The notes under the pieces are model-generated. The model was not told the DNA's origin, did not search any database, and saw only the letters and a list, made by a program, of their open reading frames with translations. A stretch of DNA of 43,685 bases, from assembly GCA_944383545.1 (NCBI GenBank), contig CALWPY010000015.1, forward strand, positions 1 through 43,685, in the 5' to 3' direction. This document shows, one piece after another, positions 1 through 43,685 of this stretch. The position numbers and the translations under genes were made by a program. Within the stretch, counting starts at the first letter, position 1. Every line of letters begins with the position of its first letter. This DNA is from an uncultured Lachnospiraceae bacterium. GTDB taxonomy: Bacteria > Bacillota > Clostridia > Lachnospirales > Lachnospiraceae.

Positions 1-114
1 ATTAAAAGATTGGCTTCTTCCATTTATTATGAACGGGCAATTTTCAATTTCAGATTAGGCTACTAAATTATCGTTTACATTAGAAAAGAATTTAAACTGA
101 AGGAGAAATACAGA

Positions 115-1137
115 ATGACTATGGAAGAAAACGAATTAAATATATACGAACCTATGATTCAGGAGATTTATCCGTATGATGTATCGTACCCGTTGGCTCT
201 TCTTTCTAACGGAATTAAGAAGGAATTGGATAGAGCACAGACTGTTGCGCAGAACATATATCGTGCCGTAGTTAGAGAAATGCCGACATTGACTCAAGTT
301 CAGCAAGCAATGGATAAGGGGTGTCGTTATGTGGTCGATGCTTCTGAAAGTACGCTAAAAGCAATTGAGAACGGAGCGTTGAAATTAACACAGGAAAATG
401 GAAAGACATATGCACAACTTCGTGTAGATGGTAAATATGGTTCAAAACTTCCTATCAAAAAAGAGGTGTTCCGTAAAGGTGTTGATCCTACACAAATGGC
501 AAATGCTTTGCAGATGCAAGCACTACAAGATCAAATACAAGATGTTGCTAATCAGTTGGTTTTGATTGATGGTAGTGTTAGAGAGGTTTTACAAGGTCAG
601 CAGAATGATCGTATAGGTTTATATTATAGTGGTCTTTCTTTGTTTTTGGAATCAAGAAGCGTTTCGGATGCAGGTCTTAGAAATGCTTTACAAGCACAGG
701 CACTGAGAGCGTTGACTGAGTCGACTTTCCAATTGAAACTGACACTGGAATCAGATATTAAATATATTGAAAATAAAGAGTATGACAAAGTAAAGGGCAA
801 ACGAAAAGAGTTAATTACTGAGCATATGAATAATATTAACCAATCATTTGCATTTATTCATCAGTCGACGATGCTTAGAGCAGGTATTTATTGTGATATA
901 GGTGAACATGCTTCTATGGCGAGAGTACTTGAAGAGTATTCGCATTTTATTGATACGGATATTGCACCTAAATCTGTTTTGCTGTCTCAGTATGATGTAA
1001 ATGATGATGGTACTCAAGCTGGGCTGTGGGCGTCACGTGGCCAATTAAAATTAGATACTGCCGAACTTAATAGAGCCCTAAATAGTTCACAAAAGCCCCT
1101 ATATTTAGGAGTTGTAAAGGAGGAATCAGCCGAATGA
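115..1137 (+). CDS. Hypothetical protein, first gene of putative defence operon
   Basis: A 340-residue soluble protein that I do not recognise. The start ATG follows a GAAGGAG ribosome site at a good distance. There is no signal peptide or clear membrane segment. The middle (about residues 125-250) is rich in glutamine, leucine and charged residues (for example QMQALQDQIQDVANQL) and is probably helical or coiled-coil. The last codons overlap the start of the zinc-ribbon gene in an ATGA arrangement, so the two are probably translationally coupled. Its position at the head of an operon with GmrSD-like, AlbA, DGQHR, HEPN and AbiH genes suggests a role in a defence or stress module, but that is inference from context. 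The promoter must lie at or before the window start; I see no convincing one in the 114 bases available. Confidence 0.8.
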   Translation: MTMEENELNIYEPMIQEIYPYDVSYPLALLSNGIKKELDRAQTVAQNIYRAVVREMPTLTQVQQAMDKGCRYVVDASESTLKAIENGALKLTQENGKTYAQLRVDGKYGSKLPIKKEVFRKGVDPTQMANALQMQALQDQIQDVANQLVLIDGSVREVLQGQQNDRIGLYYSGLSLFLESRSVSDAGLRNALQAQALRALTESTFQLKLTLESDIKYIENKEYDKVKGKRKELITEHMNNINQSFAFIHQSTMLRAGIYCDIGEHASMARVLEEYSHFIDTDIAPKSVLLSQYDVNDDGTQAGLWASRGQLKLDTAELNRALNSSQKPLYLGVVKEESAE

Positions 1138-1439
1138 AACGAGTAAAAGGTTGTTTAAATTGCGAATGTAACGAGTATAAGAAAACCTATTATAAGGAGT
1201 CAGATGAGTTTTGTGTTAGGTGCGGCACAAAATTAAACTATGTATGCAAACATCCTAAGTGTTTCAAGCAGATTCCCGATGATGTAAGAGAAACATACTG
1301 TCCTGTACATATTGCAGAACGAAAGGACAAGCAAGAGAAGAGAGTCGAAGCTGCTAAAAAGGTTGGTAGTGGCGTACTTGCTGTGGGCGGGGTGATAACT
1401 ATCGGTAAGGCGGCTGTTGATATTGCAAGAAAGAAATAA
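1134..1439 (+). CDS. Small zinc-ribbon protein with C-terminal hydrophobic segment
   Basis: A 101-residue protein. The first 65 residues hold many cysteines and a histidine in pairs (CLNCEC, CVRCG, CKHPKC, CPVH), consistent with one or two zinc-binding ribbons. A charged helix (residues about 60-77) is followed by a glycine-, valine- and isoleucine-rich stretch (about 78-94) ending in RKK, which could be a short membrane anchor. It starts inside the stop region of the upstream gene (ATGA) and ends 14 bases before the DUF262 gene. Zinc ribbon plus a membrane tail is compatible with a sensor or adaptor, but I cannot assign a family. The function is unknown; membership of the operon is well supported by spacing. 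Confidence 0.75.
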   Translation: MKRVKGCLNCECNEYKKTYYKESDEFCVRCGTKLNYVCKHPKCFKQIPDDVRETYCPVHIAERKDKQEKRVEAAKKVGSGVLAVGGVITIGKAAVDIARKK

Positions 1440-1453
1440 TTGAGGTACTTATT

Positions 1454-3226
1454 ATGGGGAAAGAATTGTTTACTAACATCCCAAGTAAAGTTAAAAATCT
1501 TGTGGATGATGTTAGAATTGGAAAAATTGGGCTACCGGACCTTCAAAGACCATTTGTCTGGAAAGACAATAAGGTAAGAGATCTTTTTGACTCTATGCTC
1601 CGAGGATATCCTATTGGATATGTGATGCTGTGGGAATCGCCGGCGGATTATGAAGAGAAGAAAAGTTCTATTGGTGAAAACAAAAAAATCTATGAGGAAC
1701 CAAAAGAACTGGTTATTGATGGTCAGCAAAGATTAACGGCGCTTGTTGCTGCAATGTATGGTGTTAAAGTTAGGGATAAGAGTTATTGCGAAAGAGAAAT
1801 AAAAATTAGTTATAATCCTTTAACAAGAGAGTTTGCAGTGTGGACAACCGCGATTGATCGTGATCAAGAATGGGTGACAAAAATAAGTGATGTGTTTTTG
1901 GCGAAGGAAAATAACTCTTTTACAAAATTTCGTCGAGGATATATTAATGGTTTAAACGATGCTAGAGCTAAGAAGGGCGAGGCAGAGTTGACAGATGCAG
2001 AGCTGGACTTGATTGAGGACAATTTAAATGACCTTTTAGGGTTAGAAGACTTCTCTTTGCCAACACTTGAAATATCGGACAATGCAGATGAACAGGATGT
2101 GGCGGATATATTCGTTCGTGTTAATTCCGGTGGTCAGAATTTGAATGAGAATAACTTTATTCAGACATTGATTTCTGTTTATGAGAAAGAAGTCCATGAT
2201 AAGATTACAAAATTCTGTCAGGAATCCAGAATTCCAAAAGACGGAACTTCTTACAATCATATTATGGAAGTAGATCCTCAACATTTAGTTCGCATGGCAG
2301 TCGGAGTTGGGTTCCATAGAGCAAGATTGAAATATGCGTATATGCTTCTTCGAGGTAAGAATTTGGAAACTGGAAAATATTCAGAAGAAACAAGAACGCA
2401 AAATTTAACAATATTTAAGGATGCCCTTGAAGAGGTTATGAATCTTAACAATTGGCATGCTTTCTTGAATTGTGTTTCGAGTGCAGGGTATGTAAGCAAT
2501 AAGATTATTGCTTCATCAAATGCGGTGGTATTTAGTTACGTTTTATATTTGTTGGGCAAGCTGGAATACAAGGTGGACTCTGTTAGACTTAATAAGATAA
2601 TCAGTAAGTGGTTCTTTATGTCTGCTATCACATATTTTTATACAGGCTCAACGGAATCTGAGGTCGAAAGACAGTTTGCAGATTTAAGAAATGTTCATAC
2701 AGCTGATGAATTTATAGAGTATTTGGAGAAGACTATTTCAAGCAGATTTACAGATGATTATTTCAAATTGACTTTGCCAAACGAATTGAATACATCATCA
2801 GCTATTTCGCCTGCTTGGTACGGATATATAGCATCTCAGATTGTATTGAATAATCCGATGTTATTTAGTACCAGTACACTTACAACGTATTTATTGCCTG
2901 GTGCAAGCGGAACTAAGAACGCTGTTGATAAACATCATATTTTTCCGAAGAACTATCTGACGCAAATTGGGTATACTACAGATCGTGATAGAAATCAGGT
3001 TGCTAATTTTACATACTTGGATTATGTAACCAATATTGATATTTCAGATGATGCACCGGAAATATATATCGGACGTTATAAAGATAAACTTGGTGATGAA
3101 TATAACAAGCATTGTGAAAATCATGCTTTGCCTAAAGATTTTGAAACAATGGATTATATGGAATTTTTGAGTGAGAGAAGAAATTTAATGGCTCAAATTA
3201 TTAAAATGGCGTATATGAGATTGTAA
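1454..3226 (+). CDS. DUF262 / HNH (GmrSD- and SspE-like) protein
   Basis: A 590-residue protein with the layout of GmrSD-type enzymes. The N-terminal DUF262 (ParB/Srx-like) domain carries the DGQQR motif at about residues 89-93 (VIDGQQRLTAL), preceded by LPDLQRPFVW, which is typical of the family. In GmrSD and SspE this domain uses NTP hydrolysis to gate nicking or cleavage. The C-terminal part has DKHHIFPKNYL at about residues 492-502 and a following asparagine-rich segment (NQVANFTYL), as expected of a DUF1524/HNH nuclease. Known relatives restrict DNA with modified bases (GmrSD) or act beside phosphorothioate modification (SspE). No modification genes are visible in the window, so the trigger is unknown. 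The gene sits third in the operon, 37 bases before the AlbA gene. Confidence 0.85.
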   Translation: MGKELFTNIPSKVKNLVDDVRIGKIGLPDLQRPFVWKDNKVRDLFDSMLRGYPIGYVMLWESPADYEEKKSSIGENKKIYEEPKELVIDGQQRLTALVAAMYGVKVRDKSYCEREIKISYNPLTREFAVWTTAIDRDQEWVTKISDVFLAKENNSFTKFRRGYINGLNDARAKKGEAELTDAELDLIEDNLNDLLGLEDFSLPTLEISDNADEQDVADIFVRVNSGGQNLNENNFIQTLISVYEKEVHDKITKFCQESRIPKDGTSYNHIMEVDPQHLVRMAVGVGFHRARLKYAYMLLRGKNLETGKYSEETRTQNLTIFKDALEEVMNLNNWHAFLNCVSSAGYVSNKIIASSNAVVFSYVLYLLGKLEYKVDSVRLNKIISKWFFMSAITYFYTGSTESEVERQFADLRNVHTADEFIEYLEKTISSRFTDDYFKLTLPNELNTSSAISPAWYGYIASQIVLNNPMLFSTSTLTTYLLPGASGTKNAVDKHHIFPKNYLTQIGYTTDRDRNQVANFTYLDYVTNIDISDDAPEIYIGRYKDKLGDEYNKHCENHALPKDFETMDYMEFLSERRNLMAQIIKMAYMRL

Positions 3227-3263
3227 TATTAGTGAATGCAGAAAAGAAAGCGAGCTGATCAAT

Positions 3264-4763
3264 TTGGAAAATACTTTTGACCTTTCACAATTTGATGAAT
3301 ACAGAGAAGATAACAGAAGAGAAGTAAAAAAAGCAAAAGACGGATTGCCGCTCTCTTTGTGGGAAACCTATTCTTCTTTTGCAAACTGCTATGGTGGGGT
3401 GATTATTCTTGGTGTGATAGAGAATAAAGATGGCAGTTGGAGGAGTGCCGGTCTTCAGAATGCGTCCAAGCTTCGCAAGGAATTCTGGGATAACATGAAC
3501 AATCCAAAGAAGGTAAACATCAATCTGCTGTCGGAAGATGATGTGCAGACTTATGAAGTTGGCGACAATAAGGATGTCATTATGGTTATTTATGTGCCGA
3601 TGGCGAAGCGTGAGCAGAAGCCGGTGTACATCAACAATGATATTTTCAATGGTACGTTCCGCCGCAATTATGAGGGCGATTATCATTGCACCAGACTCCA
3701 GGTAAAAACCATGCTACGAGATCAGACGGAGCGCACGATTGATATGGAAGTGCTGGATAAAGTTCCGATGGAAGATTTGAATTATGACACCATTCACGGT
3801 TATCGCAACAGTCACCGTTCTTTGAAGGAAGGGCATCCCTTTGAACGCCTGAGCGACCATGAGTATCTAAGAAGTATTGGCGCGGCTGCTATTTCTGATG
3901 AGGATGGAAACCTACATCCAACGGCAGCAGGTATGCTGATGTTTGGTGATGAGTATAACATTGTGCGGCATTTCCCAGAGTATTTTCTGGATTATAGGGA
4001 AGAGTTGGATCCTACCACGCGCTGGAGTGACAGATTGCAGTCCAGTTCCGGTGAATGGTCCGGAAATGTGTGTGATTTTTATTTTAGGATTTATAACAAG
4101 ATTATCAAGGATATTAAGGTGCCTTTTAAAATGGTTGGTGGCGAACGTGTTGATGATACGCCGGTACACAAGGCACTTCGTGAGGCTTTGGCAAACTGCC
4201 TGATTAATGCAGATTACCATGGCTTGCGTGGCGTTGTTATCCGCAAGGAACCGGACAAGCTGGTTTTGGCAAATCCCGGTTATGTCAGAACAGGTAAAAA
4301 ACAGATGCGTCTTGGCGGCGAATCCGATCCGCGAAACAAGGCACTTATGAAAATGTTCAATCTTATCAATATTGGTGAACGTGCCGGAAGCGGTGTGCCA
4401 AATATTTTTAATGTTTGGGCAGATGAAGGCTGGGAAGAACCGGTTATTGAGGAAAGATTTGATCCGGATAGGACAGTGCTGGAACTTTCTTTTAAGAAAA
4501 AAGTGGCAGAAAAAAGTGGCGAAAAAAAAGTGGCGGAAAAAAGTGGCGAAAAAAAAGTAACGAAAAAAACGCAAGAAAAGTACGATGCCATTTTGAATGC
4601 TATGCAGCCTGATAAGTGGTATAAAGCTTTAGAATTTGTAGACGTTGCAGGTGTTAAAGAATCAAGGATTAAGGTGTTGCTTAAGGATATGACAGAGCAG
4701 GGCTTGATAGAGAGTAGAGGAAGTACAAAGGGTAAAATGTATAGGAAGGGTGATTTGATATGA
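3264..4763 (+). CDS. Schlafen/AlbA-2 domain ATP-binding regulator (RecG-like C-terminus)
   Basis: A 499-residue protein. The N-terminal AlbA-2 domain (about residues 10-130) shows the expected EDNRREVKKAKDGLP and FANCYGGVIILGV patterns. A histidine-kinase-like ATPase region follows at about 300-390 (EALANCLINADYHG, LANPGYVR, GERAGSGVPNIF). After a lysine-rich repeat comes a C-terminal winged helix (about 440-499). Such proteins are usually annotated as RecG-like or transcriptional regulators and are frequent in defence islands. The start is TTG at 3264, because the next in-frame ATG would cut off most of the AlbA domain; the ribosome site before it is weak. Most of the gene is visibly richer in G and C than its neighbours, suggesting a separate origin. 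It overlaps the next gene in ATGA. Confidence 0.8.
   Translation: MENTFDLSQFDEYREDNRREVKKAKDGLPLSLWETYSSFANCYGGVIILGVIENKDGSWRSAGLQNASKLRKEFWDNMNNPKKVNINLLSEDDVQTYEVGDNKDVIMVIYVPMAKREQKPVYINNDIFNGTFRRNYEGDYHCTRLQVKTMLRDQTERTIDMEVLDKVPMEDLNYDTIHGYRNSHRSLKEGHPFERLSDHEYLRSIGAAAISDEDGNLHPTAAGMLMFGDEYNIVRHFPEYFLDYREELDPTTRWSDRLQSSSGEWSGNVCDFYFRIYNKIIKDIKVPFKMVGGERVDDTPVHKALREALANCLINADYHGLRGVVIRKEPDKLVLANPGYVRTGKKQMRLGGESDPRNKALMKMFNLINIGERAGSGVPNIFNVWADEGWEEPVIEERFDPDRTVLELSFKKKVAEKSGEKKVAEKSGEKKVTKKTQEKYDAILNAMQPDKWYKALEFVDVAGVKESRIKVLLKDMTEQGLIESRGSTKGKMYRKGDLI
4497..4577 (+). repeat. 27-bp coding tandem repeat in the AlbA-2 gene
   Basis: Two near-identical 27-base units (4497-4523, 4524-4550) and a third diverged unit (4551-4577) encode KKVAEKSGE, KKVAEKSGE, KKVTKKTQE. 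They form a lysine- and glutamate-rich linker between the ATPase-like part and the winged helix. The units are in frame, so gain or loss of a unit would change linker length without a frameshift. The runs of eight adenines inside are additional slippage-prone sites. Similar low-complexity EK-rich linkers occur in this protein family. Confidence 0.85.
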
Positions 4764-6004
4764 AAATACAATATGATAGTTCAATAAAAGATGATAAACG
4801 CACAAGGCTCAAAAATGAAGTATCTGATTTTTATGAAATATTTGAACCGATTGAGAGGGTAATCTATTTGTTAATGGATAAGGTGACTGGGGCTGTGTTT
4901 TGTGAATGTCATGTGTCGGCAAAGAATTTAATAGACAACTGTACTGTAGATGTTCCGTTAGACCCAGAAGAACAATCGGATTATAGAGCAAACCGAGAGC
5001 TAGTTGAAGATAGTAGTGCATTTGCGCAGATGAAGATTGATGCAATTCACGGACGTATATTTAGTAATATAGTTGCTGAATACAATGTAGAATTTGATGA
5101 AGAACATCCGCTGAAGATTGTGGGTGGGCAGCATAGAATAAAAGCAATTCAAGAAGCATTGAAGAATTATGTAAAAGAATATCATGGTATAAAAGTTTAT
5201 TTTGATTTAAATATGGAACAAAGATTAGATGTACAGTTGATTTCTAATACTAATATTGCAGTTTCAGCTGATTTGCTCGATCGAATGATGGAAACTGTAA
5301 AAGGTCCAGAACTTAGAAATTGGTGTCATGAAGTTGGTCTATTGGATGATAATAGCGATTTTGCAGATAAGAAACAGCGAGGAAATTGTATAACTGTAAG
5401 AGAAGCAAGAACCTTTATTATTAACTATTTCTTGGGAAAAACTGTGATTGACTTTGAAAAGGAAAAAACTGACGGAGTTATTGCCAAGACAGGTGGTAAT
5501 GATGAAGATTGGGACAAATTAAAAGAAGAACATCCAGAGATGTGGAATGATAAGAAATTAAAGGAAGCAGGAATTGCTTTTGCAAAATTGGCAAAGAAGC
5601 AAAAAGAATATTTTGCAGAGGATGGAAAGAAACCATCGCGGGAATATGCTGACAAGGCGTTTAATTATGCCATTATAGCATCATGGGCTTTTGTTGCAGG
5701 ATTTTTGTCTAAGAATGACGTTAGATTGATAAGGCATTTTGAATTGCCGGAACATTCTAAGAAAGATCCATTAAATGCAGAAGCATTGGCTTCAGCAAGA
5801 CATAAAAGTGACCCGGAGAATTATAGAGGATTGGGAACACGAACTGACGCAAAAGAAAGAGGTCGGCTTATAGAATTATTTTATTTGCAGGCAGAAGAAG
5901 GTAAGGGAATAACTAAAGCACATATTAATCTAGCATTAAGTAAGTATTTTGCTAAGCAGGCCAACTTGGAAGTACAAAAGATTGAGAAAAAGGTAAGACG
6001 ATGA
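4760..6004 (+). CDS. DGQHR-domain (DndB/ParB-like) protein
   Basis: A 414-residue protein with a DGQHR-like core: VGGQHRIKAIQEAL at about residues 121-134 (GGQHR instead of the more common DGQHR). This domain is shared by DndB, the transcriptional and modification control protein of phosphorothioate systems, and by other ParB-related nucleotide-binding proteins. The following region (FDLNMEQRLDVQLISNTN) resembles the usual continuation of the domain. The C-terminal half is highly charged and lysine-rich, with no recognised domain. The start codon overlaps the stop of the AlbA gene and the stop overlaps the HEPN start, so it is firmly in the operon. Whether it binds modified DNA, a nucleotide or a protein partner cannot be decided from sequence. 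Confidence 0.75.
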   Translation: MKIQYDSSIKDDKRTRLKNEVSDFYEIFEPIERVIYLLMDKVTGAVFCECHVSAKNLIDNCTVDVPLDPEEQSDYRANRELVEDSSAFAQMKIDAIHGRIFSNIVAEYNVEFDEEHPLKIVGGQHRIKAIQEALKNYVKEYHGIKVYFDLNMEQRLDVQLISNTNIAVSADLLDRMMETVKGPELRNWCHEVGLLDDNSDFADKKQRGNCITVREARTFIINYFLGKTVIDFEKEKTDGVIAKTGGNDEDWDKLKEEHPEMWNDKKLKEAGIAFAKLAKKQKEYFAEDGKKPSREYADKAFNYAIIASWAFVAGFLSKNDVRLIRHFELPEHSKKDPLNAEALASARHKSDPENYRGLGTRTDAKERGRLIELFYLQAEEGKGITKAHINLALSKYFAKQANLEVQKIEKKVRR

Positions 6005-6549
6005 AAGAATTTGATTTTTTTGGGGAAATGCTTTTTGAGGAAGCTAAATATTATTTAGAAACAGCTAAATCTGAAGAGGATGGAAGCAAACACCAGGTAG
6101 CATCACTTCATGCAAGTTTGTTATTGTCTATGAGTGCTCTTGAAGCTTACGTAAATGCGGTTTCGGAAGAGCTGGTATCAAGTTTTGAACTAAATATATA
6201 CGAAAAATCACTCTTATCTGAAAAAAATATTGAATTGCATAAGGGAGTACCGAAATTGGGTAAAGGATTGAAGATGCAACGACTAATTGATAGAATAGCT
6301 TTTATTTATTCTAAGTATTCAATGAAAGAGTTATCAGATGCGGACTTGTGGTATATGGAAATAAAGCAAACTATTGATTTGAGAAATGGTTTGGTTCATC
6401 CTAAAAGTGTTGTACAAGTAACATATACTCAGATTGAGAAGGCATTATGGAGTGTTTTGAATACGGTGAATGCACTATACTTAGCAGTATATAAGCGGAA
6501 AGTTCCAATATATAATTATGGAATACAAGCAAAAGTGCTTGGCGAATAA
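6001..6549 (+). CDS. HEPN-domain protein, possible RNase
   Basis: A 182-residue, mostly helical protein. The key feature is RNGLVHP at about residues 128-134, which fits the Rx4H signature of HEPN ribonucleases (arginine 128, histidine 133), preceded by a conserved-looking acidic/polar helix. The first half (HASLLLSMSALEAYVNAVSEEL) has the pattern of the first HEPN helices, with an alanine-leucine-glutamate core seen in RiboL-PSP/HEPN and Apea-like proteins. HEPN proteins often act as toxins that cut RNA during phage infection. It is encoded ATGA-coupled to the DGQHR gene and 24 bases ahead of the AbiH gene, so it may be the effector, or one of two, of the operon. The assignment to HEPN rests on one motif and helical pattern. 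Confidence 0.65.
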   Translation: MKEFDFFGEMLFEEAKYYLETAKSEEDGSKHQVASLHASLLLSMSALEAYVNAVSEELVSSFELNIYEKSLLSEKNIELHKGVPKLGKGLKMQRLIDRIAFIYSKYSMKELSDADLWYMEIKQTIDLRNGLVHPKSVVQVTYTQIEKALWSVLNTVNALYLAVYKRKVPIYNYGIQAKVLGE

Positions 6550-6573
6550 GATGTACAAAGAGAGGAATGCACC

Positions 6574-7815
6574 ATGAATATTCTTGTTTTAGGAAATGGA
6601 TTTGATTTAGCACATGGTTTGCCAACTTCGTATAAGGATTTTTTGACTTTTTGTAAAAAAATTAAAACATTATATGAATACAGTGAATGTGTTTCTCAAG
6701 CTGAATATAAAGAAAAAGAAATAGATTCGTGGGAAATGAATGAAAACATAAAAGAAAGATTTGTTAATACATATGCAGATAGAATAATTGATAAAAGCCT
6801 TTATGAAGGAGCGGTTAATAGGCAGATTTCAATTAATACTACATATGATGAATTATACAGATATATACAGAAAAATACATGGCTTGAATATTTTTGGAAT
6901 GTACCAACATATGTGGGAGAGAATTGGATTGACTTTGAAAAGGAGATAGCAGATGTTGTTAAGTCGCTGGATGTTGCAAGGGAATGCATAGAGTGTGGCA
7001 ATTCGATAAATGATTTGGAAAATGGTGATAGTGTTACTGTCGCTGCAATCTGGAAAGCTTCAAAGTGGAACTTAAAAGCTGCATTTAAAGGATTACCGGA
7101 ATTAGATAAATTTATAGAATTCCTTGGTCATGAACTTGATAAGTTGATTCGTATTTTGGAAATATATATTGATGAATTTATCGGAAAAATTGAAGTTGAA
7201 AAGAGAAGTCAAGACGTATTAGATATAAATGCAGATCACGTTTTTTCATTTAATTATTCTGATACTCATGAAAGATTGTATGCAGTTAAAGAAAAAATAG
7301 AATATGATTATGTGCACGGAAAAGCAGATGTAAATAATGTAATAGCATCAAATAATATGGTTTTAGGAATTGAAAAGTATCTTGAAGATAATAGAAAAAA
7401 TGAAGATATTAGATTTATAGTATTTAAGAAATTTTATCAGAGAATACATAAACAGACTGGATGCGAATATAAGAAGTGGATAGAAAAGATTGCTGAAGAT
7501 GAAAAGAGGGAAAAATCGTGGCTTGTAGATAATAAAGACCATTCAAGAGACCATAGGCATAATTTGTATATATTTGGGCACTCATTAGATGTATCGGATA
7601 GAGATATTCTAAGGGAATTTATTTTACATGATAATGTAGATACAACTGTTTTTTATCATGAAAGAATCGATGAAAATGGTGTCAGTGATAATGGAAGAAC
7701 TGAATTAGGTCATAAAATAGCAAATCTTGTGAAGGTAATTGGTCAAGAAGAACTTATCAAAAGAACCGGTGGCAGTACTAAGACAATAAACTTTAAACTT
7801 CAGCAAAATATGTAA
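6574..7815 (+). CDS. AbiH-family abortive infection protein
   Basis: A 413-residue protein starting with MNILVLGNGFDLAHGLPTSYKDF, the hallmark N-terminus of the AbiH family (a nucleotide-binding-fold-like GNGFD motif). Near the end, YIFGHSLDVSDRDILREFI matches the conserved C-terminal block of the family. Length is in the usual range. AbiH was described as a lactococcal abortive infection protein and its mechanism is not settled. A ribosome site (AGAGAGGAATG region) lies just upstream. It is the last gene of the operon, followed by a weak hairpin. Together with HEPN, GmrSD-like and AlbA proteins it gives the strongest argument that this operon is antiviral. Confidence 0.9.
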   Translation: MNILVLGNGFDLAHGLPTSYKDFLTFCKKIKTLYEYSECVSQAEYKEKEIDSWEMNENIKERFVNTYADRIIDKSLYEGAVNRQISINTTYDELYRYIQKNTWLEYFWNVPTYVGENWIDFEKEIADVVKSLDVARECIECGNSINDLENGDSVTVAAIWKASKWNLKAAFKGLPELDKFIEFLGHELDKLIRILEIYIDEFIGKIEVEKRSQDVLDINADHVFSFNYSDTHERLYAVKEKIEYDYVHGKADVNNVIASNNMVLGIEKYLEDNRKNEDIRFIVFKKFYQRIHKQTGCEYKKWIEKIAEDEKREKSWLVDNKDHSRDHRHNLYIFGHSLDVSDRDILREFILHDNVDTTVFYHERIDENGVSDNGRTELGHKIANLVKVIGQEELIKRTGGSTKTINFKLQQNM

Positions 7816-7841
7816 TGATATAGTATGCTTTTTGGTAAAGA

Positions 7842-7866
7842 TACACACAATAGCCTTGCGTGTGTA
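7842..7866 (+). terminator. Weak hairpin terminator after the defence operon
   Basis: Inverted repeat TACACAC / GTGTGTA with an 11-base loop, followed by a short CTTTT run, 26 bases after the AbiH stop. It could end the operon, but the T-run is short. Confidence 0.4.
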
Positions 7867-7914
7867 CTTTTGCTTGAATGTGTATCACAACCCCGATTTT
7901 GTAAAAAATCCTGA

Positions 7915-7943
7915 TTTACTTATGACTATGCTCATGTTATATT
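7915..7943 (+). promoter_or_regulatory. SigA-type promoter for the stand-alone RNA
   Basis: TTTACT (7915-7920), a 17-base spacer, then TATATT (7938-7943). The predicted start at about 7950 falls directly before GGTGGACGAA, the start of the structured region. No reading frame is served by this promoter before the terminator at 8194-8232. Confidence 0.6.
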
Positions 7944-7949
7944 AATCTT

Positions 7950-8232
7950 AGGTGGACGAATAGTAGCAGAAATCCGTGATACAAACCTGCAACATTTTCT
8001 CCGGAAAAAGCAAAAATAATAGGTAAAATACTCATAAAATGAGTCACAAAACGGCAAAAACCGTAACAAATAAGTTTCTAAATATGACCAAATCAGACCG
8101 TGAGGGTGGTAGAACAGTAGGCTCAGGAAGAGTTGCTTCTATTATTGAGTAATTACGCGAAAGCAATTAGATAAGCGCCGATTAGGTGCAAAGAGAGTCG
8201 CTTCATGCTTGCATGAAAGCGGCTCTTTTTTT
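7950..8232 (+). ncRNA. Stand-alone structured RNA, about 280 nt, possibly raiA-type
   Basis: A gene-free stretch with its own promoter and strong terminator. It holds several potential helices: ACTCA/TGAGT (hairpin), ACGG/CCGT with an A-rich loop, a GCGAAAGC hairpin flanked by AATT complementarity, and GCGCC/GGTGC with loop GATTA. GGA...TCC and GCAG...CTGC near the 5' end interleave, which suggests a pseudoknot. No convincing open reading frame lies inside. The size, purine-rich single-stranded segments and free-standing layout resemble widespread Firmicute RNAs such as the raiA motif, but that name is only an impression; I could not compare with a covariance model. It could also be a leader whose readthrough reaches the TetR gene, although that gene has its own promoter. 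Confidence 0.6.
8194..8232 (+). terminator. Strong intrinsic terminator
   Basis: A stem of about 14 pairs (AGAGTCGCTTCATG with CATGAAAGCGGCTCT, one bulged A and one G-T pair), a four-base loop and a run of seven T. It ends the structured RNA gene. Confidence 0.85.
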
Positions 8233-8358
8233 GTGTCGCTTGTGGACATTTAACGAATGCTCTTGACCGAAGAAATGCGAAGCATATTCGAGGGGGATTT
8301 ATCGGTCTTTTGGAGATTTCTTCTAAACATAAGCCTTTTTATTAAACTTATAATTGTA

Positions 8359-8387
8359 TTTACAAATAAGAATATATATGTTATATT
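8359..8387 (+). promoter_or_regulatory. Promoter of the TetR-flavoprotein operon
   Basis: TTTACA (8359-8364), a 17-base spacer and TATATT (8382-8387). The predicted transcript start at about 8394 leaves a short leader before the TetR gene. The AT-rich spacer region is a likely place for self-repression by TetR. Confidence 0.6.
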
Positions 8388-8436
8388 GTTAAAAAATAGT
8401 TCAATGAAAAAGCGTTCAAATAGTGAGGTAAATGAA

Positions 8437-9012
8437 TTGGAAAAAAGAAAAGAGCAAAAAGAACGAAGAAGACAAGAGATTATATATGCTGCATTAGAGT
8501 TATTTGTAAGCAAGGGGTATGTGGCTACAAAGGTAGCAGATATCGCTAAACGTGTAAATATGAGTATCGGATTAATGTTTCATTATTTTGAATCCAAAGA
8601 GAAGTTGTATGAAGAGTTAATTCAAATGGGTTTGGAAGGAACATCTTATCCGGTAGAACAGAAGTGTGAGCATGCAATAGACTTTTTTGTGAAATTTACA
8701 GAAGAGTTGTTTGAGTATATGAAGAAGCAGCCTTATGTAGCAAAAATGTTTGTGCTGATGGCGGAAGCACAGCGAAGTGAAGCAACACCGGAACATATCA
8801 GGGAAATAGCGATGAGAGTGAATACAATAGAACAGTTTGTACCTATTGTTGAATGGGGACAGAAAGAAGGAACTATCAAAGAGGGAAATCCATTGGTAAT
8901 TTCCAATGCATTTTGGTGCAGTATACAGGGAATAGCAGAGAGATATGCAACAAATCAGGAGATTGAGTTACCGGACGCAGAGTGGATAGTGGATATTGTG
9001 AGAAAAAGGTAG
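8437..9012 (+). CDS. TetR/AcrR-family transcriptional regulator
   Basis: A one-component repressor with the standard TetR N-terminal DNA-binding domain: RRQEIIYAALELFVSKGYVATKVADIAKRVNMSIGLMFHYFESKEKLYEELI, followed by a variable helical ligand-binding domain. I chose TTG at 8437 because GAGGT stands eight bases before it and the protein then begins about ten residues before helix 1, as is usual. An in-frame ATG at 8404 has no ribosome site, and the reading frame that stays open back to 8257 lies before the predicted promoter. The gene is 12 bases upstream of the flavoprotein gene and probably controls it and itself in response to a small lipophilic ligand. The ligand is unknown. Confidence 0.85.
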   Translation: MEKRKEQKERRRQEIIYAALELFVSKGYVATKVADIAKRVNMSIGLMFHYFESKEKLYEELIQMGLEGTSYPVEQKCEHAIDFFVKFTEELFEYMKKQPYVAKMFVLMAEAQRSEATPEHIREIAMRVNTIEQFVPIVEWGQKEGTIKEGNPLVISNAFWCSIQGIAERYATNQEIELPDAEWIVDIVRKR

Positions 9013-9024
9013 GGAAAATAGATT

Positions 9025-10503
9025 ATGAAAATGGTAGCAATAATTGGTGGGGGGATTTCCGGCATGACGGCGGGAGTGCTGTTACAGAAGGCTGGTTTTA
9101 AAACAGAAATTTATGAAAAGAATGCTTTACCGGGAGGTCAATGTACGGGATGGAAAAGGGAAGGTTATTTTATTGATAATTGTATTCACTGGTTGACAGG
9201 AACAAGAGCAGGGAGTGCCTTAAATGAACTTTGGAAAGAGATTGGTGCACTTGGCGAAGAAGTTGAACTATATGAAAAAGAGATGTTTTTTTCTTCTAAG
9301 TTAAATGGTCAGGTATTGACATTTTGGAGAGATAAGGAAAGAACGCGCAGGGAAATGTTGGCGCTTTCTCCAGAGGACGAAAAGGAAATCAACAAATTGA
9401 TGAAATATGTTTCCATGGCAGAAACTATGACAGTTCCGGTTGAAAAGCCTTTTGATGCCATGAATCCTATTGATTTTATAAAATTAGGCAAGTCAATGAA
9501 GGCAATGGGAAAAGTGATGAAAGAGTATGGAAATATGGATATCAATGAACTGGCTATGCGTTTTAAACATCCATTAATCCGGCGTGCAATTATTGATTAT
9601 ATGCCTAGAGGATATCAGGCATATGCATTTCTTGTTTCTTATGGAACAGTAACTGGAGGAAATGGCGACATACCTAAAGGTGGCTCTTTGGCAATGTCCC
9701 TTCGTATCGCTGAAAAGTACAAAGAATATGGTGGTGTAATACATACAAATGCAAGTGTTAAAACAATTATATTGAATGGTAAGAAAGCAGAAGGGATTTT
9801 ATTGGAGAATGGAAAAAAGGCAGAAGCGGATTATATTGTGTGTGCATGTGATATGGATTATACGTTTAGGAAGCTGTTGCCTGAAAAATATATGCCCAAA
9901 GGTCTTAAGAAAATGTATGTAAATAGGGAAAAGTATCTGGTCAGCAGTGGATTCCAGATTGCCTATGCAGTGAATGGAGTTTTTTCGGAATTGACAGGAA
10001 CAAGGGTGTTTTCCTGTAGCGAGATGATTGTGGGAATGCAGAAGGTACAGAGCATGAGTGTTCAGTCTTATGATTATGAGCCGGATTTTGCACCAGAGGG
10101 AAAAATGATTTTACAAACCAATTTTTCGCAGTCGGAAGATGATTATAAGTATTGGGAATCGCTTTATATGGACAAAGAAACATATAATATAAGAAAACAA
10201 GAAATCGCAAAGCAGGCAATGGAACGGATTATCGATGAGTACCCATTTCTGGCTGGAAAAATTCATGTGATTGATGTGTGGTCACCTATGACATACACGA
10301 GGTATTGCAATTCCTATAAAGGAGCATATATGAGCTTTGTAACTACGAAACAGGCAAAGAGTATTACAGTACCGGGAATTGTAAAAGGAATTGATAATGT
10401 AATGTTGGCAAGTCAGTGGTTAATGGGGCCGGGCGGACTTCCAACGGCAGCAGCAATGGGGAAATTTGCTGCATGGAGGATAATTAATAGAAAAGATAGA
10501 TAA
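9025..10503 (+). CDS. FAD-dependent oxidoreductase, phytoene desaturase-like
   Basis: A 492-residue flavoprotein. The N-terminus VAIIGGGISGMTAGVLLQKAGFKTEIYEKNALPGGQ is a dinucleotide-binding fold with the GxGxxG motif and the acidic residue ending strand 2, followed by the GGQ loop of the CrtI/amine-oxidase superfamily. The C-terminal block QWLMGPGGLPTAAAMGKFAAWRI closes the FAD site as in phytoene desaturase-like proteins. Such proteins in gut Firmicutes are commonly annotated as NAD(P)/FAD-dependent oxidoreductases; the substrate is unknown and carotenoid synthesis is not implied, as no other pathway genes are nearby. It is transcribed with the TetR gene just upstream. Confidence 0.85.
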   Translation: MKMVAIIGGGISGMTAGVLLQKAGFKTEIYEKNALPGGQCTGWKREGYFIDNCIHWLTGTRAGSALNELWKEIGALGEEVELYEKEMFFSSKLNGQVLTFWRDKERTRREMLALSPEDEKEINKLMKYVSMAETMTVPVEKPFDAMNPIDFIKLGKSMKAMGKVMKEYGNMDINELAMRFKHPLIRRAIIDYMPRGYQAYAFLVSYGTVTGGNGDIPKGGSLAMSLRIAEKYKEYGGVIHTNASVKTIILNGKKAEGILLENGKKAEADYIVCACDMDYTFRKLLPEKYMPKGLKKMYVNREKYLVSSGFQIAYAVNGVFSELTGTRVFSCSEMIVGMQKVQSMSVQSYDYEPDFAPEGKMILQTNFSQSEDDYKYWESLYMDKETYNIRKQEIAKQAMERIIDEYPFLAGKIHVIDVWSPMTYTRYCNSYKGAYMSFVTTKQAKSITVPGIVKGIDNVMLASQWLMGPGGLPTAAAMGKFAAWRIINRKDR

Positions 10504-10546
10504 CAATAATTAAGATTTATTTGTTGAGTAATTCAAAATGATATAA

Positions 10547-10618
10547 AAAGATTTTGATTTTAATGAAAAAGCAGATTATGAAATAAAAGAAATTAATGGG
10601 GTTGTTTATGATACGTGA
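10547..10618 (+). pseudogene. Possible gene remnant (coding-like 23-codon frame)
   Basis: The frame reads KDFDFNEKADYEIKEINGVVYDT then stop, with no start codon at a sensible place. The composition looks like real protein, and EIKEINGVVYD resembles the opening of Uma2-type proteins, but the match is by eye only. It overlaps the start of the next gene. Confidence 0.25.
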
Positions 10619-10976
10619 ATATGATTTTAATTGCATACAAAGTATTAGTGACGGAAATCTTATTTATGAGGTTAATGATAAAGTTGAAAAAATAGATATA
10701 AAGAAAAGCAGTGAACGCTGGTGGGATATGCACCATAAGTCTTCCATATGGGATATATTATTAAAAAGAAAATCTAAGAATATATATGCCGGTGGTAAAT
10801 TTTTTAGCTTTACAAAATCATATATTAGATTATATACAGATGAGGATGAAATTATATTTAATAAGAAAATGCCTGATGATTTGAATTCAAGTGACGCATG
10901 TGAATTCAGAATGTGGTGGGAGAAAATAAATATGGATTTTCATAAACAGGGATATTGGCTGTTTGATGAAGGATAA
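10596..10976 (+). CDS. Hypothetical 126-aa protein
   Basis: A small soluble protein of unknown family. It is rich in aromatic residues (RWWDMHHKSSIWD, RMWWEKINMDFHKQGYWLFDEG) and has no signal peptide or membrane segment. The start could be ATG at 10596 or at 10608 (MIREYDF); neither has a strong ribosome site. The stop TAA overlaps the ATG of the next small gene (TAATG), suggesting a two-gene unit. Small tryptophan-rich pairs of this kind are often immunity or toxin-antitoxin proteins, but nothing in the sequence proves that. Confidence 0.6.
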   Translation: MGLFMIREYDFNCIQSISDGNLIYEVNDKVEKIDIKKSSERWWDMHHKSSIWDILLKRKSKNIYAGGKFFSFTKSYIRLYTDEDEIIFNKKMPDDLNSSDACEFRMWWEKINMDFHKQGYWLFDEG

Positions 10977-11149
10977 TGATGACTAATCATAATTATGATA
11001 TTTGGAACAACGCAGATATTACCATGTGCCTTAAGGCGAGAATTTTAAGAGAGCAGGGGAATACAGAGAAAACAGGCGGCCCTATTCCTGATGAGGAATT
11101 TGAAGCGGATATTCAGGAGATTATTAATCTCCTGAAGCAGGTGAAGTAA
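10976..11149 (+). CDS. Hypothetical 57-aa protein coupled to the preceding gene
   Basis: A short frame that begins with two ATG codons, the first overlapping the previous stop as TAATG. It encodes MMTNHNYDIWNNADITMCLK and then ARILREQG, ending in an acidic helix (DEEFEADIQEIINLLKQVK). The amino-acid make-up looks genuine and the tail is predicted helical. No family is recognised. Close coupling suggests it acts with the 126-residue protein before it. Confidence 0.5.
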   Translation: MMTNHNYDIWNNADITMCLKARILREQGNTEKTGGPIPDEEFEADIQEIINLLKQVK

Positions 11150-11213
11150 AGCTGACTGTAATGATTATGATTTTAAATGTCAAATGCTTTTTGCCGGTAT
11201 TAAGAAATTGGGT

Positions 11214-11819
11214 TTATCTAACTACACGGTGTCTGCACATCCCGGTTTTATTACATTCAGGGCATGTCAGTCTGCGTTTTGTAAAAGTATGATAGCCTTT
11301 GACATATTCGCCCATGGTAGGTACGAAAAGCGCTTTACAATGCGGGCACTCAAAATAGCCTGCTTTTACTTCAAGCATTGCAGCAGCTCCTATACCTGCC
11401 ACAGCCGTTGCAAAAGCAAGAACAAGCACTAAAATCCGCACTATTACAGGTAGAGAAATATAAGAAGCTATTATGACAAGAGAACATACTGCAATTATTG
11501 TAATTACACCGCAAATAATAGAAAGTGCCATACGTTTTTTATTTTCTTCATTTTCTTTCATTAAATCCATCATATTTTCCTCCGCTTTATTTTGATAATC
11601 TACTATGGAAACTCTTTCTCCGGAAAGTAAATCGTTGACGGTAATATTCAATATATTACACAAAGGTAACATAAGGGAAACTTCTGGAAGTCCTTTACCA
11701 CATTCCCATTTAGAAACAGTTTTATCACTGATTGAAAGTAATTCTGCTAACTGTCTTTGCGTGAGATTCTTTGATTTTCTTGTTTCGGATATGAATTTTC
11801 CAATTTTAATCTGATTCAT
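11214..11819 (-). CDS. XRE-family regulator with membrane segments and zinc ribbon
   Basis: A 201-residue protein. Residues about 6-60 form a Cro/CI-type helix-turn-helix (KFISETRKSKNLTQRQLAELLSISDKTVSKWECGKGLPEVSLM). Two hydrophobic segments follow (about 95-118 and 121-145), then a C-terminal zinc ribbon with CPHC and CPEC pairs. This architecture, a DNA-binding domain tethered to the membrane, recurs in Firmicutes and probably senses an envelope or redox signal. A clear AAGGAGGG-type ribosome site lies before the start (reverse strand, about 11825-11832). It is divergent to the ABC-F leader region, and a perfect palindrome between them is a possible operator. Confidence 0.85.
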   Translation of the reverse strand: MNQIKIGKFISETRKSKNLTQRQLAELLSISDKTVSKWECGKGLPEVSLMLPLCNILNITVNDLLSGERVSIVDYQNKAEENMMDLMKENEENKKRMALSIICGVITIIAVCSLVIIASYISLPVIVRILVLVLAFATAVAGIGAAAMLEVKAGYFECPHCKALFVPTMGEYVKGYHTFTKRRLTCPECNKTGMCRHRVVR

Positions 11820-11895
11820 AAGGTGCCCTCCTTTCTGTCTGTATCATACATAATTTTTTATTTAATATCCACATACGGAACGTAGAGTTTAGTAT

Positions 11896-11912
11896 GTCTA
11901 CGAAGCGTAGAC
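11896..11912. promoter_or_regulatory. Palindrome, candidate operator of the XRE regulator
   Basis: GTCTACG AAG CGTAGAC is a perfect 7-bp inverted repeat with a three-base centre, and a related half-site CGTAG occurs at 11881-11885. It lies about 80 bases upstream of the XRE gene. It is placed where a self-regulating operator would be; no direct evidence of binding. Confidence 0.4.
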
Positions 11913-11981
11913 TGCAATACTCATTATATCACGTCGACTATCGTCTCCATGCCTACGGGATTTTATCCATTACTATGCCCG

Positions 11982-12010
11982 TTGACACAGAAAAATAAGT
12001 ATGCTAAAAT
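11982..12010 (+). promoter_or_regulatory. Consensus SigA promoter of the ABC-F leader
   Basis: TTGACA (11982-11987), exactly 17 bases, TAAAAT (12005-12010). Predicted transcript start at about 12016-12017, ahead of the leader peptide at 12040. A near-perfect constitutive promoter suits control by attenuation rather than by a repressor. Confidence 0.8.
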
Positions 12011-12024
12011 GACGATATCTTAAT

Positions 12025-12154
12025 GAGAGGGGTGAAAAGATGAGAAGATAATTTACTTTTGATTACATGAAGTTCTTGACGGTGTGGATAAGAAAAATCA
12101 TGCTGTTTATCATGTTGCCAAAAGTGGATTATGTTCTCATAACCTCTCTTTTTG
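12025..12154 (+). terminator. Attenuator terminator overlapping the leader peptide
   Basis: Positions 12040-12060 pair with 12121-12141 over 21 bases with a single mismatch (two are G-T pairs), and GAGAGG (12025-12030) pairs with CCTCTC (12144-12149), directly followed by five T. The structure buries the ribosome site and the MRR leader frame. The loop holds further complementary pieces (GATAA/TTATC) that may form the alternative structure. This is the layout of ribosome-mediated transcription attenuation. Confidence 0.8.
12040..12051 (+). CDS. Three-codon leader peptide (MRR) of the ABC-F attenuator
   Basis: ATG AGA AGA TAA, preceded by the strong ribosome site GAGAGGGGTG at 12025-12034. 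The whole leader frame lies within the 5' arm of the terminator hairpin at 12025-12154. A ribosome stalled here by a drug would hold the 5' arm single-stranded and let transcription continue into the resistance gene. Very short leader peptides with this role are known for other Firmicute ABC-F genes. Confidence 0.6.
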   Translation: MRR

Positions 12155-12208
12155 TGTGCATAAAATTTATTTTAAATGATGGTTATAATATCATCTTTCC
12201 AAGTATAT

Positions 12209-12258
12209 GAGGTTATAGTATGTAATGGAACTGTTTGGCAACGAATAGTTCCTTTTTT
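12209..12258 (+). terminator. Second leader terminator preceded by a start-stop codon pair
   Basis: GGAACTGTT (12227-12235) pairs with AATAGTTCC (12244-12252), followed by six T. Just before it, GAGG (12209-12212) stands seven bases from ATGTAA (12220-12225), a minimal start-stop frame, and a seven-codon frame MELFGNE begins at 12225 inside the hairpin. This may be a second checkpoint before the ABC-F gene. Confidence 0.6.
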
Positions 12259-12297
12259 ATTTGGATTACATAAGGAATTATGAATGGAGGGATATAT

Positions 12298-13824
12298 ATG
12301 GCGCAAATAAGTGTAAATAATCTTACTTTCTGCTATGACGGTAGTTTTGATAATATTTTCGAGAATGTTTCCTTCTCTATTGATACGAATTGGAAATTGG
12401 GATTTATAGGTCGAAACGGAAAGGGAAAAACAACATTCCTGAATCTATTATCAGGAAAATATCCTTATCAGGGCTCAATAGATACTGCTACAACCTTTGA
12501 TTATTTTCCGTATCAGATTGCAGAATACCAGATGAAGTTACCGGCATCTGAATTTATGGAAGAACTGAAGGCAGGATGTGAAAATTGGCGAATAATATGT
12601 GAGTTGGGAGAATTGGGAGAAGATTCAGAAATTCTCTACAGACCTTACCATACACTGAGTCATGGAGAGCGTACAAAGATTTTACTGGCAATTCTTTTTT
12701 CGGGAGACAACGACTTTTTATTGATAGATGAGCCGACTAATCATCTGGATAGGGAAGCCAGAGAAATCGTAAAAAAGTATTTAGCATCCAAAAAAGGATT
12801 TATTTTGGTGTCACATGACAGAGATTTGCTGGATGCCTGCACTGACCATTGTTTAGTGTTGAATCGGAGCAGTATTGAGGTGCAGAATGGTAATTTTTCA
12901 GTTTGGTGGGAAAACAAGCAACGGAAGGACCGGTTTGTTGTGTCAGAAAATGAAAAACATAAGAAGGAGATTCAAAAGTTGAGGCAGACGGCAACACGTA
13001 CTGCGGAGTGGGCAGACCGGAATGAACGTACCAAAATTGGATTTAATCCAATAAAAGAGCATGACAGGTCTATAGCCACAAGGTCTTATATCGGTGCTAA
13101 GACAAAAAAGATGCAGAGCAGAGTTAAGCAAATGGAAAAAAGAATTAATCGGGAAATTGAAGAAAAGGAAGGTCTTTTGCAAGATTTAGAAATACCTGTT
13201 GACTTAAAACTGATTAATCTTTCGCATCACAAAGACACACTTGTTAATATTAAAAATTACGGTTTGAGATATGCAGATTCAGAGCATTCCGTATTTGAAG
13301 GTCTGACTTTTTCAATTAATCAAGGTGAGAGAATTGCCTTATCCGGTAAAAATGGCTGTGGGAAGTCAAGCATTATTAAAATGATTTTGCAGAAAAGTGA
13401 TTCAGCAGATTATAGTATGGATGTTTCAGAAGAAGGCGTATGTCAAACCGTCTCCGGGCTTGTAATTTCCTATGTTGGACAGGATTTGAATGATTTAAAT
13501 GGTGATATCACAAGTTATTGCAGAGAACATGATTTAGATAAGAGTTTATTTTGTGCAATACTTAGGCAGCTTGATTTTGAGAGGGTGCAGTTTATGAAAA
13601 ATATGGAAGATTATTCGGAAGGACAGAAAAAGAAAATACTGTTAGCGACAAGTTTACTCACTCCGGCTCATCTCTATATTTGGGATGAACCATTAAACTA
13701 CATAGACATATTTTCAAGAATGCAGATTGAGAAGCTGCTGCTTACATATCAACCAACAATGTTATTTGTGGAGCATGATGTGAGATTTTGCGAAAAAACT
13801 GCAACGAAAACTATTGAACTGTAA
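12298..13824 (+). CDS. ABC-F ribosomal protection protein, Lsa-like
   Basis: A 508-residue protein with two ATP-binding cassettes and no membrane domain. Cassette 1 has Walker A GRNGKGKTT (about residues 38-46), signature LSHGERTK and Walker B FLLIDEPTNHLD. Cassette 2 has SGKNGCGKSS, the signature-like SEGQKKK and YIWDEPLNYID, a form typical of the Lsa/Vga group. Members of this group bind the ribosomal E site and displace lincosamides, streptogramin A and pleuromutilins. The start at 12298 is chosen over an ATG at 12280 because GGAGGG sits at 12286-12291. The long attenuated leader upstream supports an antibiotic-inducible resistance role. The precise drug spectrum cannot be read from sequence. 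Confidence 0.88.
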   Translation: MAQISVNNLTFCYDGSFDNIFENVSFSIDTNWKLGFIGRNGKGKTTFLNLLSGKYPYQGSIDTATTFDYFPYQIAEYQMKLPASEFMEELKAGCENWRIICELGELGEDSEILYRPYHTLSHGERTKILLAILFSGDNDFLLIDEPTNHLDREAREIVKKYLASKKGFILVSHDRDLLDACTDHCLVLNRSSIEVQNGNFSVWWENKQRKDRFVVSENEKHKKEIQKLRQTATRTAEWADRNERTKIGFNPIKEHDRSIATRSYIGAKTKKMQSRVKQMEKRINREIEEKEGLLQDLEIPVDLKLINLSHHKDTLVNIKNYGLRYADSEHSVFEGLTFSINQGERIALSGKNGCGKSSIIKMILQKSDSADYSMDVSEEGVCQTVSGLVISYVGQDLNDLNGDITSYCREHDLDKSLFCAILRQLDFERVQFMKNMEDYSEGQKKKILLATSLLTPAHLYIWDEPLNYIDIFSRMQIEKLLLTYQPTMLFVEHDVRFCEKTATKTIEL

Positions 13825-13940
13825 GAAGGAGAGAGATTTAGAATATAACAAAATATAGAATGATAAATATTTTGGGTTTTGAATTAAATAAAGCGCAAAG
13901 ATTGAAAAAATGTGCCGTGCAGATTAATTTGTAATGGGTG

Positions 13941-13968
13941 TGGAGTGAAAAAACGCTCCAAATTTTTT
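13941..13968 (+). terminator. Intrinsic terminator of the ABC-F gene
   Basis: TGGAGTG / CGCTCCA stem (one G-T pair) with an A6 loop, followed by AATTTTTT. The 226 bases between the ABC-F stop and the GNAT remnant hold only this and a doubtful 24-codon frame at 13860. Confidence 0.8.
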
Positions 13969-14050
13969 ATATATTCAGATGAATTTAATTGATTGGTATG
14001 ATATAGTATTTTACAAATAGCGATAAGCTTAGAATTTGGTTAGGTGTATT

Positions 14051-14510
14051 ATGTTGCGATTAAGACCATATAAAAAATGCGATGCAAAATATATTGTGAG
14101 TTGGATATCCGATTAAGGTATCAGATATTAATGACCACTATGCAGCAATGGACGAATCAGATTCATTTTTTCCGATGACAGCGTTTGATGAAAGTGGTAT
14201 AGTTGGACATCTGATTATGCGGTTTACAGATGAAAATAAAAATGAGTTACGTTTTGGGTTTATTATTGTAGATGACAAAAAAAGAGGAATGGGATATGGA
14301 AAAGAAATGCTTCAATTATCTATTGAGTATGCTTTCCGAATTTTAAAGGTCCAAAAGATAACATTAGGAGTTTTTGAAAATAATGAACAGGCATACCATT
14401 GTTATAAAGCAGTCGGATTTAATGATGTTCAAGTAAAGGAATATGAATATTATCATGTTATGGGAGAGGACTGGAAGTGTTTGGAGTTGGAAATGAAAAA
14501 AAGTTTTTGA
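14051..14510 (+). pseudogene. GNAT-family acetyltransferase, internal deletion and frameshift
   Basis: The first frame reads MLRLRPYKKCDAKYIVSWISD then stop. The adjoining frame continues YPIKVSDINDHYAAMDESDSFFPMTAFDESG and runs to 14510 with the acetyl-CoA-binding core (DKKRGMGYGKEMLQLSIEYAF, NEQAYHCYKAVGF). In related proteins about 15-17 residues (roughly W-x-x-D...FR.W...RY) lie between these two blocks, so a deletion of about 45-50 bases also broke the frame near 14105-14115. A shortened product from ATG 14148 is possible but would lack the first strand and helices. A ribosome-site-like AGGTG precedes the original ATG. Confidence 0.75.
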
Positions 14511-14632
14511 GATTGTTAAAATACGGACGCAATACTTTTGATATTGACGGATATTGCGATGGTAAGGATGAATTTATAAAGCAGATTGAAAAAGATGCTA
14601 TGATATGGAAGATGAGGGAGGATTTATTATGA
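14477..14632 (+). CDS. Hypothetical 51-aa protein (GTG start), possibly a remnant
   Basis: A coding-like frame (VFGVGNEKKFLRLLKYGRNT then FDIDGYCDGKDEFIKQIEK and onward to DLL) that opens inside the GNAT 3' end and stops at TGA overlapping the ATG of the DUF4261 gene. ATGA coupling and the protein-like composition argue for a real or recently lost gene. It may be the C-terminal end of a larger deleted protein. No family is recognised. Confidence 0.4.
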   Translation: MFGVGNEKKFLRLLKYGRNTFDIDGYCDGKDEFIKQIEKDAMIWKMREDLL

Positions 14633-15522
14633 GTTTATTTAACAAGAAAGAAAAAGTTTTACAGCAGGATGTAAGTAATGTTGAGGGGCATCCGGGAATG
14701 GTTTTTATTATACATTTACTTATGGAAGAAATGTGTGAGATGCCTGATAAACAGTTCATGCTTGATGTAATGAATAAACATCTTGGGGAAACGGATTGTT
14801 TTTGTCATAACGGTAAAGTAGCAGGGTTTGCACCGAAAAAATATAAAATCCATTTTGAAAAAGAAAATAGGGATATTTCGCCACAGCTTATGATTATGCA
14901 GTGTATTAAAAATGAAAAACCTGTTATGGATGAAATTGCTGAAACCCAGTTGTGGAATTGTCAAAATGGAGATGAAATATTGAATAAGTGCTCTTATCAG
15001 GTTTTCGCTACGGATATGATGGCAGCTAATTTGGATTATAAAGAAAGAGCTGAAATGCTCGTGGATTATGTAGAAGCGCTTGTTGAAATGTATCCGACAT
15101 GTAAGGCCGTTGTTTTTGAAAATTCAAAAAAGATGTTTACAAGAGAAGCAATATTAAATTGTACAGTACCAAAAGAATCACGTTTTATATACTATGCCGT
15201 GAATGTAAGATTTTTTAATATACAAGGAAGTAATGACAAAATAATTGATACTTTAGGCATGAGCACATTATTTTTGCCGGATTTGCAGTATCATTTTCAT
15301 GACATGGAGCCAAATGCTGTTGTAAATCATGCTTATAATATGCTTTCATACATCTTTGATAATGATAATCCGATAGAATCAGATGATACGATTGACGGAA
15401 TAAAGGATGGCGCAATGTGTCAGGATGTTCAATGGAAGGTACAGTATGAAAATTCATTGATACAGCCTGTCAGAGAAGTAATTGATATTAATATGGGAGA
15501 ATACGCCGCAGGAAACAGATAA
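14629..15522 (+). CDS. DUF4261-type protein
   Basis: A 297-residue soluble protein. The start at 14629 (MSLFNKKEK) is favoured over 14605 because GAGGGAGG lies at 14614-14621, seven bases before. The N-terminal half (GHPGMVFIIHLLMEE) and the C-terminal block (RFIYYAVNVRFFNIQG, LGMSTLFLPDLQYHFHDM) resemble DUF4261 proteins, which are often found near polymorphic-toxin immunity genes. The function is not known. It is followed 36 bases later by another unknown gene with a good ribosome site, so the two may form an operon. Confidence 0.65.
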   Translation: MSLFNKKEKVLQQDVSNVEGHPGMVFIIHLLMEEMCEMPDKQFMLDVMNKHLGETDCFCHNGKVAGFAPKKYKIHFEKENRDISPQLMIMQCIKNEKPVMDEIAETQLWNCQNGDEILNKCSYQVFATDMMAANLDYKERAEMLVDYVEALVEMYPTCKAVVFENSKKMFTREAILNCTVPKESRFIYYAVNVRFFNIQGSNDKIIDTLGMSTLFLPDLQYHFHDMEPNAVVNHAYNMLSYIFDNDNPIESDDTIDGIKDGAMCQDVQWKVQYENSLIQPVREVIDINMGEYAAGNR

Positions 15523-15558
15523 AGGATTTGAATTAGTCTGAATAAGGAGTGAGTGGTC

Positions 15559-16326
15559 ATGAATGGAGAAACAGCACAAATTAGCAACATAGTAATGAGT
15601 GCAAGAAAAGCCATATATGAAAATAAAGAAATTCAATATGTCGTCGAAAAATATGTAAAAACAATAAAGTTTACATTTTTAGCAAGAGGAATAATAAGTA
15701 AAAACCAAGAGACGGCTTCTTCGGTTAATGAATGGTTTGATATAAGCCGAAAACATGGTTTGAAAGATATAAAATTTCTTATTCCTACTGAGGTAACGAA
15801 CAGGTATGTTCTTGGATTTTCAAATACCGGACAGGGAATAATCGTTTGCTTCTGGAAGAATGCCTCGGTTACATATTTTACGGCAAAATGGGAATTTAAC
15901 CGTGAAAACACGGCATGGGAAGTTTTTTATGAGGAGCATGAATGGAATGACGCTCCTGAGGGAAAGCCTGAATTTAATAATGGCATAGAAGAGTTTAAAC
16001 AGGTATTACTGGATATAGAAGGCTTGGCAGAAAAGATTCAAGCACGAAACTTTGTAAAAATATTTCATAGGGCATATGAATTGTTATGTGGTAATTTAGC
16101 TGATGAAGCTTCAGAAATATACCCTGATATCCCTGAGCCATATAAAAATATATACCGTGCACTGTCAGTTGCCGATGTTTTCGGTGCAATGGGGTCATGG
16201 AATGATGACCCTGCAGGTATGGCATGGGGAAAGGGTTTAAAGAAGGAATATGATGAATTGTCTGATAAACTGCTTAAGCAGATAAGGTATAACCTTATGT
16301 ATGTTACAAATGAGTGTTGGAAATAA
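15559..16326 (+). CDS. Hypothetical 255-aa protein
   Basis: A soluble protein without a recognised family. ATG at 15559 is chosen because AAGGAG stands ten bases before; a GTG at 15553 is too close to that site. The N-terminal part (about residues 15-60) contains SARKAIYENKEIQYVVEKYVKTIKFTFLARG, and the C-terminal third is rich in aromatic and acidic residues (MGSWNDDPAGMAWGKGLKKEYDELSDKLL). Its place after DUF4261 suggests an immunity-type or contact-related function, as inference only. The 208 bases after it hold a promoter for the next gene. Confidence 0.65.
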   Translation: MNGETAQISNIVMSARKAIYENKEIQYVVEKYVKTIKFTFLARGIISKNQETASSVNEWFDISRKHGLKDIKFLIPTEVTNRYVLGFSNTGQGIIVCFWKNASVTYFTAKWEFNRENTAWEVFYEEHEWNDAPEGKPEFNNGIEEFKQVLLDIEGLAEKIQARNFVKIFHRAYELLCGNLADEASEIYPDIPEPYKNIYRALSVADVFGAMGSWNDDPAGMAWGKGLKKEYDELSDKLLKQIRYNLMYVTNECWK

Positions 16327-16461
16327 TATTAAAAATTTATTTACTATCCCTATATAGAATCCGACAGATATGTTCCCTTTTATCCTGAATGTAACAGTTG
16401 AAAATCATCCTGAAAAAACGGTAAATGTACCTAAAAAGCGTGATAATTTTTTAAAGCTATC

Positions 16462-16490
16462 TTTTAATCCAAAAGTGATTATGATATAAT
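16462..16490 (+). promoter_or_regulatory. Extended -10 promoter for the AAA-14 gene
   Basis: TATAAT at 16485-16490 is preceded by TG at the extended -10 position (TGATATAAT). A weak -35 TTTTAA lies 17 bases upstream. It serves the ATPase gene that begins at 16535. Confidence 0.6.
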
Positions 16491-16534
16491 TATTCCGAAA
16501 AAATGGTCAAATAGTCAAAATAGCGGAGGGCTAT

Positions 16535-17785
16535 ATGCAGATTTCAAGAAATTATTATTTAGAACAGCTAAAATTACGTGAAAATAATGGACTTATTAAA
16601 ATTATTACGGGTGTCAGAAGATGTGGCAAGTCTTATCTTCTTTTTAATTTATTTAAAAAAATGTTATTAGAAGAAAATGTGCCGGAAAATCATATTATTG
16701 CAATAGCATTGGATGGTATCGAGAGCGAAGCATTAAGGGAACCTCATACATTATATAATCATATAAAGAGTTTGGTGGTTGATGAAGATAAATATTATAT
16801 TCTTTTGGATGAAATTCAGTTTGTGACTCGCTTTCATGAAGTATTGAATAGCTTACTTAGAATGGAAAATGTAGATATTTATGTAACGGGTAGTAATTCA
16901 AAATTTCTCTCTTCTGATATTTTAACCGAATTTAGAGGCAGAGGTGATGAAATACGTATATATCCACTTTCTTTTTCAGAATATTTATCAGCATTTGAAG
17001 GAACTGAAGAAGATGCATGGATAGAGTATATGACGTTTGGCGGGTTACCAAGAATCTTATCCATGCGGACGGATGAACAAAAAAGTAAGTATCTGGAAGA
17101 CTTATTTAAGGAAACATATTTGAAGGATATAATTGAGCGAAATGCTGTTAGAAATACTGAGAAATTGGAAGGGTTGGTAAATATAATAGCATCCAGTGTT
17201 GGCTCGCTTACAAATCCTAAAAAGTTGGAGAATACATTTAAGACTGTAGGCAAAAGTGATATTTCAGATAAAACAATAAAGAATTATATTGATTATTTGA
17301 AAGATGCTTTTTTGATAGATACAGCAATCAGATATGATATAAAAGGGAAAAAATATATAAATACTCCTATGAAAATATATTTTATAGATTCAGGATTAAG
17401 AAATGCAAGGCTCGGATTCAGGCAAATTGAAGAAACACATTTAATGGAGAATATAATATTTAATGAATTAAAGAGAAGGGGTTATTCCGTTGATGTTGGC
17501 GTTATTGAAATAAGAGAAGATGTTGGTGGACATCGTATACGAAAACAATTGGAAGTAGATTTTATTGCCTATAAGGGTAATAATAAATATTATATACAGT
17601 CAGCGTTTTCTATTCCGGATAATGAAAAGAAAATTCAGGAGGAACGTCCGCTATTAAATATTCCAGACTCATTTAAGAAAATTGTTGTTGTAGGAAATTA
17701 TATCAAGTTAAAGAGAGATGATATGGGGATTACCACAATGAGTATTAGAGAGTTTCTAAAAAAGGAAGATAGTCTGGATTTATAG
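16535..17785 (+). CDS. AAA-14 / DUF4143 family ATPase
   Basis: A 416-residue protein. The N-terminal P-loop domain has Walker A TGVRRCGKSYLL at about residues 26-37 and Walker B YYILLDEIQ at about 86-94, followed by the sensor-like VTGSNSKFLS and the family block RGRGDEIRIYPLSFSEYL. The C-terminal DUF4143 region (about 215-400) includes the expected FIDSGLRNARLG and a nuclease-like LEVDFIAY with a basic tail. These proteins are widespread in bacteria and archaea; their cellular role is unsettled. GGAGGG precedes the start. The gene is monocistronic, with degraded sequence on its right side. Confidence 0.88.
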   Translation: MQISRNYYLEQLKLRENNGLIKIITGVRRCGKSYLLFNLFKKMLLEENVPENHIIAIALDGIESEALREPHTLYNHIKSLVVDEDKYYILLDEIQFVTRFHEVLNSLLRMENVDIYVTGSNSKFLSSDILTEFRGRGDEIRIYPLSFSEYLSAFEGTEEDAWIEYMTFGGLPRILSMRTDEQKSKYLEDLFKETYLKDIIERNAVRNTEKLEGLVNIIASSVGSLTNPKKLENTFKTVGKSDISDKTIKNYIDYLKDAFLIDTAIRYDIKGKKYINTPMKIYFIDSGLRNARLGFRQIEETHLMENIIFNELKRRGYSVDVGVIEIREDVGGHRIRKQLEVDFIAYKGNNKYYIQSAFSIPDNEKKIQEERPLLNIPDSFKKIVVVGNYIKLKRDDMGITTMSIREFLKKEDSLDL

Positions 17786-17797
17786 AATGCCATCTCA

Positions 17798-18058
17798 TTA
17801 AATATCCTGATAGTGCATATCTGACCTTTTCAGTACATTCAGTATCTTCTGATAACTGTGAAGCTGTAGCGGATAGAAATAACAGATGTCTCCGGTGTGC
17901 AGAATGTATTCTCTGTTATTATAGACAATAAGGACAGACCCGCTGATAATATACAAAATTTCACTATAATAGTGCCAATGAAGCGGAGACTTCACACTGT
18001 TTGTATGAAAAATATCATATGGTTTTTGCATAACATCAATGTATTCAAATAATTCCAT
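17798..18058 (-). pseudogene. AraC-family regulator, N-terminal fragment
   Basis: Eighty-six residues of an AraC-type sensing domain (a cupin): FHTNSVKSPLHWHYYSEILYIISGSVLIVYNNREYILHTGDICYFYPLQLHSYQ. Full-length members have about 270-300 residues with two C-terminal helix-turn-helix motifs, which are missing; the frame stops 13 bases past the neighbouring ATPase gene stop. It faces the epimerase and GH26 genes, so the intact protein probably controlled the mannan locus. Confidence 0.75.
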
Positions 18059-18061
18059 TCT

Positions 18062-18448
18062 TTAATTGACCTGGAATCTTTTGGTCATGATATTGAAGCT
18101 TCATGGCTGATTGACAGAGCGTGCCGGGTTATTGATGATAAAGCCTGCTATGCGGAAATGCTTCCGGTAATCAAACAACTGGCTGATGGCGCATATAAAA
18201 AAGGTATTGACAGTAAAAGCAAAGCAATGAATAATGAATGTGAAAATGGAATTGTTGATTCTAAAAAAGTATGGTGGGTACAGGCAGAATCAGTAACAGG
18301 ATTTTACAATGCCTACCGGAATCAGCCGGAAAAGGCTGAATATCTTAAAATTGCCGAAAATATTTGGAAATTTATTCAGAAATATGTAATTGATAAAAAG
18401 ACAGGCGAGTGGATTGAAATGATTAAAAGACTTTCGTTATCTTCATAG
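18062..18448 (+). pseudogene. Cellobiose 2-epimerase fragment
   Basis: The frame LIDLESFGHDIEASWLIDRA and onward, with KVWWVQAESVTGFYNAY and a terminal GEWIEMIKRL, matches the C-terminal half of AGE-type cellobiose 2-epimerases. The N-terminal half is absent: the sequence begins directly at the AraC start with no ribosome site. The usual stretch between GEW and the final E-M-I-x-R helix (about 25-30 residues with the active-site histidine) is also missing in frame, so a second deletion happened. In related bacteria this enzyme turns mannobiose into mannosyl-glucose beside a GH26 mannanase. Confidence 0.75.
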
Positions 18449-18460
18449 GAGGAAAAAAGC

Positions 18461-19399
18461 ATGCAAAAACCTGCAAACATTAATGCTTCACCTGAAGCAA
18501 AAAAATTACTGAATTATTTATCTGAAACGGCTGGTAATAAAATTATAACAGGACAGCATACTCAGACAAATCCAATGGAGGAAATTGAATATATTCGTGA
18601 AATGACGGGAAAAGAGCCTCTGCTTAGGGGCTTTGAGATGCTGGCATATTCTCCGAATATAAATTATGAGGATGCCACGGAAGAATGCCTTACGGAAGTT
18701 TATGAAAACCACAACACTATGGATACGGCTCTTAAGTGGGCTAAAGATACAGGCGGAATTGTGACACTTACATTTCACTGGTTTTCGCCCGTGGGAGGTC
18801 GTGACAAAAGCTTTTATGCGAAAAACACTGATTTTGATGCAGAAAAAATTTTTATAAATGATACGCCGGAGCGTACTGCATTTTATCATGACATGGACAT
18901 AATTGCAGAAGAATTAAAAAAATTTCAGGATGCGAGTATTCCTGTTTTGTGGCGTCCTTTTCATGAAGCGGACGGAGACTGGTTTTGGTGGGGCAGTAAA
19001 GGTCCTGTAACAGCGTCCAAGTTATATGTTTTGATGTATGATTATTATACAAACGTACATCATTTAAATAATTTATTATGGGTTTGGAACTGCCCGGTAA
19101 AGGAAGTATATCCCGGTGATGAATATGTTGATATTGTTTCCATGGATATTTATCTTAAGGAATATAAGAAAACCGATTATAAAGAACAATATGAGAAGCT
19201 TATACGAACTACATCTGTAAATAAAGTGGCAGCGCTTGCTGAGGTCGGATATATGCCTGACATTGAAATATTGTCAAGGTCAAGGGTACCGTGGGCATAT
19301 TATATGACATGGTTTAAGGAGTTCTGCATAGGGGAACAGTATAACAGTATTAATTCTCTTAAAGCCATGTATGATAGTGAATATGCGGTTACACCTTAG
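18461..19399 (+). CDS. GH26 endo-beta-1,4-mannanase, intracellular
   Basis: A 312-residue glycoside hydrolase of family 26 that cleaves beta-1,4-mannan chains. The acid/base glutamate is in WRPFHEADGDWFWWG (about residue 169) and the nucleophile glutamate in ALAEVGY (about residue 261). The conserved N-terminal block KIITGQHTQT is present. There is no signal peptide, so it acts inside the cell on imported oligosaccharides. AGGAGG stands before the start. The reading frame appears intact although its partner epimerase and AraC regulator are broken, so it may be expressed without control or be on the way to loss. It is the only complete mannan gene in the window. Confidence 0.9.
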   Translation: MQKPANINASPEAKKLLNYLSETAGNKIITGQHTQTNPMEEIEYIREMTGKEPLLRGFEMLAYSPNINYEDATEECLTEVYENHNTMDTALKWAKDTGGIVTLTFHWFSPVGGRDKSFYAKNTDFDAEKIFINDTPERTAFYHDMDIIAEELKKFQDASIPVLWRPFHEADGDWFWWGSKGPVTASKLYVLMYDYYTNVHHLNNLLWVWNCPVKEVYPGDEYVDIVSMDIYLKEYKKTDYKEQYEKLIRTTSVNKVAALAEVGYMPDIEILSRSRVPWAYYMTWFKEFCIGEQYNSINSLKAMYDSEYAVTP

Positions 19400-19620
19400 G
19401 TGTAAAATATTGCGTATGTCCTTTATATTTCATGCTAATGAAACTGCAGAACATTCATTTTTTATTTTAAACTATTTAATTTTGTGTCGGGTTTCTTTAG
19501 AATAACACCTGATTTTTCAGTGTAGATGATTGGTATATATTAACATATATAATATCATATCGCCTGTTGGCTCCATATGTTTTTTGCATTATAAACAAAA
19601 GAAAGGTAATATAATTAATT

Positions 19621-20094
19621 ATGAAACTGCTAATAAAACAAAGAGTCTTTTCATGGACTGATACCTATGACATATATGATGAATTCGGAAATGTCCGCTA
19701 TTTTGTAAAGGCAGATTTCTTTTCGTTGGGACACAGAATTCGTGTATTTGATGTTTACGATAATGAGATTGCTGTAATTTATGAGCGGTTATTTTCCCTG
19801 CTTCCTAAATTTGAAATTGAAATTGGTGGAAGAATCATAGGAACAATTCAGAAAAAATTTACTCTTTTCCGTCCAAAATATGAACTTGATTATAACGGAT
19901 GGAGGGTAGAAGGTGATTTCCTAAGCTGGAATTATGATGTTTATGAGGGCTGCAGCTCTGTTATACATATTTCAAAAGAAATATGGCACTGGGGTGATAC
20001 ATATGTAATAGACATTGCAAATCCGAAGGATGAATTAATGGGAATTTTACTGGTTATAGCCATTGATGCGGCAAATTGCAGTAATGATGATTAG
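19621..20094 (+). CDS. yxjI: LURP-one-related (YxjI-like) protein
   Basis: A 157-residue beta-rich protein with the repeated aromatic/glycine pattern of the LURP-one (tubby-like beta-barrel) family: KQRVFSWTDTYDIYDEFGNVRYFVKADFF, LGHRIRVFDVYDNEIAVI, FTLFRPKYELDYNGW. Bacterial members such as Bacillus YxjI are about this length and have no established function. The 221-base gap before it is AT-rich with no clear promoter. It stands alone between the mannanase and a DUF3795 remnant. The gene symbol is by similarity only. Confidence 0.75.
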   Translation: MKLLIKQRVFSWTDTYDIYDEFGNVRYFVKADFFSLGHRIRVFDVYDNEIAVIYERLFSLLPKFEIEIGGRIIGTIQKKFTLFRPKYELDYNGWRVEGDFLSWNYDVYEGCSSVIHISKEIWHWGDTYVIDIANPKDELMGILLVIAIDAANCSNDD

Positions 20095-20135
20095 TGTCAG
20101 ATGTGAATCTGTGTATGATAATATGAGGATTTATT

Positions 20136-20249
20136 ATGGAAGAAAAAATCACGTTGTGTGGAGATAACTGTATAGCATGTCCCAGATATAACGCTCATAG
20201 TGATGAAGAATTAAGCAGAGTGGCAGAGCTGTGGTACAGAGTGGGCTGA
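20136..20249 (+). pseudogene. DUF3795-type remnant (37 codons)
   Basis: MEEKITLCGDNCIACPRYNA, then HSDEELSRVAELWYRVG and stop. This is the N-terminus of DUF3795-like proteins, which carry C-x2-C and further cysteine pairs and are normally 100 or more residues. The frame stops after RVG, where full-length members continue with WR. It is probably truncated by a deletion. The next 70 bases hold an inverted repeat TTTGATAA / TTATCAAA and the ribosome site of the next gene. Confidence 0.6.
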
Positions 20250-20321
20250 AGGGTTAGAAAAAGATTTTTTTGATAAAGAGAATAATCTTATCAAATAGAG
20301 GAAATTGCAGGAGGAGAAAAA

Positions 20322-20858
20322 ATGGTATTGTTAGTGGTTGATACACAAAAATTAATAACAAATAACAGGCTTTATAATTTTCGTGTCTTTGAAAATAATG
20401 TTAAAAAGTTAATAGCAGGAGCCAGAGAAAATGGTGTTGAAGTTATTTATGTTAGGCATGATGATGGTGCAGGTGCGGAATTGACAAAGGGAACGGAAGG
20501 TTTTGAAATTTATGAAGGTTTTAAACCTGAGCAGGATGAAATGATTTTTGATAAGACTGTTAATAGTTCTTTTAAAGGAACAGGATTGTTACAGTATTTG
20601 AGAGGAAAAAATGAACATGAAGTGGTTGTTGTCGGATTGCAGACGGATTATTGCATTGATGCAACTGTAAAATGTGGTTTTGAGCATGGGTTTAAGATGA
20701 TTGTACCGGAAAATACAAATTCAACTTTTGATAATGATTTTATGTCCTCGGAAGACAGTTATAAATATTATAATGAATTTATGTGGAAAGATAGATATGC
20801 GGAATGCATTTCTGTTGAAGAAACGATTTATAGGATGAAGAATGAATTAACTTGTTAA
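20322..20858 (+). CDS. Cysteine hydrolase, isochorismatase family
   Basis: A 178-residue enzyme of the isochorismatase-like hydrolase fold. The catalytic triad can be read as aspartate in LLVVDTQ (residue 7), lysine in FDKTVNSSF (about 86) and cysteine in VVGLQTDYCIDAT (about 110). The family cleaves amides or related bonds of small molecules such as nicotinamide. The exact substrate cannot be told. AGGAGG precedes the start. Length and motif spacing are normal, so it should be active. Confidence 0.88.
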   Translation: MVLLVVDTQKLITNNRLYNFRVFENNVKKLIAGARENGVEVIYVRHDDGAGAELTKGTEGFEIYEGFKPEQDEMIFDKTVNSSFKGTGLLQYLRGKNEHEVVVVGLQTDYCIDATVKCGFEHGFKMIVPENTNSTFDNDFMSSEDSYKYYNEFMWKDRYAECISVEETIYRMKNELTC

Positions 20859-20952
20859 ATAATCCGACTTATGCTATTCTTATTATTAGGTAGCAAATCC
20901 ATAAAAATTTTCGTTAGAAAGGGATTTGTGTGGATGTTAAGGAGATTAATAT

Positions 20953-21342
20953 ATGGGATTTCTGAGCAGGATTTTTAATAAAGGAAATGAAGATAATGGT
21001 GAAGATGACTGCAGAGGCAGGGAATCCATTGTACGTAAGCGTGTTCAGAAAATTGTAGAAGAGAACTGGAGTGACTGCGAGCTGAGGGAAAATGTTTCTG
21101 CCGGTGATATCGGAGCAGGTTTTATTTCGTGGAAGTATACTTATGGAGTATATCGGAATGGCTCTCCTGTTGCCATGATTAACATACTGCGACATGCAGA
21201 TGATTATAAGAATGAAATAGTACTTCAGTCAAAGCAGGCATGTAAAGATATGGGAATAGGTTACGTTCATTTCCTGTTACGTTTGCCGAATCGAAGCAGT
21301 TATATTTTAGAACGGCTTACGGAGATTATTCCGGTATGGTAA
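20953..21342 (+). CDS. Hypothetical 129-aa protein
   Basis: A small soluble protein of unknown family. It opens with MGFLSRIFNKGNEDNGEDD, similar in style to immunity-type proteins in this window that begin with MxxFxxxFxK. The rest is an alpha/beta pattern (IGAGFISWKYTYGVYRNGSPVAMINILRHADDYKNEIVLQSKQACKDMGI). AAGGAG lies at a good distance from the start. The predicted promoter of the reverse-transcriptase RNA lies inside its last codons, so the RNA unit seems to be fitted tightly behind it. Confidence 0.65.
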   Translation: MGFLSRIFNKGNEDNGEDDCRGRESIVRKRVQKIVEENWSDCELRENVSAGDIGAGFISWKYTYGVYRNGSPVAMINILRHADDYKNEIVLQSKQACKDMGIGYVHFLLRLPNRSSYILERLTEIIPVW

Positions 21343-21354
21343 TTATCTTAATAT
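21326..21354 (+). promoter_or_regulatory. Candidate promoter of the RT-associated RNA
   Basis: TTATTC (21326-21331), 17 bases, TAATAT (21349-21354). The predicted start at about 21361 matches the first base of the 14-bp inverted repeat that closes the RNA. The -35 box is weak; the exact match of start and repeat is the main argument. Confidence 0.5.
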
Positions 21355-21360
21355 TGGTTA

Positions 21361-21505
21361 GAAAAGAGAGAGAAATACAACTATAGTTGTGCCCGTCAGG
21401 GATGAAGCATATTTCGTAAATTATATTTTACGGGCAATGGAAATATGTTGAGTCTTGTGCTAATCACGCACGGCGTGATTGTTCAAAGCTGTTTCTCTCT
21501 CTTTT
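21361..21505 (+). ncRNA. Structured RNA upstream of the reverse transcriptase (candidate msr/msd-like or DRT RNA)
   Basis: A perfect 14-bp inverted repeat (21362-21375 with 21492-21505, AAAAGAGAGAGAAA and its complement) encloses about 116 bases. Inside are a hairpin ACAAC-TATA-GTTGT (21377-21390), a long stem CATATTTC / GAAATATG around an inner GTAAA / TTTAC hairpin (21408-21448 region), and a perfect AATCACGC-ACG-GCGTGATT hairpin (21462-21480). Alternative pairing GCCCGT / ACGGGC competes with the second stem. The layout, an RNA with complementary ends directly before a lone reverse transcriptase, is that of retrons (a1/a2 repeats) and of several defence reverse transcriptases with a template RNA. 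There is no long coding frame. It ends 9-21 bases before the RT start. Confidence 0.65.
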
Positions 21506-21526
21506 ATTAATTGAATGGAAGTGCTT

Positions 21527-22768
21527 ATGGATAAAAGTATTTTACAAAAAGCATCTGATGCAGAATGTTGGATGGAATTTTTAAATTATAAAATAGAAAG
21601 ACAGCATATTAGCAAAAAAGAAGAACGGGAAATTAGAAATTTTATTGAAAATCAGGAGTATTTACCGATTTGTGAAAGAATCAAAGAAGGAAAATTCCCC
21701 TCTGACATACCCGTAAAGCGTATCATAAATAAATCAGGCACAAAAAAGAAAAGGATAGTATATTCATTTGCCGGTACGGACGGTATTTTTCTTAAATTTA
21801 TAGCATTTCATTTATATAAATATGATGACGTGCTTTGTGATAACTGTTATGCGTTTCGGAGAAAGACAGGTGTAAAATCTGCAATAAAGAGGTTGAAATC
21901 CGATAAGAGGGTTGACAAAAACTATTGTTTAAAGGCGGACATAAGTAATTATTTTAATTCGATTAATGTGAAAAAATTAATGAATAAGCTGGATTTTATC
22001 AAAGATGATGACCGGGTATTATATGACGTTTTTGAAAGGATTCTTTTAGAGGACAGGGTATATGAGAACGGAAATGTGGTACATGAACAGCACGGGGCAA
22101 TGGCAGGCACGCCAATTTCGCCTTTTTTAGCCAACATATATCTCAGAGATATGGATATGTTTTTTAAAGACGAGGATGTGTTTTACTTTCGCTATTCTGA
22201 TGACATTCTGATTTTTGCGGATAATATAAATGAGTTGGAATTACGAAAAAAACAGCTAAAAGAATGGCTTGATTCTCGGGGTTTAACATTAAATCAGGAA
22301 AAAGTCAGTATTTATAAGCCGGGAGAAAAAATAGAATTTCTGGGCTTTGCATATAAAAAAGGTGAAATTGATTTGTCTGATAACACAATAAAGAAAATAC
22401 AGGCAAAAATTAAGCGAAAGGCAGACACCTTAAGGCGTTGGCAGAGAAGAAAAAATCTCTCCGCAGACAAGGCTGCCATAGGATTCATACATGCCATGAA
22501 CAGAAAGTTCTATGGAAAGACAAGCGAAGAGTTTGAAAATGAAGATGAATTCACATGGAACAGGTGGTTTTTCCCTAATCTGACCGTGGATACGGGGCTT
22601 AAGAAAATAGATACCTATATGCAGGAATATATCCGTTATACGGTGACGGGACGGCATTATAAGGGAAATTACAGGATTCGTTATGAAACCATGAAGGAAT
22701 GGGGATATATGAGCCTGGTGCATGAGTATTACAAGTGGCGTAATAATGTTGAGAATGAGGTGAAGTGA
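21527..22768 (+). CDS. Stand-alone reverse transcriptase (YSDD), defence- or retron-type
   Basis: A 413-residue RNA-directed DNA polymerase. Visible motifs (numbering from MDKS): the first catalytic aspartate in LKADISNYFNSI (about 138), GAMAGTPISPFLANIYL (about 190-206), the catalytic YSDD in FRYSDDILIFA (about 223-226), LTLNQEKVSIY and EFLGF. The C-terminal part (about 275-413) is basic (IKRKADTLRRWQRRK) and ends with a conserved-looking YIRYTVTGRHYKGNYRI block. There is no intron maturase, HNH, integrase or protease domain and no DGR repeat nearby, so it is neither a group II intron nor a DGR as far as can be seen. ATG 21515 is an alternative start. With the RNA upstream it forms a compact two-part unit; the class cannot be fixed without a tree. 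Confidence 0.85.
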   Translation: MDKSILQKASDAECWMEFLNYKIERQHISKKEEREIRNFIENQEYLPICERIKEGKFPSDIPVKRIINKSGTKKKRIVYSFAGTDGIFLKFIAFHLYKYDDVLCDNCYAFRRKTGVKSAIKRLKSDKRVDKNYCLKADISNYFNSINVKKLMNKLDFIKDDDRVLYDVFERILLEDRVYENGNVVHEQHGAMAGTPISPFLANIYLRDMDMFFKDEDVFYFRYSDDILIFADNINELELRKKQLKEWLDSRGLTLNQEKVSIYKPGEKIEFLGFAYKKGEIDLSDNTIKKIQAKIKRKADTLRRWQRRKNLSADKAAIGFIHAMNRKFYGKTSEEFENEDEFTWNRWFFPNLTVDTGLKKIDTYMQEYIRYTVTGRHYKGNYRIRYETMKEWGYMSLVHEYYKWRNNVENEVK

Positions 22769-22815
22769 TGAAGAAAAAGGTATTTTTTATAGCATTAAGA
22801 AAATGTCCGTTTTAA
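22768..22815 (+). CDS. 15-residue peptide between RT and EAL genes
   Basis: MKKKVFFIALRKCPF overlaps the RT stop (TGATG) and has an ideal ribosome site GAGGTGA five bases before its ATG, inside the RT 3' end. It stops directly before the EAL protein region. It may be a coupling peptide or the leftover start of a deleted gene. Confidence 0.3.
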   Translation: MKKKVFFIALRKCPF

Positions 22816-22830
22816 ATGAAGGAGAAGCAG

Positions 22831-25092
22831 ATGATAGAAGAAAAATTACAAAAACACATAAAAAGAACAATGATTTTAGTAATCTGCATAATTTTTGTTC
22901 TGCTTACGGGAGGAGGCATATTTTCGGCTTATCTTCAGCAGGCTAAAGATAAGGCGGAGAGAGCGCAGGTAATAGCTGAGGCAGAGGAATATAAGAGCCG
23001 TATTTTAAAACAGCTTGAGGCGGATTTTCAGACATTGTATACCCTTTCGGTTTTTCTTGATGAATCTTATACTGCGGACAGAGAGCTTCTTGCGGAAAGA
23101 CTGGATGAAGCTAAAGATAACAATGCTTTTCTTACGATGGTATATTATGATAAAAACGGTGAAGGGGTTATATCTACTATAGGTGAGGAGCCGATTTTAG
23201 ATGCTGAACTCTCTCAACTGTCTTCTGAAGGCCAGACGGTTATAGAAAGAGCGCTTTCAGGTGAATCATCTGTTTCCAGGCTTTTTGAAAGCACCATTTC
23301 AAAAAATTATATTTTTGCGTATAGTGTGCCGGTTTATGACGGTGATGAGGTTGTAGGTGCATTGGCAGCCAGTGACCATATTGATATTTTTTCTGATATC
23401 CTGACGGGTAACACTGTATTGGGCGGTGGAGGATATATTCACATGCTGGATTCCGACGGTGATTTTCTTATTCGCTCTTCAAAAACCATTGTACAGGAAG
23501 ATTTGTCTTCCATTTTTGAAGGACCTTATTTGTCTGAAGACTCAAGAGAAGAAGTGCGGGCTGCTTTACAGGATGGAGAAAGGATTTTTTCCTCATTCAG
23601 CTATGAGGGTGAGTCATATCCTTTTCTTTTGGAGCCTGTGGGTATAAACGGATGGTATCTTTTTTGTGTAAATACAGGTGAGGGATTGGGCGCTGCCTCA
23701 TCCACCAGCTTAATAGTGACTCAGGTAACATTTATTCTCGTTCTTATACTTATGATTTTTATGATGATTTATGGTTACAGAGTACTGCGTAAATACAGCG
23801 ATGACCTTGTGCGTCTTGCTTATCATGACTCTCTTACGGGAGCTGAAAATCTTACACGTTTTAATCAAAGATTAAATAAAGCACTTAAAACTTCAGGAGG
23901 AAGTGTGGCAGCAATAAGTATTCGCCAGTTTCCGTTCTTAAATGAAATTTTCGGAAAAGAAAAGACCAACCGCCTTTTGTGCCTTATTAAAGACATTTTG
24001 GATAAAAATTTAAATAAGGATGAATTTTCGTGCAGGGACACTGACGACAGGTTTTTTATCTTTTTTAAAGATACTGACCGTGAAAGGGTGAGAAAACGGC
24101 TTGAAAAATGTATAGATGAAATAGATAAAAGTTCTGAAATAAGCAGGACTGACTATCGACTGGTATTTAACTGTGGCGTTGCAGTATCGGAAGACAGCGG
24201 AAACAATGAGGAACTTTCTGACATACTTATGAATCAGGTACCTTTTGCACTTGATAAGGCGAAGAGCCTTAATACGGGAACAATATGGTTTTTTGATACA
24301 GAGCTTCATAAAAAAGAAGAAGTTGAAAACTATGTTGAAAGCTATATGCATCAGGCTTTAAGTGACGGAGAATTTAAGCTGTTTTTACAGCCCCAGAAAA
24401 ATCTTAAAAGTGGAAAAATTGAGAGCGCAGAGGCACTTGTACGTTGGAAAACTGACAGTGGAAGAATGATTTACCCGGACCAGTTTATTCCTGTTTTTGA
24501 AAATAATGGTTTTTGCACAGAGCTTGACCTTTATATGGTGGAACAGGTCTGTAAAAAAATCCGCTCATGGATTGATAACGGAATCGAGCCGATTTCAGTA
24601 TCTGTCAACCAGTCAAAGCTTTTGTTTTTTGAGGCTGACTATGTAAAGAAATTAAAATCACTTCTTGAAAAATATGATGTTCCAGCAAATCTTATTACTT
24701 TGGAAATTCTCGAAGGTCTGGCTCTTGAAAATGTAGATGAACTGAATGAAAAAATTGAACAGCTTCAGAAAGAAGGTTTTGAGATTTCACTGGATGATTT
24801 CGGAAGTGGATTTTCCTCTCTAAATACATTAGGTAAACTTAAAATTAATGAGCTTAAATTGGACAGGGATTTTCTTCTGAATGCTTCAAATAAATATAAG
24901 AAGCGTATCAGACTTATTATGGAAGAGATTGTCCATATGGCAGGATGCCTTGGTATTTCCACTGTAGCAGAGGGAGTGGAAACACCTGAGGACGAAAAGC
25001 TGATACAGGAAATAGGTTTAAATATCGGTCAGGGATATCTTTACAGCAGACCTTTAAGTGCAGATGACTTTGATGAAAAATATATGAAGTAA
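22831..25092 (+). CDS. Membrane c-di-GMP phosphodiesterase (Cache - degenerate GGDEF - EAL)
   Basis: A 753-residue signalling protein. Two membrane helices (about residues 12-35 and 290-316) flank an extracellular Cache-like sensor. The GGDEF domain (about 330-490) is degenerate: the position of the catalytic motif reads RDTDDRF, so cyclase activity is unlikely. The EAL domain (about 500-753) keeps SAEALVRW, VNQS, LEILEG, SLDDFGSGFSSL, LKLDRDF and AEGVET, the metal- and substrate-binding residues, so it should hydrolyse c-di-GMP. The start at 22831 is preferred to 22816 because AAGGAG stands seven bases before. It probably adjusts motility or attachment in response to an external ligand. Confidence 0.88.
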   Translation: MIEEKLQKHIKRTMILVICIIFVLLTGGGIFSAYLQQAKDKAERAQVIAEAEEYKSRILKQLEADFQTLYTLSVFLDESYTADRELLAERLDEAKDNNAFLTMVYYDKNGEGVISTIGEEPILDAELSQLSSEGQTVIERALSGESSVSRLFESTISKNYIFAYSVPVYDGDEVVGALAASDHIDIFSDILTGNTVLGGGGYIHMLDSDGDFLIRSSKTIVQEDLSSIFEGPYLSEDSREEVRAALQDGERIFSSFSYEGESYPFLLEPVGINGWYLFCVNTGEGLGAASSTSLIVTQVTFILVLILMIFMMIYGYRVLRKYSDDLVRLAYHDSLTGAENLTRFNQRLNKALKTSGGSVAAISIRQFPFLNEIFGKEKTNRLLCLIKDILDKNLNKDEFSCRDTDDRFFIFFKDTDRERVRKRLEKCIDEIDKSSEISRTDYRLVFNCGVAVSEDSGNNEELSDILMNQVPFALDKAKSLNTGTIWFFDTELHKKEEVENYVESYMHQALSDGEFKLFLQPQKNLKSGKIESAEALVRWKTDSGRMIYPDQFIPVFENNGFCTELDLYMVEQVCKKIRSWIDNGIEPISVSVNQSKLLFFEADYVKKLKSLLEKYDVPANLITLEILEGLALENVDELNEKIEQLQKEGFEISLDDFGSGFSSLNTLGKLKINELKLDRDFLLNASNKYKKRIRLIMEEIVHMAGCLGISTVAEGVETPEDEKLIQEIGLNIGQGYLYSRPLSADDFDEKYMK

Positions 25093-25121
25093 AAACAGGG
25101 AAAAATGTATGCCATTTTTTA

Positions 25122-25676
25122 CTAAGCCAATTTGCCCTTTATCTTGGACGGATTTTCAGAATAGGATTTCTCCGTTCTGTTTCTGAATAACAGTCCGAAT
25201 ACCTTATTTGTAAAAGGTGCGGCTGCAAACATGTTCCAGAAAAATGCCATAGGGAAATTTTTAATAAGCGTACCTATCCATATTGCCGGAAGACTTAAAA
25301 GAGAGCTTCCGCCAAGAATGATATTAAATAGAATTGAAGCTGCAAGACTCATGGTAGGACACATTACGGCAACGGTGCCTGCCTGACGCATGATTCGGCA
25401 GAAGTAAGGGTTATCTTTTTCGGGATTTGTGTAGCGTTTCGCAAAACGTGCTCCGAGACGGTTTCCCCAAAGGTTTGAAAAAATAAATACCAGAACTCCC
25501 ATATAAAGAGCTTCTATAAGAGCTTCTAAAAATATATTTCCTGTAAGGTTGCTGAAGCCTCCTTCTGAAAGGTTTATTCCATGTTTTATTGAAACATTGT
25601 AAACTTCCATTCCGTAAGCCATGGAATATGACATAAGTAATCCAAATACTATTTTTTGAAATTTTGTGCGTGGCAT
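25122..25676 (-). CDS. DUF2798 membrane protein
   Basis: A 184-residue integral membrane protein with four hydrophobic stretches arranged as two repeats (KIVFGLLMSYSMAYGMEVYN ... EALIEALYMGVLVFIFSNLWG; and MCPTMSLAASILFNII ... IGTLIKNFPMAFFWNMFAAAPF). The pattern of S-x-x-M-A...Y and N-x-P-M-A-F-F-W-N matches the DUF2798 family, whose function is unknown. GGAGG lies before the start on the reverse strand. It is divergent from the rubrerythrin gene. Confidence 0.8.
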   Translation of the reverse strand: MPRTKFQKIVFGLLMSYSMAYGMEVYNVSIKHGINLSEGGFSNLTGNIFLEALIEALYMGVLVFIFSNLWGNRLGARFAKRYTNPEKDNPYFCRIMRQAGTVAVMCPTMSLAASILFNIILGGSSLLSLPAIWIGTLIKNFPMAFFWNMFAAAPFTNKVFGLLFRNRTEKSYSENPSKIKGKLA

Positions 25677-25726
25677 GATTTTACCTCCTATAGTGACTTA
25701 AATTAAAATTATTGCCGAAAAAAGAA

Positions 25727-25762
25727 AAAGCGCATAATATCTGTTTAGATATTACACGCTTT
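25727..25762. other. Hairpin in the divergent DUF2798-rubrerythrin spacer
   Basis: AAAGCG / CGCTTT and TAATATCT / AGATATTA form a two-part stem with a GTTT loop. It lies in a 318-base gene-free spacer, about 50 bases upstream of DUF2798 and 230 bases upstream of the rubrerythrin gene. It could be an operator or a leader structure; the only other thing I see in this spacer is the rubrerythrin promoter. Confidence 0.4.
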
Positions 25763-25921
25763 GCGTTCAAATACTTTTATTACAAATAATATGTAAATCA
25801 ATATTTTGCTACACGGCTATTATTTTTTACCACTTCAAACAGAAAATGTCAAGCTGAAAATTAATTTACAATTTAAAATTTGTTGAGATAATTGTTCATT
25901 AAATTTACACGTTTTTAAAGG

Positions 25922-25950
25922 TTGACACACCGAAAAAATTAAAGGATAAT
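25922..25950 (+). promoter_or_regulatory. Consensus promoter of the rubrerythrin gene
   Basis: TTGACA (25922-25927), 17 bases, GATAAT (25945-25950). TTATAAT directly overlapping (25950-25956) resembles one half of a PerR box, as would fit peroxide control, but the second half is poor. Confidence 0.7.
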
Positions 25951-25994
25951 TATAATAAGTTATTTTTATTTAACATGAAAAGGAGGAAGGATAT

Positions 25995-26651
25995 ATGGTA
26001 AAATTAAAATGCAAAGTTTGCGGAAAAGAGTTTGAAGCACCGAGTTTAGAGGAAGCAGTATGTCCTGTTTGTAAGGTGACGGGAGATAAGCTTGAAGTGA
26101 TTGATTCGGCTCCGAAAAATCCTTATGAGGGTACTCAGACCGAGAAAAATCTTATGGCAGCGTTTGCGGGAGAATCAGAGGCCAGAAATAAATATACTTA
26201 CTTTGCTTCAAAGGCTAAAAAGGAAGGCTATGAGCAGATAGCAGCACTTTTCCTTAAAACCGCTGACAATGAAAAAGAACATGCCAAGATGTGGTTTAAG
26301 GAGCTTAACGGAATAGGAAATACTGCTGAAAATCTGGAAGCTGCGGCAGCAGGTGAAAACTACGAGTGGACTGATATGTATGACGGCTTTGCAAAAACAG
26401 CTGCAGAAGAAGGATTTACCGAGCTTGCTGAAAAGTTCCGCATGGTAGGCGAAATCGAAAAGCATCATGAGGAACGCTACCGCGCACTGTTACATAATGT
26501 TGAGATGCAGGAAGTATTTAAAAAGAGCGAGGTAAAGGTTTGGGAGTGTCGTAACTGCGGTCATATTGTTGTTGGCACAGAGGCACCTGAGGTATGTCCT
26601 GTTTGCGCACATCCACAGTCATATTTTGAACTTAATGCTAAGAATTACTAA
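25995..26651 (+). CDS. rbr: Rubrerythrin with two rubredoxin-like centres
   Basis: A 218-residue non-haem iron peroxidase of anaerobes. An N-terminal zinc or iron ribbon (CKVCG ... CPVCK, residues about 6-26) precedes the four-helix diiron domain, whose ligands lie in [31 protein letters not shown] and [10 protein letters not shown]. The C-terminal rubredoxin-like site is CRNCGH ... CPVCAHPQ. The N-terminal extra ribbon makes it longer than simple rubrerythrins (about 190 residues). It reduces hydrogen peroxide with electrons passed through the iron-sulfur-type centres. A strong promoter and ribosome site (AGGAGG) indicate high expression. It opens the redox cluster that runs to about 37 kb. 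Confidence 0.93.
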
Positions 26652-26701
26652 TATCAGAAACAAATAATATAATTAAAGCAGAGAGAAACTTTAAATTAAT
26701 G

Positions 26702-26739
26702 CTCCCGGTTATCGGTATAAAATTATCCATAGCCGGGAG
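26702..26739 (+). terminator. Hairpin between rubrerythrin and aldo/keto reductase
   Basis: CTCCCGGTTAT pairs with ATAGCCGGGAG over 11 positions. No T-run follows, so it may be a processing or partial termination site rather than a classic terminator. Confidence 0.5.
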
Positions 26740-26771
26740 TATGGTTTACGGTTTCATGAAAGGAGAAACAG

Positions 26772-27896
26772 ATGTCAGAGAAAAAATTAGGTTTTGGACT
26801 TATGAGACTGCCTCTTCTTGATTCTAATGATGATGCAAGCATAGATTTGGAATATACCAAGAAGATGGTAGACACATTTTTGGAAAACGGTTTTACATAT
26901 TTTGACACTGCATGGATGTATTGCGGCTTCAACAGTGAAAATGCCGCAAAAGCAGCCCTTGTGGACAGACATCCGAGAGACAGTTATACACTTGCAACTA
27001 AGCTTCACGCAGGATTTATAAAGACTAAGGAAGACAGGGATAAAATATTTAATGAGCAGTTAAAAAAGACGGGCGTTGAATATTTTGATTATTATCTTCT
27101 TCATGATGTGGGATATGACCATTATAAGATTTATACAGAGCTCGACTGCTTTGAATGGCTGGCTGAGAAAAAACGTCAGGGTTTAGTAAAGCATATTGGT
27201 TTTTCGTATCATGACAATGCAGAGCTTCTTGATAAAGTTCTTACCGAGCACCCTGAAATGGAGTTTGTACAGCTTCAGATAAATTATCTGGATTGGGACA
27301 GTGAGGGAATTCAGTCAGGAAAGTGTTATGAGGTAGCAGTAAAACATAATAAGCCGGTAATTGTTATGGAGCCTGTAAAGGGAGGAACACTTGCAAATGT
27401 ACCGCTCAAAGCAGAAGAGGCGTTTAAGGCTTACCATCCTGATATGTCAGTTTCTTCATGGGCAATAAGATTTGCAGCAAGTCTTGATAATGTAAAAATG
27501 GTATTAAGCGGTATGAGCAACATGGAGCAGCTCCTTGACAACATCGGATATATGTCTGACTTTGTTCCTTTAAATGATGAGGAGCAGGCGATTATTAAAA
27601 AAGCAGTGGACATAATAAATTCAAGCATTGCAATACCTTGTACCGGCTGTTCGTATTGTACGGACGGCTGCCCGATGAAGATTGCAATTCCAAAGTATTT
27701 TTCACTTTATAATGCAGACCTTCAGGAGACGGAAGGAAAAGGCTGGACTCCTCAGGGGGAGTATTATGACCGCCTGACAGGAACTTTTGGCAAGGCAAGC
27801 GACTGCATTGAATGTGGTCAGTGTGAAAAAGCGTGTCCTCAGCATTTAACAATTATAAAATATCTTAAAGAAGTTGCTGAGCATTTTGGAAAATAA
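26772..27896 (+). CDS. Aldo/keto reductase with C-terminal 2[4Fe-4S] domain
   Basis: A 374-residue fusion of an aldo/keto reductase barrel ([19 protein letters not shown] with the catalytic-site aspartate and tyrosine, LATKLH lysine, YLLHDVG histidine) and a ferredoxin-like tail with two cysteine motifs: [12 protein letters not shown] (about residues 288-299) and [12 protein letters not shown] (about 345-356). This type is common in anaerobic Firmicutes, where electrons may come from ferredoxin; the substrate is unknown. AGGAG precedes the start. A converging LysR gene ends three bases after its stop. Confidence 0.92.
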
Positions 27897-27899
27897 TTT

Positions 27900-28748
27900 T
27901 TATAAATTTATTTTAATTTGATTTATTACCTCTGTATATGCTTTATCATCAGAATGACAGACCAGAAAATATGTAACATTTGCTTCGGGATTTGTAACAG
28001 GGATATTTATCCTGTCCTTAAGGACGTTATCATAAGCCTTTGCCAGATTGGTGGTAAAGCATGGCAGAGAAGACTCTTTTATTAATTCGATAAATTCAAA
28101 CTCGTTTGTCTGTACCAGAAATCTGGAAGAAGGCATGTTTATTCTGCACATTTCATCCCAGAAGCCCAGCTCGGAACGAAGAAGAAAATTAAATCCGTTC
28201 AGTTCGGAAAATGTGACTGAAGATTTTTTTGCAAGGTCATGACCGGCAGGGACACAGACAGACAAATTTTCCTTGAGAAACGCAATGTTTAGATAATTAT
28301 TATCTTTGATTTCTTCTGTAAGTATGGCTAAATGTGTGGAGCCGGAAAGAATATCTTCCATTGTTTCAGAGCTTCCCTTTAATGAAGAAGAGATAGTCAT
28401 GTCAGGATATGCGGAAGAAAGAGCAGGCAGAACATACCAGAGAGGAGCAGGGGCACAGGAAGTGACACTGATTGTATGCAGGCTTTTGTCATAATCTCTT
28501 ACACTTTTTATCATATTTTCTGCTGTAAGGAGAAGATGTCTTGCTTCCTCCACGGCTTTAATTCCGACAGGATTCAGGGAGATTTTGTTTTTTCCTCTCG
28601 TAAATAAAGAAACGCCGAATTCATCTTCAAGATGCTGCATGCTTCTTGTGATGGTAGGCTGTGATATATGAAGTTTTTCTGCTGCAACGGACAAAGTCCC
28701 TGTATCTGCAAATGTAACAAGTTGTTCTAATTCATTTAAATTGAGCAT
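27900..28748 (-). CDS. LysR-family regulator
   Basis: A 282-residue LysR protein. The N-terminal winged helix is clear (NELEQLVTFADTGTLSVAAEKLHISQPTITRSMQHLEDEFGVSLFTR), followed by a two-lobed effector-binding domain. It reads away from the aldo/keto reductase gene at 28888 across a 139-base spacer with a LysR-type palindrome, so it very probably controls that gene. GGAGG lies before the start on the reverse strand. The ligand is unknown. Confidence 0.92.
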   Translation of the reverse strand: MLNLNELEQLVTFADTGTLSVAAEKLHISQPTITRSMQHLEDEFGVSLFTRGKNKISLNPVGIKAVEEARHLLLTAENMIKSVRDYDKSLHTISVTSCAPAPLWYVLPALSSAYPDMTISSSLKGSSETMEDILSGSTHLAILTEEIKDNNYLNIAFLKENLSVCVPAGHDLAKKSSVTFSELNGFNFLLRSELGFWDEMCRINMPSSRFLVQTNEFEFIELIKESSLPCFTTNLAKAYDNVLKDRINIPVTNPEANVTYFLVCHSDDKAYTEVINQIKINL

Positions 28749-28769
28749 GGTAATCCTCCTGTTTCAGTA

Positions 28770-28782
28770 TTCATTTTATGAA
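28770..28782. promoter_or_regulatory. LysR-type operator candidate
   Basis: TTCAT TTT ATGAA is a perfect dyad that satisfies the T-N11-A rule of LysR regulators. It lies 21 bases upstream of the LysR start and about 105 bases upstream of the divergent aldo/keto reductase. Confidence 0.5.
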
Positions 28783-28887
28783 ATCCGGTTTCCTATATTA
28801 TTATTGTACATTTCTTTGATTAGAATGTAAAATAAAATCATCAAAAAAATAAAGATTTAAATATATGAATATAAGGAGGACAAAAAA

Positions 28888-29727
28888 ATGGAATATGTAA
28901 CATTAAATAACGGTGTAAAAATGCCAATACTTGGATATGGTGTGTATCAGACACCGCCTGATGAAACAGAGAGATGTGTACTGGATGCAATTAAGGTAGG
29001 TTACAGAAGTATCGATACAGCTCAGGCATATGGTAATGAAGAAGGAGTAGGAAATGCTCTTTCTAAATGCGGACTTCCTAGAGAAGAGTTCTTCATTACT
29101 ACAAAGGTATGGATTTCAAACGCAGGATATGAGAAGGCAAAGGCTTCCATAGAGGAATCTTTAAAGAAGCTTCAGACATCTTATATTGATTTACTTCTTA
29201 TCCATCAGCCATTTGGTGATTATTACGGAACATATCGTGCAATGGAAGAGGCTTACAGGGAAGGCAAAGTAAGGGCTATAGGTGTATCAAACTTCTACCC
29301 GGACAGATATCTTGATATCAACCATTTTGCAGAAATAAAGCCTGCTGTTAATCAGGTTGAAACTCATGTTTTCCAGCAGCAGAAGGTAGCTAAGGAATAT
29401 ATGAAGAAGAACGGAACGCAGATTGAATCATGGGGTCCGTTTGCAGAAGGAAAGAATAATTACTTTACAAATCCTGTTTTAAAGGAAATTGGTGAAAAAT
29501 ATGGCAAGTCAGTGGCTCAGGTGGCTTTAAGATTTTTAATCCAGAGCGATGTTGTTGTAATTCCTAAGTCAACGCATGTAGAGAGAATGGAAGAAAACTT
29601 CAATGTGTTTGATTTCAAACTTACAGATGAGGAAATGTCAAGAATTTCCGCACTTGACGGCGGAGAAAGTCTCTTCTTCTCACATTATGACCCACAGACT
29701 GTTGAATGGTTTATGACACTTGTATAA
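28888..29727 (+). CDS. Aldo/keto reductase (2,5-diketogluconate reductase-like)
   Basis: A 279-residue NADPH-dependent reductase. The tetrad can be read: aspartate and tyrosine in SIDTAQAYGNE, lysine in ITTKVWI, histidine in LLIHQPFGD. The cofactor-binding end VVIPKSTHVERMEENFNVFDF is typical. The start MEYVTLNNGVKMPILGYGVYQ is the family N-terminus, and AAGGAGG precedes it. It should reduce small aldehydes or ketones. A divergent LysR gene and a decayed LysR gene flank it on both sides. Confidence 0.92.
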   Translation: MEYVTLNNGVKMPILGYGVYQTPPDETERCVLDAIKVGYRSIDTAQAYGNEEGVGNALSKCGLPREEFFITTKVWISNAGYEKAKASIEESLKKLQTSYIDLLLIHQPFGDYYGTYRAMEEAYREGKVRAIGVSNFYPDRYLDINHFAEIKPAVNQVETHVFQQQKVAKEYMKKNGTQIESWGPFAEGKNNYFTNPVLKEIGEKYGKSVAQVALRFLIQSDVVVIPKSTHVERMEENFNVFDFKLTDEEMSRISALDGGESLFFSHYDPQTVEWFMTLV

Positions 29728-29745
29728 AAAACAGAAGGTGAAAAT

Positions 29746-29969
29746 ATGTATAATCCCCAGCTTGAAACTTTTACAGTGTAGAGATTTGTAACCGCTGTGA
29801 AAACAGTAACGATATTCTTATGGCTGTTTCCGCATGGGAAAATGTCCACCCCCTTTTAAAAGTTATTCCTGTGGAATGGAATCATTCAATTCCATATGGT
29901 CTGCTTCATTCTCCCACACCTTCAGAAACTGTTAAAAGATTTCTGTCAGCAACGCAGACCGTATTATAG
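29746..29969 (+). pseudogene. LysR-family regulator, internally deleted
   Basis: MYNPQLETFTV then stop (29746-29781) is the very beginning of a LysR protein. A second frame from 29790 reads NRCENSNDILMAVSAWENVH and continues ...PVEWNHSIPYGLLHSPTPSETVKRFLS to TAG at 29969, which is the C-terminal end of the effector domain. About 200 residues in between are gone. The ribosome site GAAGGTG is intact. Downstream, 29970-30035 has another coding-like tail (NNALYKKLTREEILEIFKECY) of an unknown gene. Confidence 0.75.
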
Positions 29970-30075
29970 AAATAATGCTCTTTATAAAAAATTGACTCGT
30001 GAAGAAATTCTGGAAATATTTAAAGAATGCTATTAGGAGTTAATAGAACGCTTATACATAGGAAAGGAGACCGTA

Positions 30076-30592
30076 TATAAAAAAATTACAACAGTATTTT
30101 AAAGTTTAATTATGATTTTAGGGCTTTCTGCTTGTGGAAATGAGAGCACAGGAACAGAAGGAAGTACAGAGCCTGAAACAACACAGGCAGACACAACACA
30201 GACAGATGTTACAGAGAATGATTCTGAAGTTTCGGAGACAGGAGAAACTGACGGAATAGCAGAAGAAGGAAATGTTTTGGTTGTTTATTATTCCGCAAGC
30301 GGAAATACTGAAAGGGTTGCAAATTATATAGCGGCAGAAACTGATGCCGACGTTTTTGAGCTTGTGCCGGCAGATGAATATACGTCAGATGACTTAAACT
30401 GGTCAGATGATGACAGCAGGGTTGTTTATGAGCATGAAAATCCTGATGCAAGAGACATAGAACTTGTAGCCGATACCGTAGATAACTGGGAATCTTATGA
30501 TACAGTTTTTATAGGCATCCTATCTGGTGGGGAATAGCGGCATGGGCTGGCTTTTTTCTTCTCACACCATTAATTAGTACATTTTTCGACAC
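30076..30592 (+). pseudogene. Flavodoxin-domain lipoprotein, broken
   Basis: After AAAGGAG (30063-30069) the signal peptide can be read, YKKITTVF-stop-SLIMILGLSACG, with the start codon replaced and one stop inside; the lipobox LSAC remains. The flavodoxin domain follows (VLVVYYSASGNTERVANYI) but a one-base deletion at about 30516-30519 breaks the family motif (G-YPIWWGIAAWAG lies in the next frame). The C-terminal half is absent. The intact relative is at 33572-34267. Three independent lesions make function very unlikely. Confidence 0.8.
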
Positions 30593-30667
30593 CCTTTGAC
30601 TGTTAATAATGAGTATGTTATTATGAATGACAGAAGCTTTCATTATTAACGGGGTAAGGGATAAAAC

Positions 30668-32179
30668 ATGATGTGGAATTACAGGGAGATTAGAAAAAGA
30701 AGTTTCGATACAGCATTCCGCAAAGGGAAAAAATCGTGGCTTGTACTTGTTGCCGTAGCATTTTTATTTTCTTTTATTGGGGCTTCAAATGAGTCACAGA
30801 CTATGTTTATTGATTTTGGTGATAAATATATAGATGCGAATGACCCTGCGATTTCCGGAAATGTTGACATGCTGAAAGAATATGCTCAGCAGACTTCGAT
30901 AGATAAAAAAATTCCATTTCTGACGGCAGAACATGTAATAGCAATTATAGACGGCGCATCAAAGGGTGCAACCTGGGTGTTAAAACTTCTTGCCGTAAAT
31001 TTTGCATATTTTCAAAGAAACAAGGGAGAAGTAATCGCAGTGCTTATTATAGGCGCTGTGATTGCTTCGATTATTAAATTTTTTATACTTAATGTAATTA
31101 TAGTGGGAAGAAACCGCTTTGTAATGGAAAACCGTTTTTCAAAAAAGGTATACATACGGAGGATATTTGCCCCATTCCATAAAGATACTATAATAAATGT
31201 GACCAAAGTAATGTTTATGTATAATATGGTCATATACCTGTGGACATTTACCATAGTGGGAGGCATATATAAATATTATCAATATGCTGCGATACCTTAT
31301 CTGGTAGCAGAAAATCCGAATATTAAATGGAAAGATGCAAAAAACTTGTCTAAGCAGATGACAAAAGGCTTTAAGTGGAAAATGTTTATTACAAGTCTGT
31401 CATATTTTTATATATGGCTGCTTGAATTAATACCTGTATTAGGTTTGATTTTTGCTGTTCCTTTGGAAATGACGCTTGATGCGGAATACTATTTTACACT
31501 CAGAAACTCAGGGAGAGTAAAGAGTGATTTGTTTATTGAAGATGCATTTTCCAAAGCACCGTATGTGGAAGAAAAAGGCGAGCTGGAATACAAACTTCAG
31601 GATTTGTCATTTATTCGTGACAGAATAAAGGGAATAAGCAGAAGATACAGCATTACGGATTATATTTTTATGTTTTTCATATTTTGTCTGATAGGCTGGC
31701 TTTGGGAATGCGGTTATCACTTGTTTAGAAATCATGAATTCGTAAATCGTGGAACTCTTTACGGACCGTGGATACCGATATACGGAGTGGGCGGAAGTCT
31801 TATTGTGCTTCTTCTTGACCGCTTCAGGGATAATAAATTAAAGCTTTTAGTATTGATAGTTTCTTTGTGTGCGGTATTGGAGTATTTGGCAAGCTTTATT
31901 CTGGAGTTTATGTTTAACTCGTCATACTGGAATTATAAAAATGAATTTCTTAATATTAACGGAAGGATATGTTTTGCGGGACTTGCCGCCTTTGCAATCG
32001 GGGGCATGGCAGGAATATATATTCTGGCTCCGGCAATTTCTGAGTTTGTTGGAAGGTTTTCAAAGAAAAAGCAAATTATGGTTGCAGTACTGCTTTGCAT
32101 TGCGTTTCTGGCAGACCTCGTTATATGTATGATATTTGGTTTTAATTCAGGCTCAGGAGTAGGTGGAAATTTTTCATAA
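30668..32179 (+). CDS. Membrane protein with CmpB-type (PF06541-like) permease domain
   Basis: A 503-residue polytopic protein. The first part (about residues 1-290) has several membrane helices (SWLVLVAVAFLFSFIG, VIAVLIIGAVIASIIKFFILNVIIVG, FLTSLSYFYIWLLELIPVLGLIFAV-like) in the style of DUF975 proteins. The last 190 residues (YIFMFFIFCLIGWLWECGYHL, RGTLYGPWIPIYGVGG, YLASFILEFMF) match the putative ABC-transporter type IV family. The function is unknown. It overlaps, out of frame, the spacer of the LysR gene and is probably transcribed with it. Confidence 0.8.
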   Translation: MMWNYREIRKRSFDTAFRKGKKSWLVLVAVAFLFSFIGASNESQTMFIDFGDKYIDANDPAISGNVDMLKEYAQQTSIDKKIPFLTAEHVIAIIDGASKGATWVLKLLAVNFAYFQRNKGEVIAVLIIGAVIASIIKFFILNVIIVGRNRFVMENRFSKKVYIRRIFAPFHKDTIINVTKVMFMYNMVIYLWTFTIVGGIYKYYQYAAIPYLVAENPNIKWKDAKNLSKQMTKGFKWKMFITSLSYFYIWLLELIPVLGLIFAVPLEMTLDAEYYFTLRNSGRVKSDLFIEDAFSKAPYVEEKGELEYKLQDLSFIRDRIKGISRRYSITDYIFMFFIFCLIGWLWECGYHLFRNHEFVNRGTLYGPWIPIYGVGGSLIVLLLDRFRDNKLKLLVLIVSLCAVLEYLASFILEFMFNSSYWNYKNEFLNINGRICFAGLAAFAIGGMAGIYILAPAISEFVGRFSKKKQIMVAVLLCIAFLADLVICMIFGFNSGSGVGGNFS

Positions 32180-32189
32180 GGAGATTTGC

Positions 32190-33080
32190 ATGGAAATAAG
32201 AGTACTACGTTATTTTTTGACCGTTGTAAGAGAAGAAAGCATTACAAAAGCATCAGAGGTGCTGCATATTACACAGCCTACCTTAAGCAGACAGCTTGCG
32301 CAGATGGAAGAGGAAATCGGCGTAAAATTATTTGACAGAGGTGCACGAAAAATAACCCTGACTAATGAAGGAATACTTTTGCGCAGGCGGGCAGAGGAAA
32401 TTTTACAGCTTGTGGACAAGACGGAAAGAGAACTGATTGAGCAGGATGAGCAGATTGAAGGTAAAATAACCATTGGCTGCGGTGAAATTTCTTCTGTACA
32501 GTTATTGCCTGAACTGTTTAAAAAATTTCGTGAAAAATATCCTCATGTTACATTTGATTTATATACGGCTACGGCAGATTTGGTTAAGGAACAGATGGAT
32601 AAAGGACTTATAGATATCGGTTTACTGCTGGAGCCGATAGACATGGAAAAATATGATTTTATCCGTTTGGACATGAAAGAAAAATGGGTAGTATTAATGC
32701 GCCCTGATGATTCACTTGCTGATAAAGAATATATATCGGCAAAAGACATCTCAGACCTGCCTCTGATTCTTCCCCGACGTATGGGTGTGCAGAGTGAACT
32801 GGCAAGTTGGTTTGGAGATTATTATGAGAGACTTAATGTTGTATTTACCAGCAATCTTGGTACAAATGCTGCCATCATGGTAAATAACGGTCTGGCATAT
32901 GCTTTGGTAATTGAGGGAGCAGTGCCGTTCTGGGATAAATCTAAGATAATACGCAGACCGCTTTATCCTGAGCTTACTGCTACGAGTGTACTGGCATGGA
33001 AACGCAGTCAGCCGTTTAGTCCGGCAGTAACAAAATTCATTGAACATATGAAATGCTTTTTAGGCATGAGCACCACATAA
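32190..33080 (+). CDS. LysR-family regulator
   Basis: A 296-residue LysR protein with the usual N-terminal domain (MEIRVLRYFLTVVREESITKASEVLHITQPTLSRQLAQMEEEIGVKLFDR) and effector domain. The start at 32190 is chosen because AAGGAG lies just before it; a reading frame open to 32163 overlaps the membrane-protein gene. It is followed by a terminator, so it ends the transcript begun by the membrane protein. It may control the flavodoxin/MerR region to the right. Confidence 0.92.
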   Translation: MEIRVLRYFLTVVREESITKASEVLHITQPTLSRQLAQMEEEIGVKLFDRGARKITLTNEGILLRRRAEEILQLVDKTERELIEQDEQIEGKITIGCGEISSVQLLPELFKKFREKYPHVTFDLYTATADLVKEQMDKGLIDIGLLLEPIDMEKYDFIRLDMKEKWVVLMRPDDSLADKEYISAKDISDLPLILPRRMGVQSELASWFGDYYERLNVVFTSNLGTNAAIMVNNGLAYALVIEGAVPFWDKSKIIRRPLYPELTATSVLAWKRSQPFSPAVTKFIEHMKCFLGMSTT

Positions 33081-33120
33081 AAACTAAGTATTTGATATGT
33101 AGAATAATCTGATTTATGAT

Positions 33121-33167
33121 GTAAGTGCAGTCGTAATAATCATTCTTACGGCGGCACTTACATTTTT
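33121..33167 (+). terminator. Intrinsic terminator after the LysR gene
   Basis: GTAAGTGC / GCACTTAC closes an inner GTCGTAA / TTACGGC stem; five T follow at 33163-33167. Confidence 0.8.
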
Positions 33168-33189
33168 GATTTTGGAATGGAGGATATCT

Positions 33190-33537
33190 ATGACACTTAG
33201 TGAAGCCGGTGAAAGATTCCGCATAAGTATGGATAAATTGAATTATTATGCAGAAAACGAGCTTATCAGGTGCGAGGGCTATGTGAACGGAGCTCCTGAT
33301 TATACAGAAGAAGAGATTAGAAAAACATGTGTAATTTCTACCCTGTTAAAAACGGGAATGAATATAAATGAGCTTAAAAACTACATGGGACTTTTTAACG
33401 GAAGTTTAAAAGGCAGGGAAGAGCAGATAAGAATACTCAGAAAGCAAAGATATAAAGTCTTAGAGGAAATACATTGTGAACAACAGCTTCTGGACGAGCT
33501 GGATTATATGATTGACATGATGAAAAAAGCAAAGTAA
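33190..33537 (+). CDS. MerR-family regulator
   Basis: A 115-residue protein with a MerR-type helix-turn-helix (TLSEAGERFRISMDKLNYYAENELI), a wing, and a C-terminal coiled-coil (KGREEQIRILRKQRYKVLEEIHCEQQLLDELDYMIDMMKK). TGGAGG stands before ATG 33190, which decides this start over 33166. It precedes the lipoprotein flavodoxin by 34 bases and likely controls the flavodoxin-DUF4405 unit. No metal-binding cysteine cluster is visible, so the signal is unknown. Confidence 0.85.
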   Translation: MTLSEAGERFRISMDKLNYYAENELIRCEGYVNGAPDYTEEEIRKTCVISTLLKTGMNINELKNYMGLFNGSLKGREEQIRILRKQRYKVLEEIHCEQQLLDELDYMIDMMKKAK

Positions 33538-33571
33538 AGGAAATTGACGAAGTGAAAGGAGGCAAATTATA

Positions 33572-34267
33572 ATGAAAAAGGTATTTGCAGTTTTGGCTTC
33601 TCTGGTTATGGTCTTTATGTTGGCTGCCTGTTCGGGGAATACAAATCAGGAGACATCAGAGGGAACTGAAGAAAATTCTTCCGAAAGCAACACAACTGGT
33701 GAAGTAAGTACGGAAGAGGTGAATTCTGCTGAGAATGTGATTGATGATAAAGGCGGGACAGAGCAGGATGTGCAGGGAACAAATATTTTAGTTGTATATT
33801 TCTCTGCTACAGGTACAACTGAAGGTGTAGCAGAATATATTGCTAACGGACTGGGAGCTGACATTTATGAGATTATTCCCGAAGACCCGTATACGGACGC
33901 CGATTTAAATTACAATGATAATGACAGCAGGTCTACCATTGAAATGAATGACCCTGATTTCCGTCCTGCAATTTCGGGCTCGGTGGATAATATGGAACAG
34001 TATGACACGGTTTTCATAGGTTATCCGATATGGTGGGGAGAAGCACCGAGAATAGTCAGCACATTTATGGAAAGTTATGATTTTTCAGGAAAAACCATTG
34101 TACCGTTCTGTACTTCAGGAGGAAGCGGAATAGGCTCAAGTGCAGATAATCTTGAGAAACTTACAAGCGGTGCAGAATGGGTTTCAGGACAGCGATTTAA
34201 TGGAAGTGAATCACAGGATGAAGTTATGGAATGGGTCAATGGTCTTGGACTTATCATGGAGGAATAG
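33572..34267 (+). CDS. Lipoprotein flavodoxin
   Basis: A 231-residue exported flavodoxin. The signal peptide MKKVFAVLASLVMVFMLAAC ends in a lipobox (LAAC), followed by a serine- and glutamate-rich linker to about residue 70. The flavodoxin fold starts at NILVVYFSATGTTEGVAEYI (phosphate-binding loop SATGTT), then GYPIWWGEAPR and FCTSGGSGIGSS, which bind the flavin. It should carry FMN on the outer face of the membrane. AAGGAGG precedes the start. A DUF4405 gene follows by six bases; these two often occur together and may form an electron-transfer pair. Confidence 0.92.
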   Translation: MKKVFAVLASLVMVFMLAACSGNTNQETSEGTEENSSESNTTGEVSTEEVNSAENVIDDKGGTEQDVQGTNILVVYFSATGTTEGVAEYIANGLGADIYEIIPEDPYTDADLNYNDNDSRSTIEMNDPDFRPAISGSVDNMEQYDTVFIGYPIWWGEAPRIVSTFMESYDFSGKTIVPFCTSGGSGIGSSADNLEKLTSGAEWVSGQRFNGSESQDEVMEWVNGLGLIMEE

Positions 34268-34273
34268 TTAATT

Positions 34274-34769
34274 ATGAAATCTAAAATCAGAATAATAATA
34301 GATTTTCTTATGACCGTAGTTTTGCTTTGTCTTATGGAATACCAGATTGTGGGGCAGGAGCTTCATGAATGGCTTGGCACATTTATGCTGGTTTTATTTA
34401 TAATACATAGCGTCTTAAACATCAGATGGTACGGCAGTCTCTTTAAGGGAAAGTACAGAGCGTTAAGGACTTTTTCAGACATTAGTTAATCTGGCAGTTC
34501 TTGGCTCCATCCTATGTCTCGGCTACAGCGGTATTATACTTTCACGTTATGTATTTGACCCGTTTTCTATTGACGGTCCCATGGCAACCGCAAGAAGTAT
34601 GCATATGGCTGCTTCTTACTGGGGCTTTGTGCTTATGAGTATTCATTTGGGACTGCACTGGGGCATGGTCATGGAAGTATTTATGGAATATACGGCAATG
34701 ATGGGATTCTGGGCTTTTGCCGGTTATTATATGGCGAAAATACTTAAAAGACCAATCAAAAGGCTTTGA
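34274..34769 (+). pseudogene. DUF4405 membrane cytochrome-like gene with a frameshift
   Basis: The first frame gives MKSKIRIIIDFLMTVVLLCL and two helices with histidines (ELHEWLG, IHSVLNIRWY), then stops at TAA after RTFSDIS. The next frame continues without interruption as LVNLAVLGSILCLGYSGIIL and on to HMAASYWGFVLMSIHLGLHWGM and stop at 34769. Together they make a normal DUF4405 protein of about 165 residues. Removing one T from the run at 34471-34475 restores the frame (RTFQTLVNL). It is either a recent pseudogene, a slippage-controlled gene, or a sequencing error. Confidence 0.8.
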
Positions 34770-34932
34770 TGAAATTAAATGCTTTTCAGGCATGGATTAG
34801 GGATAAAAAACAGGTATTTGATATAATAAAGTTATGATTCTATAATAAAATTGAAGGGGTTAAGAAGAGTAACACCTAATCAATAGTTGTTTATAGCTTA
34901 AAATATATTGTAGTAGAAAAGAAGAATGTTAT

Positions 34933-35337
34933 ATGAATGCACAGGAATTTAAACAGATTTTTCCATTGGGAGAAAAAAATGAAGCTTATGCACAGTTTTT
35001 TGTAGGACAGAGCTATCTTAAGCCGCTTACTACCGAAAGAGTAGGTATCGCTAATGTAACATTTGAGCCGGGCTGTCGTAACAACTGGCATATACATCAT
35101 AAGGGCGGTCAGATTTTACTGTGTACTGCCGGAAGAGGATATTATCAGGAATGGGGAAAGCCTGCACAGGAGCTTTTACCGGGAGATGTGGTAAACATTC
35201 CTCCTGAAGTAAAGCATTGGCACGGTGCGGCACCTGACAGCTGGTTTTCACACCTTGCGGTAGAGGTACCTGCAGAAGGTGCTTCTAATGAGTGGCTTGA
35301 AATGGTTGATGAAGAGGAATACGGCAAACTAAAATAG
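34933..35337 (+). CDS. Cupin-domain protein
   Basis: A 134-residue single cupin barrel: PGCRNNWHIHHKGGQILLCTAGRGYYQEWG (metal-binding histidines of motif 1) and PGDVVNIPPEVKHWHGA (motif 2). Such cupins are frequently found next to carboxymuconolactone decarboxylase and flavodoxin genes in anaerobes. The function may be ligand binding or oxidative removal of a stress product. A terminator follows at 35373. Confidence 0.88.
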   Translation: MNAQEFKQIFPLGEKNEAYAQFFVGQSYLKPLTTERVGIANVTFEPGCRNNWHIHHKGGQILLCTAGRGYYQEWGKPAQELLPGDVVNIPPEVKHWHGAAPDSWFSHLAVEVPAEGASNEWLEMVDEEEYGKLK

Positions 35338-35372
35338 ACCAAATAGTCGGATAAAGGATTCCATAATATTAG

Positions 35373-35424
35373 ATAACCATGTATCTATATGACATCAGAC
35401 CATTAAAGATACATGGTTATTTTT
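35373..35424 (+). terminator. Intrinsic terminator after the cupin gene
   Basis: A perfect 14-bp stem (ATAACCATGTATCT with its complement), a 20-base loop and a T-rich tail. Confidence 0.85.
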
Positions 35425-35555
35425 ATTCTGATGATTTGTAAAAAACATGTCCGGTATTAGTTTTTCTTATGGATATATTCATAAATCCGAATTGTAATTG
35501 TAAATTAAATATTTAAAATATAAATTAAAAAATAAAAGTCAAAGGAGAGATAAAA

Positions 35556-36305
35556 ATGGAAATTTCAGAATTTGCAAAAAACTATCATGAAAAAATGTTT
35601 CCGGATTATAAATCGACTTTAGCAGATACAGACCCGGAGTTTATTGAGAGATTTGACAACTTTGCTTTTGATGAAGTGATAAATCAGGATGATTTGGATG
35701 ATAAGACACGTTTTATGGCAATTCTTGCCACATTACTCGGCTGCCAGGGGACTGATGAGTTTCGTGCAATGCTTCCTGCTGCTTTAAATTTCGGGGTAAC
35801 GCCTGTGGAAGTGAAGGAAATAGTGTATCAGGCTGTGGCATATCTTGGAATCGGCAGGGTATTTCCATTCTTAAAAATCACAAACGAAGTGTTTACCGAA
35901 AAAGGTATAGAGCTTCCTCTTCAGGGACAGGCTACAACTACGACAAAAAACCGCAGGGAAGAGGGAACTAAGACACAGGTGGAGATTTTCGGTGAAGGCA
36001 TGCAGGATTTCTGGAAATCAGGACCTGAGGAAAGCCGTCACATAAATTACTGGCTTGCTGCAAACTGCTTTGGCGATTATTACACAAGAACAGGTCTTGA
36101 TTATAATCAGAGGGAAATGATTACATTCTGTTTTCTTGCCGCACAGGGCGGATGTGAGCCTCAGCTTATCAGCCATGCGGCAGCAAATATGAAAATCGGA
36201 AATGATAAGGAGTTTCTTATTAAAATAATTTCACAGTGTCTTCCGTATATAGGATATCCAAGGAGCCTCAATGCTTTAAGGTGTGTAAATGAAGCTGCAA
36301 AATAG
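35556..36305 (+). CDS. Carboxymuconolactone decarboxylase-family protein
   Basis: A 249-residue protein with two tandem CMD (AhpD-like) repeats: about residues 45-115 (TRFMAILATLLGCQGTDEFRAMLPAALNFGVTPVEVKEIVYQAVAYLGIGRVFPFL) and 150-235 (NQREMITFCFLAAQGGCEPQLISHAAANMKIGNDKEFLIKIISQCLPYIGYPR). In AhpD-type proteins cysteine pairs reduce peroxide partners; here the single cysteines look unpaired within each repeat, so redox function is not certain. AAGGAG precedes the start. It is 18 bases ahead of a flavodoxin gene in what looks like one operon. Confidence 0.88.
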   Translation: MEISEFAKNYHEKMFPDYKSTLADTDPEFIERFDNFAFDEVINQDDLDDKTRFMAILATLLGCQGTDEFRAMLPAALNFGVTPVEVKEIVYQAVAYLGIGRVFPFLKITNEVFTEKGIELPLQGQATTTTKNRREEGTKTQVEIFGEGMQDFWKSGPEESRHINYWLAANCFGDYYTRTGLDYNQREMITFCFLAAQGGCEPQLISHAAANMKIGNDKEFLIKIISQCLPYIGYPRSLNALRCVNEAAK

Positions 36306-36323
36306 GAAAATGGAGGCTGAATT

Positions 36324-36848
36324 ATGGCAAAAAATTTAATTATATACTATTCACGTAAAGGAGAAAATTACTGGAACGGAAGTATTAAAGATTTAAAAAA
36401 GGGAAATACGGAAATTGTTGCAGAGTATATTCAGAAGGCAGTCGGAGGAGACTTGTTTGAGGTAGAAACAGTAAAAGAATACGACAAAGATTATTATAAA
36501 TGCATTGAAGAAGCTAAAGAGGAATTACGTTCAAATGAACGCCCTGAGCTTAAAAAGTATCTGGATTCGATTGACGGATATGATAATATTTTTGTCTGTG
36601 GCCCTTGCTGGTGGGGCACATATCCAATGGCTGTATTTACACAGTTAGACAGACTTGACTTTACGGGAAAGAAAGTAATGGCGGTTATGACACATGAAGG
36701 AAGCGGTCTGGGAAGCTGTGAAAGAGACCTTAAGAGAATCTGTAAGGGCGCATCCTTTGGTAAAGGTCTGGCGGTACACGGAGCAGATGCATCAGACAGT
36801 GAAATTAGTGTTTCTGAATGGGCGAAAGCTGTTATTTCCCAAAAATAA
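36324..36848 (+). CDS. Cytoplasmic flavodoxin
   Basis: A 174-residue flavodoxin-fold protein without signal peptide. The phosphate loop region is NLIIYYSRKGENYWNG, and the flavin-binding loops are VCGPCWWGTYPM and THEGSGLGSCERDL. The first loop is longer and less typical than in the lipoprotein relative, as in Flavodoxin-4-type proteins. TGGAGG precedes the start. It probably exchanges electrons with a reductase of this cluster. Confidence 0.88.
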   Translation: MAKNLIIYYSRKGENYWNGSIKDLKKGNTEIVAEYIQKAVGGDLFEVETVKEYDKDYYKCIEEAKEELRSNERPELKKYLDSIDGYDNIFVCGPCWWGTYPMAVFTQLDRLDFTGKKVMAVMTHEGSGLGSCERDLKRICKGASFGKGLAVHGADASDSEISVSEWAKAVISQK

Positions 36849-36877
36849 AATATTATAATGATGTCAGAGAGGGAACA

Positions 36878-37537
36878 ATGTTTGAGGAAATTTTTATCAG
36901 AAAACAAATGTTACCGGATAAATTACTTGACTATGGATTTGCCCGGGAAGGCAGCTTGTATCTATATGAGCAGAAAATAATGAATAATGCTTTTTGTCTT
37001 AATATAAGTATTGATGTAAACGGACATTTGGAGACAAAACTTACGGACAGTGACACTAATGAAGAATATATATTATATAAAACAGATGCCTGTGGAGCTT
37101 ATGTGGGTGAGATAAGAACTGCCATAGAAACTGTGTTGGAAGATATTTCGGATAAGTGTTATGAAGTATCTGTATTTAAAACAAATCAGGCAAATATGCT
37201 TATCAGTTATATTAGAAATCACTATGGAGATGATTTGGAATTTTTGTGGAAAAAATTTCCGGATAATGCGATTTGGAGAAGAAAAGATAATAAGAAGTGG
37301 TATGCTGCGATACTGACTGTTTCAAAATCTAAGCTTGGATTTGATACTGAAGAGAGGGTAGAGATTATTGATTTGAGGCTCCGGCCGGATGAGATGGAAG
37401 CTTTACTGTCGCAGGAACATTATTATCCGGGATGGCATATGAATAAGAAGAGCTGGTATACAATTATTTTGGATGATTTTATATCAGATGAAGAACTGCG
37501 CCATAGAGTTGATATGAGTTATGAACTGGCAAAATGA
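36878..37537 (+). CDS. MmcQ/YjbR-family protein
   Basis: A 219-residue protein. The C-terminal 110 residues (FPDNAIWRRKDNKKWYAAILTVSKSKLG, IIDLRLRPDEMEALLSQEHYYPGWHMNKKSWYTIILD, DEELRHRVDMSYELA) are the CyaY-like, DNA-binding-type MmcQ/YjbR domain. The N-terminal 100 residues form an additional domain seen in some members. The start at 36878 follows GAGAGGGAAC. It is the last gene of the redox cluster. Confidence 0.88.
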   Translation: MFEEIFIRKQMLPDKLLDYGFAREGSLYLYEQKIMNNAFCLNISIDVNGHLETKLTDSDTNEEYILYKTDACGAYVGEIRTAIETVLEDISDKCYEVSVFKTNQANMLISYIRNHYGDDLEFLWKKFPDNAIWRRKDNKKWYAAILTVSKSKLGFDTEERVEIIDLRLRPDEMEALLSQEHYYPGWHMNKKSWYTIILDDFISDEELRHRVDMSYELAK

Positions 37538-37558
37538 TATGCTCAAAAGGCATATCAT
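37534..37558 (+). terminator. Hairpin overlapping the YjbR stop codon
   Basis: ATGATATGC / GCATATCAT, nine perfect pairs with a seven-base loop, spans the stop codon. T-run is poor, so termination is moderate. Confidence 0.5.
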
Positions 37559-37713
37559 GTTATATAAATTAAATATTTGTTATTTGGAAAGCTGTGAGAT
37601 AAACTATAAGTACTAAAGAATAAATATCGGTTTATCTTAGGGCTTTCTTGTTGTCTGGTTTGCCCTACAGGGGTATAAAAAGTATAAATTTTGAAGAGCA
37701 TGGAGGAAATATA

Positions 37714-37917
37714 ATGAGGACAGCTATTATCGGAAAACAATTTGATGAAGAGCGTGCTCTTTATCATACACAAAATGTGGATATTCAGGACTGTATATTT
37801 GCAGGACCGGCAGACGGAGAATCGGTGTTAAAGGAATCAAGGGATATATCGCTTGAAAATTTCAGTTCTCAGATGACGATTTTTAAAGGATTTAATAACT
37901 GTTATATTTTGTTATAG
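37714..37917 (+). pseudogene. DUF3737 protein, truncated after 45 residues
   Basis: With GGAGG at 37702-37706, the frame MRTAIIGKQFDEERALYHTQ and then NVDIQDCIFAGPADGESVLKESRDI is the start of DUF3737 proteins (normally about 280 residues, beta-helix type). The sequence then leaves the family (ENFSSQMTIFKGFNNCYILL, stop). The join at about 37860 is probably the scar of an insertion or deletion and lies just before a region of different gene content. Confidence 0.7.
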
Positions 37918-37976
37918 AAATCACGTCAACCCCTTGAAAACACTAAACTTTTCACTGGTGTCCTTTCCATTACATC

Positions 37977-37996
37977 TTATATCGTGTTATATCGTG
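37977..37996 (+). repeat. Tandem 10-bp direct repeat
   Basis: TTATATCGTG occurs twice in a row (37977-37986, 37987-37996), 60 bases after the truncated DUF3737 gene. Short direct repeats at an element edge may be part of a recombination site. Confidence 0.6.
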
Positions 37997-37999
37997 CTG

Positions 38000-38037
38000 C
38001 CCTTGTTTACGAACCCTCATAAGGGAAAAAACAAGGG
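38000..38037. repeat. Nested inverted repeat at the mobile-region edge
   Basis: CCCTTGTTT / AAACAAGGG encloses CCCT-CATA-AGGG. A double hairpin in a gene-free stretch of 215 bases (37918-38132). It could be a recombinase site or a terminator for either strand; no other structure is evident there. Confidence 0.5.
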
Positions 38038-38132
38038 AAAGAAAATCTGGTAACAACTTATAACAAATTATAGAAATGGCAGTTGGAATTGGATGGAATG
38101 CTTTTAATACATTTTAAGAAGGGATTGATTGG

Positions 38133-38372
38133 ATGAACATAATATATGCAGATTACAACATTTACCACAACAGCATTGATATATGTACTTATGCCGGATA
38201 TATTCTACGAATTGACTGTGCAAAGGCAGAGGAAGGATTAAAAACTACTCCTAATTCAGAGTGTGCATTGAATGCTCTTGCGATAGATAATCCTCTTGAA
38301 TATGCAAGATTATATCTTGATGGGACGATGCAAATGTGGATTGATGCGGAGGATAGTTTAGAAGTATGGTAA
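38133..38372 (+). CDS. Small conserved-looking protein, DUF6061-like
   Basis: A 79-residue acidic protein (MNIIYADYNIYHNSIDICTY, then SECALNALAIDNPLEYARLYLDG). It resembles small proteins carried on Clostridial mobile elements, possibly DUF6061, but I am unsure of the family. The upstream ribosome site is AAGAAGGGA. The gene is followed by a hairpin terminator. No catalytic motif is visible. Confidence 0.65.
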   Translation: MNIIYADYNIYHNSIDICTYAGYILRIDCAKAEEGLKTTPNSECALNALAIDNPLEYARLYLDGTMQMWIDAEDSLEVW

Positions 38373-38377
38373 CATAT

Positions 38378-38407
38378 AGGCGGATTGCGAAAAGTCGTAA
38401 TCCGCCT
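38378..38407 (+). terminator. Hairpin terminator after the small protein gene
   Basis: AGGCGGATT / AATCCGCCT, nine perfect pairs, followed by TTAAATTATA. Confidence 0.65.
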
Positions 38408-38467
38408 TAAATTATATACAAAAGTATAAGTGGTATCTCAAAGGTAGGGAGTTATATCTTCTTGATG

Positions 38468-38503
38468 TGTTATTTTTCCTAAAGATGTTGATGAAAAATA
38501 ACA
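38468..38503. repeat. 11-bp perfect inverted repeat upstream of the lipoprotein cluster
   Basis: TGTTATTTTTC and its exact complement GAAAAATAACA are separated by 14 bases, about 70 bases before the first gene of the cluster. Probably an operator or a leader hairpin. Confidence 0.5.
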
Positions 38504-38574
38504 GTTGATATGGTAGAATATCTATGATATGAGCGAATATTTGAGTATGCTTATATAGAAAGAGGCGAATAAAA

Positions 38575-38793
38575 ATGGATCATTCATTCAGTTCAACTAT
38601 TTTGGCAATATGGAATGTTTTATTGGTATTGCTGATACTATATGCTCCGGGACTTATTAGCCTATTTGCCGCCATCATGTGTTTTATTCGTAAAAGAAAA
38701 ATTCCCGGTATTGTACTGATTATTATTGCTGTTCTGTTTTTGGCAATAAGTTCTCTTATACTGTATTGGGTACTTGACTGGATATTTATATAA
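38575..38793 (+). CDS. Small two-helix membrane protein
   Basis: A 72-residue protein with two hydrophobic helices (about 9-37 and 43-72) joined by the basic turn RKRKIPG. No family is recognised. It precedes the lipoprotein gene by 36 bases and probably belongs to the same immunity-like cluster. The ribosome site is weak (AAGAGGCG). Confidence 0.65.
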   Translation: MDHSFSSTILAIWNVLLVLLILYAPGLISLFAAIMCFIRKRKIPGIVLIIIAVLFLAISSLILYWVLDWIFI

Positions 38794-38829
38794 GTTGGAA
38801 GATTACTCTTTGGACGAGGTGTTGTTAGA

Positions 38830-40017
38830 ATGAAATTCGTAAAGAAAATTTTGTTTGTATTAGTATGTGTTTTATTGTTAACAGGGTGCGGATATCAATA
38901 TCAGGAAATGAATGGCGACCAGATAACAGATTATTTGAGCGAACGTTATGGAGGGACATTTGAAATTGTATCTACAGAGGAGAAGGCACGCTGTGACAGG
39001 GAGTATCTGGATGCAGATATGGAAAAGCTGAGCATTAAGGGGGATGATACCCATGAGGATAAGGATTATATTTACATTATCAAGGACGAAGACGGTGTAG
39101 AATTTAATCTGGTAGGCTTTAAGCAGTATGGATGGGGTTCCTATTATCAATATACAGATGACTATAATGTGCAGGTGTTGAAGGCAAATCCGTTGTTGTG
39201 GGAAAAGCTGGAGGGTATAGGCTTTCTCTATACATATTATAATGGTATCGGTTATGATGACTTACCAAAGGCTTACTTTGATGTGCAGATTTCCTGTTTT
39301 GAGGATGTGGAAGCTGCGGTAACAGATATTTGTGAAATGGTGGCTTGTGAGGAACTGGAAATACCTTTGGCACCATATTCCAATGAGGAACTTGACGTAA
39401 GAAGCATCGTGCCAAGTGTGCGTCTGTTGTCACAGGATATATGTATATGGAATACGGATTTTCGTTATGCAGGTCAGGAAGATACAGAGACTGTGGAAAC
39501 ACATGTTCAAAATGCAGAAAGAGAATATGTATACAGCGTTCGGGAGGGACTGATAGAAGAAACTCTTGCAGAGGAAATTTTATCAACCTATGGACCGGAA
39601 AAAATAACGGATGTGTATTATCAGAACGAAAAGGTGCCCATTTCTCTTTACTATGGTATCAGTCCTTCTTTGGAAACTAACTGGGACTGCTATATTGTAT
39701 GGGATAACCCGCAAAAATTGGATGAGAAAAGCCCTCGTGTATGTTATGACGATTTGAATATACTGTTAGAAGCAGTTGGCTATCGGACAGAATATACTGA
39801 GAATGCAGTAATTTGGACAAAGGGAAACAATGTAGTAACCATAGAAGTAGAGGATAATAATTATATTTGCAGCCAAAACGGAGTGGTATACAAAACAGAA
39901 GGTATCGTGAATGCAGCCTTAATAAAGCTGACAGAAAAGGATATGCAGGAGTTGTTTGGAATCACTTATGAGATAGACATGGTTGAGGAGTTGGCACAGC
40001 TTATGGTTAACTCTTAA
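38830..40017 (+). CDS. Lipoprotein of unknown function
   Basis: A 395-residue lipoprotein. The signal peptide MKFVKKILFVLVCVLLLTGC carries a lipobox (LTGC, cysteine at residue 20). The mature protein is very acidic and rich in tyrosine, without a recognised domain. GAGGTG stands nine bases before the start. Large acidic lipoproteins next to SUKH-type genes are often part of polymorphic-toxin immunity loci; this is context only. Confidence 0.75.
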   Translation: MKFVKKILFVLVCVLLLTGCGYQYQEMNGDQITDYLSERYGGTFEIVSTEEKARCDREYLDADMEKLSIKGDDTHEDKDYIYIIKDEDGVEFNLVGFKQYGWGSYYQYTDDYNVQVLKANPLLWEKLEGIGFLYTYYNGIGYDDLPKAYFDVQISCFEDVEAAVTDICEMVACEELEIPLAPYSNEELDVRSIVPSVRLLSQDICIWNTDFRYAGQEDTETVETHVQNAEREYVYSVREGLIEETLAEEILSTYGPEKITDVYYQNEKVPISLYYGISPSLETNWDCYIVWDNPQKLDEKSPRVCYDDLNILLEAVGYRTEYTENAVIWTKGNNVVTIEVEDNNYICSQNGVVYKTEGIVNAALIKLTEKDMQELFGITYEIDMVEELAQLMVNS

Positions 40018-40055
40018 AATGATATGAAAGACGAAATATACGGAGGCATGAGAGC

Positions 40056-40574
40056 ATGATAACTATAAAGGATTTGATTAATACATCAGCAAATACAATA
40101 AAAATTGATTGGGTAAAAGTAGAAGAAATCATTGGGTTTCCGTTACACTACGATTTGAAGAATTTTTACTCAAGAATATTATGTGAAGAGCAAAAATCTA
40201 TTTCTGGTAATTTTAATCTGGTTGAAGATAAATTTATTCAGAAAACAGGTAATGAGCGATTTGATACATGGTTTTCTTTTAATGAATGTGAGGGCGAGTT
40301 AGCTTATGAGTTATTCCTTATAAAAGTTCCTGAAAATGCGTGTAAAGAAATTGAAACAGCATTTACAAATTGGACTGGTGGAAATGATTTTGGACATAGA
40401 GCATTGCTTGGAACTATAGACACAGATATGGGAGAATTTTTGATTTTATTTAATAATGATACTGGCAACATTGAGTGGAATGATTGCGGTTATGGACATT
40501 TTGAGGTTTATGAAGAAAATCCTAATGGCATAATCGCTAACAGTATTGACGAATTTCTGTTAAAGTTGAATTAA
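40056..40574 (+). CDS. SMI1/KNR4 (SUKH) family immunity-type protein
   Basis: A 172-residue SUKH-fold protein. The family pattern is visible: VEEIIGFPLHYDLKNFYSRILCEEQKSISGNF at the N-terminus, a central GHRALLGTIDTDMGEFLILFNNDTGNIEWND and a terminal IANSIDEFLLKL. SUKH proteins neutralise a range of nuclease and deaminase toxins. GGAGG precedes the start. It is followed 18 bases later by a second gene with a SUKH domain, supporting an immunity array. Confidence 0.8.
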   Translation: MITIKDLINTSANTIKIDWVKVEEIIGFPLHYDLKNFYSRILCEEQKSISGNFNLVEDKFIQKTGNERFDTWFSFNECEGELAYELFLIKVPENACKEIETAFTNWTGGNDFGHRALLGTIDTDMGEFLILFNNDTGNIEWNDCGYGHFEVYEENPNGIIANSIDEFLLKLN

Positions 40575-40592
40575 ATAGCGAAGGAGTAAGCG

Positions 40593-42194
40593 ATGGCATT
40601 TTGGAACAAATTATTTGAAAAAACAAAAGAATGTAATATACAGCCCAAGACAGTACCTCAGCCGGATAATACGACTAGGGCGCAATCAACTGCACAATCA
40701 GCAGTTGTATCAAAGCCGCAGACATCTGCTGAACTGAAGGAGTTTGAAATAAACAGTGAAGAAGATGCCAAGAGGCTTTTTACACTATGCCAGCCTTATC
40801 AGAAAATGAGAAAAGAATATTCAGAAGAAACAATAAAGGCATTTGAACAATACGCAACCAGCGAGAAGAAAAAAGAATGGGTAATTGCGGAATGCAAGCA
40901 GGTACTTCAAGGCATTGTAAATGGCGAACATGAGAATGCTTATGATAAATTATCTAAAATAAATGGAAGATGTGCCTACTTTTTAGGTTCTGCCGCGGAT
41001 GTGCTGATAGAGGATTATACAAAAGCATGTAAGGCACTTTTTGAATGTGGCGAGGAACGCTTTGTGGTGCATATCAAGGATTATCTGTCCTATGTGAAAA
41101 ATAGTCAGAATCCGTTTGCGACAAAAGAGCTTTTGGATATGACAGAAAGATATTATAAAGAGAAGCATCCGCAGGAATATGAACAGGGAAGTATAGCGAA
41201 TCATCCCGGAAAATTTAAACTTATCTGTTGTGCACTTCGTGGTCAAATGTGTGAAATGTCAATTTGTGATAATGAGGAAGGTTTTCAATTTGTATTAACA
41301 TCACCTGACACCCTTAGTAAAATCGTGCTTTGGTACAGAAATAAATATAATGATGACGCGGCAGTAAAGGAAAGTGTTGCTGAACTTAATTGTGCGTATG
41401 GTGTGGAGAATGACAAGGTGTTTCTGACAGCAAGGAACAGCCAAGCGGATAGTTGTTTTCATCAAGATTGGGATAGATGCTGGTTCGTGGCGATTACGAA
41501 ACAAACCGGAGAGGTGTTGGAGTTTCGATGCAAAAGAGAAGCAGAAGATGGTAGCTTTGTTGCAGATTATCACTCAGGTTCTTCCAAAGAAAACTGGGAG
41601 CTTCTTTCATCTGCTATTGAATATTACAGAAATCGTTGTGAGAGAAAAAAGTTTTTTGATACCTACAGTGCAGAAAATGACGGAGCAACCATAGAAGATT
41701 TGATGAAAAGCTCACATAAGGGACTTCTATCTAAGTTCAAACGTCACTATGAGAAAGAATACAAACGTATCAAGGGTAATCCCTTGGAGCAGATACTTTT
41801 GAAGATGGTGGATTTGTGCGAAGAAAAGGGACCGGTTTACGGATACAAAAATACAGTGATTGCAAAGCCGGCAACCGAGGAGGAAATAACCGCATGGGAG
41901 CAAGAACAGGGTATCATTCTTTCAGAAAGTTATAAGCATTTTCTGAGATTTGCAAACGGTGTTCAGTTTTTTGGGAACAGTGAATATATCGCAGGCTTAC
42001 AGGGTTTAAACTCATCGGATGAGTATCTGGGAGCGGATTATATTCTGCTTGGTGAAATGATTGGCGATGGTACAATGATTGGTCTGTCAAAGTCAGATGG
42101 GCATGTGTATGTTACAGACCATGGAGAATATGAGGATAAAGGTGATTTTGCAGAATTCCTGGAATATTTTCTGGATTTCTTGGAAGGAATATAG
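40593..42194 (+). CDS. Large protein with C-terminal SUKH domain
   Basis: A 533-residue protein. Residues about 425-533 form a SUKH domain (PATEEEITAWEQEQGIILSESYKHFLRFANGVQFFGNSEYIAGLQGL, DGHVYVTDHGEYED, DFAEFLEYFLDFL). The first 45 residues (FWNKLFEKTKE and a proline/glutamine-rich linker) resemble the opening of other immunity proteins. The centre (about 50-400) is mainly helical and unassigned. AAGGAG precedes the start. It is probably a multi-domain immunity protein. Confidence 0.75.
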   Translation: MAFWNKLFEKTKECNIQPKTVPQPDNTTRAQSTAQSAVVSKPQTSAELKEFEINSEEDAKRLFTLCQPYQKMRKEYSEETIKAFEQYATSEKKKEWVIAECKQVLQGIVNGEHENAYDKLSKINGRCAYFLGSAADVLIEDYTKACKALFECGEERFVVHIKDYLSYVKNSQNPFATKELLDMTERYYKEKHPQEYEQGSIANHPGKFKLICCALRGQMCEMSICDNEEGFQFVLTSPDTLSKIVLWYRNKYNDDAAVKESVAELNCAYGVENDKVFLTARNSQADSCFHQDWDRCWFVAITKQTGEVLEFRCKREAEDGSFVADYHSGSSKENWELLSSAIEYYRNRCERKKFFDTYSAENDGATIEDLMKSSHKGLLSKFKRHYEKEYKRIKGNPLEQILLKMVDLCEEKGPVYGYKNTVIAKPATEEEITAWEQEQGIILSESYKHFLRFANGVQFFGNSEYIAGLQGLNSSDEYLGADYILLGEMIGDGTMIGLSKSDGHVYVTDHGEYEDKGDFAEFLEYFLDFLEGI

Positions 42195-42224
42195 AAAATA
42201 TAGAAACAAGCATGGAGGTACATA

Positions 42225-42602
42225 ATGATTTATTTTTTCATAGGAATTATAAGCTTCATTTTAGGCTTGTACTATCGAAAGAAGAAAGGTGACTTTGGAA
42301 ACAGAGTGGTTGTAGACGGAGAAATCACAAAGGTATGTGAAACAGAACATTGTGTATATGTAAAGTATGTGTATGACAATGAAACATTTGCGGCTATGTG
42401 TTCTAATGTTGATGCCGACTTGTCCAAATTGCATATAGGAACTAAGATATTTGTTGTAATAGACAAAGCGACTCCAAATTGTCCTCTAATTGCAAGATAC
42501 AATGTGAAAGGCAAAGATATGACAATCGAAGGTTCTGAGAAAGCAGCTTATATATTTGCGATGATGTGTTTTATAGCAGGTTTTTGGTCTTTGGTTCATT
42601 AA
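42225..42602 (+). CDS. Small membrane protein, DUF3592-like layout
   Basis: A 125-residue protein with a helix at each end (about 2-15 and 104-121) and a soluble beta-rich centre (VVVDGEITKVCETEHCVYVKYVYDNETFAAMC). This resembles DUF3592-type proteins, frequent neighbours of immunity genes. TGGAGG precedes the start. It is the last gene of the cluster before the opposing relaxase gene. Confidence 0.7.
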   Translation: MIYFFIGIISFILGLYYRKKKGDFGNRVVVDGEITKVCETEHCVYVKYVYDNETFAAMCSNVDADLSKLHIGTKIFVVIDKATPNCPLIARYNVKGKDMTIEGSEKAAYIFAMMCFIAGFWSLVH

Positions 42603-42696
42603 GAATATGTTGAGAATGATAGAGTTCTTTGATACGTTAGTGATATGATTATTTTATAAATAGAACATACGCAGAATGAAATTATTCTGTGGTAAG

Positions 42697-42717
42697 AGGG
42701 GCGATTATCTCGCCCCT
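42697..42717. terminator. Hairpin at the relaxase 3' end
   Basis: AGGGGCGA / TCGCCCCT with a TTATC loop, overlapping the stop codon of the reverse-strand relaxase gene. A bidirectional stop for converging transcripts is plausible, although T-runs are short. Confidence 0.55.
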
Positions 42718-43685
42718 TTATCTCTGCCTCGGTAAGGTTGACTGGCATTCTGCCTATCAGCCTTTTCTTTATATCGTTGTATCTTTTCGTGCATGGTTTC
42801 GGATTTTGGAGCGGCTTTATCTCCATAGGCTTCCTCCCACTTGGCACATTCCTTCTGATATGCGTCTGTGGCACGCTGTGCGGTATAAAATGCTGTGTAG
42901 AAATCCTGCACCGTTGCAAATCCATGTTGTCTGACGATGCCGGATAATCCGGCTTTGAGGGTTCGGATTTCCTCGTTTTTGGTGGCAATCTTGGTTTCAA
43001 GTTCCTTTTTCTTGGTAAGCCTTGCAAGTCCCTTTAAATCGCTTAATTCAATCTCCAGTTTTGTTCGTTCACGCTCTGCTTCAAAGATAAGGTTATTGTG
43101 TTTATCAAGAGTAACCTTGACCTTTTGAAGTCTTGGGAAAGCGGCAGCTTCCGGTGGCATAACCGGTCTTGGTGGTATCTGTGGCTTGGACTGTTCTACA
43201 GCCGCTTCTTTCGGAACTGTTGTGGTAACTGTAACGCTTGTTGGCTTGGGTTCTGTTATTGTTTCCTTAGCCGGAGCAGTAACAACATCTGCGGCGTCCT
43301 CAGCTTTTATAACAGCTTTGCTTCCATACTCTTTTTCAAGAGCCTCTTGGAACAGCTTGTTTTTCAGTTCCCTTGCGGCTGTCAGTATATTGGAAATCAG
43401 AAGTGCCAGTCTTGCAGTTGCCTTTCGTATGATATTGGCAAGTAATTCCGGTCTGTTGCCCCACACCTTGATGGAGTTACGAATACGGTCTGTGATAAAT
43501 TTATTCTTTATCTGCCGTATCTCATCCTCCGGTACTTGGCTGACTAATGCTCGGTCTACTTCGTGATTCCACATCATACGCACCTCGTTATCTCCCTTTA
43601 TCTGTTCGGCTTTGGGATTATTCTTACCGATTTTCTTGGTGGCAAGGTACAATCCGTTTTTATCAAAGACATGGAGCTTGTCTTT
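42705..43685 (-). CDS. MobA/MobL-type relaxase, C-terminal part (partial)
   Basis: The frame is open to the window end (KDKLHVFDKNGLYLATKKIG is read from the edge), so the start lies outside and any ATG-like codon near 43652 is internal. The visible 326 residues comprise a helical segment (IRNSIKVWGNRPELLANIIRKA), a proline- and threonine-rich linker (about KPQIPPRPVMPPEA), a coiled-coil (ERERTKLEIELSDLKGLARLTKKKELETKIATKNEEI) and a basic tail. This is the C-terminal layout of large mobilization relaxases from Firmicute conjugative elements; the catalytic N-terminal domain is not in the window. It indicates that the right part of the window belongs to an integrated mobile element. Confidence 0.6.
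   Translation of the reverse strand, partial: KDKLHVFDKNGLYLATKKIGKNNPKAEQIKGDNEVRMMWNHEVDRALVSQVPEDEIRQIKNKFITDRIRNSIKVWGNRPELLANIIRKATARLALLISNILTAARELKNKLFQEALEKEYGSKAVIKAEDAADVVTAPAKETITEPKPTSVTVTTTVPKEAAVEQSKPQIPPRPVMPPEAAAFPRLQKVKVTLDKHNNLIFEAERERTKLEIELSDLKGLARLTKKKELETKIATKNEEIRTLKAGLSGIVRQHGFATVQDFYTAFYTAQRATDAYQKECAKWEEAYGDKAAPKSETMHEKIQRYKEKADRQNASQPYRGRDKGAR

Follow-up and report, generated by a model that had tools for sequence, protein, structure and literature searches.

The locus described here is a conserved UG26 (DRT-type) unit made up of a partner protein, an RT-5 RNA and a reverse transcriptase (RT), carried on a 43,685-nt stretch of DNA from an uncultured Lachnospiraceae bacterium (the whole stretch analysed, referred to below as the window); UG26 is a catalogued class of probable anti-virus RTs. 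The identity of the RT and of the RNA, the structure and extent of the RNA and the linkage of the three parts are direct observations from the window and its relatives. A preliminary description of the window had treated the RT as stand-alone and the unit as a candidate new one of a class that it could not name. The RT is not stand-alone, since a UG26-linked partner gene lies directly upstream and stops 19 nt before the first arm of the RNA, and the class is not new, since the RT already has the name UG26 and the RNA the family name RT-5. For UG26, the analysis assigns to the RT an RNA family that already has a name, describes the full fold of this RNA, and proposes a short template and a residue that may prime synthesis; it also identifies a linked partner whose catalytic acids are not conserved. 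The product of UG26, and the generality of telomerase-like repeat synthesis, can thereby be addressed in a unit of about 1.8 kb.

Layout of the UG26 locus

The genes and RNA of the unit, all on the forward strand, are as follows.

20953..21342 (+): partner gene, 129 aa, diverged member of the UG26-linked RTasCOG2852 family
21362..21505 (+): structured RNA RT-5/UG26, 144 nt, full extent inferred from the terminal helix
21527..22768 (+): UG26 RT, 413 aa, PADLOC RT_UG26, with YSDD (residues 223-226) at 22193-22204
22682-22684 (+): candidate priming Tyr386, within the UG26 RT

The first observations on the RNA and RT were largely accurate: a perfect 14-bp inverted repeat with arms at 21362-21375 and 21492-21505 encloses 116 nt (its start had been placed one base early), and the YSDD RT follows closely, its ATG at 21527 lying 21 nt past the second arm. 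The transcription start that had been assigned to the first arm was not recovered; a scan of 20800-22000 places no site so as to start there, and finds 6 promoter-like sites where 5.7 are expected.

Distribution among relatives

Three evenly drawn, partly overlapping genome sets were searched with the UG26 model. A UG26 RT with an E value no worse than 1e-60 is present in 26 of 392 genomes from the order (counted from a table run at 1e-30), 16 of 391 from the class and 36 of 397 from the family. Two sets of loci were compared. For the first set 68 loci were fetched, and L028-L030 were left out as group II-type RTs admitted by a loose E limit, leaving 65; the second set has at least 80 named loci, of which 80 are listed, with at least five in common with the first. 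Record titles in the second set, mostly metagenome bins, name Lachnospiraceae, other Clostridia, Erysipelotrichaceae, Bacteroidales/Prevotella, Alistipes, Propionibacteriaceae, Bifidobacteriaceae and Eggerthellales; UG26 units with the RNA span three phyla.

The RNA accompanies the RT in most of these loci. Our own covariance model of the RNA, R1, matches beside UG26-type RTs at 56 of 65 first-set loci (E 0.01; likewise 56 of all 68 sources fetched) and at 78 of the 80 listed second-set loci; of all second-set sources 78 of 83 match, the viral ones in none of three cases. Rfam RT-5 reaches its gathering score at 20/20, 12/20 and 18/20 first-set loci (three batches) and at 17 of 18 chosen second-set loci, mostly non-Lachnospiraceae. 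The nine first-set loci with no R1 match at E 0.01 are L022, L023, L024, L025, L027, L034, L044, L052 and L068. The contig of L052 holds just 84 nt upstream; with longer flanks L068 has a weak R1 match in the right place (E 0.054) and three further UG26 copies match, and L022-L025, L027, L034 and L044 are again without one. Five of these (L022-L024, L027 and L044) are diverged UG26-like RTs scoring 204 to 382 bits. A search of plasmids and phages gave no close relative, and viral contigs contain three distant RTs, all without the RNA. No empty site was found in relatives, the flanking genes being too diverged.

The reverse transcriptase

The RT matches PADLOC RT_UG26 (PDLC03764) over nearly its full length (533 bits, E 9.1e-161; residues 8-410 on model positions 2-397 of 398), the next-best PADLOC model scoring 127.5 bits; all 60 aligned RTs match the UG26 model. 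We take UG26 to be formally a Class 2 UG RT. The nearest other UG models are UG27, UG4, UG17 (which is DRT10) and Drt9, with Drt3a of PADLOC also among them. The search of NCBIfam gave no match above a cut-off. At the HMM limit applied, a single UG26 RT is present in the window's own genome. Among 134 relatives the catalytic residues D138, D225 and D226 are kept in all 134. Near the C-terminus, Tyr386 is kept in 133 of the 134 RTs, Tyr394 in 123, Tyr401 in 100 and Tyr402 in 112; no Tyr or Ser in this region is invariant among the 134, Tyr386 having a single exception.

The predicted structure of the RT (AF2, pLDDT 94.0) has as its best Foldseek match the group II intron RT 6ar3 (E 1.8e-15); DRT9 (UG28) structure 9vma (2.7e-13), among the best PDB fold matches, and DRT2 structure 9c0i (2e-10) lie further down, and a profile search by sequence extends to telomerase (3du5, E 1.8e-7). 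Identification as a group II intron RT was considered and set aside, in agreement with the preliminary description: TIGR04416 scores 126.3 bits against a cut-off of 300, and Rfam finds nothing in the window apart from RT-5.

The RT-5 RNA

Rfam RT-5 (RF03026) matches 21387-21494 over the whole model (1-104 of 104) with 49.5 bits, the gathering score being 45.7; R1 matches 21364-21503 (71.4 bits, E 4e-14), its single match in the window's own genome. The RNA was correctly described as structured: its fold has an energy of -53.2 kcal/mol against a shuffled mean of -30.4 (sd 3.4; z -6.7), and none of 200 shuffled sequences folds as well. Its elements, all on the forward strand, are listed below.

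21362..21375 (+): terminal helix, 5' arm (purines), perfect complement of 21492-21505; covaries
21377..21390 (+): 5' hairpin ACAAC-UAUA-GUUGU, from the minimum free energy fold and covariation
21392..21396 (+): pseudoknot strand 1, CCCGU, pairs with 21430-21434
21407..21448 (+): central stem-loop with an 8-bp stem (21407-21414 / 21441-21448), its loop holding pseudoknot strand 2, ACGGG (21430-21434); from fold and covariation
21462..21480 (+): 3' hairpin AAUCACG / CGUGAUU, from fold and covariation; proposed template boundary, a role taken from DRT10 SL5
21481..21491 (+): single-stranded loop GUUCAAAGCUG, core UUCAAAG, between the 3' hairpin and the terminal helix; putative cDNA template
21492..21505 (+): terminal helix, 3' arm (pyrimidines), complement of the 5' arm

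The helices recur with compensatory changes across relatives in two alignments and are thus not due to chance; the covarying elements are the terminal helix, the 5' hairpin, the pseudoknot, the central stem and the 3' hairpin. In the first set (55 distinct RNAs, pseudoknot included) 91.1% of cells are paired and both sides change in 41 of 43 pairs; the covariation score is 0.672, against 0.252 for shuffled and at most 0.166 for slid alignments; in the second set (78 RNAs) the values are 90.4%, 40 of 43 pairs, and 0.607 against 0.256 shuffled and at most 0.181 slid. Both alignments were fitted to R1, which was built from 38 sequences including most first-set RNAs; the second set is therefore the better test, though it too is model-fitted. 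All five pairs of the pseudoknot form in every cell (100%), among the 55 distinct RNAs of the first set as among the 78 of the second, and both sides change in 5/5 and 4/5 pairs respectively. Loss of the inverted repeat from homologues had been named as a finding that would count against the unit, and the outcome is in its favour: the family retains it as a covarying terminal helix, with both-side changes in 12 of 12 pairs in both alignments. The terminal helix is weak in some loci; for example L042, L047, L058, L062 and L064 are at or below the 95th percentile of shuffled controls in a single-sequence helix search. The RT-5 structure printed by cmscan differs from the fold given here in lacking the terminal helix, the 5' hairpin and the pseudoknot, all three of which are added with covariation. 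The 5' arm averages 92.5% purine and is at least 80% purine in 121 of 134 RNAs; this asymmetry persists despite the covarying pairs.

Transcription and the RNA as a separate part

A perfect TATAAT located 2 to 22 nt before the RNA is found at 10 of 28 partnerless loci and at 5 of 101 loci with a partner (Fisher p 7.6e-5); at 5 of 6 positions or better the counts are 21 of 28 and 30 of 101 (p 2.2e-5). Both p values are optimistic as the loci are related, and at least 4 of the 28 partnerless loci (L011, L014, L059 and L106) have less than 300 nt of upstream contig, which might hide a partner. L057, whose partner comes after the RNA, is among the five partnered loci that have a TATAAT. Since partnered RNAs mostly lack the box, RNAs behind a partner are probably on the partner transcript; judged from these promoter patterns, the RNA of the window probably shares a transcript with its partner gene and does not start from a promoter of its own.

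Two loci separate the RNA from the RT. In L032 there are 1.2 kb with an unrelated opposite-strand stretch between them, and RNA and RT both have a TATAAT-like box of their own; in L057 it is the partner gene that sits between the two. These separations speak for an independent RNA component rather than a leader, and the layout of L032 argues for a free RNA.

The partner protein

A partner gene is present at 38 of 65 first-set loci including the window (from a BLAST cluster of flanking frames, to which an HMM added none), so it is either not strictly needed or unseen at the other 27. In 36 of these 38 loci its end lies 6 to 75 nt ahead of the RNA; the exceptions are L057 and L068, the latter having no RNA match above threshold. 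Among the 80 listed second-set loci it is found at 66, lies on the strand of the RT in 67 of 67 matches, and stops a median of 13 nt (3 to 167) before the RNA. When searched alone in the same 392 genomes of the order the partner was found in 15, and in every case (15/15) UG26 lies no more than about 1 kb away on that contig; because UG26-linked copies were used to build the profile, remote paralogues might escape it. It has a single match in the window's own genome, and a plasmid search returned none.

RTasCOG2852 of PADLOC is matched by 25 of 35 aligned partners; among PADLOC models no family matches the partner of the window. WWN-type members and the others, window included, are related by profile-profile comparison (Prob 99.0, E 2.6e-18), by which the window partner is a relative of RTasCOG2852 within one family, though it has no model match; the WWN-type profile alone gives it a low score (E 0.002 when 14 sequences are searched). 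The window partner is unlike the usual RTasCOG2852 in being diverged and in lacking both the WWN motif and the strand-3 acid.

The AF2 model of the partner (pLDDT 87.1) has the order of helices and strands seen in PD-(D/E)XK domains. BstEII is the only PDB match in Foldseek passing E 0.001 (E 8.4e-4); the other matches, at E 0.1 to 0.3, are to the same or related folds (EcoT38I, TnsA, splicing endonucleases and VRR_NUC). The catalytic acids of a PD-(D/E)XK nuclease are not conserved: position 77 on strand 3 is Glu in 21 of 100 partners and Asn in the window. Of the same 100 partners, 99 keep Asn113, 98 keep Tyr117 and 98 keep Arg121. The partner is therefore likelier to be a binder or sensor than a nuclease.

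L146 has a tandem pair of partner genes (1746-2848) ahead of the RNA. Long N-terminal extensions occur on the partners of L012 (1-1287) and L015 (182-1294), which are coiled-coil-like, and of L053 (complement of 2896-3774), which is zinc-ribbon-like; Pfam matches to these extensions are sub-threshold only.

Proposed mechanism and alternatives

UG26 and RT-5 are most likely treated in Mestre 2022 and Weinberg 2017. Open PMC papers yielded nothing on RF03026 or RTasCOG2852 and no UG26 phenotype. Among them UG26 stands beside RTs only in PMC10504277, whose excerpted text lists it in sea-floor viruses; the likeliest treatments lie outside this search, and no priority is claimed. The part of the neighbourhood table of PMC8934634 that was available names no UG26 partner.

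The precedents for UG26 are DRT systems that copy an RNA. According to excerpts of PMC12632851, PMC12483538 and PMC13174585, RNA templates are used by DRT9, DRT10, DRT2 and DRT3a; excerpts of the first two place priming on a C-terminal Tyr or Ser in DRT9 and DRT10, and describe a template loop that is conserved in DRT9 and poorly conserved in DRT10. UG26 resembles DRT10 (UG17) in having three parts (in DRT10 an RNA, a SLATT protein and an RT) and an RNA of similar length (137 nt in DRT10), as far as excerpts describe it, and resembles both DRT10 and DRT9 in a single-stranded segment beside a stable hairpin and in a C-terminal Tyr/Ser. It differs from DRT10 in that its partner is not SLATT, its loop is conserved and no excess of A-B-A' matching is seen; with its conserved loop UG26 is in this respect like DRT9. 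From the precedent of DRT9 and DRT10 the template of UG26 is expected in a single-stranded segment after a stable hairpin.

It is considered probable that the three parts form an operon in which protein-primed cDNA is copied from the conserved loop of the RNA and a phage response is linked to the partner; the roles of the RNA as template and of the unit in defence, as well as protein priming and a repetitive product, would follow by analogy with DRT9 and DRT10. The RT would bind the RNA closed by its terminal helix and held by the pseudoknot, and the 3' hairpin, for which stem-loop SL5 of DRT10 is the model as a template boundary (excerpts of PMC12632851), would set the 5' limit of the short conserved single-stranded loop (GUUCAAAGCUG). 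Copying of this loop into DNA by the RT would be primed by a hydroxyl side chain in the C-terminal region of the RT itself, with Tyr386 as the leading candidate. The resulting DNA is envisaged to remain on the RT, and together with the partner, which is PD-(D/E)XK-like with its catalytic acids lost, may signal or carry out the phage response. A narrower version of the mechanism, in which the constant UUCAA/UUUAA loop is copied into RT-linked DNA and the dead PD-(D/E)XK-fold partner, retained together with the RNA and RT in three phyla, detects that DNA, or its disappearance during infection, via its N-x3-Y-x3-R helix, is speculative and taken as a whole unlikely.

The form of the product is where the main alternatives differ. 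The loop after the 3' hairpin is 9 or 10 nt long in 118 of 134 RNAs (a recount, less one for the outermost helix pair); an earlier constant length of 9 nt (49 of 51 RNAs) came from fixed columns and was abandoned. Of 129 RNAs from different phyla, 103 have UUCAA or UUUAA within their loop columns, and as the template is conserved in DRT9 and not in DRT10, a fixed short or homogeneous cDNA serving as a constant signal, copied from a constant template as in DRT9, is possible though less likely than not; loop conservation may instead reflect RT binding. Telomerase-like repeat addition as in DRT10, with UGUU-CAAAGC-UGUU as A-B-A' giving cDNA (GCTTTGAACA)n, is possible but rather doubtful. The RNA of the window has a 4-nt A/A' at a period of 10, the order of hairpin then template is that of DRT10, and an A/A' match of at least 2 nt occurs in 111 of 111 distinct loops, 2 nt being sufficient in two E. 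coli DRT10 systems (excerpts of PMC12632851). However, the match is no better within an RNA than between RNAs: the mean longest match is 3.22 against 3.26 for mixed pairs in 50 RNAs (six of 56 dropped) and 3.17 against 3.21 in 111 distinct loops (four of 134 RNAs not parsed, duplicates merged). The common part of A and A' is mostly an invariant UU, of which the 3' copy is inside the terminal helix; an invariant UU on both sides would meet the A-A' rule without covariation, so the test is insensitive to such repeats.

That the RNA is a mere scaffold for an RT making untemplated DNA, as Class 1 DRTs do according to excerpts of PMC13174585, is improbable, the nearest UG models including DRT10, DRT9 and Drt3a, all of which copy RNA. 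A cis-acting leader or terminator regulating the RT gene would account for an RNA directly upstream of the RT in the window and most loci (median 26 nt), but is made very improbable by the separated arrangements of L032 and L057 described above. The preliminary description had proposed a retron- or DRT-like system, and of these the DRT (UG)-like reading holds. A retron, its RNA partly copied into msDNA with 2'-5' priming, would share the paired RNA ends and the small RT and is scarcely tenable here: NAxxH is absent, as initially noted; a VTG said not to be evident is in fact present literally at residues 373-375, its V being kept in just 38 of 134 relatives; the NCBIfam retron St85 model scores 65.1 bits, far below its cut-off of 235; and no Rfam retron family matches.

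Variant loci

Several UG26-like RTs occur in other contexts. In L181 a 1271-aa frame (1156-4971, +) fuses a B12/radical-SAM-type protein to a UG26-like RT; PF19864, PF04055 and RVT_1 are above gathering and TIGR03960 is below its cut-off, YSDD is kept, and the fusion adjoins an NHLM-type bacteriocin-export ABC gene, with the RT-5 RNA and the partner absent. L182 (824-2041, -) and L183 (4232-5449, +) each encode a UG26-like RT that has neither the RNA nor the partner and is oriented divergently from a gene closely resembling the NHLM-type exporter of L181 (peptidase-ABC), which is followed by a second ABC gene; this sub-branch may serve something besides defence. The frame of L022 is a genuine long ORF. 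In L002 (3-76), L003 (2806-2879) and L049 (2832-2904) a tRNA gene lies about 100-150 nt past the end of the RT, an arrangement that resembles the integration sites of mobile elements.
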